45,570 nucleotides of DNA from Synergistaceae bacterium (lineage in GTDB: Bacteria; Synergistota; Synergistia; Synergistales; Aminobacteriaceae), in assembly GCA_017443945.1 (NCBI GenBank), contig JAFSXS010000009.1, positions 1 to 45,570 on the forward strand, written 5' to 3'. The notes under the pieces were generated by a model, which saw only the letters and a program-made list of their open reading frames with translations, made no database searches and was not told the DNA's origin. The position numbers and the translations under genes are program-made. Of this stretch, positions 1 through 45,570 are shown in pieces (position 1 is the first letter of the stretch; the number at the start of each line of letters is the position of its first letter).

Positions 1-1116
1 CTTTTCAAAGAACATAAACTTATGGAGGCCGGAGAAATTCTTTTTAAGAATAATCCAATGTCCGCAGTTTGTTCGGAAGTCTGCAATCATGCAAAGCAAT
101 GCGCAGGACACTGCATAAGAGGCAAAAAAGACAGCCCTGTACATTTTTCTAGCATTGAAAATTATATTTCAGAAATGTATTTAGACAGAATGCCGAGTTT
201 TAAGCCTGAAATTAAAAAAAATAAACATGCTGCTGTGATCGGTTCCGGCCCGGCTGGTATCACTGTAGCTGTGATTTTAACATTGCACGGCTACCCGGTT
301 ACTATTTTTGAATGGAAAAGCAAAATCGGCGGCGTTATGCAGTACGGCATTCCCGAATTTCGGCTTCCTAAAAGCCTTCTTGACCGTTATGAACAGAGAC
401 TTGAAGAAATGGGTATTCAAATCAGACTTAACGCAACGATCGGAAGTGTTTTAATGATTGATGATTTATTCAGGGACGGTTATGCTTCTGTTTTTGTCGG
501 AACTGGTGCAGAAAGGCCGAGAACTTTGGGAATAAAGGGTGAAAGTTTGGGAAATGTCCATTACGCAATGAATTATCTTACCAATCCTAAGGCTCATCAT
601 TTAGGAAATAAAGTAGCAGTTATAGGGGTCGGCAATGCTGCTATGGATGTTGCGAGGACAGCTTTAAGAAACGGCACCAAAGAAGTTACGTTATATGCAA
701 TGGGAAAAGAAATCGCAGCAAGTTCAAGCGAGGTAGCCTACGCAAAATTAGACGGTGCAGAAATTGAAACGGGTATGCAGGTTCAAGAAATTACAGAACA
801 GGGGCCGGTCTTCAAGCGCACAATTTACGGCGAAAATGATGAGATTATCGGCACTGAAGATGAATTAATCCCGACTGAAGCAGACTCTACTATTATTGCA
901 ATAAGTCAAGTTCCGCGCGGGAAATTAGTACGCACTACAAGCGGTTTAATGGCTGCTGAAAATGGACTCTTAATCGTCGACGAAAATTTTATGACAACAA
1001 AGCCGGGAGTCTTTGCTGCCGGTGATGTTGTAACAGGTGCAAAAACTGTAGTTCATGCAGTAGAAGGAGCAAAGAAAGCAGCTGCTCACATGATCGAGTA
1101 CATGAAGACTCATTAA
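1..1116 (+). CDS. GltD-like NAD(P)H-dependent flavoprotein oxidoreductase, 5' end cut by window
   Basis: The reading frame is open to base 1, so the N-terminus lies outside the window. Counting from the first internal Met (base 22), four cysteines (C17, C21, C27, C31) form the [4Fe-4S] motif typical of the N-terminal domain of the glutamate synthase small subunit and dihydropyrimidine dehydrogenase. A first Rossmann motif, VIGSGPAG at residues 72-79, binds FAD; a second, VIGVGNAAMD near residue 200, binds NAD(P)H; the C-terminal GVFAAGDVVTG is the usual FAD-closing motif. Such proteins move electrons between NAD(P)H and iron-sulfur or flavin partners. It could be GltD, an NfnB-type subunit or a stand-alone homologue; the partner gene would lie to the left. 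The 3' end overlaps the convergent pbpC by 4 bp. Confidence 0.85.
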   Translation, partial: LFKEHKLMEAGEILFKNNPMSAVCSEVCNHAKQCAGHCIRGKKDSPVHFSSIENYISEMYLDRMPSFKPEIKKNKHAAVIGSGPAGITVAVILTLHGYPVTIFEWKSKIGGVMQYGIPEFRLPKSLLDRYEQRLEEMGIQIRLNATIGSVLMIDDLFRDGYASVFVGTGAERPRTLGIKGESLGNVHYAMNYLTNPKAHHLGNKVAVIGVGNAAMDVARTALRNGTKEVTLYAMGKEIAASSSEVAYAKLDGAEIETGMQVQEITEQGPVFKRTIYGENDEIIGTEDELIPTEADSTIIAISQVPRGKLVRTTSGLMAAENGLLIVDENFMTTKPGVFAAGDVVTGAKTVVHAVEGAKKAAAHMIEYMKTH

Positions 1117-3326
1117 AACAATCTATCTGCTTGAGACCTTTTTCCGGGCGTGAAGACTTTTACATTAACAATTGCGCTTCGTCCGTCAGAGTCAGCAGCA
1201 CTGATTATGTGTTCGCCGTCGGGTACGTCATGAAAAAATGTTGTCTCAGGCAATGACGTGCCTATATATTTCCCGTCAAGATACCACCAGACCCGTTTTA
1301 CTGCTCCTTCTGTCTTCATTGGGATTTTGCGTTCAATGTCGAACGGTGCAATAAAATACGACGCTCCCGGAATAGGTGAAATTATCTTCAAATCTGAATG
1401 TCTTGTGATTACACTTTTTGAAGGGCTGAACTCTGCCGGCATTCTCACGATTGATTGACCCGATTTTATACTATGCATATCGCACGGAAGAGTTTTTGTT
1501 ACGCCTTTAATGAACCATTCAAATTTTTTTACGGGACATAAGGCCGTCGGAGGTTTCCCAGAAAGTGAGCAGACCTCTTGCAAATATAAATCGTCGGGCT
1601 TATCGTACCATGTTGATTTAGGAGAGACAACGCGCAAAATTTTTACTGCAACAGGAGCAGAAGCCCTCGCACCAACAAGCCCCTCCCAAAAAGTTCCGTC
1701 GGGATTTCCTGCCCACACTACAACGGTGTAATCAGGAGTCCAAGCTGCTGCCCATGCGTCTCTAAGTCCGTAAGATGTGCCCGTTTTTAATGCGACTCTC
1801 CATTGACGGCCAAGAGTCCCCCGCGCAAATAAAGATAATTCGCCCTTGTGAGTCAAAATATCGCTTACAAGCCAGCAACCGGCCTCACTCGCAATTCTTT
1901 CACTTGTCTGCGTTGTATCCTGCAAAAATTTTAACTGTCTATGAATCCCAAGTGAAGCAATCGACGTAAAGGCTTCTAACTCTTCAAGCAATGTTACATC
2001 ACATCCGCCCAAAATTAACGAGTCGCCGTAATAATAAGCAGACTGGGACAAATGACTCAATCCCGCAGAACGCATTAACGCAAGCACATTATCAGAACCG
2101 GCCGCACGCAAGACTCTAGCAGCAGGAGCATTCAAAGACTCAGACAACGCAGCCCGCGCCGTTACAGCCCCGTGATATTGCAAATCGAAATTTCTCGGTG
2201 CACGTCCGGAAAACGCCATAGAAGTATCAGCTAACAAAGTTGATGGCGATAATATTCCCTGTTCAATCGCTGACAAGTAAGCAAAAGGTTTCAGAGTCGA
2301 CCCAGGCGAACGAGGAGCGCGCCCGCAATCAACCCATGAGGCCGAGTCAGCTTTGTAATTGAATCTTGCATTCCCTACCCATGCAGCTAAAGACGCAGAT
2401 TTATTCTCGACAATTCCGGCAGCAATCGTTATATCTCTGGGAAAATCATTCAATGATTGACGCAAAATAGCTTCAAGTTTCGTTTGCAGCTCTAAATTTA
2501 ATGAAGTCTCAAATTTTCTCGGTGCTCCTGGATTCTGTGATAAAACGAGTTCCGCAAAGTGCCAGGCTCTAGCAGGTAAATCAAATTTTCGGCGGGGTAA
2601 TTCTTCAAGTTTTGCGCGTCTTGCCTCGTCGTGTGTGAAAACTTTTTTGCGTTCCATGAGGGTTATAATTTCGTTGCGCCGTTTTCTTGCTGATTCCGGT
2701 CTTGTGTCAGGTCTGTAGAGAGTCGGCCCCTTCAGCATTCCGATTAATAAACACGCTTCACCGGGTGAAATTTGTGATGCAGATTTCCCGAAATAAATCA
2801 AGCTCGCAGCCTGAACGCCTCTGATATTACCGCCGAAAGGAGCACGATTTAAGTAGCACTCTAAAATTTTTTGCTTTGAGAGTTCGCGCTCTAACTTCAT
2901 GGCCATAATAAATTCTAAAATTTTTGTTGTCGGTGTACGTTTTCGGCCTTCTGATTCAGAAATTGCTAGTCTTATTACTTGACTCGTGATAGTTGACGCG
3001 CCTGAGACGACCCGACCCCTTGTAACGTCCTGAAAAACTGCCCGCAATAACGCAATAAAATCTACTCCCATATGATTATAAAATCTTCCGTCTTCAGCAT
3101 TAACGGCCACTAATGGGAGCCATTTTCCCATTTCGCTTAATGGTATGGGGATCTGCCATTCTGACGCGGGCGAGAGTCTAACGTGAAATAATTTCCCGTT
3201 CACATCATAGAACGCAGGCGATGCAAAAATTGTTGTAACCCTTTCCGGATTCACGTCAATATTTCCCCATAAGAGAGCAAACGCGCTTAAACCTGCAATT
3301 ATTACGAGCAATAGAAATTTTTTCAT
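1113..3326 (-). CDS. pbpC: Penicillin-binding protein 1C, bifunctional glycosyltransferase/transpeptidase
   Basis: This is a class A penicillin-binding protein that polymerises glycan strands and may cross-link peptidoglycan outside the inner membrane. One N-terminal membrane anchor (about residues 3-21) precedes the GT51 domain with its catalytic EDGRFYNH motif (E78) and GASTITSQ at 109-116. The transpeptidase domain carries SxxK at S343-K346, SxN at S397-N399 and KTG at 514-516, all intact. The C-terminal part, about residues 645-737, matches the BiPBP_C domain typical of PbpC. At 737 residues the length is normal. No strong ribosome site precedes the ATG; the upstream gene ends TAA AAC ATG, so translation is probably coupled to the Na/Pi transporter. 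Confidence 0.92.
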   Translation of the reverse strand: MKKFLLLVIIAGLSAFALLWGNIDVNPERVTTIFASPAFYDVNGKLFHVRLSPASEWQIPIPLSEMGKWLPLVAVNAEDGRFYNHMGVDFIALLRAVFQDVTRGRVVSGASTITSQVIRLAISESEGRKRTPTTKILEFIMAMKLERELSKQKILECYLNRAPFGGNIRGVQAASLIYFGKSASQISPGEACLLIGMLKGPTLYRPDTRPESARKRRNEIITLMERKKVFTHDEARRAKLEELPRRKFDLPARAWHFAELVLSQNPGAPRKFETSLNLELQTKLEAILRQSLNDFPRDITIAAGIVENKSASLAAWVGNARFNYKADSASWVDCGRAPRSPGSTLKPFAYLSAIEQGILSPSTLLADTSMAFSGRAPRNFDLQYHGAVTARAALSESLNAPAARVLRAAGSDNVLALMRSAGLSHLSQSAYYYGDSLILGGCDVTLLEELEAFTSIASLGIHRQLKFLQDTTQTSERIASEAGCWLVSDILTHKGELSLFARGTLGRQWRVALKTGTSYGLRDAWAAAWTPDYTVVVWAGNPDGTFWEGLVGARASAPVAVKILRVVSPKSTWYDKPDDLYLQEVCSLSGKPPTALCPVKKFEWFIKGVTKTLPCDMHSIKSGQSIVRMPAEFSPSKSVITRHSDLKIISPIPGASYFIAPFDIERKIPMKTEGAVKRVWWYLDGKYIGTSLPETTFFHDVPDGEHIISAADSDGRSAIVNVKVFTPGKRSQADRLF

Positions 3327-3329
3327 GTT

Positions 3330-4967
3330 TTATGCTTCTGAAGGTTTCTTTGTCTTGTCGAGCGATAAAATTTCCAGTGTGTAACCTGCTACATTATTGC
3401 TGTGATCGCCGATTCTTTCGAGATTGCTCAATAACGTTATGTAATTTACGCCTTTTTCGGGGTCGCATTCTCCCCTGTTTAAGCGTTCAATATGATTTTT
3501 GCGGTATTCTCGTTCTTGCTCGTCGATTCTTTTCTCGTAGTCGTAAATAACTTTCCAAGCCTTTGACGCGCTTTCTTCGCCGATTGACTCAAGTGATGTG
3601 CTGATTGCAAGAGTCGTAGTGTCGTACATGTCTCTAAATTCATTAATGGCTTCTTCTGATAAATAATTGTCCATGTAGTCGCAGCGTTCTATCAAATTTT
3701 CTGCTCTGTCGCCGATTCTTTCGAGGTCAAGCGATGCATTTACGTAACAGCCTAAAACGGTCGACACTTCGTCAGAGACTCCCTTTTGCCATATTTCAGA
3801 CGCATAACTTGAAATCGCACGGGTTAATTTGTTTACGCTTTCTTCGTAGTTGTCAAATTTTTTGCGCCTGTCCTCTAGTTTAGCTGCGTCGAACTCAAAG
3901 AATGATTTACGAATCAAAGTAAACATTTTTTCGATAATTGCTCCCATGTGAACTAACTCATCTTTGACGGCTGTAACTGCGCTTGCTGACGAGATATTTA
4001 TTAGCGTCGGGTCAAGATACATAACGTCTTCGGGCTTGTCTTCGGGTCTCAATGGGATAATTGCAGAAATTAATTTTGCGAGTAATTTCACGAACGGGAA
4101 AAATATAATTGTGTTGAGAACGTTAAAAATTGTATGAGCGTTTGCAATTTGTCTTGCTATGTCGGGTGAGCTCCAGATTATTATTTGCTTGTAAATCGGG
4201 ACTGCCAACAAAAATATAACGCTTCCGATTAAATTAAATAAAACGTGTGCCATTGCTGCCTGTTTTGCGGGTCTTGTTGCATTTAGCGAGACAACTACAG
4301 CCGTTAAAGTCGTTCCTAAGTTATCGCCTAAAATTATCGGTATTGCTGCATCAAGAGTGATTAACCCCTGAGACGCAAGAGCCATCGTCAAACCGATTGT
4401 AGCCGCGCTTGATTGTATAAGAATCGTTAAGACCATTCCGGCAATTACACCTGTTATGGGATTCTGTCCGAGCATTAAGAGAACGTCTTTATATTGCGCT
4501 ATTATGTGTGTTGCACCCTCGATAGTTTTCATTCCCATGAAAAGAAGTCCCAGACCTACAACGCCATTTGCAAAATATGAGAGTCTCTTTGTCCTGCTGC
4601 ACATTGAGAGAACGACACCAACTGCTATTAAAGGAAGTGCGAAGGCCTCAATCTTGAACGCGATAATTTGTGCAGTTACAGTTGTTCCGATGTTAGCTCC
4701 CATTATTATGCCTATTGCTTGAGTGAGATTAAGGAGTCCTGTATTAACAAAGCTGACTGTCATTACTGTTGTGCCTGTGCTTGACTGAATCAAAACTGTT
4801 ACGAGAATCCCGACAAATATTCCGCGTAAAGGAGTCTTTGTGAGAGTGCCTATTAACTGTCTCATTTTGTCGCCCGCGATAAATTGCAGAGCCTCACTCA
4901 TGAGTCTTATTCCGTATAAGAACAACGCAACACCGCCGGCAATGCTAAAAAATGTCTGAATGTCCAC
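3330..4967 (-). CDS. Na+/phosphate cotransporter family protein with C-terminal PhoU-like domain
   Basis: The N-terminal half holds two homologous blocks of membrane helices with the twin signature of Na/Pi type II cotransporters: QSSTGTTVMTVSFVN in the first block and QSSAATIGLTMALAS in the second. The C-terminal part, from about residue 330, is soluble, helical and acidic, like PhoU. Family members carry out sodium-driven phosphate uptake, or have uncharacterised roles as in YjbB of E. coli. I placed the start at a GTG at 4967 because AGGAGG (4979-4984) lies 11 nt upstream, whereas an in-frame ATG at 4988 has that site inside its own coding sequence. It heads a two-gene unit with pbpC. Confidence 0.88.
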   Translation of the reverse strand: MDIQTFFSIAGGVALFLYGIRLMSEALQFIAGDKMRQLIGTLTKTPLRGIFVGILVTVLIQSSTGTTVMTVSFVNTGLLNLTQAIGIIMGANIGTTVTAQIIAFKIEAFALPLIAVGVVLSMCSRTKRLSYFANGVVGLGLLFMGMKTIEGATHIIAQYKDVLLMLGQNPITGVIAGMVLTILIQSSAATIGLTMALASQGLITLDAAIPIILGDNLGTTLTAVVVSLNATRPAKQAAMAHVLFNLIGSVIFLLAVPIYKQIIIWSSPDIARQIANAHTIFNVLNTIIFFPFVKLLAKLISAIIPLRPEDKPEDVMYLDPTLINISSASAVTAVKDELVHMGAIIEKMFTLIRKSFFEFDAAKLEDRRKKFDNYEESVNKLTRAISSYASEIWQKGVSDEVSTVLGCYVNASLDLERIGDRAENLIERCDYMDNYLSEEAINEFRDMYDTTTLAISTSLESIGEESASKAWKVIYDYEKRIDEQEREYRKNHIERLNRGECDPEKGVNYITLLSNLERIGDHSNNVAGYTLEILSLDKTKKPSEA

Positions 4968-5050
4968 GCTAAAAATATCCTCCTGCATAAAATATTTTCT
5001 TGCCTTAAGTATAACAGATCGAGATTAATTACTTATTGGCACTAATAAAT

Positions 5051-5080
5051 TTGTTACAAAATGTTTTAGCATGATATACT
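5051..5080 (+). promoter_or_regulatory. Sigma-70 type promoter for the TRAP transporter operon
   Basis: TTGTTA (5051-5056) and TATACT (5075-5080) are separated by 18 nt. Transcription would begin near 5087, downstream of an in-frame ATG at 5071, which supports starting dctP at 5131. Confidence 0.6.
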
Positions 5081-5130
5081 TTACACAATTCCAAAAGTTT
5101 TTATATTTTATTAAGGGAGGAAAAATTTTT

Positions 5131-6129
5131 ATGAAAAAGTCTTTAGCGTTTATTCTTATGAGTGCGCTTATGTTGTCGTGTGTCAGTGCGTTTGCTGCTG
5201 ATTATGAAATGATCGTAGGACACGCACAACCCGAAGGCAACCCGCGTTATGTCTCAATGGAAAAATTTGCGGCAGATGTTGAAAGACTCACAGACGGACA
5301 TGTGAAAGTTACTGTATTTGGTAATGGCCAGCTCGGTACAGAAAAAGAAATGCTTGAACAGGTCGTACAAGGAGTCGTTCAGGGTATGCGCGGCGGACAG
5401 TTTGACTTCAGCCCAAGATTGTTAATGTTTACACTTCCTTTCTTGACGAACACACGCGCAGAAGTTACAGCATTATTGAAGAGCGACCTTGCTAAAAAAG
5501 TTTGCGCAGAAGCTGAGAAAACAACCGGCACAGTGATTATTAATCTTTGCGATGCGGGCGGTTATCGTCAGTTCTCAACAAACAAGCACCCCATCAAGAA
5601 GCCGTCTGATCTCGAAGGACTCAAGATGCGCACAAATGGAATGAAAACTATCGATATGACATTTAGAGCATTGGGCGCAACAACTACTACAGTACCTTAT
5701 GCTGATTTGTATATGGCACTCAAAACCGGTGTTGCTGATGGACAAGAAAATCCATGGGTCAACGTTGTCGGAATGAAATTCTATGAAGTGCAAAAATATT
5801 TTACCGGCGTAAATTATCAATTCCACCCAGATCCATTCTATGTAAACGCTGAGTGGTGGCATTCACTTCCCGAAGAATATCGTGCAGCAATCAGCAAAGC
5901 AGCTGAGGAAATGGGCGACTATAACGACGAACTCATCGATAAAAATTCAGAAGAAGCACGCCAGACAATTATAAAAAGCGGAGCAGAGGTTTATATGCCT
6001 ACAGCTGACGAATTAAAAGCGTTCAAAGAAGCAGCTCAACCGGTTTATAAACAGGTAGTCGAAGAGGGAATTTGTACGCAGGCAGAACTTGAAGAGATTC
6101 TTGCGATAGTTGCGGGAGCAAATAAATAA
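5131..6129 (+). CDS. dctP: TRAP transporter substrate-binding protein, DctP family
   Basis: This is the periplasmic solute-binding subunit of a tripartite ATP-independent transporter, which captures an organic acid and hands it to the membrane subunits. The start at 5131 has AGGGAGG 10 nt upstream and gives a clean signal peptide (MKKS, hydrophobic core, AFA-AD cleavage near residue 22). The mature protein shows DctP hallmarks: an early GHAQPEGNPR segment, the conserved Arg region in KMRTNGMKTIDMTFRALGA, and ADGQENPWVNV. It is 332 residues, normal for the family. The ligand cannot be told; C4-dicarboxylates, sialic acids and keto acids are all possible. A hairpin follows the gene before dctQ. 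Confidence 0.92.
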   Translation: MKKSLAFILMSALMLSCVSAFAADYEMIVGHAQPEGNPRYVSMEKFAADVERLTDGHVKVTVFGNGQLGTEKEMLEQVVQGVVQGMRGGQFDFSPRLLMFTLPFLTNTRAEVTALLKSDLAKKVCAEAEKTTGTVIINLCDAGGYRQFSTNKHPIKKPSDLEGLKMRTNGMKTIDMTFRALGATTTTVPYADLYMALKTGVADGQENPWVNVVGMKFYEVQKYFTGVNYQFHPDPFYVNAEWWHSLPEEYRAAISKAAEEMGDYNDELIDKNSEEARQTIIKSGAEVYMPTADELKAFKEAAQPVYKQVVEEGICTQAELEEILAIVAGANK

Positions 6130-6146
6130 CTTTTATGCAGAAAATG

Positions 6147-6175
6147 AGCGGGCTTTTTTCGGGGCTCGCTTTTTG
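6147..6175 (+). terminator. Hairpin plus T-run between dctP and dctQ
   Basis: AGCGGGC (6147-6153) pairs with GCTCGCT (6164-6170) through one G-T wobble, followed by five T. It sits inside the operon, so it probably terminates part of the transcripts and raises dctP relative to the permease genes. Confidence 0.65.
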
Positions 6176-6200
6176 TTTGCGAAATGAGGGAAAATTTTTC

Positions 6201-6695
6201 ATGAAGGATAATTTTTTAGAGAGAATTTATATCGGCATTGGTGCGGCGGCTATGGGATTGCTTGCCGGTCTTGTTATTTTTACGGTTATAGCGCGATATT
6301 GTTTTTCTCTGAGCTGGAAATCTGTATCAGAGTTCAATGTTACATTATTTGCTTTTACTACTTTCTGGGGGATGGGCGTTAATGTCTTGAAAGATGAGCA
6401 TGTTAGCATAACTATCTTGTCAGATAAATTCAGTCCTGCTGTAAAACGCTGGTTGAGCATATTAAACGGGATCATAGTTTTTATAGTCGACTGCGTGTTT
6501 ATAAATTATTCGTGGTTGTATGCTCAGAGAATGGGAAAGCAAATAAGTCAAGGGATGGAAATTCCAATGATATACATGTATGGGATCATGCCTGTATGCG
6601 GAATAATTTGCGCGTTATGCATAATAATAAAGATAATCCAGAATTATAAAGCTCCGTTATCAAAATTTGATGTGCAGGAAGGAGAAAATTTATAG
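6201..6695 (+). CDS. dctQ: TRAP transporter small permease, DctQ family
   Basis: This small membrane subunit has four predicted helices in 164 residues and joins the large permease DctM. Family features include the N-terminal helix with VIARYCFSLSW, then VSEFNVTLFAFTTFWGMG and the polar KDEHVSI segment. The start at 6201 follows GAGGG with an AAAATTTTTC spacer; an upstream in-frame ATG at 6135 would place the dctP-dctQ hairpin inside the gene and is unlikely. The stop codon abuts the ATG of dctM. Confidence 0.9.
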   Translation: MKDNFLERIYIGIGAAAMGLLAGLVIFTVIARYCFSLSWKSVSEFNVTLFAFTTFWGMGVNVLKDEHVSITILSDKFSPAVKRWLSILNGIIVFIVDCVFINYSWLYAQRMGKQISQGMEIPMIYMYGIMPVCGIICALCIIIKIIQNYKAPLSKFDVQEGENL

Positions 6696-7979
6696 ATGGT
6701 AATTGTATTTTTACTGCTTGGCCTGATAGTTTTTGCTTTTCTCGGTGTGCCTCTAGCTTTCTCAATAGGTGCATCATGTATAACGTATTTGTCTGCGGTG
6801 CGTCCGATGTTCTTAACTATGATGCCGCAACGAATTTGGAACGGCGTATACAGTGAATTAATGATAGCTATGCCTCTTTTCATGTTGGCTGGAGAATTAA
6901 TGAACACCGGCGGTATCACGAAAAGAATTATAAATTTCTGCATGGAGATTTTGAGACCCATACACGGCGGACTCGGTGAAGTTAATGTAGTTGGTTCCAT
7001 GATATTTGGCGGTATTTCCGGTTCATCAGTTGCGGACACGTCTGCGCTTGGAAGTATCTTAATTCCTGCGATGGAGAAAGAAGGCTATCCTAAAAGCGCG
7101 TCAGCTGGTATAACTGTAGCTTCTTCTACAATGGGAATGATTATCCCGCCTTCTACGCCGATGGTTGTTTATGCGATGGTATCGGGAGCATCAATCGGAG
7201 CTTTATTCATGGCCGGAGCTGTTCCGGGTATATTAATCGGAATATCGCAAACTGTGTTAGTTTTCTGGTTTAGTGTTAAAAATGGCTGGCACCCGAAGCA
7301 AATTCCTTTCTCAGCAAAAAGATTTTGGAGCGCAATGTTTGCGGGGATTCCTGCGTTGTTAATGCCTGTATTTATAGTTTTGTGCGTTTCCGGCGGTATC
7401 TGCACAGCGAGTGAAAGTGCTGGAGTTGCTGTCCTTTATAGCTTGCTGGTCGGGTTCTTCTTATATCGCGAGCTTACGTTAAAAGATGTCTGGACTGCAC
7501 TTAAGAAAACGTTAATAGCTTCATCATCGGTCATGTTAATTATCGGGTTCACGCAAATTTTCACATGGATATTAACGATTCAAAAAGTGCCTGAGATCGT
7601 AGCAAATTTCTTTATGAGCATGAATGTATCGCGCGTAGGAATCGCGTTAATGTTTGATGTGTTAATACTAATAATTGGAACGTTTATAGATGTAAGCCCG
7701 GCGATATTATTGCTTACTCCGATAATGCTTCCTGTTATGGAACATTTTGGAATCTCTGCGCTTCATTTTGGTGCAATGATGATAACGGGACTTGCTATCG
7801 GACTTGTAACGCCTCCTGTTGGTATGTGCCTTAACGCGTGCAACAAAATTAACCGTATGCCCGTAATAGATATTTTCAAGGGTGCAGCGCCTTATATCCT
7901 TTGCAATGTCATAGTGCTTATAGCGATAAGCATTTGGCCGGAACTCACTGCGTTTTTGCCGCGATTGTTGGGATATTAA
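6696..7979 (+). CDS. dctM: TRAP transporter large permease, DctM family
   Basis: This is the 427-residue main transport subunit, which uses an ion gradient to move the solute delivered by DctP. About a dozen hydrophobic segments are visible. Signature stretches include FLGVPLAFSIG near the N-terminus, ISGSSVADTSALGSILIPAM, TMGMIIPPSTPMVVYAM, and LVTPPVGMCLNACNKI near the C-terminus, all normal for DctM. It begins right after the dctQ stop, with GGAAGGAGAAAA as ribosome site inside the end of dctQ. It is the last gene of the operon and faces the hydrogenase genes tail to tail. Confidence 0.93.
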   Translation: MVIVFLLLGLIVFAFLGVPLAFSIGASCITYLSAVRPMFLTMMPQRIWNGVYSELMIAMPLFMLAGELMNTGGITKRIINFCMEILRPIHGGLGEVNVVGSMIFGGISGSSVADTSALGSILIPAMEKEGYPKSASAGITVASSTMGMIIPPSTPMVVYAMVSGASIGALFMAGAVPGILIGISQTVLVFWFSVKNGWHPKQIPFSAKRFWSAMFAGIPALLMPVFIVLCVSGGICTASESAGVAVLYSLLVGFFLYRELTLKDVWTALKKTLIASSSVMLIIGFTQIFTWILTIQKVPEIVANFFMSMNVSRVGIALMFDVLILIIGTFIDVSPAILLLTPIMLPVMEHFGISALHFGAMMITGLAIGLVTPPVGMCLNACNKINRMPVIDIFKGAAPYILCNVIVLIAISIWPELTAFLPRLLGY

Positions 7980-7991
7980 TTATTTATTGAT

Positions 7992-8028
7992 GGGCAGCAA
8001 GATAATTGCGTCTAACTACCTTGCGCCC
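7992..8028. terminator. Hairpin between convergent dctM and hydrogenase genes
   Basis: GGGCAGCAAG (7992-8001) pairs with CTTGCGCCC (8020-8028) with one bulged A. The flanking T-tracts are weak on both strands, so termination efficiency is uncertain. Confidence 0.4.
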
Positions 8029-8038
8029 GCTAATAATT

Positions 8039-9721
8039 TTAATGGCTGTGAAGGAGTTCGTGCTCCCTGCCCTTGATTAATGTCTGATAAATTGCTAATG
8101 CTGTCGGGTTCTCGTTTGACTTCTTTATTTGAGTGTTTATGTCAGAGTCATAGAGTCCGCGTTTACGAGCTTCTTTCGTTCTGAATCCCGCGTGAGTAGG
8201 TTGACCGCCTCCCATAATGCAGCCTCGCCGACATGCCATTACTTCCACAAAATGGAAAAATTTTTCTCCATTCTTGATTTGTCTTAGCAACGAGTCAGCT
8301 TCAGCAAGTCCGCTCACAACAGCAGCTTTTATTTCATTGCCCTTATAGTTGAAGATAAATTCACGCAATGGGCCGGGACCTCTGACTCCGCTGTGCCGTA
8401 ATTCTTCGATTGCAGAACGTTCCGAACCTTCGCAAAGTGTACGCAATGCAGCTTCCATAACACCGCCCGAATTTCCAAATATTACGCCGCCGCCTGATCC
8501 CATACCAAACGGCATATCAGCAGCTTCACTTTCGAGTCTGTCAAATTGAATACCTGCACGCTTAATCATCGTTATTAATTCTTCAGTCGTGAGGACGTAA
8601 TCAACATTTTGTTTGCCGTCGCGCTTGAGATTTTCACGCAAAATTTCGGCCTTCTTTGCTGTACACGGCATTATACCGACAGAAAGAATTTTTTTGCCCT
8701 CGTTCTTGGCTGGATCTGCAAAATATTCACGCGCTACAGAGCCTAACATTTGAATCGGTGAATAACTTGTAGAAATATTCGGCACAAATTCCGGCCAGCG
8801 TTTTTCACAGAAACTAACCCACGCAGGACAACAAGACGTTAATAACGGGAACGGCCCGCCCTTCTCGAAAATTTCAAGAAATTCTTTGCTTTCCTCTAAA
8901 ATTGTCATGTCAGCGCCGAAAGTCGTATCATAAACTTCATCAAAGCCGAGTCTATGAAGAGCAGCTACGATTTTGCCCATGACGTTTTCGCCTCTCTCGC
9001 CGCCGAATGCCTGACTGACTGCAACTCTCACAGCCGGAGCTACCTGCGCAAAAACTTTCACATTTGGATCCGATAACGCTTCCCAAACTGGTCTAATATT
9101 CGTGTTAATGCTTATTGCTCCCGTCGGACACACTACACGGCATTGACCGCAATTCACACAATCAGTCTTAGCAAGCGCTTTATCGAAGGCCGGTGCTACT
9201 GTTGCATATGTGCCTCTCTTTGTGAAATCAATAGCGTTTACTCCTTGAATGCCCTCACAGACTCTTACGCAGTCTCCGCAAAGAATGCATTTATTTGGAT
9301 TCCTTATGATTGACGGCGAACTAAAGTCAATCGGGTGATCTCCTTTATGTGCAGGATATGAAACGCTTGCAACTCCGAGTCTATGAGCTAATTTCTGCAA
9401 ATCGCAATCTCCGCTCTTAACGCATGAAGTACAGTCGCGGTCATGAGATGCAAGGAGTAATTCTATAATCATTCGTCTATAACGCACAAGGCGCGGGGTG
9501 TTCGTCTTAATGCTCATACCGTCGCGGGGACGTTCTGAACATGAAGCAAAAATTTTTCCTCGATCGTCTTCTACATTACAGAGTCGGCAAGCTCCATAAA
9601 TTGATAACTCGGAATGATAGCACAACGTCGGCAAATCGATTCCGGCTTTCCTTATGACTGATAAAATATTAGGTTCGTCCGTAAATTCGACGGGGTAGCC
9701 GTCAATTTTCATAACTCCCAT
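8039..9721 (-). CDS. hydA: NADH-dependent [FeFe] hydrogenase, catalytic subunit (HydA/HndD type)
   Basis: This subunit makes or consumes H2 at the H-cluster. In order: a [2Fe-2S] domain (C34, C45, C48, C61); a His-ligated [4Fe-4S] site (H93, C97, C100, C106); two [4Fe-4S] sites (C145/148/151/155 and C188/191/194/198); then the H-cluster domain with TSCCPAW (295-301), MPCTAKKAE (351-359) and EVMACRRGC plus GGGQP (493-507). All ligands are present, so it should be active. At 560 residues it is the normal size for group A hydrogenases that form a complex with NuoE- and NuoF-like subunits, which lie just upstream. The trimer couples NADH, and usually ferredoxin, to hydrogen production during fermentation. 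The ribosome site AGGAGGTG precedes the ATG by 8 nt. Confidence 0.95.
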   Translation of the reverse strand: MGVMKIDGYPVEFTDEPNILSVIRKAGIDLPTLCYHSELSIYGACRLCNVEDDRGKIFASCSERPRDGMSIKTNTPRLVRYRRMIIELLLASHDRDCTSCVKSGDCDLQKLAHRLGVASVSYPAHKGDHPIDFSSPSIIRNPNKCILCGDCVRVCEGIQGVNAIDFTKRGTYATVAPAFDKALAKTDCVNCGQCRVVCPTGAISINTNIRPVWEALSDPNVKVFAQVAPAVRVAVSQAFGGERGENVMGKIVAALHRLGFDEVYDTTFGADMTILEESKEFLEIFEKGGPFPLLTSCCPAWVSFCEKRWPEFVPNISTSYSPIQMLGSVAREYFADPAKNEGKKILSVGIMPCTAKKAEILRENLKRDGKQNVDYVLTTEELITMIKRAGIQFDRLESEAADMPFGMGSGGGVIFGNSGGVMEAALRTLCEGSERSAIEELRHSGVRGPGPLREFIFNYKGNEIKAAVVSGLAEADSLLRQIKNGEKFFHFVEVMACRRGCIMGGGQPTHAGFRTKEARKRGLYDSDINTQIKKSNENPTALAIYQTLIKGREHELLHSH

Positions 9722-9733
9722 TGTTTACACCTC

Positions 9734-11611
9734 CTAAGCGACATAAATAGCCTTGAACGGGCAGGCAGCAATACACGCACCGCACTTGATACACTTGCTT
9801 TGATCGATTTCGTACGGAGTCTTAGGCGCACCGTGAATCGCTTGAACAGGACAGCCCCTCGCACACTTTGAGCAGGCCTTACACTTTGTTTTGTCGATAG
9901 TATATTGCTTTAGCTTCTGGCACACGTGAGCAGGACATTTTTTATTTTGTATGTGCTCGACGTATTCGTCAAGGAAATTATCAAGAGTGCTGACAACCGG
10001 TAAAGGCGCACTTTTTCCGAGACCGCACAACGCCGTATTAATAATCAAGTCCGAGAGCGTACGAAGTTTTTCGATATCCTCCATTTCGCCCTGGCCTGCA
10101 ACAATTCTTTCGAGAATCTCAAGCATTCTGAGCGTACCTTCACGGCAGGGGACACATTTTCCGCAAGACTCTCTGTGAGTAAATTCCATGAAGAATCGTG
10201 CAACTTCTACCATGCAGGTGTCTTCATCCATTACAACAAGACCGCCCGAGCCGACTATTACGCCTAATTTTTTAACGTTGTCGAAGTCAAGAGGTTCGTC
10301 AAGCTGATTTTCCGTCAAGCAGCCACCTGAAGGCCCGCCGATTTGTACAGCTTTAAATTTTTTGTCGTTGCGAATCCCTCCGCCGATCTTGAAAATTATT
10401 TCTCGCGGTGTAATTCCAAATGGGACTTCGATTAATCCGGTATTCTTTACGCTTCCGGTTAGTGCAAATGCTTTAGTGCCGGGACTCTTTTCTGTGCCGA
10501 AACCTTTAAACCATTCTGCGCCGTTCGTGATTATCATGGGGACATTCGCAAAAGTTTCTACATTGTTTAATACTGTAGGTTTCTCAAATAATCCCTGCTC
10601 AACTGTTCGAGGCGGTTTGACTCTGGGCATTCCGCGCTTGCCTTCGATTGAAGCTGTTAATGCACTTCCTTCACCGCAGACAAAAGCTCCTGCACCCCTG
10701 TTAATGTGAAGAATGAAATCAAATCCCGAACCTAAAATATTTTCACCTAGCAAGCCAGCTTCTGTAGCCTGTTCAATAGCTCGCTGCAATCTCTTGACGG
10801 CCAAAGGATATTCTGCACGCACATAAATATAACCTTCGTGAGCTCCTACAGCATAAGCCGCTATAATCATGCCTTCAATCATTTTGTGAGGGTCGCCTTC
10901 CATGATTGAACGATCCATAAACGCGCCTGGGTCGCCTTCATCGCCGTTACAGACGACATAACGAACTTTTTCGGGCTGACGTGCGACTTGCTGCCATTTT
11001 TTACCAGCCGGGAAACCTCCGCCGCCTCGACCTCTTAGATTTGAGTCAAGAATTTTTTGTATGACTTCATCTTGTGTCATCGTGAATAGTGATTGAGCCA
11101 ATGCTAAATATGCACCGCTTGCAATAGCTTCTTCGATGTGTTCTGCGTCAATGTGTCCGCAATTTTTGAGAACGACTCGAGTCTGTCCGGCGTAAAATGG
11201 TATTTCTTCCTGCTTGATATATTCTTTGCCGTCCATTTTGTAGAGGAGTCTATTAATAATTTCGCCGTTCTTGATAGTTTTCTCGTAAATTTCGTCGCAG
11301 TCTTCGGGCTTAACTTTCGTGTATAAGATTCCTTGAGGTTCAATTCTTACGAGCGGCCCCATTTCGCAAAATCCATGACAGCCTGTGCGTCGTACTCCTA
11401 CAGGATGGCCGGCAGCTTCCGGGGCAAACTCTACAGAAATATTTTCATCATTGCCTGCAAGCTGATTAAAACGTTCTGCAATTTTCGCACTTCCTCCGGC
11501 CTGACAACCTGTACCAGCACAAATTAATACACGGCAGGGAGCGTTTTTTATTTTCTCGCTGAAAAGTTCATGAAATTTCTTTAACTCTTCAAAATTTTGG
11601 ATTCTGTTCAT
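9734..11611 (-). CDS. hydB: NuoF-like hydrogenase subunit with NADH/FMN domain (HydB/HndC type)
   Basis: This is the diaphorase subunit of the hydrogenase: it binds NADH and FMN and passes electrons through iron-sulfur centres. The N-terminal thioredoxin-like [2Fe-2S] domain has C31, C36, C78 and C82. GRGGGGFPAGKKW near residue 195 starts the NAD/FMN-binding domain. ESCGKCVPCREG carries the NuoF [4Fe-4S] ligands. The C-terminal tail holds two ferredoxin motifs (CKACSKCARGC and CIKCGACIAAC), an extension that distinguishes these subunits from NuoF of complex I. The size, 625 residues, is normal. The ATG lies 10 nt after AGGAGG and overlaps the upstream hydC by 4 bp. Confidence 0.95.
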   Translation of the reverse strand: MNRIQNFEELKKFHELFSEKIKNAPCRVLICAGTGCQAGGSAKIAERFNQLAGNDENISVEFAPEAAGHPVGVRRTGCHGFCEMGPLVRIEPQGILYTKVKPEDCDEIYEKTIKNGEIINRLLYKMDGKEYIKQEEIPFYAGQTRVVLKNCGHIDAEHIEEAIASGAYLALAQSLFTMTQDEVIQKILDSNLRGRGGGGFPAGKKWQQVARQPEKVRYVVCNGDEGDPGAFMDRSIMEGDPHKMIEGMIIAAYAVGAHEGYIYVRAEYPLAVKRLQRAIEQATEAGLLGENILGSGFDFILHINRGAGAFVCGEGSALTASIEGKRGMPRVKPPRTVEQGLFEKPTVLNNVETFANVPMIITNGAEWFKGFGTEKSPGTKAFALTGSVKNTGLIEVPFGITPREIIFKIGGGIRNDKKFKAVQIGGPSGGCLTENQLDEPLDFDNVKKLGVIVGSGGLVVMDEDTCMVEVARFFMEFTHRESCGKCVPCREGTLRMLEILERIVAGQGEMEDIEKLRTLSDLIINTALCGLGKSAPLPVVSTLDNFLDEYVEHIQNKKCPAHVCQKLKQYTIDKTKCKACSKCARGCPVQAIHGAPKTPYEIDQSKCIKCGACIAACPFKAIYVA

Positions 11612-12093
11612 GAGTTTGCAGCCTCCTCTTTTAATTCCTTTATGAGCTCCGTAGCTTTGTCTGGAGTCATTGCAGGGTGAACTTTGTCATTTACCATCAT
11701 AGCAGGAGCAAGACCGCACGCACCTAAACAAGAGACAGTCTCAACAGTAAATAACATATCGTCGGTTGTGTGCTTCTTCTCAGAGAGTCCAAGATCTGAA
11801 CGAAGACGCTCAAGCACCGGGACAGACTGCCGGACATGACATGCCGTACCATCACAGACTCTGATGATATATTTTCCCTTCGCCTCAAATGAAAATCTTT
11901 CATAGAAGCTCGCAACACTATAAGCCTTTGTCTCAGTGATTCCGATTTTGCCGGCAACATAAGATAAAAGCTCTACAGGAATATAATTCCAAGTCTCTTG
12001 AATCTCGTGGATAATTGGAATTAATGAACGTTCCTGCGCCGGATATTTGCTCAAAATTTCATCTGTCTTTGCGTAAAATGAATTATCTAGCAC
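11608..12093 (-). CDS. hydC: NuoE-like [2Fe-2S] hydrogenase subunit (HydC/HndA type)
   Basis: This is the small thioredoxin-like subunit, 161 residues, with its [2Fe-2S] ligands at C80, C85, C122 and C126 (CDGTAC and SCLGAC). An N-terminal helical segment (residues 1-60) with NYIPVELLSYVAGKIGI is typical of NuoE. It is the first gene of hydC-hydB-hydA. The start is GTG at 12093, 8 nt downstream of an AGGGGGG ribosome site. Together the three genes encode a complete HydABC-type hydrogenase; bifurcation with ferredoxin is established for characterised relatives but only inferred here. Confidence 0.93.
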   Translation of the reverse strand: MLDNSFYAKTDEILSKYPAQERSLIPIIHEIQETWNYIPVELLSYVAGKIGITETKAYSVASFYERFSFEAKGKYIIRVCDGTACHVRQSVPVLERLRSDLGLSEKKHTTDDMLFTVETVSCLGACGLAPAMMVNDKVHPAMTPDKATELIKELKEEAANS

Positions 12094-12131
12094 AAAAATT
12101 ACCCCCCTTTAAAGTATCACTTCTATTTAGT

Positions 12132-12149
12132 TTGTTCACTTACGAACTA
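12132..12149. promoter_or_regulatory. Imperfect inverted repeat resembling a Rex operator upstream of hydC
   Basis: TTGTTCACTTACGAACTA is an imperfect palindrome (TTGTTC and GAACTA around six bases), 39 bp upstream of the hydC start and next to AT-rich -10-like sequence. It matches about 10 of 14 fixed positions of the clostridial Rex consensus TTGTTAA-N4-TTAACAA. Rex senses NADH/NAD and often controls hydrogenase genes. The match is partial, so this is tentative. Confidence 0.25.
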
Positions 12150-12708
12150 TAATTGTATAGATTATAAATTATAAATTGCAAATAAAAAAATTTTTTTCCC
12201 CATTATGCTATAAGAGTCTATTCTAAATCACTATATACTTGAAAACACTTTCGGTGCCGGTAAAGTGTGCTGACTATAATATTACTAAGCTGTAAAAATG
12301 GCGGGCAAGGGTGCAGGAAAAAATATATTATTTATTGTCAAGTGCGTTAAAATCTTGCATTATTCTAATAATCATAAATTTTCGTGATAAAATATATTTA
12401 CTCTCATAAAAAAGTTTTCGCACAAATAAAATTTTTTACTAATACTTCTACTAATACAAAAATGTTATTTCATTCACGCGGTAACAAAGACTCACAAATA
12501 AAAAATTTTTCGTAACGCATTAATTTTCACGCACAAAATTTTTCATTTATTTTCACTCTAAACTATGACAAAATATTTTTATTGAGCGTATATATTTAAT
12601 TTGTTGTATGTCTGCGACCCGTTTTTATCGCGTTTTTTCTTCCGCCAGTAATTATAAATGCACGTTTCCGAAAGACTTTTATTATTACGCTGAAAAAATT
12701 TATTGCAT

Positions 12709-12768
12709 GTACGAGGGGGACCCCCAAAGCCCGTCCCCCTTGCCCCCCTCCCCGCCCATGAGTCGCGC
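12709..12768 (+). repeat. GC-rich structured repeat, copy 1
   Basis: In AT-rich surroundings this element reads GTACG, a hairpin, a C-rich tract, then CCCGCCCATGAGTCGCGC. AGGGGGAC (12714-12721) pairs with GTCCCCCT (12733-12740) around the 11-nt loop CCCCAAAGCCC. Copy 2 at 32789-32841 has the same order, orientation, loop (one base different) and right end (GAGTCGCGC), but a different, still paired stem. That points to selection on the structure. Confidence 0.75.
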
Positions 12769-12855
12769 AAAAAATCTGTATCGGCCATAAGATATAATCA
12801 CATAAAATTAATTTTCCGTGTAGAATTATATATATTTAATGGAGTGTGAATAAAT

Positions 12856-13362
12856 TTGAGCGAAAACGAAAATATTTTAGAAATTTTGCATTACCCGAAC
12901 GCGGCTTTATTGAAGAAGTCTGAACCTGTAGAAAATTTTGATGACGAACTCGAAAATTTAATCAAGTCATTATTTGCAACTATGCACGAATCTAACGGAG
13001 TCGGCCTCGCTGCACCTCAAGTCGGGATACTCAAAAAATTAGCTGTGATTGATTACGACGATAAAAAATTTGTGCTGATAAATCCTAAAATTTTAGAGAA
13101 ACGAGGACTGCAGGACGACGAAGAAGGCTGCTTAAGTTTTCCCGGCATCTATGCACATGTAAACCGGCCTCAATGGGTAAAAATCGAAACTTTTGACTCT
13201 CACGGCGACAAACAAATTATCGAGGCTGAAGGCTACACCGCGCGGGCATTCCTTCACGAAATGGATCACTTAGAGGGCAAATTATTCATTGATTATCTCT
13301 CTAACATCAAGAAAAGCGCAATACGAAAAAAGGCTCTCAAGCACACGGGAGGACACTTTTAA
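12856..13362 (+). CDS. def: Peptide deformylase
   Basis: This metalloenzyme removes the formyl group from the initiator Met of new proteins. All three motifs are intact: GVGLAAPQVG (48-57), EGCLS (90-94, metal ligand C92) and HEMDH (134-138, two His ligands and the catalytic Glu). It has 168 residues, normal size. The start is TTG at 12856, preceded by GGAG at 12841-12844. Its stop codon abuts the ATG of fmt, the enzyme that adds the formyl group, so the add and remove steps are co-transcribed as in many bacteria. Confidence 0.95.
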   Translation: MSENENILEILHYPNAALLKKSEPVENFDDELENLIKSLFATMHESNGVGLAAPQVGILKKLAVIDYDDKKFVLINPKILEKRGLQDDEEGCLSFPGIYAHVNRPQWVKIETFDSHGDKQIIEAEGYTARAFLHEMDHLEGKLFIDYLSNIKKSAIRKKALKHTGGHF

Positions 13363-14268
13363 ATGTACTGGCTGATAGGAACGGGAAATTTTGCGGCGTT
13401 GTGTCTTGAAGGTCTTATAAAGCGCGGATTCAATTTCGACAAAATTATAACCGGACTCCCTACTAAATCAGGACGCAATAACAAGCAAAATCCTTCAGCA
13501 GTCGAGATAAAAGCAGCTTCACTCGGCCTAACTGTAACGCGAACAGGCAAATTAACGGACAACAGCGAATTAATTAACTCTCTCGCAAGTTCAAAGCCTG
13601 ATATTATTTTCGTGATTGACTTCGGGCAAATTATAAGAGAGCCTTTTTTATCGCAAATGTGTCTTAACATTCATCCGTCATTATTGCCTGATTATAGAGG
13701 AGCAGCACCGATTCAACGCGCTTTACTTGACGGGAAAAATAAAACGGGAGTTACTCTTTTCCGGCTCGTTAGGGAAATGGACGCAGGAGAAATTTTATCG
13801 CAGTCAGAAATAAATATTTTACCCGAATATAACGCTTCTGATTTATATAATATTCTTGCTGAAATGGGCTGTGATTTGGCCGCAAAGATTTTAGAGTCAG
13901 ATAAATTAACTTTCACGCCTCAGAACGAAAATTTTGCGACTTATGCACATAAACTTGAGAAAAACGAATTTGCGCTATCTTTTAACATGAAGGCAGAAAA
14001 ATTTTTTAACACTGTCCGGGCTCTTGATATGTCGGGAGGGGCTTATGCAGTTATTCGAGATAAACGGGTTAAAATTTGGCGGTGCGGGATTGTCGAAAAT
14101 TTGCGTGATTCAGTGCCGGGGAAAATTTTAGAGCTTGATAATAAACTCGTTATTTCATGTGCTGATAAAGCTGTATCACTGCTTAACGTACAGTCAGAGG
14201 GCCGCAAAATCTGCACTGGTCTTGAATGGGCGCGCGGAATGAGATTCAAGCAGGGCGATATTTTGTGA
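13363..14268 (+). CDS. fmt: Methionyl-tRNA formyltransferase
   Basis: It transfers a formyl group from 10-formyltetrahydrofolate to Met-tRNAfMet. The catalytic region reads NIHPSLLPDYRGAAPIQ from residue 102 (N102 and H104, SLLP loop 106-109), followed by GVTLFRLVREMDAGEIL with the catalytic Asp. The C-terminal tRNA-binding domain is present; total 301 residues. The N-terminal GTGNFAALCLEGL is a variant of the usual GTPEFA motif, and IDFG replaces the common AYG near residue 86, so it is somewhat divergent. It is the second gene after def and starts directly after the def stop. Confidence 0.93.
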   Translation: MYWLIGTGNFAALCLEGLIKRGFNFDKIITGLPTKSGRNNKQNPSAVEIKAASLGLTVTRTGKLTDNSELINSLASSKPDIIFVIDFGQIIREPFLSQMCLNIHPSLLPDYRGAAPIQRALLDGKNKTGVTLFRLVREMDAGEILSQSEINILPEYNASDLYNILAEMGCDLAAKILESDKLTFTPQNENFATYAHKLEKNEFALSFNMKAEKFFNTVRALDMSGGAYAVIRDKRVKIWRCGIVENLRDSVPGKILELDNKLVISCADKAVSLLNVQSEGRKICTGLEWARGMRFKQGDIL

Positions 14269-14346
14269 TTCAGCAAATTACGTAAAATGCGATATAATTA
14301 ATTTCAATATCATAATATTTTTACAAATAAGAGGGCAGGTGCTTCT

Positions 14347-14940
14347 ATGCAGTTTACTTGGCCGGAAGGAAAAAAATTTTCATCTGGACAATCAAATATC
14401 GAAGAGGTATGCGTCAAGGCAAATAAACTCTTTGACGGAAAAATTTTAAATTTGCGCTGTGATGAAGTAAGGACTCCATCCGGGCGTATTGCCTCACGCG
14501 AAGTAGTCGAACACAAACCCGCCGTTGGTATGCTCGTAGTAACGAACCGCAAAAGCGTCTTGCTCGTGAAACAGTATAGATATGCTGTGCTCGAGGAGAC
14601 TCTCGAAATTTGCGCCGGACTAATCGAACAAGGCGAATCCCCTGAACAATCAGCAGAACGCGAAATGCAGGAAGAATTAAACGTTAAGGCCAAGAGTCTT
14701 TATCGAATCGGAGATTTTTACGCCTCGCCGGGATTCTGCACGGAACTTTTTACGCTGTTTGTTGCTGAAGGACTCGAAGATTCTGCGCTGCCTCAAGACG
14801 ATGACGAAAATGTTTCTGTCTGCGAGATAGCAATTAAAGATATTCCGGCAATGATTAAAAACGGGAAAATACGAGACTCGAAGACGTTTGCGGCGTTGTC
14901 GTGGCTTATGGCGAAGGAGGGGATTGCCCCTGAATTATAA
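14347..14940 (+). CDS. Nudix hydrolase, ADP-ribose pyrophosphatase type
   Basis: The Nudix box runs from G91 to V113 (GLIEQGESPEQSAEREMQEE), with the metal-binding REMQEE core intact; the usual Gly near the end of the box is Asn. The preceding QYRYAVLEETLEICAG matches the ADP-ribose pyrophosphatase branch, which splits ADP-ribose into AMP and ribose 5-phosphate. It has 197 residues. It lies downstream of fmt with a 78-bp gap that contains a TATAAT at 14293-14298, so it may have its own promoter. Substrate is inferred; other nucleoside diphosphate derivatives are possible. Confidence 0.85.
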   Translation: MQFTWPEGKKFSSGQSNIEEVCVKANKLFDGKILNLRCDEVRTPSGRIASREVVEHKPAVGMLVVTNRKSVLLVKQYRYAVLEETLEICAGLIEQGESPEQSAEREMQEELNVKAKSLYRIGDFYASPGFCTELFTLFVAEGLEDSALPQDDDENVSVCEIAIKDIPAMIKNGKIRDSKTFAALSWLMAKEGIAPEL

Positions 14941-15009
14941 AGCTGTAGTCGCGTCGTTGTAGTATTTGGGAATCAACAAAAATTTTTCAAACAGGAGAGA
15001 TTTTATAAT

Positions 15010-17169
15010 ATGTTAAACAATTTCAAGATTACGGGGAAATTAACTATCGGTTTCGGGATCGTGCTGATTCTTTTCGGAGTCGCGGTCTTCTTCTCATGGA
15101 CGAGCATTTCAGGCGTACAGTCTGACGTTGCTTATCTTCAAGTAGTTGTTGACAATACAGTAAAAATCGCTGTAGAACTCACTAACACAATCAGCTGGAT
15201 ACGAGCAGGAATAAGAGATTTGAAATTTTCTGAGAGCGACGAAGATATGGAACGCTTGAACGGATTCTTGACTACTTTGCGGACCTCGCTGGAAAAAGGC
15301 AAACAAATGTACGCCCAGAATCCGACTCTTAAGAGTTTAGCAAGCCTTGCAGAAATGGAAAATATAATCCGCAACACAGAGTCAACAATGGCCAAAGTAT
15401 TCCAGATGATTCGCACAAAACGTAGTACAAGTGAAGTGTTAAATCAGGAAATTGACAAGATGACGAGCCTTTTATCAAACGTTATCGACATGCAGTATCA
15501 AATCACGCTGAACACTCTTAAATCAAATCTTGAGAGCGCAGACTTTGAGACAGATTTCCAGAGAATCAGATTGCTTGAAGATTTGCGTACAACTTTCGTG
15601 CAGGTTGCGAGAAAATACGCTATTGCAATGTACAGACGCGACGTAAAAATGATGAACGAAATCGTACAGCAGCTTGTCAACGGCGAAAATTCTTACAATA
15701 GATTCTATGAGCAGGCAAGATTTAAAGAAGTCAAAGATATTATGGCAGCAGGGCGCGGAACGTTCACGACACTGAAAAACGCTTTTGACGCTATACACAA
15801 TTCATTTATCCAGACTGAACCGGCATTTGCAGCACTCTTAGCGGACGGACTCAACCTCGTAAATATTTCTAACAAAATTACAGACGACGGCACACAGAGA
15901 ATCGTAGACCTTTCACAGGGTGCACATGATTCACTCGGCAGCACAATGACTCTTGTAATCTCACTTGCAGCAGCCGCAATCTTTATCGGTATCGGAATCG
16001 CGTTATACATCGCAAAATCAATTTCCAAACCTTTGGGCCGCGTTGTTGAACTCTGCGGAAATGCACGTGACGGCGATATGTCAATCACACGCGATGATTT
16101 TAATTATGTAGGCAAAGACGAACTCGGAGAACTCGGCGACGCATTGTCAGAAATGTTTGCAGCTCTCAGCACAGCAATCGGTGATATTCGCGGACTTGCA
16201 ATCGACAGCCACGAGAAGGCCGGAGCAATGAAGGAAGATGCCGGCAAAAACTTAGATTACGCTAATAACGTGCGTTCAAGTGTTGCCAATGTCGTTAAGT
16301 TAATGGAGAATAACTCTTCATCACTTCAGGAGAGCAACGCAGGTACAGAAGAAATGTCAGCAGCTTCAATGACAAGTGCTCAAGCAGCAACGGACTGCGC
16401 AGAATTTATTTCTAACATGACAACAGTAACCGGAAATGCAGTCGACACAGTCAAAGAAGCAATCGCAAATATCGCAATCCTTCAGCGCAAGACCAAAGAG
16501 AGCGGCGTTAAACTTCAGGAACTCGTCGAGAGCGTCAACAAGATCACAGAGTTTGTCGGCGAAATTACTTCAATAGCTGACCAGACGAATTTATTAGCAC
16601 TCAACGCAGCAATTGAGGCAGCCCGCGCAGGTGAAGCAGGACGAGGATTTGCAGTTGTCGCCGAGTCAGTACGTAAACTCGCAGAAGATTCAAGCCGTGC
16701 AGCAGAAAACGTTCGCAGCCTTATCGAGACATTGCAGACCAGTGCAAGCGAGACAAAGACTTCAAGTGATGAGACCAGCATTTTACTTGACGAGACAACA
16801 GAGAAAGCAAACGGCGCACAAGACTCACTCGCTGAAGCAATGAGCCAGATCGATAAAGCAAACGACAGAATCCAGAATATCGCAGCAGTCGCACAGGAGC
16901 AAGCAGCCTCAAGCCGTGAAATCGCAGCAGGAATCGACAACGTTACTAAGTCAACAACAGAAATTCTTGAGCACTTAGAGAGCATCAAAAACGACATGGA
17001 CGAGACCGCCTCAATTGCAGAGAGAGCAGCACAGGGAGCAGTCGATCAAACAGGTTTAGTCGAGAGCATTACAGAAGCACTCTCAACATTTAAGATCGAG
17101 GACAACACAGCACCCGCAAAGAGCAGCTCATCACGTAAGGCACTCCCGGCAAAGGGCAAGAAGAAATAA
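15010..17169 (+). CDS. Methyl-accepting chemotaxis protein
   Basis: This is a membrane chemoreceptor of 719 residues. One helix near residues 8-28 and a second near 312-335 bracket a mostly helical extracytoplasmic sensor of about 280 residues, with no recognised ligand motif. A HAMP domain follows ([12 protein letters not shown] through [14 protein letters not shown]). The signalling domain contains the conserved hairpin tip [20 protein letters not shown], then [20 protein letters not shown]. The C-terminus is a short Ser/Lys-rich tail without a CheR-binding pentapeptide. The ribosome site AGGAGAG precedes the ATG. A strong terminator follows, so it is probably monocistronic. Signals would go to CheA; a CheV lies at 24264-25199. 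Confidence 0.93.
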
Positions 17170-17192
17170 TTTATTAACGAATTTAATATTTC

Positions 17193-17228
17193 GGGGAGAT
17201 TGTGATTTCACAGTCTCTCCATTTTTTT
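17193..17228 (+). terminator. Intrinsic terminator of the chemoreceptor gene
   Basis: GGGGAGATTGTGA (17193-17205) pairs along 13 positions with TCACAGTCTCTCC (17208-17220), with two wobble pairs, followed by a run of seven T. Confidence 0.85.
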
Positions 17229-17256
17229 GTGCGAGAATATTTGCTGTAGAAGTTTC

Positions 17257-17303
17257 TTGCTGCGACCAACGGCACCGTTACAAAAAAGGTTTTGACTTTG
17301 ATT
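17257..17303 (+). repeat. Small dispersed element, copy A
   Basis: TTGCTGCGACCAAC (17257-17270) is followed by a short hairpin-forming CGGCACCG and then CAAAAAAGGTTTTGACTTTG. The minus strand at 44993-45065 has the same 14-mer, a longer GC hairpin and a matching A/T-rich right end. Both copies lie just upstream of a gene. Confidence 0.5.
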
Positions 17304-17329
17304 TATATCATGAAAGGAGTTATTGACTC

Positions 17330-17917
17330 ATGAAAAAATTTTTTTCTGCGATTATAATTTTATTGTGCTTGACTAGTTTTGCGTTTGCTGATATGCGCGT
17401 TGAAATGATTCGTTGGAAGTGTACGGACTGCGGGAAAGAGTTTTTGACGTTCAAAGGCGATTATTTGTTGGACAGTTTAAATTTTCGCGACGCAAGACAC
17501 CAGCAATCTACACTTTTTCAGCTTGAGAACAGAAACAGGAATCTTGCAGGCTGTAAGGGGTCAAAGGTTCATAATTTCAAGCGTGCGGGCGATAAGTCGT
17601 ACAGGCTCTCGGAGTTAGCGCGCAGACTTGATAAAATTGTTGCAATCAGGAACGGCGGATCTTTGCGGGTTAATCTTGTAGAATGGCGCTGCAAGTTGTG
17701 CGGAAAAACTTTTTATTCACTCGGCGAAAATTTGAATATAAAGCGTCCAGACAGACAGCGGGATAATCTTTTATCGTTTGGGAGTCGGCGTTCAATACCT
17801 CAATGCAGAGACAAGAATAACAATCACGCTCATGTATTCGAGAAAAGGAGATCCAGCAGCGCAAGAAGTTGGGAAATTTCGAAATTACTCGATAACATTT
17901 ACTGGGTTAAAGATTAA
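17330..17917 (+). CDS. Exported protein with duplicated zinc-ribbon units
   Basis: Function unknown. The 195 residues begin with a signal peptide (MKKFFSA, hydrophobic core, AFAD cleavage near 20). The mature part is two copies of one unit of about 90 residues. Each starts with RVxxxxWxCxxCGKxF (C31/C34 and C121/C124), then has a third Cys (C75, C159) followed by His (H81; H166/H168), and ends in a short helix (LSELARRLDKI; ISKLLDNIYWV). The Cys and His spacing suggests one metal site per unit, which is unusual for a secreted protein. The ribosome site GGAG lies 10 nt before the ATG. A small dispersed repeat lies just upstream and a hairpin follows. Confidence 0.75.
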   Translation: MKKFFSAIIILLCLTSFAFADMRVEMIRWKCTDCGKEFLTFKGDYLLDSLNFRDARHQQSTLFQLENRNRNLAGCKGSKVHNFKRAGDKSYRLSELARRLDKIVAIRNGGSLRVNLVEWRCKLCGKTFYSLGENLNIKRPDRQRDNLLSFGSRRSIPQCRDKNNNHAHVFEKRRSSSARSWEISKLLDNIYWVKD

Positions 17918-17945
17918 GACCGGGTGTAATGCCCGATCTTTATAA
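17917..17945 (+). terminator. Probable terminator between convergent genes
   Basis: AGACCGGG (17917-17924) pairs with CCCGATCT (17932-17939) with one mismatch, then a loose T/A tract. Weak but well placed at the 3' end of the zinc-ribbon gene. Confidence 0.4.
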
Positions 17946-17947
17946 TT

Positions 17948-19030
17948 TTATGGTATGTTGAGAAATTTTTTTATCGCGGGTTTAACTCGTTTGGGGAATA
18001 ATTTTCCGATTTGATGTCTCACACATATATAAAATAGAAAGCCTGCAAAAGCGTTTTTCAATAAATTTGCCCACATACCTGCAGGCCGTCTTCTTGCTTT
18101 CTTTATGTCTTGATAGAATATGTTGTGTATAAATTCGTCGTGATTCTTGCTAATTTGAAGAGTTTTTTCGCGCTGTTCGTCCGTTTGCCAAGGCTGAGTC
18201 ACCATGTCAAGCCATTTTTCATTATCGTTATCGATTTCCTTGACTCGTTCTATTACTTCTTCAAATGAGTCATAATCAGCGCAGTTAATAAATGCTTTAG
18301 GGTTAATTAAGTCTGCTGCTGTCGGGTCTCCCCAGTAAATTGGCACTGTGTGAGCTTCAAGAGAGCTGATAATTTTTTCAGTCATGTAGCCTCTATATGC
18401 TGCGTTTTCCATTGCGATACTAAATTTATAGCCGCGCTTTAATTTTATGCTGAGTTGATACCAGTCGTTATTATGTCTAGTTGACTGAATGCCGGTATTA
18501 TTTAAATGTGAGCCTAATGAGTCGACCCGTTTATATTCTGATAACATGTGAAAAAATGAGTCTCTAGCCTTTACCCCGTGTGAGTAAATAAAGTTACAGA
18601 ATTTAGGCGAGTTCTCTAAAATTTTTCGGGCATCTCCGCGCGTTAAATTATTATTGAGAGTGTATATGCGATTGTCGATGTAACGTGATATTCTGTCGCC
18701 GCATTGAAGCTCGAAATTATATACGTTAGCATAATCAAATAAATTTAAATCAGGGTCAACGCACTCACCGCTGAAGAAAATAAATATGCTGTTTTCGCAG
18801 TGAGTGAGATAATATTTCAATTGTTTAGCTAATTTAGGAGAAACATAACAACCTTCTGTCGCTATGATATAATCGGGGTTTTTCTCGTCAATGACCATTC
18901 TTGAAATAATTTCAGGATCATTAATTCGTAAAATTTTTATTAGACTCTCTAGCCCCCTTGCCCATTTACACATAAACGCTACTTTTATTTTGTCAGGTAA
19001 TAAGACAGGTTTGCGGCGATTAATTTCCAA
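17948..19030 (-). CDS. Glycosyltransferase family 10 (fucosyltransferase-like)
   Basis: The C-terminal half carries the family 10 signature: FSIAMENAAYRGYMTEKI, then AHTVPIYWGDP and NPKAFINCADY, the donor-nucleotide binding region of alpha-1,3-fucosyltransferases. The N-terminal half is divergent, with a weak Rossmann-like pattern. No membrane anchor is seen at the N-terminus; a hydrophobic segment near the C-terminus (LLKNAFAGFLFYICV) could associate with the membrane. It would add fucose or a related sugar to surface glycans or LPS, but donor and acceptor are inference. The gene stands alone. I chose the TTG at 19030, 8 nt after AAAGGG; another TTG lies two codons upstream. Confidence 0.8.
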   Translation of the reverse strand: MEINRRKPVLLPDKIKVAFMCKWARGLESLIKILRINDPEIISRMVIDEKNPDYIIATEGCYVSPKLAKQLKYYLTHCENSIFIFFSGECVDPDLNLFDYANVYNFELQCGDRISRYIDNRIYTLNNNLTRGDARKILENSPKFCNFIYSHGVKARDSFFHMLSEYKRVDSLGSHLNNTGIQSTRHNNDWYQLSIKLKRGYKFSIAMENAAYRGYMTEKIISSLEAHTVPIYWGDPTAADLINPKAFINCADYDSFEEVIERVKEIDNDNEKWLDMVTQPWQTDEQREKTLQISKNHDEFIHNIFYQDIKKARRRPAGMWANLLKNAFAGFLFYICVRHQIGKLFPKRVKPAIKKFLNIP

Positions 19031-19109
19031 TGTCAATACCCTTTCACATAATTTTTTCGCATTATATCACAGCTGAAAATATCTGTAGTCATGATATAAT
19101 TCACTCGTT

Positions 19110-19182
19110 GCGCTTGTAGCTCAGCGGATAGAGCGTCGGCCTCCGGAGCCGAAGGTCAGGAGTTCGAATCTCCTCAGGCGCG
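19110..19182 (+). tRNA. tRNA-Arg (anticodon CCG)
   Basis: A complete cloverleaf. The acceptor arm GCGCTTG pairs with CAGGCGC (one G-T pair). The D arm is GCTC/GAGC, the anticodon stem TCGGC/GCCGA with loop CTCCGGA giving CCG, and the T arm AGGAG-TTCGAAT-CTCCT. The discriminator base is G and CCA is not encoded. A TATAAT at 19095-19100 lies just upstream. Confidence 0.97.
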
Positions 19183-19344
19183 TTTATGATTCTCTCTTCA
19201 GGCGGGGAAAGGCTCGGCAAAAACGCGAGAAATTTCACATTAACTGCAAATTATCCATGTGAAAACATGCAGCGAGTCAGTAATTTATTTTACATGTTAT
19301 CTATCATAAGGGGCAAAACGCGTAATTTTTCACTCACGGCACTA

Positions 19345-19353
19345 TGTTATAAT
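19345..19353 (+). promoter_or_regulatory. Extended -10 promoter for the DUF362/ADP-ribosylglycohydrolase pair
   Basis: TGTTATAAT is an extended -10 element (TGN plus TATAAT) about 55 bp before the next start. No good -35 is seen, as is usual for extended -10 promoters. Confidence 0.5.
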
Positions 19354-19406
19354 CAATACAAATTTTCACGTTTTATGAAATTTACACAATAGGAGGACAA
19401 ATTTTC

Positions 19407-20396
19407 ATGTTTCCAGCAAAAGACGGAAATATTTACGTTCCATATGAAAAACGTACAGGCGGAGAGTCAATTATTTATTTCACGCGCGATTTATCATCAG
19501 AGGGACTCAGAAAAATTTACGCGAAAATCTGCGGACACATCACAGGCAAAGTCGCAATTAAATTACACACAGGCGAACCTCACGGCCCTAATATTATCCC
19601 GCGAGAATGGGTTAAAGATTTAATCTCGCAAAATTTACCCGGCGCACACATAGTCGAGACAAACGCATATTACGAAGGCGGACGCTATACAACACCTCAG
19701 CACAGAGAAACTATAAAGACTAACGGCTGGACGTTCGCTCCTGTTGATATTATGGACGAAGACGGGACGGCAATGCTTCCGGTTAAGGGCGGTCATTATT
19801 TCACACAAATGTCTGTAGGCAAAAATTTATTAAATTATGACTCGTTATTAGTCCTCACACACTTCAAAGGGCACGTAATGGGCGGTTTCGGAGGCTCAAA
19901 TAAAAATATCGGCATAGGCTGCGCAGACGGCAGAATCGGTAAAGCAATGATTCATACAACGCCAGGACAGTCAAATCAATGGGACATCGCCAACGAGGAA
20001 TTAATGGAACGAATCAGCGAGTCAGCAAAGGCAACTGTTGACCATTTCGGGCAAAATATCGCGTTCATTAATGTAATGCGTAATATGTCAGTGTCCTGCG
20101 ATTGTGAAGGTGTCGCCGCTGAACCTGTTGTAACGCCTAATGTAGGGATTCTTGCGTCTCTTGACATTGCTGCGATTGACACGGCTTCAGTTGATTTAGT
20201 CTACGCGCTGAAAGATTCTGACAAGGCAGCATTATTTGAACGTATGCAGTCTCGACACGGTTTCAGGCAGTTATCATACATGCATGAATTAGGAATGGGC
20301 AACGTTAAATATAAATTGCTTGACTCAGACAATAACGACTCTCAAATTTCGACTCATGACGCAGTAAAAGACGTTAAACCATTTAAATCATGTTAG
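19407..20396 (+). CDS. DUF362 domain protein
   Basis: The 329 residues match the DUF362 pattern: VAIKLHTGEPHGPNIIPREW near residue 50, YYEGGRY, LLVLTHFKGHVMGGFGGSNK in the centre with the conserved His and Gly-rich loop, then GCADGRIGKAMIH. There is no C-terminal ferredoxin domain, unlike many relatives, and no signal peptide. The biochemical role of the family is not established to my knowledge. The ATG follows AGGAGG (TAGGAGGAC). It overlaps the downstream ADP-ribosylglycohydrolase gene by 7 bp, which indicates translational coupling and a shared role. Confidence 0.85.
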   Translation: MFPAKDGNIYVPYEKRTGGESIIYFTRDLSSEGLRKIYAKICGHITGKVAIKLHTGEPHGPNIIPREWVKDLISQNLPGAHIVETNAYYEGGRYTTPQHRETIKTNGWTFAPVDIMDEDGTAMLPVKGGHYFTQMSVGKNLLNYDSLLVLTHFKGHVMGGFGGSNKNIGIGCADGRIGKAMIHTTPGQSNQWDIANEELMERISESAKATVDHFGQNIAFINVMRNMSVSCDCEGVAAEPVVTPNVGILASLDIAAIDTASVDLVYALKDSDKAALFERMQSRHGFRQLSYMHELGMGNVKYKLLDSDNNDSQISTHDAVKDVKPFKSC

Positions 20397-21211
20397 GTGC
20401 AATCGTAGGCGATGTAGTAGGCAGCCGCTTTGAATTTGACCGAGAACGCAAAGTAGCCTACAGCAAAAAATATGAATTAGTCAGCGAGTATTGCTGCTTC
20501 ACTGATGATACAGTAATGACTCTTGCTGTTTCTGACGCGATAATAAAGACTATGCCAAAGCGCGGAGATATTCCGGAAGAGTCAGTTTTTGAGGCTCAAT
20601 TAACTAAATCAATGCGCGAATTTGCTCAAGTTCACCCTAATGCAGGCTACGGAGCAAAATTTATTCACTGGCTGTTCTCAAATAATCCCAAACCTTATAA
20701 CAGCTGGGGAAATGGTTCAGCGATGAGAGTCTCTCCTGTTGCGTGGGCGTTTGACAGTTTAGAAGATGTCGAAAGATTTGCGGCTGTAAGTTCTCGAATC
20801 TCTCACAATAACCCCGAAGGAATCAGAGGCGCAAAAGCAACGGCAGCAGCAATTTTTTTAGCTCGTACAGGAAAAACAAAGCAGGAGATAAAATCTTATA
20901 TTTCTGACAATTATTATTATGATCTGACTCGCACTCTTGATCAGATAAGGCCGCATTATTCACATGTTGAAGCCTGTCAAGTTACAGTCCCGGAGGCAAT
21001 AACGGCATTTATTGAGGGTGAAAATTTTGAGGATTGCGCGCGCTGTGCTGTATCATTGAGCGGAGACTCAGACACTTTAACTGATATAACGTGTGCAATA
21101 GCTGAAGGTTTTTACGGGATTCCTGATGATATTAGCGAAATGGTCATGACAAAACTTGATGATTTCTTGACGGATAAATTATTAAAGTGGGAATCATGGC
21201 GAAATAATTAA
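20390..21211 (+). CDS. ADP-ribosylglycohydrolase family protein
   Basis: This 273-residue DraG/ARH-type hydrolase has the di-metal ligands typical of the family: GDVVGSRFEF near the start, FTDDTVMT (T38, D39, D40, T41) and SGDSDTLTDITCAIAEGFYG near residue 222, plus GNGSAMRVSPV. Relatives remove ADP-ribose from protein side chains or small molecules. The ATG lies inside the last codons of the DUF362 gene, so both are made together. Target is unknown; the Nudix hydrolase at 14347 could process released ADP-ribose, but they are not linked. Confidence 0.9.
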   Translation: MLGAIVGDVVGSRFEFDRERKVAYSKKYELVSEYCCFTDDTVMTLAVSDAIIKTMPKRGDIPEESVFEAQLTKSMREFAQVHPNAGYGAKFIHWLFSNNPKPYNSWGNGSAMRVSPVAWAFDSLEDVERFAAVSSRISHNNPEGIRGAKATAAAIFLARTGKTKQEIKSYISDNYYYDLTRTLDQIRPHYSHVEACQVTVPEAITAFIEGENFEDCARCAVSLSGDSDTLTDITCAIAEGFYGIPDDISEMVMTKLDDFLTDKLLKWESWRNN

Positions 21212-21268
21212 CTCTCTGTGCGGAATAATACCCTATACTCTATTATCTTCCACTATGTAGAAAAAATT

Positions 21269-21301
21269 TTCTCCTGACTCACAAGTACTGAATCAGGAGA
21301 A
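21269..21301. terminator. Bidirectional terminator
   Basis: TTCTCCTGA (21269-21277) and TCAGGAGAA (21293-21301) form a perfect 9-bp stem. On the minus strand it is followed by AAAATTTTTT, on the plus strand by ATTTATTT. It separates the convergent hydrolase and channel genes. Confidence 0.8.
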
Positions 21302-21306
21302 TTTAT

Positions 21307-22386
21307 TTACTTGCTTATTTCCGAGTAATTATCTTTCACTATGCATACTACTTTCATCGGAAGAGTTACAATTTTATCTAACGGCGGATTAACATTTGAG
21401 ATCCATTCAGAGGCCGGGACTTTTTGGGGCGAGTCTGGCGGCGTTATTATTCCGATCGGGAGCGTTTCATTTGCTCTGAAGTGATCAAAGACTTCACCGA
21501 CAGTTTTTCCCGCAAAATTTTCAGGAACATCAAACGAGGCGAAACTGTGTCCATCGTCAGCACTCGATAAAATATCGCGTATAAATGCCGAAATCCCTTC
21601 ATTATGTGTACACATCGCAGCAATATTCGCAATCAAGCTGTCAGAATACAAAATATCATCAACATTTGCATAACGCGCGTAACGTTCATTTTCCGGATTA
21701 TGAAGTTCCATAACTGTATACACGTTCGGTGCAATGGCCTCGACTGCTAAACCTGTTAAAATCGTGTGCGAGTCATCTTCTCCGAAATTGGGATCTCCTA
21801 ATATTATCGCGCCTTGTGCCTTCTCGACTCCGCCTTTAATTAATGCTTCACGTTCTGACGGGTTGCCCTGCACAAAAAATATGTCTGAGTCTAAATCTTT
21901 CGGACGTTCTGACGCAATTAAAGCCATCTGACGGCCCGACGCTTTGAACTCCCGCACAACATAAGGCCCGCGACCATTCCAGCCGCAAATTAAAACGTGT
22001 CCCTCAAATTTACAATTATTAATGCCCATCATCTCCCCTAATAAAATTTTTATCCTGCTGTTAATGATTCTCTGCAGGACTTCAGCAAAGACTACACCGA
22101 ACAACGCAACGCCGAAAATCGAGAGCAGAAAAACTATTATCCGCCCCCAAAATGTATGCGGCGATGTAGCAAATTCTCCCTGACCTATTAACGTAAATAA
22201 AACGCTCCACACTGAGTCCCAGAATGAACCCGTAAAATCTTTTTCCTTCCACCATACAAATAAAGCGCAGGAAAATAATAATGCCAGAAATAATATTAAC
22301 GCACCCGATAATCTGTACTTAAATTTTTTCGAGAACGCTATACCCCTTTTCGCATTCTTCACGGTTTTAGTAAATTTCGTAGCCAT
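21307..22386 (-). CDS. Two-helix ion channel with cytoplasmic RCK (TrkA-N) domain, unusual selectivity filter
   Basis: The 359-residue protein has a potassium-channel plan: helix at about 27-45, pore loop, second helix at about 82-102 ending FGVVFAEVLQ, then a nucleotide-binding RCK domain starting HVLICGWNGRG (130-140), with FFVQGNPSEREAL and ENERYARYANVDDI as expected. The filter position reads TLIGQGEF (65-72) where K+ channels have TVGYGD, so Tyr is Gln and Asp is Glu. Ion selectivity is therefore uncertain. It is the last gene of the minus-strand group after rpoD, 6 bp downstream of the rpoD stop and without a clear ribosome site. Confidence 0.82.
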   Translation of the reverse strand: MATKFTKTVKNAKRGIAFSKKFKYRLSGALILFLALLFSCALFVWWKEKDFTGSFWDSVWSVLFTLIGQGEFATSPHTFWGRIIVFLLSIFGVALFGVVFAEVLQRIINSRIKILLGEMMGINNCKFEGHVLICGWNGRGPYVVREFKASGRQMALIASERPKDLDSDIFFVQGNPSEREALIKGGVEKAQGAIILGDPNFGEDDSHTILTGLAVEAIAPNVYTVMELHNPENERYARYANVDDILYSDSLIANIAAMCTHNEGISAFIRDILSSADDGHSFASFDVPENFAGKTVGEVFDHFRANETLPIGIITPPDSPQKVPASEWISNVNPPLDKIVTLPMKVVCIVKDNYSEISK

Positions 22387-22392
22387 TTTTCG

Positions 22393-23559
22393 TTAGTCCA
22401 GAAAATCTTTGAGTCTCTTGCTGGGCTGACGTAATTTCCTGAGTGCCTTAGCTTCTATCTGCCTGATTCTTTCGCGCGTTACGTTAAATTTTTTCCCGAC
22501 CTCTTCAAGCGTGTACGAGTGCCCGTCTTCAAGCCCAAATCTATAATGCAGGACTTCACGTTCTCTGTCGGAAAGAGTATTTAACATGTCTTCTATTTGT
22601 TCATGTAATAAATGACCTGCTGCAGCCTCATCGGGACTCGGCAAGTCGTGATCTTCGATAAAATCACCAAGCTGGCTGTCTTCTTCCTCACCGATCGGAG
22701 TCTCAAGAGAAACGGGTAATTGTGAAATTCTGCGAATCTCTTCAACTTTTGACGGCTCAATATTCATTTTTTCTGCGATTTCTTCATCAGTAGGTTCGCG
22801 GCCTAATTCCTGAACGAGCAAACGCGAAATCCTGACCATTTTATTAATTGTCTCGACCATGTGAACAGGGACTCGAATCGTTCGCGCCTGATCTGCTATT
22901 GCACGCGTTATCGCCTGACGAATCCACCATGTAGCATAAGTACTGAATTTAAAGCCTCGCCGATAGTCAAATTTTTCTACAGCCCTTATTAAGCCAAGAT
23001 TGCCTTCTTGAATCAAATCAAGAAATAACATCCCGCGCCCGATATATTTTTTTGCAATACTCACGACGAGACGCAAATTTGCATCAATTAATTTTTTCTT
23101 CGCTTCAATGTCGCCGTTTTCCATTTTTTGAGCGAGTTCGACCTCTTCAGCTGCCGTCAATAATGAAACTTTGCCGATCTCACGCAAATACATTCTAACA
23201 GGGTCAGTTAATGGGATGTCGTCGAGTTTTCCTATTTCGCTTTCAATTGCCGGGATAAATTCCTCGCGCGCTTCCTGTCCTGCTGGAATCTTTGTGATAT
23301 TTGACTGGTCAGCGACATCGATTCCCATTTCCTGTAAATTCGTGAGAATGCTGTCAAGTGTGTTAGCGTCCCATGTCTCTAACGGTATATGACGTTCAAT
23401 ATCGCCGGGGGTTACATAACCTCTGCTGCGCCCCTCGTCAATTAAATCATCAACTCCGCCGGGAGTCTTATCTTCTGACAAATCAAGATCGCCGTCAACG
23501 TCAAAATTTTCGTTCTCTTCCGGTAAATCTACATCTTTATTTTTCTTCTTTTCGGCCAA
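22393..23559 (-). CDS. rpoD: Primary sigma factor RpoD (sigma-70)
   Basis: It directs RNA polymerase to housekeeping promoters. Regions are clear: [17 protein letters not shown] (1.2), [17 protein letters not shown] and [19 protein letters not shown] (2.1-2.2), [18 protein letters not shown] (2.3-2.4, -10 recognition), region 3, and [16 protein letters not shown] (4.2, -35 recognition). At 388 residues it is a short-form primary sigma with a small acidic N-terminus. I chose TTG at 23559 because AAAGGAG lies 11 nt upstream; a GTG at 23571 overlaps that ribosome site. No dnaG lies beside it; instead it follows an unknown gene and cheV. Confidence 0.95.
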
Positions 23560-23575
23560 GTTAATTAACACTCCT

Positions 23576-24262
23576 TTATTCTTGTGTGCGCATTACAGCA
23601 CCTATAAACGGCGGGAAATCCATATTTGAACGATCGCCTACTATTTCGCGCGTACTGTCAAGCTCGAACTCATTTAGAATCTGACTCACTCTTAAATCAA
23701 ACGGGTTATCGTCCTCCCACTGCATAAAGAATCTATCATAACCGAATTTCTCTGCAAAATATGAATCATTGCCCGAACCTAAAAATTTTTTTACCTCGTC
23801 CAATATCCGCGCCAGACCTCTAATATAATCATTGCAATTATAAAACGGGTCATCACTTGTTATAGCGATAACCTTTGTATTTCCCTGAAAAATTCCGTGA
23901 CTCCATAATGAACACGAAGTAATGCCGGCAAAGAGTCCCCGCGCTGACTCTAACATCGCAAGAGATGCAGTTATACCGCGTTCGATTTTGTCAGAGTAAC
24001 CTAGAATCATCAAGAATCCTAAATTTACTGCACTGTCAGGGTTGTACTTGAAAAAATTTTCGCGCGGAAGATTACCAACACAGCCGGTCGACGGTGAAGC
24101 CATGAAAAAAAACTCGCTCCCCAAATCCATGCACGAGGCTGAAATTTTTTGCAGATCCGAGTCATAGAATCTATTAACTGAAATCGGCTGATAATCCTTC
24201 CCAATGGGAAACCACTGCGAAATCTCTACATATAATTCAGCGTTCCAGAATGGCATTAACAA
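23576..24262 (-). CDS. Conserved-looking hypothetical protein between cheV and rpoD
   Basis: I do not recognise this 228-residue protein. It has no signal peptide, no clear membrane helix and no metal motif. It is rich in aromatic and acidic residues ([20 protein letters not shown] near the start, [20 protein letters not shown] near the end) and looks globular. A middle region, [19 protein letters not shown], may form a helix pair. It starts with TTG at 24262 (an ATG at 24256 is an alternative) after GAGGAGG in the end of cheV, and ends 16 bp before the rpoD start, so it is probably co-transcribed with both. Confidence 0.7.
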
Positions 24263-24263
24263 A

Positions 24264-25199
24264 CTATACGGCAGCCTCCTCGCCTGAACGATTCTGTTTT
24301 TCGCGAATAACTTTCACGACGCATTCAACTAATAAAGTAATTTCGGGTTTGGTAACCTGATAATTTGCTCCGACCGACGCAGCTTTATTCTTTATGTCAT
24401 TTGCCATAATCGACGAGAAAACTATAACGGGAATATTCTTTGTTTCGGGATTCTCTTTGATTCGGCGGGTAAGAGTCAAACCGTCTAATCTCGGCATTTC
24501 AACATCTGTAATCAACAAATCGCAATGTTCACCGGCTCCGACAATAGCGTCATATGCAACTTTACCATCAGGACAAATGTGCAAATCTGTGAATCCGCTC
24601 GCCATTAATGCGTCTTCAACCTGTTTGCGGATAAGCGGCGAATCTTCTGCGACAATAATATGATAATCGCCGGGATGTCCGACTCCTTCCATCATTGTTA
24701 CTGCTTTGCCCGGATCTCCTGAATGCTGAATGACTAACTGCGGACTTATAGTCTGAACTATTGCTTCATAGTCGAGTAATAAAACATTTCTAGTGTCGCG
24801 CTTGATTACATATAGAATCCAGTCGCCTAAATATTTGCCTGTCATGCTTGCGTCTAAGTCTTCGGATTTGATTCGATAAATTCTTTCGACGGCATCAACG
24901 ACAAAACCGAGTTTCACCTCGTTAAATTCTGCAATAATAACTTTGCTCTGTTCAATAGGCGTAACGGGAGGAATACCGAGAAAAATTCTTAAATCGACCA
25001 TAGGCAAAACCTCGCCCCTAACTGAAGTAATGCCGATTAACGCGACAGGAGCGTCGGGAATAGAACGCACACCCGGCCAGCGCAAAATTTCTCTTGTTTT
25101 ATCAACGTTGATTGCAAAAGACTGATCCCCTAACACAAATACGACTAACTGCCATTCATTTGTGCCTACTTCAGTCGTAACTTTTTTTACTTCCTGCAT
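24264..25199 (-). CDS. cheV: Chemotaxis protein CheV (CheW-like domain plus response regulator receiver)
   Basis: Residues 15-155 form a CheW-like coupling domain (WQLVVFVLGDQSFAINVDKT; GITSVRGEVLPMVDLR). Residues 180-300 form a receiver domain with acidic pocket E185/D186, phosphoacceptor D232 in LLITDVEMPRLDG and conserved K284 in VTKP. CheV couples chemoreceptors to CheA and adjusts their sensitivity by phosphorylation. Total 311 residues, normal. The ATG follows GGAGG by about 11 nt. It is the first gene of a group that includes rpoD, which is an unusual association. Confidence 0.93.
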   Translation of the reverse strand: MQEVKKVTTEVGTNEWQLVVFVLGDQSFAINVDKTREILRWPGVRSIPDAPVALIGITSVRGEVLPMVDLRIFLGIPPVTPIEQSKVIIAEFNEVKLGFVVDAVERIYRIKSEDLDASMTGKYLGDWILYVIKRDTRNVLLLDYEAIVQTISPQLVIQHSGDPGKAVTMMEGVGHPGDYHIIVAEDSPLIRKQVEDALMASGFTDLHICPDGKVAYDAIVGAGEHCDLLITDVEMPRLDGLTLTRRIKENPETKNIPVIVFSSIMANDIKNKAASVGANYQVTKPEITLLVECVVKVIREKQNRSGEEAAV

Positions 25200-25256
25200 T
25201 TGTTATTAGGCCTCCGCAAAAAAATATGCTGACATGTGCGTATATCTTATCACATT

Positions 25257-27065
25257 TTATTCTTGAGCCGTTATAAGAATCTGGAAGCGCGATTTTTTCA
25301 CACTGAATCGTGCAAATAATGAGTCTATAAATTTCATGATAGTTTTTGTGTCAATGCCCATTTCGATATATATTCCGTCTCGTATTTGTTTGGGATTCTG
25401 CAAAAGTTTTGAGTCAGCCGAGATATAAATTTTCTTGTCCTCCGTGAATGAATAACCTTTTTTCGCAATTTTCGCAAGTATAGTAGGCTTATCTTTGTCT
25501 AGCAGCTTCACGACTTCTAACAGCATTGAGGCATAATTATTTTGCTTGTAAATCTTATTGTCAAACATGAACGAGTCTAAATCTTTGCCTGTAACTTTTT
25601 CCGGAGCATTTGACAACGAGACTTTGATTATTTTTTCGGCTGCCTCCATTTTTTCAGGGCTGAATCTGCGGACTAAAATATTTGCGAGTCTCCGGCCCCG
25701 TTCTGTTATTTCTTTGACTGTCCAAGAGGTTTTATTAATCACGTCAGAATTTAATATTACAGCTTTTGAGCGCGATAAAATAATTTTTTTGTCGAGAAAG
25801 TTTTTATTTGCGAGTTCCAGATTATAGCCTGTCATTGTGAGATTGCCTAAAGTGTGGAGATATAATTTATGTTCAATGCTTGATATAACGCTCTGCCATT
25901 CAGGAGTCAGACTTTGCGGCATGATGTGTTCTATCGTTAAATTGTCGGTGCATAAAATTTCGCTTGAGTCGCCGTTTTCTATTTCCGTGAGCAAAAATTT
26001 GCATAGATTACTATCTAATAAATATATATCACTGGTCATTAACGCATTTGCAAACGTTGAGTCATCAGGAAGAACGAGCGATTTATTTATTGACTCGTAA
26101 TAATTTTGCTTGTTCGCACGGCCATAGAGGGAAGCTAATTTATTATCGGGCAATTTGCAAATGATTCGGCGAATGACATAACAGAATATTAATTTTACTG
26201 TCTTAATGAGGGTCTGAGAGTCAATAATTTGATTCTCATAGTCATTAAAAACGTGCAGTAAAAACGGGTAACAAGATATTTGCTTGAGAGTCCGCAAAAT
26301 TTCTAAATATTTCATGACTTCGGGCGGATAATTGCTGTCAGAGTCTTTATTTGTGAACACTTTATAAATTTCTGACAAGTGCGCTAATTCGTTGAGGAAA
26401 TCAGAACGCGATAAATTTTTTGACTCGAATATTTTGACTAATTGCTTGTATAAATTTTCCCCGCTGACTTCATTTGACGTAATGAAAGTTATATAATGCG
26501 CGAAAAAAATATTTATGTCTGTCTGACTGTTAATTTTCTGCCAAACGCTTAATAATTCCTGCTGTTCGTCGATTAACAAAAAATTTCGTATTAAGTCAGC
26601 TTGTGAGAGATTCTGTCCCGTTGAGTTAATGCTCTCAAAAATTGCGTGGCGGTCGTCATTGCTGTCGAGTTCGATTTTTACGATTCTGATGAGATTCAGT
26701 GCTGCTAAAATTTTATCGGGCGAAATTTCTTGATTTATCCATTCTTGAACGCGTGTAAGACAAATTTTATAATTCTTGCTGGTGCTGGTGTCATTTATAT
26801 TATTTGCGCAGTCATTAAGGGCCTTCACGAAAATTTTTATAGTCTCGAGTCGTTGATGGCCGTCGATAATTATATATTCATTTTCGCTGGTCTTAGCAAA
26901 TATCATAGTGCCGAAAAAGTGTTCAGTGCCTGACGCGATAATTTTTGCGATGTCATCAAGAAGGCGCGCGCATTGTTCCTCGTTCCAAATGTAATTACGG
27001 TGATAAATAGGGACGCTGAAATTTGCATTATTAATTTCTGTGATTGTTATTGAGTCTGCTTTCAT
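25257..27065 (-). CDS. DUF262/DUF1524 (GmrSD-like) nuclease, second of tandem pair
   Basis: The N-terminal DUF262 (GmrS-like, ParB-type NTPase) region has VPIYHRNYIWNEEQC (18-32) and DGHQRLETI (68-76); FESINSTGQNLSQADLIRN follows near 143. The DUF1524 (GmrD-like, HNH-type) region has TIEHIMPQ (377-384) and HTLGNLTMTGYN (404-415), with the His and Asn residues of the nuclease motif kept. A C-terminal module of about 95 residues, shared with the upstream gene, is not recognised. Relatives cut modified or phosphorothioated phage DNA. Unlike its partner, both N-terminal motifs carry His in place of Gln (YHRNY, DGHQR), so nucleotide handling may differ. Its ATG is 3 bp after the upstream stop, with no clear ribosome site. 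Total 602 residues. Confidence 0.85.
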   Translation of the reverse strand: MKADSITITEINNANFSVPIYHRNYIWNEEQCARLLDDIAKIIASGTEHFFGTMIFAKTSENEYIIIDGHQRLETIKIFVKALNDCANNINDTSTSKNYKICLTRVQEWINQEISPDKILAALNLIRIVKIELDSNDDRHAIFESINSTGQNLSQADLIRNFLLIDEQQELLSVWQKINSQTDINIFFAHYITFITSNEVSGENLYKQLVKIFESKNLSRSDFLNELAHLSEIYKVFTNKDSDSNYPPEVMKYLEILRTLKQISCYPFLLHVFNDYENQIIDSQTLIKTVKLIFCYVIRRIICKLPDNKLASLYGRANKQNYYESINKSLVLPDDSTFANALMTSDIYLLDSNLCKFLLTEIENGDSSEILCTDNLTIEHIMPQSLTPEWQSVISSIEHKLYLHTLGNLTMTGYNLELANKNFLDKKIILSRSKAVILNSDVINKTSWTVKEITERGRRLANILVRRFSPEKMEAAEKIIKVSLSNAPEKVTGKDLDSFMFDNKIYKQNNYASMLLEVVKLLDKDKPTILAKIAKKGYSFTEDKKIYISADSKLLQNPKQIRDGIYIEMGIDTKTIMKFIDSLFARFSVKKSRFQILITAQE

Positions 27066-27068
27066 GTT

Positions 27069-29180
27069 TTATCGGGAAATATTGCCGGTCTTTACGAAAA
27101 TATAAAATCGTGATTTACTGACATTATAGCGTTTAAATAGTGAGGCGATAAATTTCATTGTACTTTCTGCGCTTAAACCTGTATCAATAAATATTTTGTC
27201 TCGTATTTCCTTAGGGTTCGTCATAGAGTCAGAGCCGTATTTGATATAAATTTTTTCTCCTGATGTAAACGAATAATTTTTGCGCGCAAGTTCTTCAAGT
27301 ATGGCGGAATTTTGTTCGTCTAAGAGCTTTACTACATCAACGAGCATATATGCAAAAGTGTTCTGCTTATATTCTTCACCGTCAAACACGAAAGAATACA
27401 AATTTTGCTTTGTTGCCATGCTTGAATCGTCATCAAGAGTAATTTTTGTGAGGTAGTCAAATTTTATATCAGGATCGTTAATTTTCTCCGTCTTGAATAA
27501 TTGCATAACTATTTTTGCGAGTCTTTCTGCGCGTGATTTAATCTCGTTTACTGTCCATGAAGATTTATTTGTAACGTCAGAATTTAATTTTACGGCTTTA
27601 GTAGGGTTATCTTCACTTGTAAGCAGCTTTATTTTTTCCGCAAAACTTTTATTTGAGAGTTCCGAATTATAGCCGGTTATAGTGAGATTTCCGAGAGTGT
27701 GCAAAAATTTATCATGGTCTTCACTTGAAATAACGCGCCTCCATTCGGGAGAAAGATTTTGCGGCATAATATGTTCTATTGTCATATCATCGAAATTAAG
27801 AACTTCTTTAGAGCCGCCGTTTTCTATTTCGCGCAGAATAAATTTGCAAAGTGCGTTGCTGCTTCTACTGTATAAATCTTGATTCAGCAAAGAATCTCTA
27901 AATTTTTCATCACTGGGCATAGCGTCATTTGAGGATTGAATCGAGATAAATTTATTTATTGATTCATAATATTTTTGCTTGTTTCCCTGAATCTTGAACG
28001 CACGAGAATATAAAGCCGCGAAAAATCCCCGTAATGAATTGCTCGGAATCTTACAGACCAGCCGCCGCAAAATATAGCTGAATATAAATTTTACAGTTTT
28101 CGAGAGAGTCTCAGCGTCAATAATTTTTTTCTCGTAATCATCAAAAACGTGCAGCAAAAACGGGTAACAAGTAGTCTGCTTGAGAAATCTTAAATCATCA
28201 AGACATTTCATGACATCAGCCGGATATTTTTTCTTAGAGTCTTTATTCACAAATGCGCTGTAGATGCCTGACAAATTTTTTAGTTCTGCGAGTATTCCAA
28301 AACGTGTTAAATTTTTCTCGTCAAATAAATCTACAAACCGGCGGTATAAAATTTTCTTGTTGATTTCTTTTGCAGCCGAACCGCTTATAAACGTTATATA
28401 GTGCATGAAAAAATTATTTATGTCCTCGTCGGACTCGTCAGCGTTTAAATTGTGCTCGATTACCTGCCAGTTGTTAAATAAAATTTTCTGATTGCCGGGA
28501 GATTCCTTCATGAGCAAAAAATTTCGTATTAAATCAGCATTAGAGAGATTCAGCCCCGTTGAATTAAGACTCTCAAAAATTGCCTGCTGGTCGTCATCTC
28601 TGCCCATTTCTATAGCTACAACTTTGAGTTTCTTAACCGCAGCTAAAATTTTCGAGGGGAAATAATTACTATTAAGCCATTCTTGAACGCGTGCCAAACA
28701 AATTTGGTAATTCTTAAATATTCGCCCTGACTCGTTAATAATTTCGTGTTTATCGTCAAGTAAAGCCTCGAACTGTTCAAAATCTGAATTTGAAGACAGC
28801 AGCTTGATTCTATAATTCGGGCAATAACGGTTAAATAACATATCATTTATTTCGTAGCAAATGCTTTCGTCGCCGTTTTCTTTTCCTGAATCGTACAGAG
28901 CCTTCAAGAGGAGCATTATAGTTGTAATTCTCTGCTGGCCGTCGATTATTATATATTCAGTATCGATATTTTCGCTGCGTTCGCTTGAATTTAAATTTAC
29001 GTACACCATTGTCCCGAAAAAGTGTTCGCGTTCTGAAGTCATAATTTTTTCGATGTCATCAAGCAGCATTTTGCACTGTTCTTCGTTCCAGCTGTAATTG
29101 CGCTGATAAACCGGAATCCGTAAAAGTATTTTATTGCGGTTTATTATACCTGTAACGAGTCCATTTTCGTGAGCTTCCAT
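27069..29180 (-). CDS. DUF262/DUF1524 (GmrSD-like) nuclease, first of tandem pair
   Basis: This is a 703-residue paralogue of the next gene, with canonical motifs: IPVYQRNYSWNEEQC (22-36), DGQQRITTI (80-88), FESLNSTGLNLSNADLIRN near 202, TIEHIMPQNL (467-476) and HTLGNLTITGYN (494-505). It is about 100 residues longer, mainly from an insert at about 100-160 and extra sequence near 380-440. By similarity to GmrSD and SspE-type enzymes it should couple NTP binding to DNA cleavage in phage defence. The start at 29180 follows GGGAGAAAATTTTTTAC; extending to 29273 would add a hydrophobic tail without a ribosome site. The two genes form an isolated two-gene unit between housekeeping operons. Confidence 0.87.
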   Translation of the reverse strand: MEAHENGLVTGIINRNKILLRIPVYQRNYSWNEEQCKMLLDDIEKIMTSEREHFFGTMVYVNLNSSERSENIDTEYIIIDGQQRITTIMLLLKALYDSGKENGDESICYEINDMLFNRYCPNYRIKLLSSNSDFEQFEALLDDKHEIINESGRIFKNYQICLARVQEWLNSNYFPSKILAAVKKLKVVAIEMGRDDDQQAIFESLNSTGLNLSNADLIRNFLLMKESPGNQKILFNNWQVIEHNLNADESDEDINNFFMHYITFISGSAAKEINKKILYRRFVDLFDEKNLTRFGILAELKNLSGIYSAFVNKDSKKKYPADVMKCLDDLRFLKQTTCYPFLLHVFDDYEKKIIDAETLSKTVKFIFSYILRRLVCKIPSNSLRGFFAALYSRAFKIQGNKQKYYESINKFISIQSSNDAMPSDEKFRDSLLNQDLYSRSSNALCKFILREIENGGSKEVLNFDDMTIEHIMPQNLSPEWRRVISSEDHDKFLHTLGNLTITGYNSELSNKSFAEKIKLLTSEDNPTKAVKLNSDVTNKSSWTVNEIKSRAERLAKIVMQLFKTEKINDPDIKFDYLTKITLDDDSSMATKQNLYSFVFDGEEYKQNTFAYMLVDVVKLLDEQNSAILEELARKNYSFTSGEKIYIKYGSDSMTNPKEIRDKIFIDTGLSAESTMKFIASLFKRYNVSKSRFYIFVKTGNISR

Positions 29181-29556
29181 GTAAAAAATTTTCTCCCGTG
29201 ATTTATTATTTATATATGCGGTTAGGATTATAGCAAAAAATTTTATGATTATTATCAATATTCTACAGAACATACAAAAAATTTATCGCCCCATTTAAAC
29301 ACGTCTGAAATAATTTGCGGCTCGAACATGCAAAATTTTTTATTATGAGTCTATGAATCATCGCGAAACTTTTTTTAACTGACTCATAAAACTTTATAGC
29401 CATTAAATAAAATTAATATTCTTGTAGTTGCAAATGTAGTTGTAAAATATCTATCCGTGAAATAAATTTTATCGTGAAGTGAATTACTCTTGCTGACTCA
29501 TTATAGCACAAAAAATTTGCCTCCCATCATACAACGAGAGGCCGATAAATTATTTA
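29181..29556. other. AT-rich upstream region of the GmrSD-like pair
   Basis: No gene seen. It contains a 9-bp inverted repeat (TTATGAGTC at 29343-29351 and GACTCATAA at 29381-29389, 29 nt apart with a T-run between), a tandem 12-mer direct repeat (TGTAGTTGCAAA/TGTAGTTGTAAA, 29423-29446), and the lysC terminator at its right end. The repeats may be regulator binding sites; no clear promoter was picked out. Confidence 0.45.
29508..29542 (-). terminator. Terminator of the DAP/lysine operon
   Basis: On the minus strand GCCTCTC (29542-29536) pairs with GGGAGGC (29525-29519) with one wobble around a 10-nt loop, followed by AAATTTTTT. It lies 15 bp after the lysC stop. Confidence 0.75.
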
Positions 29557-30864
29557 TTATTCTATCATTGACTTATAGAGCGCGTTAATTGCCTTCTTGT
29601 AGTCTGAGTCATCGATTCCTACAATAATATTTAACTCGTCGGAACCTTGATCGATCATTCTTATATTTATTCCCGCATTTGCAAGAGACGCAAAAATTTT
29701 CGCCGCAATCCCTTTAACGCCTGCCATACCTTCACCGACAATTGCAACAGCCGCTAAATTTTTCTCGATCGTGATAAAATCGGGTGCAAGTTCATTCTTA
29801 ATTTCGCGCAGAATCTCATCACGCTTTGAGTCAAATAAATCACTGCTCACTATTACAGAAATCGTGTCTATTCCCGTCGGACAATGTTCAAAGGGTACGC
29901 CGTTTTTCGCGAAAATGTACAATAATTTTGCGCCGAATCCTGTTTCACCGTTCATCATACTTTTTTCGACTCTTATGCTGCAAAATCCTTTACGGCCTGC
30001 AATTCCTGTAACGGGTCTGCGAGTCATATCTTTTGGAAGTGAAGCAGCTATTAACGTGCCTTTGTCATCGGGTTTATTTGTGTTGCGGATATTTATGGGG
30101 ATTCCTGCCTGCCTTACGGGAAAAACTGCGTCTTCATGCAAAACGCTTGCTCCCATGTAACTTAATTCGCGCAATTCAGTATATGTAATATAATCAATTA
30201 CCCGCGGATTATTTACGATTCTGGGATCTGCGCTCAACATTCCTGAAACGTCCGTCCAATTTTCGTATAAATCAGCCTTTACCGCACGAGCAACAATCGA
30301 GCCCGTAATATCAGAACCTCCGCGCGAAAAAGTTTTTATACTTCCGTCGGGCATACTCCCATAAAAGCCGGGAATAACTGCGCACTTGAGAGACTTTAAT
30401 TTTTCGCCCATAACGTAAAAAGTTTTTGACTCATCAAGAAGGCCGGACTCGTTGAAGAAAATTACTTCAGAAGCGTCCACGAACTCCCAGCCAAGAAAAC
30501 GCGCAATAATCTTCGAGTTAATATATTCTCCCCGGCTCGCAAGATAATCACGGCTTGAAATATTTTGCTTGATTGCGTTAATTTCCGAGTCAATGTCAAA
30601 ATTTATCGCTAAGTCTTTAATAATTGCTGCGTAACGTTCTGAAATCTGCGATAAAGTCCCGTTAAAGTCTTCAGAGTTCATAAATTGCGAATGAGCTTTA
30701 TACAACAAGTCCGTAATCTTTATATCGTCCGTGAATCTTTTGCCGGGGGCAGAAGCTACGACATAACGCCGTGCAGGGTCATTTTTTATGATTGCAGCGA
30801 CTTTCTTAATTTGTGAAGCGTCCGCTAATGAAGTCCCGCCGAATTTTGCTGTAATAGTATTCAA
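29557..30864 (-). CDS. lysC: Aspartate kinase
   Basis: It phosphorylates aspartate, the first step toward DAP, lysine, threonine and methionine. The N-terminal KFGGTS motif (residues 7-12) is the kinase signature; SRGGSDITGSIVARAV and WTDVSGMLSADPR are typical substrate and nucleotide regions. The C-terminal part, from about residue 300, holds two ACT-like regulatory folds (VAIVGEGMAGVKGIAAKIFA; IRMIDQGSDELNIIVGID), so feedback inhibition is likely. It has 435 residues. The start is TTG at 30864, 2 bp after the upstream stop, forced by the closeness of KFGGTS. It is the last gene of the operon. Confidence 0.93.
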   Translation of the reverse strand: MNTITAKFGGTSLADASQIKKVAAIIKNDPARRYVVASAPGKRFTDDIKITDLLYKAHSQFMNSEDFNGTLSQISERYAAIIKDLAINFDIDSEINAIKQNISSRDYLASRGEYINSKIIARFLGWEFVDASEVIFFNESGLLDESKTFYVMGEKLKSLKCAVIPGFYGSMPDGSIKTFSRGGSDITGSIVARAVKADLYENWTDVSGMLSADPRIVNNPRVIDYITYTELRELSYMGASVLHEDAVFPVRQAGIPINIRNTNKPDDKGTLIAASLPKDMTRRPVTGIAGRKGFCSIRVEKSMMNGETGFGAKLLYIFAKNGVPFEHCPTGIDTISVIVSSDLFDSKRDEILREIKNELAPDFITIEKNLAAVAIVGEGMAGVKGIAAKIFASLANAGINIRMIDQGSDELNIIVGIDDSDYKKAINALYKSMIE

Positions 30865-30866
30865 GT

Positions 30867-32009
30867 TTAAATCAGTCCCATATTAAAATTTGTTACGACG
30901 GCTGAATGTATTGCCGAAGCTGTTATTATTGCGTCATCTTTGGGCAAAAATTTATCACTGTGCAAAGGATAATCAGACTCTGCGCCAATGTGATAAAAGC
31001 AGCCCGTTTTTGCCATGATGAAACATCCGAAATCTTCGCTTATCATTGTAGGAGACTCAATAATTTTCACGTGTTCAGAGCCTAGAGTCTCACGAGCAAT
31101 TTTTTCAACGAAAGAATTTAATTTGTCATTGTCATTAATTACACCGGGGGCACTGCTTATAATTTCGCATTCAGATTTTGCGCCGAACTTGGCCGGAATT
31201 TCCTGCGACAATTTTTTTACTTCATCGCACATTTTTTCGCGCTGGTCTACTCCGAACGTGCGGACGATTCCGAGTAATTCTGCCTCACCTGCTAAAATAT
31301 TTCTGACTGTACCAGACTCAAATTTCCCGACTGTTACGACATGGCCGGGCTGATTCATCTTCAATAGCTCAATAACTAAATGCGAGGCTGCTTCTATTGC
31401 GTCAATGCCTTTATCTCTCTGCGCACCGTGAGAGCTTTTGCCGATAACATTAATATTAAACATTCCCGACGACGCGTAAAAATTTCCGTATTTAATGCCA
31501 ATATCGCCAGCCTTCAAAGCCGGATCAACGTGAGCACCGAAAACTGCATCAACATTTTCAAGCGCGCCTAAATCAATCATTCGCTGAGCTCCGCCGTCGC
31601 CTTCTTCATCAGGTTGAAATAAAAACGTTACTGAACCAGATAAATTTTCGCGATTACGAGCTAATATCATTGCAGCACCTAATACGCCCGTCATATGAAC
31701 ATCATGACCGCATGCGTGCATAAATCCCGGATTCTGTGAGGCAAATTCGCAATTAGTTGACTCATTTATCGGAAGTGCGTCAATGTCAGTTCTTAACGCT
31801 GAATTTTTACCGGGGTGAACGCCTTCAAGTTTTGCAATTATTCCCGTGTTTAATACGCGTTTATGAGTTATTCCGGCTTCGTCTAAATAATGCTCGATTA
31901 AATCAGCCGTCTTAAATTCATGATTGCCTATTTCGGGAATCTTGTGAAATTCTTTGCGGATACCGAGTAATTTTGCCCGTAAATTTTCTGCTTCCTGTAA
32001 AAAATTCAT
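30867..32009 (-). CDS. dapL: M20-family amidohydrolase, probable N-acetyldiaminopimelate deacetylase
   Basis: This is a two-domain zinc hydrolase of 380 residues. Metal-binding motifs are visible: ACGHDVHMTGVLGAA near residue 98, QPDEEGDGGAQRMID near 132 with the catalytic Glu pair, GAHVDP near 158, and a late His in GCFYHIGAE. The sequence alone fits several M20D enzymes (hippurate hydrolase, IAA-amino acid hydrolase, YkuR). The position directly after dapH makes N-acetyl-L,L-diaminopimelate deacetylase the best call: it removes the acetyl group that DapH adds. The symbol dapL follows the B. subtilis use for this enzyme, not the aminotransferase of the same name. Confidence 0.85.
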   Translation of the reverse strand: MNFLQEAENLRAKLLGIRKEFHKIPEIGNHEFKTADLIEHYLDEAGITHKRVLNTGIIAKLEGVHPGKNSALRTDIDALPINESTNCEFASQNPGFMHACGHDVHMTGVLGAAMILARNRENLSGSVTFLFQPDEEGDGGAQRMIDLGALENVDAVFGAHVDPALKAGDIGIKYGNFYASSGMFNINVIGKSSHGAQRDKGIDAIEAASHLVIELLKMNQPGHVVTVGKFESGTVRNILAGEAELLGIVRTFGVDQREKMCDEVKKLSQEIPAKFGAKSECEIISSAPGVINDNDKLNSFVEKIARETLGSEHVKIIESPTMISEDFGCFIMAKTGCFYHIGAESDYPLHSDKFLPKDDAIITASAIHSAVVTNFNMGLI

Positions 32010-32012
32010 GAT

Positions 32013-32711
32013 TCAAATTTTCCTTAGTGAAGGCTCTAATGCAGTCTTGAGAGTCGTGTTAGAGTCTTTATCCTTTATTATTTTTGCAGGACAACCGGCG
32101 ACGACTTTATTTGCGGGTACATCTTCAATTACTACAGCTCCGGCAGCAATAACGGCATTTTCTCCGACGTGAACGCCCTCGATTACAACAGCATTTGCAC
32201 CGATTAAAACATTATCGTCAATTATTACGGGTTTTGCGCTTGCCGGTTCGATAACGCCTGCGAGTACTGCACCTGCTCCGACGTGGCAATTTTTCCCGAC
32301 TGTTGCGCGTCCTCCGAGTACAGCTCCCATATCAATCATTGTGTTGTCGCCGATAACTGCACCGATGTTGATAATTGCTCCCATCATGATGACGGCGTTT
32401 TTTCCGATTGAGACATTATCGCGGATTATTGCGCCTGGTTCTATGCGGGCCTGAATATTTTTCATGTCTAATAATGGGATTGCGCTGTTTCTTGCTTGAT
32501 TCTCGATTACAATATCAGAAATTTTTGACTCATTTGCTTTAATGACCGGCTCAAGTTCTGACCAGTCCCCGAAAATAATTTTATCGCCAGTCCCGAAAAT
32601 TTTTGCGTTAGTGTGTGAGAAATCGATATTTTCATTCTCGCGCAAATAGATTTTAACGGGAGTAACCTTTTTAGAGTCGGCGATGAATTTAATAATTTCT
32701 TGTGCGTCCAT
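32013..32711 (-). CDS. dapH: Tetrahydrodipicolinate N-acetyltransferase
   Basis: It acetylates tetrahydrodipicolinate in the N-acetyl branch of DAP synthesis. The N-terminal 80 residues are the DapH-specific domain; residues 85-215 form a left-handed beta-helix of hexapeptide repeats ([20 protein letters not shown], then [31 protein letters not shown]), and [16 protein letters not shown] closes it. Length 232 residues matches DapH and not the longer DapD succinyl enzymes. An AGGTGA ribosome site precedes the ATG. The 150-bp gap to dapB contains the second GC-rich repeat. Confidence 0.95.
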
Positions 32712-32788
32712 AAATTAATCACCTGCTAGAAAATTTTTTAATTTCTTGTGAGTCCCCATTAATGGCGGGAAAAAATTTTTTGTGATTC

Positions 32789-32841
32789 CGTATGCGGGGA
32801 CCCCAGAGCCCTCCCCGCACCCCCCCGCCCAGGAGTCGCGC
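32789..32841 (+). repeat. GC-rich structured repeat, copy 2
   Basis: GCGGGGA (32794-32800) pairs with TCCCCGC (32812-32818) around the loop CCCCAGAGCCC, followed by a C-rich run and GCCCAGGAGTCGCGC. Compared with copy 1 at 12709-12768, the stem bases differ but still pair, while the loop and right end are nearly identical. It lies between dapB and dapH, so it is part of the operon mRNA as the complementary strand. Confidence 0.75.
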
Positions 32842-32861
32842 GTTCAAAGTTTGCTGAACAA

Positions 32862-33593
32862 TCATGAGATAAAATCTTTCATGCCGTAAAAGCCTGCTGA
32901 CTGACTCACAAGCCATTTTGCCGCCGATAATGCACCGTTTGCAAATAATGCCCTGTTCTTAGCGTCGTGCTTTAACGTTATAGTCTCGAGTCCGTTCGAG
33001 AAAATTATTTCATGAGTCCCGACTTCAGAGCCATATCTTAATGAATGAATGCCGATCTCGTTTTTATCGCGTTTTCCGTTAGAGTGCCTGCCGATATTAA
33101 ATGTGCTGTCCGGTTTGGAGTCTTTGATTCTTTGAGCGAGCATTAAAGCTGTACCGCTGGGAACGTCTAATTTCTGATTATGATGAGCTTCAATTAACTC
33201 AATATCGCAATCAGTAAAAATTTTCGCGACTCTCTCGGCCAAGTCAGCAACAAGAGCAACCCCAATTGACATATTAGGAGACATGAAGACGGGAATTTTT
33301 TTCGCGGCATCACGGATTAAATTTAATTCTTCGTCAGTGTGTCCGGTTGAAGCAATTAAAACGGGTAAATTACGACTCACGCAATATTTCACGAGTTCGG
33401 GCGCAGCTTTGTGATTCGAGAAATCTATAACGCAGTCTGCCGAGCCTTTGAAGTCTTCAAGTTTATTATATTTGCCGTCCTCATTTGTGAAAGCTACATC
33501 AACGAGAGCAGCAATATTTTCGCCTGCATTTACGGCCATGTCAGATAAAATTTTTCCCATTTTACCGCCGGCACCGTTAATAATTAATTTCAT
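32862..33593 (-). CDS. dapB: 4-hydroxy-tetrahydrodipicolinate reductase
   Basis: It reduces the DapA product with NAD(P)H. The N-terminal Rossmann motif is INGAGGKMGKIL (residues 4-15). CVIDFSNHKAAPELVKYC and ASTGHTDEEL line the cofactor site. EAHHNQKLDVPSGTALMLAQ near residue 135 is the DapB signature with catalytic His and Lys. It has 243 residues, slightly short but normal for the family. It starts 1 bp after the dapA stop and lies second in the operon. Confidence 0.95.
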   Translation of the reverse strand: MKLIINGAGGKMGKILSDMAVNAGENIAALVDVAFTNEDGKYNKLEDFKGSADCVIDFSNHKAAPELVKYCVSRNLPVLIASTGHTDEELNLIRDAAKKIPVFMSPNMSIGVALVADLAERVAKIFTDCDIELIEAHHNQKLDVPSGTALMLAQRIKDSKPDSTFNIGRHSNGKRDKNEIGIHSLRYGSEVGTHEIIFSNGLETITLKHDAKNRALFANGALSAAKWLVSQSAGFYGMKDFIS

Positions 33594-33594
33594 G

Positions 33595-34473
33595 CTAGAT
33601 TAGCCCCTGTTCCTGCATTAAAGATTTCAAGTGCTGCCAGTGAGATTCTTCCATTGGTACGAGAGGGAGTCTTAAATGATTCCCGCAGAAATTCATAGCG
33701 GCCATAGCTGCTTTAACGGGAATGGGGTTAACTTCACAGAATAAAGCATTAATCAGCGGGAGTAATTGACACTGTAATTTTGCTGCGCCTTCTACGTCGC
33801 CCGCCCAGAATTTATTACAAATTTCCATAGTTAATTTAGGAGCAGGATTCGACAGCACAGAAATAACGCCCTTGCCGCCCATTGAAAGAATCGGGACAAT
33901 TTGATCATCGTTGCCTGAATAAATGTCAAGTTTATCGCCGACTAAATGAAAAGTTTGCACGATTTTGCTGATATTTCCGTTAGCTTCCTTAATGCCTGCG
34001 ATATTTGGGTGATCTGCTAATTTTGCGTAAGTCTCAGGCTCGATATTTACTCCTGTTCTTGATGGGACGTTATATAAAATTACGGGTTTTGTTGACGCGT
34101 CTGCAATGGCAGTATACATTTTTACAAGACCGTTTTGCGTTGTCTTATTATAGTAGGGAGTAACGAGAAGTAAAGCATCTGCCCCGGCATCACAACAATA
34201 TTTTGAAAGCTGAATCGCGTATCTTGTATCGTTTGAACCTGTTGCAGCAATAATCGGACATTTTCCCGCGACTCTATCGACTGCAAATTTTACGACCTGT
34301 TTGTGTTCTGCGTCATCGAGTGTAGAGCCTTCACCGGTAGTGCCTGCAATTACAAGTGCGTTAATGCCTTGTTCGACCTGCCAATCAAGAACGCGCGCGA
34401 AAGAGTCATAATCGACTCCGTTATCATTCGTAGGAGTAATAAGAGCTGTAGCAACTCCCTTAAAAACTGTCAT
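33595..34473 (-). CDS. dapA: 4-hydroxy-tetrahydrodipicolinate synthase
   Basis: It condenses pyruvate with aspartate semialdehyde, the committed step to DAP and lysine. It is a 292-residue TIM barrel with GTTGEGSTL near residue 44, the YNVPSRTGVNI motif with catalytic Tyr near 134, and the Schiff-base Lys in GIKEANG near 161. AAAGGAGAG precedes the ATG. It is the first gene of dapA-dapB-dapH-deacetylase-lysC, with a promoter at 34704-34732 and an attenuator-like leader between. Confidence 0.95.
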   Translation of the reverse strand: MTVFKGVATALITPTNDNGVDYDSFARVLDWQVEQGINALVIAGTTGEGSTLDDAEHKQVVKFAVDRVAGKCPIIAATGSNDTRYAIQLSKYCCDAGADALLLVTPYYNKTTQNGLVKMYTAIADASTKPVILYNVPSRTGVNIEPETYAKLADHPNIAGIKEANGNISKIVQTFHLVGDKLDIYSGNDDQIVPILSMGGKGVISVLSNPAPKLTMEICNKFWAGDVEGAAKLQCQLLPLINALFCEVNPIPVKAAMAAMNFCGNHLRLPLVPMEESHWQHLKSLMQEQGLI

Positions 34474-34501
34474 GATAAAATCTCTCCTTTATGTATTGCA
34501 C

Positions 34502-34529
34502 AAAAAAACCGCCCTTATGAGTGAGCGGT
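34502..34529 (-). terminator. Attenuator terminator in the dapA leader
   Basis: On the minus strand ACCGCTC (34529-34523) pairs with GGGCGGT (34514-34508) with one wobble, followed by seven T. It sits about 30 bp before the dapA ATG and after the promoter, so it must be read through for expression. Its left arm can instead pair with TGAGCGG at 34572-34566. Confidence 0.85.
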
Positions 34530-34569
34530 CTCTATATGCGAAATATTAAAATATGCACAGTTCATCCGC

Positions 34570-34662
34570 TCAAGCATGGAAAAAATTACGTTTTATCTTG
34601 AGGAACGACGCACAGGAAGAATAATTTACATTTGCAAGAAACGCATTAATGAACGTAAACAT
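34570..34662 (-). CDS. Putative leader peptide of the DAP/lysine operon
   Basis: A 30-codon frame starts with ATG at 34662, 12 nt after AGGAGG (34680-34675), just downstream of the dapA promoter, and ends with TGA at 34572-34570. It contains Lys-Ile-Lys-Arg at codons 22-25 and several Phe. The Leu-Lys codons CTCAAG (34602-34597) can pair with CTTGAG (34574-34569), which overlaps the stop codon; TGAGCGG (34572-34566) can in turn pair with CCGCTCA (34528-34522) of the terminator. This is the 1:2, 2:3, 3:4 design of amino-acid attenuators. The peptide itself is likely to have no other role. Only two Lys codons are present, so the sensed amino acid is an inference. Confidence 0.65.
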   Translation of the reverse strand: MFTFINAFLANVNYSSCASFLKIKRNFFHA

Positions 34663-34703
34663 AAAAATTTTTATCCTCCTGTCAGCATATGAATTTTCGT
34701 GAA

Positions 34704-34732
34704 ATAATAAACGGGAAAATTTAATCTGTCAA
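34704..34732 (-). promoter_or_regulatory. Strong sigma-70 promoter of the DAP/lysine operon
   Basis: On the minus strand a perfect TTGACA (34732-34727), a 17-nt spacer and TATTAT (34709-34704). Transcription would start near 34697, giving a leader of about 220 nt before dapA. Confidence 0.85.
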
Positions 34733-34736
34733 TGTT

Positions 34737-34907
34737 TTATTTCTCGTAATGAGTAGCGCATGAAGTAATTATATATGTTCTTTGTTTATATGCCGCTTCT
34801 AATGGGATTTCTTTAGAGCGTATGACCTGCCGCAAAAAAACATTTACAGCCGTCTGAATGTCAAAGCCAAACTCGTCAAGTAATTCTTTAGCCCGTGCTG
34901 CTAACGT
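34737..34907 (-). pseudogene. RelB/DinJ-type antitoxin remnant, N-terminal start lost
   Basis: Read from 34907 on the minus strand, 56 codons give RAKELLDEFGFDIQTAVNVF, then LRQVIRSKEIPLE, the ribbon-helix-helix core of RelB/DinJ antitoxins. The first beta strand is missing: an ATG at 34912 is in another frame that stops after seven codons, and the true frame has a TGA just upstream. A small deletion after the start codon would explain this. No toxin gene follows; the fragment ends 5 bp before the dapA -35 box. Confidence 0.65.
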
Positions 34908-34914
34908 TCATAAT

Positions 34915-35061
34915 TTACACCTCTATTAAATCATGAATAATAATTTTGCCTTCTTTGGCCTGCTGTACACTGTGCAAAATGCGCTCAAGTGTTTCACCGC
35001 TAAAATATGAGTCATAATCATTGATGTTGTTATTGTCATTATAAATTTCGTCTGGACTCAT
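34915..35061 (-). CDS. Small acidic protein resembling the C-terminal half of a RelB/DinJ antitoxin
   Basis: A 48-residue frame with a good ribosome site (AGGAGA, 9 nt before the ATG at 35061). The end, YFSGETLERILHSV then AKEGKIIIHDLIEV, resembles the toxin-binding tail common in RelB/DinJ antitoxins, without the DNA-binding half. The next fragment downstream is an N-terminal half in another frame. It may be a decayed antitoxin or a small expressed protein; no RelE or YafQ toxin is next to it. Confidence 0.5.
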   Translation of the reverse strand: MSPDEIYNDNNNINDYDSYFSGETLERILHSVQQAKEGKIIIHDLIEV

Positions 35062-35255
35062 GTTCTATTTCTCCTCAAAATAAAATTTATTTAATTATAC
35101 ATGACGTACGCTCGCTAATCATTATAGTTTTACACGTTCAACACTCATAATAAAATTTTTCAGCAAGATATTTATATAAATTACGTGCTATAATTCAAAA
35201 GGTTTTAGCGATAAAACTTTTTCACGCAAAATTTTTTATCAAGGAGGAATTTATT
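35062..35255 (+). promoter_or_regulatory. Upstream region and extended -10 promoter of the Synerg-CTERM gene
   Basis: TGCTATAAT (35186-35194) is an extended -10 element about 60 bp before the ATG; AAGGAGG lies 8 nt before the ATG. The rest is AT-rich with AAAATTTTT tracts and no gene. Confidence 0.5.
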
Positions 35256-37730
35256 ATGAACGTTCACAAAAAGTTTATAGCCTTTATTGTGTGTCTTGCT
35301 GTCTTGTCTAGTCTTCCGGCATTTGCTGACCATTATGCAACAACTGACATGACGTGGGCAGAATTTTATGCGGGCGAGGTTGGCGAGGCTTCATCAGATT
35401 TATTAGCTGATGGTCTCGACGCTGTATCAACTGCTACAACACGTTTTGTAACGAGATTCAATCAAACAATTTCGTCAAGTGATGAGTCAGGCTCGTTATA
35501 TTCCGGTATAAAAGCTGTACAAGTCCGCATGTCAGACGATGTTTATTTATTATTGAGCAATGACTCGCGCTACACTTGGAGCAGCACAGAATTTGACGAA
35601 TATAAAATCGTAAGCTCTGACGGTTCATTCGGAAAAACTATAACGGAGACTCTAGCGGTATCGGGAGCTTCTGTAACACTTTCAAGCGGTGCATCATCAA
35701 ATCACGGAGATTATATTTTGAACGTAAACGGGCTTGACTTTGACGCACTTGGCCTGAAAACGGGCGATAGTTCAACAAGTTTTGATTATTATCTGGGTGC
35801 AGCGATCGAGACAACCGACGGGAAAATTTACGGACTCAGACCTCTTTATAATATCTGGGTGCGAACGAATCAGCTCGGATTTTCCGTAAAAGATTTCACA
35901 GAGCGCAACGGGACAATTTTAGACGCAGCTTATACGCAAAGTTTAGCAGGTGCAACAATCAGCAAGATTACATACATTCTCAAGGATCAGCCAGACCCTT
36001 ATATAACCTGCAATATTTACGTGAGAGACTCAACGACAGCAACAGCAGCCCCCGATTATGAGTCAGGCTTCAAAGCGTTTGAGATCGAGAACGGCCAAGT
36101 TACAGCAAGAATTATCGTGAGTAATTCACCATCAGGCGCAAATTATAACAAAATAGCGTCTATCAGCTATGACGATCCTAACGGCCATCACGGGTGGAGC
36201 ACTCTTAACGCAAATTATTACACGTATTCTAACGGTGTATTAATTATGAGCGGCGATATTGTTTCAGCAACTCACACATATAATGTAATTCTTGAGGACT
36301 CAAACGGTAAATTTGCAGACATCAGCACGAGATTTAACACTTTCGCGACTGATGCAACGAGTCTAATAATTTCCGATGATAATAACGCAGGTGCAGTAAA
36401 TTTTTTGCTGACTCCTTCAGGAGTTTGTGATTCCGTCGACAACTTCATGAAGGAGTCTAATTTTGTTATAGCTTCAGATTATACCAGTCCGGACAAAAAT
36501 TTTTCAGTTGTTTATGAGGGCGGAGAGAATCAAGTCAAGGGTTCAGGCTTCAGCTTTGATATCACGTTAAATAATGTACCGTCGGGAAAAATCGGCGTTG
36601 TAGGTTTCGGGAAAATATTTTATTTGACTCCAGACAACTGCGGATCGATGTATAATCATATTTATTCGTCAATTAATGCGCTCGAGACGTACCCCAGCGG
36701 CTTTAAAGGCGTGTTCGGAAAAATGTTTCGTGAAATGGGCTTAAAAGTTTGGTCGGTTCTCGATGACGGCTCTTTGCGTGATGTTACTGATTATGTAGGA
36801 GCGGGCGCAATGATTTCGGACGATAATAATATCATGATTTATTACGGCGTTATGCTTGCTGATCGTGAAATAACATCTAATGACGAGGGCAATACTTATT
36901 ATTTCTCACCGGAAGGCGAGACCCTTTTAAGCGACGGAACAGCAGATAATCACTTGATAGCAGCTTATTATTTCGAAGTTCTTGACGAGGACGCGGGAGT
37001 CATTGATGAAGCAGATAATAAGGCCGGAATATCTTTTGAAGTCATGAAACCGGGATTTATTGCCTCAGCCGATAACGCAGCAAACGAGAAAAAATTAACT
37101 TGGATAATCGGAGACATGGCTTTGTCTGCAAGTTCGCAGTTAATTACTGGCAAAACGAATCAAATAGCAGGGGACAGCGGATTTTCTTTCTCTGTAGAAG
37201 TTGACTCAAGCACTATTTCAAGCGATTACACGCCTATAATAGGATTCAGCAAAATTTTTGAGTTCACAGCGTCAAATTTAGGAACCGACGATTTTAACGC
37301 GCTTAAGACCAGAGTTACCGAGCTTGTAAATAATTCCGGCAATTTTTACACGAGCGATTATACAGCTTTGACCGAGTCAGGAATAAGCGTGATGGCAAGT
37401 TATCCGGATTTAGGGATTCAAGATATTGATATTACCAACACAATGCAATTTGGATTATTTGTGTCGGGCGACGCTGTATTAATGAGTTACGGGGCTGTTG
37501 CAGTCGACAGAGCTTTAACCGGCAATGAAGGCGAATTATTAAATATCGGCTTTGAGCAGTGTCCGTTAATGAGTGATGGAATCGAGGACGAAATTATAAC
37601 AGCTTCATGGTATATCACTCATGCAGGCACAGAAAATCTTCCAAGCAGTTCCAGCGGGTGTAATGCGTTCTCAAGTTCGATTATATTATTATTTGGATTA
37701 GCTCTCATTAAGTGCAATAAATCAAGATAA
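35256..37730 (+). CDS. Exported repeat protein with Synerg-CTERM sorting signal
   Basis: An 824-residue secreted protein of unknown function. It has a signal peptide (MNVHKK, hydrophobic core, AFAD near residue 25) and a C-terminal SSSSGCNAFSSS, a hydrophobic run, and KCNKSR at the very end. That matches the Synerg-CTERM signal used by Synergistota for surface anchoring. The centre has two similar domains of about 160 residues, near 428-590 (GSGFSFDITL, VVGFGKIFYLT) and 638-795 (GDSGFSFSVEV, IIGFSKIFEFT), both ending with a LLSDG or LMSDG motif before a hydrophobic strand. The composition, rich in Ser, Thr, Asp, Tyr, suggests beta-sandwich surface domains. A strong terminator follows, so it is probably monocistronic. 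Confidence 0.82.
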   Translation: MNVHKKFIAFIVCLAVLSSLPAFADHYATTDMTWAEFYAGEVGEASSDLLADGLDAVSTATTRFVTRFNQTISSSDESGSLYSGIKAVQVRMSDDVYLLLSNDSRYTWSSTEFDEYKIVSSDGSFGKTITETLAVSGASVTLSSGASSNHGDYILNVNGLDFDALGLKTGDSSTSFDYYLGAAIETTDGKIYGLRPLYNIWVRTNQLGFSVKDFTERNGTILDAAYTQSLAGATISKITYILKDQPDPYITCNIYVRDSTTATAAPDYESGFKAFEIENGQVTARIIVSNSPSGANYNKIASISYDDPNGHHGWSTLNANYYTYSNGVLIMSGDIVSATHTYNVILEDSNGKFADISTRFNTFATDATSLIISDDNNAGAVNFLLTPSGVCDSVDNFMKESNFVIASDYTSPDKNFSVVYEGGENQVKGSGFSFDITLNNVPSGKIGVVGFGKIFYLTPDNCGSMYNHIYSSINALETYPSGFKGVFGKMFREMGLKVWSVLDDGSLRDVTDYVGAGAMISDDNNIMIYYGVMLADREITSNDEGNTYYFSPEGETLLSDGTADNHLIAAYYFEVLDEDAGVIDEADNKAGISFEVMKPGFIASADNAANEKKLTWIIGDMALSASSQLITGKTNQIAGDSGFSFSVEVDSSTISSDYTPIIGFSKIFEFTASNLGTDDFNALKTRVTELVNNSGNFYTSDYTALTESGISVMASYPDLGIQDIDITNTMQFGLFVSGDAVLMSYGAVAVDRALTGNEGELLNIGFEQCPLMSDGIEDEIITASWYITHAGTENLPSSSSGCNAFSSSIILLFGLALIKCNKSR

Positions 37731-37752
37731 AATTTACTCCTCTTTCTTAAAA

Positions 37753-37789
37753 TGGCTTCTCGTTTTTCACAGCGAGGAGTCATTTTTTT
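37753..37789 (+). terminator. Terminator of the Synerg-CTERM gene
   Basis: TGGCTTCTCG (37753-37762) pairs with CGAGGAGTCA (37773-37782) with two wobble pairs, followed by seven T. Confidence 0.88.
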
Positions 37790-37851
37790 GTATTTATGCG
37801 ATAATTAGCAGATTAGAAATTTATTTATTATGGAGGATGTTATTACAAACT

Positions 37852-39339
37852 ATGTTTCAGACTATAGACCCGTTTTTAGTTGCAGGCTTGTTATTCTTTA
37901 TGAGTCTTGTAGCCGGCACAATTTCAGAGAAATATAAGATTCCTTCACTGCTTTTGTTTCTTGCAATAGGAATGATAGCAGGCAGGGACGGACTCGGAGG
38001 CTTAAATTTTACTGACGCTGAGGCCGCAAACAACGTCGGTACATTTGCATTAGCTTTCATACTTTTTTCGGGCGGTTTCATGACTAAATTGTCAGATATA
38101 AAGCCTATAATCACTCAAGGTGTAGTACTCTCGACTCTGGGCGTATTAATAACAGCAGTAGTTGCGGCTATACCGATTGCAATGCTGCCTATGTTCTCAT
38201 ATAAAGACGCGTTTTTGTTGGGCTCGATAATTTCATCAACGGACGCAGCAGCAGTTTTCTCAATTTTACGCACACAAAAAGTAGGAGTCAAAGGCGTAGT
38301 CAAACCGTTATTAGAGTTCGAGTCCGGCAGTAATGACCCTATGGCAGTATTCTTAACGTTAACTGCTATGATATGGCTTACGACTCCTGATGTGCCATTA
38401 AACGAGCTTGCAATTAGATTCGTCGTTCAAATGCTTGCGGGCGGTTTAATGGGCGTGATAATGGGCCGTCTTGCGTGCTACATGATTCAGCGTCTGAAAG
38501 TTACGAACGAGGCATTATATCCGGTTTGGGGAATTGCAATTGTCTTAATAACGTTTGGACTCACCGAGACAGTTTACGGAAACGGCTATCTTGCTGTATA
38601 CGTTTGCGGAATTACAATGGGCGAACGCGAGTTTTTGTACAAATACAGCCTGCAAAAATTTCATGAAGGTTTTGCGTGGCTCATGCAAATTATAATGTTC
38701 TTGGTGCTGGGTCTCTTAGTCAACCCTGCAGAAGTAATTGATATTTCTGTTATGAGCGTTGGATTATTAATTTCGTTCGCGTTAATGTTTGTTGCACGTC
38801 CTGTATCAGTTTTTGCCGGAACTCTTTTCAGCAAACAATTTAATTTCCGGGAAAAATTATTTATTTCTTGGACAGGTCTGCGCGGAGCAGTGCCTATTAT
38901 TCTTGCTACTTACCCGTTGACTCACGGACATGAGCAGGCTTCTTATATGTTCAATGTAGTATTCTTTGTTGTATTGACGTCTGTATTGATTCAGGGGAAA
39001 ACTTTAGCATTAGCAGCAAAATTATTAGGCATTGACGCACCAGTCAGAGAGTCGAAATCTTATCCGTTAGCTTTTGACAGGACACCAGGCACAGGCACGG
39101 AAGAAACCCGCGAAGTTGATTTAATGCCGGAATATAAGATTGTAGGGAAATGCGTTAAAGATTTGAGATTCCCTGAAGGCGTTACAATTTTGCTGATAAA
39201 TAGAGATTCGAAATTTTTGATTCCTAAGGGCAACACGGAATTAAAAGCGGGCGACACACTTTTATTATTCGGTGAACGTGAAAAATTGCCGGACGTTGAA
39301 GAAAATTTAACGCAGATAAAAGACGATACAAATATTTAA
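37852..39339 (+). CDS. K+/H+ antiporter of the CPA1/NhaP2 (CvrA) type with C-terminal TrkA-C domain
   Basis: About 12 helices in residues 1-390 form a cation/proton antiporter. Signature stretches are LLLFLAIGMIAGRDGLGG near 30, SIISSTDAAAVFSILR near 130, LLEFESGSNDPMAVFLTL near 158 with the ion-binding acidic residues, and SWTGLRGAVPIILATYPL near 343. The last 80 residues form a TrkA-C domain, as in potassium/proton antiporters of the cell volume regulation type. It exports K+ or Na+ in exchange for H+. The start is taken at 37852, 15 nt after GGAGG; the ATG at 37837 abuts that site and is less likely. Confidence 0.9.
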   Translation: MFQTIDPFLVAGLLFFMSLVAGTISEKYKIPSLLLFLAIGMIAGRDGLGGLNFTDAEAANNVGTFALAFILFSGGFMTKLSDIKPIITQGVVLSTLGVLITAVVAAIPIAMLPMFSYKDAFLLGSIISSTDAAAVFSILRTQKVGVKGVVKPLLEFESGSNDPMAVFLTLTAMIWLTTPDVPLNELAIRFVVQMLAGGLMGVIMGRLACYMIQRLKVTNEALYPVWGIAIVLITFGLTETVYGNGYLAVYVCGITMGEREFLYKYSLQKFHEGFAWLMQIIMFLVLGLLVNPAEVIDISVMSVGLLISFALMFVARPVSVFAGTLFSKQFNFREKLFISWTGLRGAVPIILATYPLTHGHEQASYMFNVVFFVVLTSVLIQGKTLALAAKLLGIDAPVRESKSYPLAFDRTPGTGTEETREVDLMPEYKIVGKCVKDLRFPEGVTILLINRDSKFLIPKGNTELKAGDTLLLFGEREKLPDVEENLTQIKDDTNI

Positions 39340-39368
39340 TTTCAGCAGCACAATTTTTTTGCAGGAAG

Positions 39369-39409
39369 GCGAGTCAGCAAAGTAAATGAAACTTTCTGAT
39401 TCGCTTTTA
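39369..39409 (+). terminator. Terminator of the antiporter gene
   Basis: GCGAGTCAG (39369-39377) pairs with CTGATTCGC (39396-39404) with one wobble, with an inner AAAGT/ACTTT stem, followed by TTTTATTATT. Confidence 0.85.
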
Positions 39410-39452
39410 TTATTCGTGATAAAATTTGCGTGATAAATAGCATTATTGGCCG

Positions 39453-39480
39453 TTGATTTTTTTCGTGAGCGCGTTATTAT
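39453..39480 (+). promoter_or_regulatory. Promoter of the L,D-transpeptidase/ychF operon
   Basis: TTGATT (39453-39458) and TATTAT (39475-39480) with a 16-nt spacer, about 35 bp before the ATG. Confidence 0.5.
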
Positions 39481-39515
39481 TCATTTATAAATCATAAGCG
39501 AGGGATAAAAGTTTT

Positions 39516-40340
39516 ATGCAAAGATTTCTTAATTTCTTGAAGGAGATAACTACACTTAAAACTGTATGGATCGATAAAGGACAGGGAAAATGGATCGTGA
39601 AAAAACGTATGCACCCGGTTTTACGCGGTTTTTTCTGGGTAATGGCCGTCTCTGTAGGTGTTGGAGCGTATATAAATTTTTCGTCAATCAACGAGATTCA
39701 CAAAGCAAATGCACAGCCTGATCCGGTTATTTCTGCAAGAGTGCGCGAACCTGAAAAACTTGTAACTCTTCCCGTTACTCAACCAGTGCAGCCTGAGCCG
39801 GAAAAGCAGGAGACTATAGCAATCCCGTTAAAAGCTGCTCCAGGACCTGACCCCGTTTTGAAACCTGCAATAAAGAAGGGCGGCGACATTTTCGAGAGTC
39901 CGGAAAAATTATTAACGAGAAATAATAATAATGACTTCAGAATCGAGATAAACAAATCAAAATTTTTGCTGACTCTGTATAAAGGCGATGAAGTAGTAAA
40001 GCAATATTCAATAGCAATCGGCAGAAATCCCGGCGATAAACGAAAAGTCGGCGACAACAGGACTCCGACGGGAAATTTTAAAATTGTATCGATTGAGCCT
40101 TCTTCAACATGGAAACACGATTTCGGCGACGGCAAGGGCAAAATTTCAGGAGCTTACGGGCCGTGGTTCTTGAGACTCGATGCTAAAGGATGGAAGGGAA
40201 TCGGCATTCACGGGACTCACGATCCTGACTCGCGCGGAACTATGGCAACAGAAGGCTGTATCAGACTCAGCAACGAAGATATCAGCGAACTTAGGCGATA
40301 TGCTTATAGAAATATGCCCGTAACAATTCGGGAAAAATAG
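39516..40340 (+). CDS. L,D-transpeptidase (YkuD domain), membrane-anchored
   Basis: It probably cross-links peptidoglycan through meso-DAP residues or attaches proteins to it, outside the inner membrane. An N-terminal cytoplasmic stretch is followed by one membrane helix (about 39-57), a Pro/Glu/Lys-rich linker to about residue 130, then the YkuD domain. The catalytic motif is HGTHDPDSRGTMATEGCIRL, with H232 and nucleophile C248. Length 274 residues. A GAGGGA ribosome site lies 10 nt before the ATG. ychF follows 12 bp later. Confidence 0.9.
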   Translation: MQRFLNFLKEITTLKTVWIDKGQGKWIVKKRMHPVLRGFFWVMAVSVGVGAYINFSSINEIHKANAQPDPVISARVREPEKLVTLPVTQPVQPEPEKQETIAIPLKAAPGPDPVLKPAIKKGGDIFESPEKLLTRNNNNDFRIEINKSKFLLTLYKGDEVVKQYSIAIGRNPGDKRKVGDNRTPTGNFKIVSIEPSSTWKHDFGDGKGKISGAYGPWFLRLDAKGWKGIGIHGTHDPDSRGTMATEGCIRLSNEDISELRRYAYRNMPVTIREK

Positions 40341-40352
40341 GGGGATATTATA

Positions 40353-41453
40353 ATGCTTAAATGCGGAATAGTAGGTCTGCCGCTTTCGGGAAAATCTACA
40401 ATTTTTAATGTCATCACTCGTGCAGGCGCGGAAGTCAAACCCTATGCAGGCGGAAAAACTGAACCGAATCGCGCATTAGTCAGCGTTCCTGATTCAAGAT
40501 TTGATAAACTTGTTGAAATTTTTGCACCCAAGAGCGTTAAACCTGCTGACGTTGAATTTGTTGACTTGGCCGGACTCTCACGTGACGCAGGCAAGGGCGC
40601 AGGACTCGGAAACTCGTTTTTGTCGTTCGTATCAGAATCTGAAGCATTATTGCACGTAATTAGAGTCTTCAAGAATGACTCTGTGCCTCATCCGGAAAAT
40701 TCGATTAACCCATTAAGAGACTGGCAGATTGTCGAGTCAGAATTAATTTATCGTGATTTAGGCGTTATAGGCGGCAGACTCTCAAGACTCGACGAGAAGA
40801 AAGCGAAGAAAAAATTAACTCCCGCTGAAGTGGCCGAACTCGATTTATTAAAGCAGCTGGAAGAACACTTAATGAATGAGAGACCTTTGCGCGAATTTGC
40901 ATTAACTGACGAACAAAAGCGTTCATTATCGGGATTTGCTTTCTTGACTCTGAAGCCTGAATTAATAGTGTTAAATCTCGACGACTCACAGACGGGCGAA
41001 AAAATTCCGGAATTAGCAGAACTTGAGTCCGTCATGCAAGAAAAAAATCTTGACTCAGTGCGCGTTTATGGAGCTACAGAAATGGAACTTGAACAGCTTG
41101 ACCCCGCTGACAGACTCGAATTTATGAAAGATTTAGCAATAACGGAACCGGGCAGAGACAGACTCATTCACGAGGCTTATAAATTGCTGGGGCTTATCTC
41201 ATTCTTTACTAGCGGAGCCGATGAAGTCCGCGCATGGACATTAAAACAAGGTTCTAACGCGGTTGATGCTGCAGGGACGATACATTCAGATTTAGCGAGG
41301 GGATTTATACGCGCTCAAGTGGTCTCGTACGATGATTTTATCGCGAATAATGCTTCAATTGCACAATGCCGCGACAAAGGAGTGCTGCGACTCGAAGGCA
41401 AAGACTATATCGTGAAAGACGGCGACATGATAGAAATTAGATTTAACGTGTGA
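40353..41453 (+). CDS. ychF: YchF/OLA1-family ATPase
   Basis: This P-loop protein of the Obg-like family binds the ribosome and is redox-regulated in characterised relatives. The P-loop is GLPLSGKST (residues 8-16), where most relatives have NV for LS. DLAGLSRDAGKGAGLGNSFL (switch II region) and the following ALLHVIRVF are typical, as is the C-terminal TGS-like domain with EVRAWTLKQGSNAVDAAGTIH and GFIRAQVVSYDDF. It has 366 residues. GGGGG precedes the ATG by 8 nt. A bidirectional terminator follows. Confidence 0.93.
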   Translation: MLKCGIVGLPLSGKSTIFNVITRAGAEVKPYAGGKTEPNRALVSVPDSRFDKLVEIFAPKSVKPADVEFVDLAGLSRDAGKGAGLGNSFLSFVSESEALLHVIRVFKNDSVPHPENSINPLRDWQIVESELIYRDLGVIGGRLSRLDEKKAKKKLTPAEVAELDLLKQLEEHLMNERPLREFALTDEQKRSLSGFAFLTLKPELIVLNLDDSQTGEKIPELAELESVMQEKNLDSVRVYGATEMELEQLDPADRLEFMKDLAITEPGRDRLIHEAYKLLGLISFFTSGADEVRAWTLKQGSNAVDAAGTIHSDLARGFIRAQVVSYDDFIANNASIAQCRDKGVLRLEGKDYIVKDGDMIEIRFNV

Positions 41454-41460
41454 TAATAAA

Positions 41461-41486
41461 TCCCCCAGTCGTTAAAGGCCGGGGGA
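41461..41486. terminator. Bidirectional terminator after ychF
   Basis: TCCCCCAGTC (41461-41470) pairs with GGCCGGGGGA (41477-41486) with one mismatch and one wobble around GTTAAA, followed by AAAATTTATTTT. Confidence 0.8.
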
Positions 41487-41490
41487 AAAT

Positions 41491-41640
41491 TTATTTTATT
41501 GCCAACGCCATGTAATTCCCGTAAAATTCGCGTATTTCTATAATTCCCATTCCAAGCCAATTAAACAATTTTTCAAGACAATCACTGCTGAAAACGTGAT
41601 GATGAAGACAAAAAATTTTTACTGCTATTAAAGTGCGTTG
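41491..41640 (-). pseudogene. Possible relic of a SAM-dependent methyltransferase C-terminus
   Basis: A short minus-strand frame next to the tsaD stop encodes HHHVFSSDCLEKLFNWLG, then EIREFYGNYMALAIK. This resembles the last 40 residues of class I methyltransferases, where a His/Phe segment, a helix and a closing beta hairpin occur. The upstream part of such a gene is absent; the frame runs straight into tsaD. No ribosome site is visible. Family assignment is tentative. Confidence 0.35.
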
Positions 41641-41641
41641 A

Positions 41642-42637
41642 CTATAAATCATGAATCGACGGATCCGGCACAATTTCAGAATCTATAAATTTTTCCCGCA
41701 TAAATGCATTATACCCCGCAGCAGCAATCATTACAGCATTATCCGTGCAACGTTGAATCTTAGGCAGCCACACACGAAAATTTTTCTGACTCGTTAAGGC
41801 CTCACGTAATGCACTGTTAGCAGAGACTCCGCCCGACGCAGAAATTTTATTTATCCCCGTGAGCTTGACTGCTAAATTTATTTTCGCGATTAATGCCTCA
41901 ACAACTGCACGCTGAAACGAAGCGCACAAATCATTTATTGGCAGTGAGTCAGAATCAGCAAATTTTTTCACCTGCCATAATAAAGCAGTCTTCAACCCGC
42001 TGAAACTAAATTCTATCTTGTCAGAATGTTTTAACGGCACAGGAAAATCAAACGCTCTAGCATTCCCATTTTTAGCAAGTCTATCAATTTCGGGGCCTCC
42101 TGGATATGGCAGACCTAAAATTTTCGCGGCTTTGTCGTAGGCTTCTCCCGCTGCGTCGTCTCGAGTCTGTCCCAATAATTTATATTTCCCGAACGAGTCA
42201 ACTTCTATAATTTCCGTGTGGCCTCCTGAAACTATCAGCGACAAAAACGGCGGTTCCAAATCCGAGTCAACTAACGGCGCAAATAAATGTCCCTCCAAAT
42301 GATTCACGCCGATTAACGGAACTTGCCAAACCTGCGATAAAGCTCTTGCAGTCTGAACGCCAACTATTAACGATCCCATTAAGCCCGGCCCCCTGGTTAC
42401 TGCGATGAGATTTAAATTTTTTCCCGAAATATTGCATTGACTCAAACATGAATCTATAAGCGGCAAAAGATTCTCTAAATGCTTTCTCGCTGCAAACTCA
42501 GGAATCACACCGCCAAATTTCGCATGATCGTTAATTTGACTCGATAAAAGCTCGCACAAAATTTCTTTATCGTCATTAATAATTGCGACTCCGGTATCGT
42601 CGCAGCTCGTTTCGATTCCAAGTGTAAGAAAGCTCAT
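41642..42637 (-). CDS. tsaD: tRNA N6-adenosine threonylcarbamoyltransferase TsaD
   Basis: It transfers the threonylcarbamoyl group to A37 of tRNAs that read ANN codons, together with TsaB and TsaE, which are not in this window. Visible motifs are LGIETSCDDTGVAI at the N-terminus, TRGPGLMGSLIVG near 85, NHLEGHLFAPL near 113 with the two metal-binding His, LSLIVSGGHTEI near 133, and SASGGVSANSALR near 270. Length 331 residues from the ATG at 42637; a GTG at 42643 that overlaps the upstream stop is an alternative. It is the last intact gene of the minus-strand group. Confidence 0.95.
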   Translation of the reverse strand: MSFLTLGIETSCDDTGVAIINDDKEILCELLSSQINDHAKFGGVIPEFAARKHLENLLPLIDSCLSQCNISGKNLNLIAVTRGPGLMGSLIVGVQTARALSQVWQVPLIGVNHLEGHLFAPLVDSDLEPPFLSLIVSGGHTEIIEVDSFGKYKLLGQTRDDAAGEAYDKAAKILGLPYPGGPEIDRLAKNGNARAFDFPVPLKHSDKIEFSFSGLKTALLWQVKKFADSDSLPINDLCASFQRAVVEALIAKINLAVKLTGINKISASGGVSANSALREALTSQKNFRVWLPKIQRCTDNAVMIAAAGYNAFMREKFIDSEIVPDPSIHDL

Positions 42638-42639
42638 GA

Positions 42640-42822
42640 TCACATAAACGCGCTGTCAGATACAAACGACGACCAATCACTATTTATAAAATCGTCGTAG
42701 GAGTCAAATAATGCAGGCTCAACAATATAATCATTGAATACATACTGCTCAAAGCCTTCTAATGCAAGCTCGCCAAACCATAATTTATTGTCGCATTCTC
42801 TATTGTGAGTGAACATAAGCAT
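42640..42822 (-). CDS. Small uncharacterised protein between ispDF and tsaD
   Basis: A 60-residue acidic, aromatic-rich protein that I do not recognise (RECDNKLWFGELALEGFEQY near the start, DSYDDFINSDWSSFVSD near the end). It has no signal peptide or membrane helix. The case for a real gene is its translation signals: GGGGAGG lies 8 nt upstream inside the end of ispDF, the ATG begins one base after the ispDF stop, and its own stop overlaps the GTG option of tsaD. It is thus tightly coupled to both neighbours. Confidence 0.7.
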   Translation of the reverse strand: MLMFTHNRECDNKLWFGELALEGFEQYVFNDYIVEPALFDSYDDFINSDWSSFVSDSAFM

Positions 42823-43962
42823 TTATAACGCCTCCCCATTTATATTTAAACGCGAAATTGTTGCTATTGCTTGACATGTCATTGAGAGTCCCCGCCCTGA
42901 GTCATCAAGTTTTTCTGCTGATTTAAATTTTAGATTCACCGGGAAAAACCGCGCAAGACTCTTTATTATTTCATCGCGGTACTTGTTCAATCTAGGCACT
43001 TGAGCGCATATAAACGAGTCAACAAATTCAACCTGCCAGCCCTGAGATTTTACGAGATTCAAGACTTCCCGCAAAAGTTCTATACTGTCAATATCTTTAT
43101 ATTTCGAGTCGCTCGCTGGAAATAAATTCCCAATGTCAGGCAGTCCCGCAGCACCTAGAATCGAGTCCATTATTGAATGAGTCAATAAATCCGCGTCAGA
43201 ATGTCCGAGCAAACCCAAAGGCGAGTCAGGAATTAAGACCCCTCCAAGAATTAATTTGCGCTCAGGGACTAATTTATGAACGTCATAGCCGAGTCCCGTT
43301 CGAGTTATTCGCGAGTCATTAACTAAAGATTTTGCGATTCTCATATCGTCAGGACAGGTAATCTTGAAATTTAAACGTTCGCCGGTAACATAATTTAATT
43401 TGTCGGGATAAAATTTTAACCATGCTTCGGCCTCGTCTTTAGCGTCGGGAAAATTTTTTACTGCTTCTAATAATTTGACTCTTGGGAAACTTTGCGGTGT
43501 CTGAGTGATATACAAACCGTCTCTATTTACGCATGAAATAATTTTTTCATCAATGCGCTTCAATGCATCAGCAACCGGCAGAACTGGAACCGCTCCGAAA
43601 ATATTATCAGTGTGAGTCATTAAGTCAATAAATAAATTTTTTGTCGCAAAGGGTCTAGCAGCGTCATGAACCAGCACAAAATCGCACTTGGCCTCGTTCA
43701 AGCCCGAACAAACCGACTCAGCTCTGGTTTTACCTCCTTTAGCGATTCTTAACGGGATTAAATTATTTTCCCATGAGACATTATAACCTTCAGGCAAAAT
43801 TATAATTATTTCGCTTATGCCCGAATCTTTTAACTTTGCAGCTTTGTCCGCGCTCCATTGCCATAATTGTTTATTGCCGAGAGTCTCAAATTGTTTCTTA
43901 ACGCCGCCCATTCTCGAACCTGAACCGCCGGCAGCAATAACGAACGAAAAATTTTTATTCAT
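42823..43962 (-). CDS. ispDF: Bifunctional IspD/IspF enzyme of the MEP isoprenoid pathway
   Basis: A fusion of two non-consecutive enzymes. Residues 1-215 are IspD, the MEP cytidylyltransferase, with AAGGSGSRMGGVKKQFETLG (11-30) and VLVHDAARPF near 95. Residues 220-379 are IspF, the MEcPP synthase, with TGLGYDVHKL, LGGVLIPDSPLGLLGHSDAD (metal ligands Asp and His) and DIGNLFPASDSKYKDIDS. Such fusions are known in several phyla. The protein has 379 residues. The ATG overlaps the recR stop by 4 bp. Confidence 0.95.
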   Translation of the reverse strand: MNKNFSFVIAAGGSGSRMGGVKKQFETLGNKQLWQWSADKAAKLKDSGISEIIIILPEGYNVSWENNLIPLRIAKGGKTRAESVCSGLNEAKCDFVLVHDAARPFATKNLFIDLMTHTDNIFGAVPVLPVADALKRIDEKIISCVNRDGLYITQTPQSFPRVKLLEAVKNFPDAKDEAEAWLKFYPDKLNYVTGERLNFKITCPDDMRIAKSLVNDSRITRTGLGYDVHKLVPERKLILGGVLIPDSPLGLLGHSDADLLTHSIMDSILGAAGLPDIGNLFPASDSKYKDIDSIELLREVLNLVKSQGWQVEFVDSFICAQVPRLNKYRDEIIKSLARFFPVNLKFKSAEKLDDSGRGLSMTCQAIATISRLNINGEAL

Positions 43963-44564
43963 AATTCTATCTGCGTCCTTGCCTGTAAAGCTGTGTGAAG
44001 AGTGATTCTGTCAGCAAATGCAATATCACCGCCGACGGGAAGACCTGACGCAAGCCGGGTGATTCGCATATTTTTGCAGCCTTTGACACCCTTCAACGCT
44101 TCTAATAAAGTGTAATAGACCATATCGCTTTCAATTTTGGGATTAGTGGCCATGATAATTTCTTCTGGTTTGAGCGATTTTACGTGCTTGACGAAAAATT
44201 TTATGTCTTCGTCGGTTAAATCTTCGTCTTCTGATGTTCCCGGCTTAGTGTTCAAGACATGATAAAGCCCGTTATAGATTCCTGCATGTTCAAACGTTGA
44301 GAGGGCTTCAAAATCTTCGACGACGCAAAGAACTTTTTTATCACGCAACGGATCTGAGCAGATATTACACGGGTCTTTGTCTGAAATATTACCGCATTCA
44401 CTGCAAGGGTGAAGACTTTTGCGCAATGTTGAGAGAGTCTCGCCCAAATGAGTCAAATATTCTTCTTTCTGCTGCAAGAGAAAAAATGCTATTCTTCGCG
44501 CGCCTTTACTGCCTATACCGGGTAATTTCTTTAATTCCTTTATGAGATTCTCGAATGCTTCCAT
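43959..44564 (-). CDS. recR: Recombination mediator RecR
   Basis: It works with RecO and RecF to load RecA on gapped DNA. The N-terminal helix-hairpin-helix reads LKKLPGIGSKGARRIAFFLL (11-30). A C4 zinc finger follows (CSECGNISDKDPCNIC, 54-69). The Toprim domain begins VLCVVEDFEALSTFEHAG with its conserved Glu, and RLASGLPVGGDIAFADRITL near the end is the RecR signature. Length 201 residues, normal. It starts 1 bp after the ybaB stop, the usual ybaB-recR order. Confidence 0.96.
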   Translation of the reverse strand: MEAFENLIKELKKLPGIGSKGARRIAFFLLQQKEEYLTHLGETLSTLRKSLHPCSECGNISDKDPCNICSDPLRDKKVLCVVEDFEALSTFEHAGIYNGLYHVLNTKPGTSEDEDLTDEDIKFFVKHVKSLKPEEIIMATNPKIESDMVYYTLLEALKGVKGCKNMRITRLASGLPVGGDIAFADRITLHTALQARTQIEL

Positions 44565-44565
44565 A

Positions 44566-44877
44566 TTAGAATCCCGGCATCATTGCACCGAGTGCGCCTG
44601 TAATGCTTCCCATTCGCTGATTCATAAGTTCGCGGCTTTTCTTGAGTCCCTCATTTACTGCCGAAATAATTAAATCTTCGAGCATATCTTTATCATCAGG
44701 GTTAATGACTTCGGGATCTATTTTTATTGCGGTAATATCGCCCTGTCCCGTAAAAGTTGCTGTTACCATTCCGCCGCCGACGGATGCTTCTACAGTTTCG
44801 TGCGCTAAATTTTCCTGAATCTGCATCATTTGAGTCTGCATTTGTCTAGCTTGCTTCATAATATTATTTATCTTCAT
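44566..44877 (-). CDS. ybaB: YbaB/EbfC family nucleoid-associated protein
   Basis: A 103-residue DNA-binding protein, usually next to recR. The N-terminal helix MKINNIMKQARQMQTQMMQI, the strand pair ASVGGGMVTATFTGQGDI and EDLIISAVNEGLKKSRELMN are characteristic. The start at 44877 follows AGGAGAGAAATTTTTATC; a longer frame to 45039 runs into a small repeat element and is rejected. dnaX, the usual upstream gene, is absent. Confidence 0.93.
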   Translation of the reverse strand: MKINNIMKQARQMQTQMMQIQENLAHETVEASVGGGMVTATFTGQGDITAIKIDPEVINPDDKDMLEDLIISAVNEGLKKSRELMNQRMGSITGALGAMMPGF

Positions 44878-45171
44878 GATAAAAATTTCTCTCCTGTTAA
44901 TTATATTTGCGTCAGATTCTATCACGAATATAATCAACAAATTTAATTTATCGCGCGAATATAGACTCTCTTCAATGCAATTTATAACAGCAAAGTCAAA
45001 ATCAAAATCTTTTTGCAACCGGGGCCGGTTGCGCGTCATCAGCTGCTCCTGTTGGTCGCAGCAAAAACACGTTTGGCAAGAACATGAAAAGTTTTTAGGA
45101 TCTACGCAAAATTTTTCGCACGGTCTCGAATATTCCTAAACGTTTTAAAGGCTCTGCTATAATCACATGCA
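44878..45171. other. Intergenic region between the glycosyltransferase relic and ybaB
   Basis: No intact gene. On the minus strand its right part may continue the broken glycosyltransferase: two frames after the stop at 45172 give plausible basic tails, for example LKRLGIFETVRKILRRS. The left part holds copy B of the small dispersed element and the ybaB ribosome site. Confidence 0.4.
44993..45065 (-). repeat. Small dispersed element, copy B
   Basis: On the minus strand TTGCTGCGACCAAC is followed by about 20 extra bases, a perfect hairpin GCAACCGG/CCGGTTGC (45032-45015), and an A/T tract with GATTTTGATTTTGACTTTG. The same ends occur at 17257-17303. It lies about 115 bp upstream of ybaB. Confidence 0.5.
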
Positions 45172-45570
45172 TTAACAGCGTGAACTAATCCCGAAAATTA
45201 GTATTTGAATATGAAATTGTAGTGCGTATAAACGGGAAAAGCATTCATCAAATGTGTTGCATTCCATAATAGAGCCTCGTACGCGAAAATCTCCCGCATA
45301 ACTAATTTCGCCGGTTTTATTCCATTTATGCAAAATATTTGTGAAGACTCCGAACTCATCGAATTTAACGCCGGCGACTCCTAAAATATCATGCTGGCCG
45401 ATCTGCTCAAGATATGATAAAAACTTTGCGAGCGTATCATGTTCATTCAGTAAAATATCTTGATGTGAGAAAATTACATATTTTGTGCGGATTTGACTCA
45501 ACACTGAATTATAAGCACTTGCACACGACGAAAAATTTTTATTGCCGACGTTATTAATGCCGATTAAGTC
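45172..45570 (-). pseudogene. Glycosyltransferase-like gene, cut by window and probably truncated at its 3' end
   Basis: The frame is open to the right edge, so the N-terminus lies outside. Visible sequence includes DLIGINNVGNKNFSSCASAY, then KYVIFSHQDILL, DILGVAGVKFDEFG and CNTFDECFS. This resembles the STELLO-like glycosyltransferase 2 domain (Glyco_tranf_2_5), where a HQD motif, a GVAG segment and a TLDE motif occur in this order. In that family the TLDE segment is followed by a further 60 or more residues; here, after the TFDEC motif, the frame continues with unrelated residues and stops. A frameshift or deletion near 45240 is likely. The role would be in surface glycan synthesis. Confidence 0.5.

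Follow-up and report, generated by a model that had tools for sequence, protein, structure and literature searches.

A rumen bacterium of the phylum Synergistota, along with most species of its genus, appears to control its lysine genes by having a ribosome test a lysine-containing leader peptide. In the window studied here (a stretch of 45,570 nucleotides from a Synergistaceae genome), the DAP/lysine operon is preceded by an RNA leader that is, in our judgement, very probably a ribosome-mediated transcription attenuator of the trp/his type, which senses charged tRNA-Lys. The mechanism itself (that is, ribosome-mediated attenuation) is a known one, and the leader is a new instance of it and not a new mechanism. 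Lysine genes are textbook riboswitch territory, and a comparison of sequences suggests that this leader-peptide switch appears to replace the lysine riboswitch or the T-box that is found before dapA in other bacteria.

The leader is read from the minus strand and consists, in order, of a promoter, an AGGAGG Shine-Dalgarno (SD) sequence at 34680-34675, a 30-codon frame beginning with ATG, three competing pairings, and a terminator with a tract of seven T residues that ends at 34502, followed by the SD sequence of dapA and by the dapA start at 34473 (Table 1). A first-pass annotation of this DNA had proposed an attenuator on the basis of the promoter, the AGGAGG, the frame, the pairs CTCAAG/CTTGAG and TGAGCGG/CCGCTCA and the T7 tract, and all of these are present on the minus strand where it had placed them, exact to the base. 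Its assignment of the downstream genes to a DAP/lysine operon was likewise borne out by family matches, which identify dapA, dapB, dapH, an M20 deacylase and lysC; the M20 amidohydrolase adjoins dapH and is therefore probably an N-acetyl-diaminopimelate deacetylase. TTGACA and a -10-like hexamer are found upstream of the leader in 30 of 31 homologs, the sole exception being truncated by the end of a contig. Folding of the dapA leader RNA, which had been suggested as a check, indicated that it is more stable than shuffled sequences (z -3.2), and the part that reaches from segment 1 to the terminator (34610-34495) gave a z of -3.5.

Table 1. Features of the attenuator and the operon, in window coordinates
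Feature	Position	Strand	Basis or remark
Sigma-70 type promoter, TTGACA-N17-TATTAT	34704..34732	-	11/12 matches
Shine-Dalgarno region ACAGGAGGA, 5' arm of SD lock helix	34674..34682	-	pairs with in-frame site
Leader peptide frame, 30 codons, ends LKIKRNFFHA-stop	34570..34662	-	open in 31 homologs
Anti-SD arm TCTTCCTGT, inside leader frame just before segment 1	34612..34620	-	pairs with SD
Segment 1 (TCGTTCCTCAAG)	34597..34608	-	pairs with segment 2; includes CTCAAG 34602-34597
Putative control codons AAG-ATA-AAA-CGT, Lys22-Ile23-Lys24-Arg25	34588..34599	-	Lys conservation in homologs
Segment 2 (CTTGAGCGGATGA)	34562..34574	-	contains stop TGA 34572-34570, CTTGAG 34574-34569, antiterminator core TGAGCGG 34572-34566
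Segment 3 (CCGCTCA)	34522..34528	-	antiterminator 3' arm and terminator 5' arm
Segment 4, GGGCGG and T7	34502..34514	-	terminator 3' arm and U-tract
dapA, 4-hydroxy-tetrahydrodipicolinate synthase	33595..34473	-	TIGR00674 equivalog, 331 bits against a cut-off of 206
dapB, 4-hydroxy-tetrahydrodipicolinate reductase	32862..33593	-	TIGR00036
dapH, tetrahydrodipicolinate N-acetyltransferase	32013..32711	-	TIGR03532
M20 amidohydrolase	30867..32009	-	TIGR01891, PF01546
lysC, aspartate kinase with ACT domains	29557..30864	-	NF006540, PF22468

Several further elements were noted around the operon. The spacer between dapB and dapH is a dispersed repeat (32745-32841), of which eight more partial copies occur in the same genome, and a gene of the GmrSD type (type IV restriction) lies immediately 3' of lysC on the minus strand (27069-29273). 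On the other side of the leader, a minus-strand frame at 34737-35000, named by eye, joins a RelB-like antitoxin to a YoeB-like C-terminus (...SCATHYEK), and is apparently the deletion remnant of a toxin-antitoxin pair; a YoeB-like end is found at the equivalent place upstream of the leader in two relatives (L005 and L075).

The leader frame, which reads MFTFINAFLANVNYSSCASFLKIKRNFFHA from the ATG at 34662 to 34570, is presumably translated. It contains no stop codon in any of 31 intact leaders, compared to 71 and 64 stops in the other two frames (which are open in none and in two of the 31, respectively), and an ATG frame led by an SD sequence is present in 30 of 31 homologs, the SD of the remaining one (G009) being more distant from the ATG. 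The frame varies between 23 and 39 codons in length and its N-terminal part is variable, and the C-terminal end mostly retains the motif S-x-L-K-[I/M]-K-R. In the comparison of related dapA leaders that the first-pass annotation had recommended, the frame with its SD sequence, the Lys codons and the alternative pairings are all retained. Within K-[I/M]-K-R it is the codons of the two lysines that would exert control, which refines the earlier placement of the stall at codons 22-24 (Lys-Ile-Lys).

Across 28 homologs the second of these lysines is never replaced, yet its codon differs, being AAG in 18 leaders and AAA in 10. The first is found in 27 of the 28, as well as in all five leaders examined later; the single leader without it (G003) has an extra Lys two codons past the second (PGIKRK). 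The prevailing codons at the control site in these 28 leaders are AAG for the first Lys (23), ATA (26) and CGT (25), each of them a minority codon among the genes of the window (27% of Lys, 28% of Ile and 18% of Arg codons, respectively). Because the only tRNA-Lys gene found among the approximately 31 of 37 tRNA genes that were read has the anticodon UUU, AAG is probably decoded by wobble. The second Lys codon is separated from the stop by 7 to 10 codons in 27 of the 28 homologs, with a full range of 7 to 14.

The consensus of the genus is GTCATCACTCAAG for segment 1, CTTAGTGAATGACGG for segment 2, CCGCTCATTCAC for segment 3, and GGGCGG followed by T7 for segment 4. The pairing of CTCAAG with CTTGAG is present as had been described, but its extent had been understated: it is really a longer helix, in which 34608-34597 pairs with 34574-34569 plus 34567-34562. 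The perfect pairing of TGAGCGG with CCGCTCA, the position of the latter as the left arm of the terminator and the T7 tract before dapA are all in the sequence and conserved. The window is itself a register variant, in which the pairing between segments 2 and 3 is shifted relative to the consensus of the genus (GTGAATGACGG:CCGCTCATTCAC); where the window has CTTGAGCGGATGAACTG, its closest relative (G122) has CTTGAGTGGATGACGG, and in the window TGAGCGG consequently pairs with CCGCTCA without a bulge.

The proposal of three competing pairings of the trp type is supported in that native partners pair better than species-swapped ones in 1:2 and 2:3, and in that the 3:4 stem is conserved. The mean energies of native and swapped partners were -13.6 and -11.9 kcal/mol for 1:2, and -15.1 and -13.2 kcal/mol for 2:3, while for a further helix between the SD region and an anti-SD arm within the leader frame they were -12.4 and -10.1 kcal/mol (2.3 better); in all three cases 0 of 20,000 permutations was as good, a significance that is inflated by the kinship of the genomes, in that partner-swap permutations ignore shared descent. 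The SD:anti-SD pairing is a fourth conserved element, absent from the first-pass annotation, and may serve either to shut the start site behind the first ribosome or to curb translation of the leader on finished transcripts.

The outer part of the 2:3 helix displays compensated variants on several branches (GTGAA/TTCAC; GTGGA/TCCAC in G031; GCGGA/TCCGC in G029 and G002; GAGGA/TCCTC in G003; and GAGAA/TTCTC in G061), its columns are paired in 91% of cases against at most 48% in slid controls, and its column covariation score was matched by only one of 500 shuffles. For 3:4, the stem cells of the terminator are paired in 98% across 27 homologs, and column covariation gives mild support because this helix hardly varies; a simple terminator scan did not list this terminator, though it is evident on inspection and is kept in the homologs. 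Column covariation of 1:2 on an automatic alignment equalled that of shuffles (79.1% versus 78.9%), and the argument for this helix was therefore drawn from energies and position.

The competition between these helices was modelled by masking the part of each leader that a ribosome would cover. When the A site was placed on the second Lys codon and transcription had not yet reached segment 4, the predicted probability of the antiterminator averaged 0.96 over 31 leaders, in agreement with the earlier suggestion that a stall at the Lys codons would free segment 2. A ribosome placed at the stop codon instead gave the terminator at a mean predicted probability of 0.97 (the single low value, from G003, reflecting a segment 3 misplaced by the script), and with no ribosome the terminator won in 27 of the 31. 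At equilibrium with a stalled ribosome and segment 4 present, the antiterminator was favoured in 13 of the 31 leaders and the terminator in 18, including that of the window (0.97). Because segment 4, once present, favours the terminator in those 18 leaders, the switch would depend on the order of transcription, as known attenuators likewise do.

The elements found, the degree to which they are conserved and the competition predicted among them lead us to infer how stalling, the response to lysine, the direction of regulation and the SD helix would fit together. RNA polymerase would start approximately 35 nucleotides upstream of the leader ATG, and a ribosome would load on the leader frame. When Lys-tRNA is plentiful, that ribosome would pass K-I-K-R, reach the stop codon and cover segment 2, so that segment 3 would pair with segment 4 and transcription would terminate before dapA. 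When Lys-tRNA is scarce, it would stall at the Lys codons and cover segment 1, leaving segment 2 free to pair with segment 3 while segment 4 is still to be transcribed, and thus permitting read-through into dapA-dapB-dapH-deacylase-lysC. In the absence of a ribosome, 1:2 would form and the terminator would follow by default. The SD:anti-SD helix might close the leader start after the first ribosome, such that about one ribosome would test each transcript.

Lysine is proposed as the signal because of the Lys codons and the identity of the operon. A point against this reading is that only two or three Lys codons occur at the control site; his and thr leaders have more control codons, and trp has two. 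The amino acid specificity is also not fully isolated, since the neighbouring Ile and Arg codons are conserved almost as strongly as Lys. The leader might accordingly sense translation, or Arg or Ile instead of lysine, with CGT or ATA as the true control codon, and the near fixation of those two minority codons (in 25 and 26 of the 28 leaders) is what such sensing would lead one to expect; but G013 has Leu and G002 has His in place of Arg, G025 and G020 have Met in place of Ile, the second Lys is kept in every homolog, and the products of the operon are DAP and lysine, all of which make this account very unlikely. The ATA codon also enters an elaboration that we consider a long shot, in which an AAG-AUA-AAG site would read lysine twice, through the charging of tRNA-Lys and through lysidine on tRNA-Ile2, with the SD:anti-SD helix imposing a test by one ribosome per transcript. 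Lysidine is a lysine-derived base that tRNA-Ile2 requires in order to read AUA.

Two other accounts were considered. It is very improbable that the leader encodes an arrest peptide, in which nascent K-I-K-R in the exit tunnel would bind free lysine and the arrested ribosome would set the fold of the RNA: a short basic motif is indeed kept while the remaining peptide drifts, and ornithine-sensing arrest peptides with basic motifs are known (SpeFL senses ornithine, as TnaC senses tryptophan), but arrest at high lysine would here free segment 2 and turn synthesis on, which is the wrong sign, and no residues are conserved at a fixed distance from the stop, given the spacing of 7 to 14 codons from the second Lys. 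Control of the terminator by a metabolite-binding RNA or an RNA-binding protein, with the small frame incidental, would suit a terminator and antiterminator taken alone, as well as the frequency of riboswitches before dapA and the L-box of its clostridial relatives. Against that, the frame is conserved with variation at the level of codons and is preceded by an SD sequence, no conserved region the size of an aptamer lies outside it, and the leader has no Rfam match, so that we regard such control as extremely unlikely.

In particular, the match to a known riboswitch model that would have spoken against the first-pass reading was sought and not found. The L-box (RF00168), which also lies just before dapA in rumen Clostridia, had no match in the window leader under an aptamer model that did recover its positive controls, and the T-box (RF00230) had none in the window by bulge motif or antiterminator. 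Rfam families, including the Trp, His, Thr, Leu and Phe leaders, gave no match in the leader, whether the gathering score or an E value of up to 5 was applied, and matches at loose thresholds were to sub-gathering chance families. No L-box exceeded the cut-off within the genus; a single sub-threshold match appeared across 61 relatives, and this sole candidate (in G009) was discarded, not being located before the orthologous dapA. The T-box resembles the proposed attenuator in that it also reads tRNA charging, and it precedes dapA in other Synergistota, but it uses uncharged tRNA directly and needs no ribosome.

Related genomes, on whose leaders the proposal hinged, were searched with a covariance model built from 27 dapA upstream regions of relatives. 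The sample comprised 188 Synergistota genomes (43 of the same genus and 145 others). Relatives named in public records are all uncultured MAGs, which come mostly from rumen and reticulum and carry the labels Synergistaceae, Synergistales or Fretibacterium. The leader was found in 34 of the 43 genus genomes, as one copy each (in G007, which carries an insertion, as two adjoining partial matches); all copies checked were directly upstream of dapA, and no additional copies were found within the same genomes, nor any in the other 145. Among genus genomes without the leader, no intact ortholog of the window dapA was found in G016, G018, G022, G034 and G155, while dapA is present without a leader in G015, G024 and G036. 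In G011 (locus L013, contig C11), the leader frame is deleted and the promoter and a GTGAATGACGG remnant of segment 2 persist before dapA, making this locus a natural knock-out of the attenuator. In a tree of dapA, the leader-bearing sequences form one well-supported clade that includes G011 (99/91), with the three basal species outside, and the simplest history that this suggests is a single gain and at least one loss. Separately, segment 2 at the G007 locus (L015, contig C73) is split by an insertion of approximately 100 bp, whose terminal sequence, CCCCGACTTCAGTCGTGGGGAGTATGTCAA, is similar to the end of an IS200/IS605 element; the attenuator is naturally disrupted there.

Most other genera of the family, like other families of the order, have a dapA of another type (approximately 45% identical), which usually follows a T-box: one was found at 11 of 17 loci in one scan and at five in another. 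Two loci (L039 and L041, in G055 and G047) have a pair of T-box-like antiterminator motifs (GGGTGGTACCGCGG) in succession upstream of dapA and may carry tandem T-boxes. The nearest relatives of the genus dapA are those of rumen Clostridia, at 67-74% identity; an L-box lies just upstream of dapA at 16 of 20 rumen Clostridia loci scanned, and in the dapA tree the genus falls within these L-box-preceded clostridial genes. The genus thus seems to have traded dapA with rumen Clostridia and to have gained a third kind of sensor afterwards. Because T-boxes occur elsewhere in the phylum and L-boxes before the nearest dapA relatives, the leader-peptide sensor looks like a replacement gained once in the genus. 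Exchanges between T-box, riboswitch and leader peptide were described by Naville and Gautheret (PMC2965389), though not for lysine.

The leader is classed with the trp/his-type attenuators because it would work alike and displays every feature of that class that was examined: (i) an SD-led frame after a promoter; (ii) control codons that correspond to the operon; (iii) mutually exclusive helices; (iv) a matching geometry of stall and stop; and (v) a terminator. It shares with the trp, his, thr, leu and phe attenuators of E. coli and other Proteobacteria a leader peptide with control codons and the 1:2, 2:3 and 3:4 alternatives, and with the trp/his type a stop codon that lies within or adjoins segment 2 and a U-tract terminator before the first biosynthesis gene; it differs from that type in its Lys control codons, the SD:anti-SD helix in the leader frame, its Synergistota lineage and the lack of an Rfam leader match. 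Attenuation by a lysine leader peptide was reportedly described in the lysine gene cluster of Thermus thermophilus (J Biol Chem, 2005), so that lysine-specific leader attenuation is rare but not unheard of. By its description, the Thermus leader also encodes a Lys-containing peptide, but serves the aminoadipate pathway in place of the DAP pathway. The earlier view that a peptide-based lysine switch would be notable needs the qualification that such a switch is not wholly unprecedented.

In the literature searched, no earlier report of a lysine leader in Synergistota was found; a paper in which Synergistetes and attenuators are both mentioned deals with histidine regulation (PMC9413887). RNA regulatory structures upstream of lysine operons were not found in a survey of Actinobacteria (PMC1262725). 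The leader would carry trp-type attenuation into the DAP pathway and, to judge from the literature searched, into Synergistota. With dapA following an L-box in rumen Clostridia, a T-box in the majority of the other Synergistota examined and the proposed attenuator in one genus, the swapping of sensors would become testable on close relatives.
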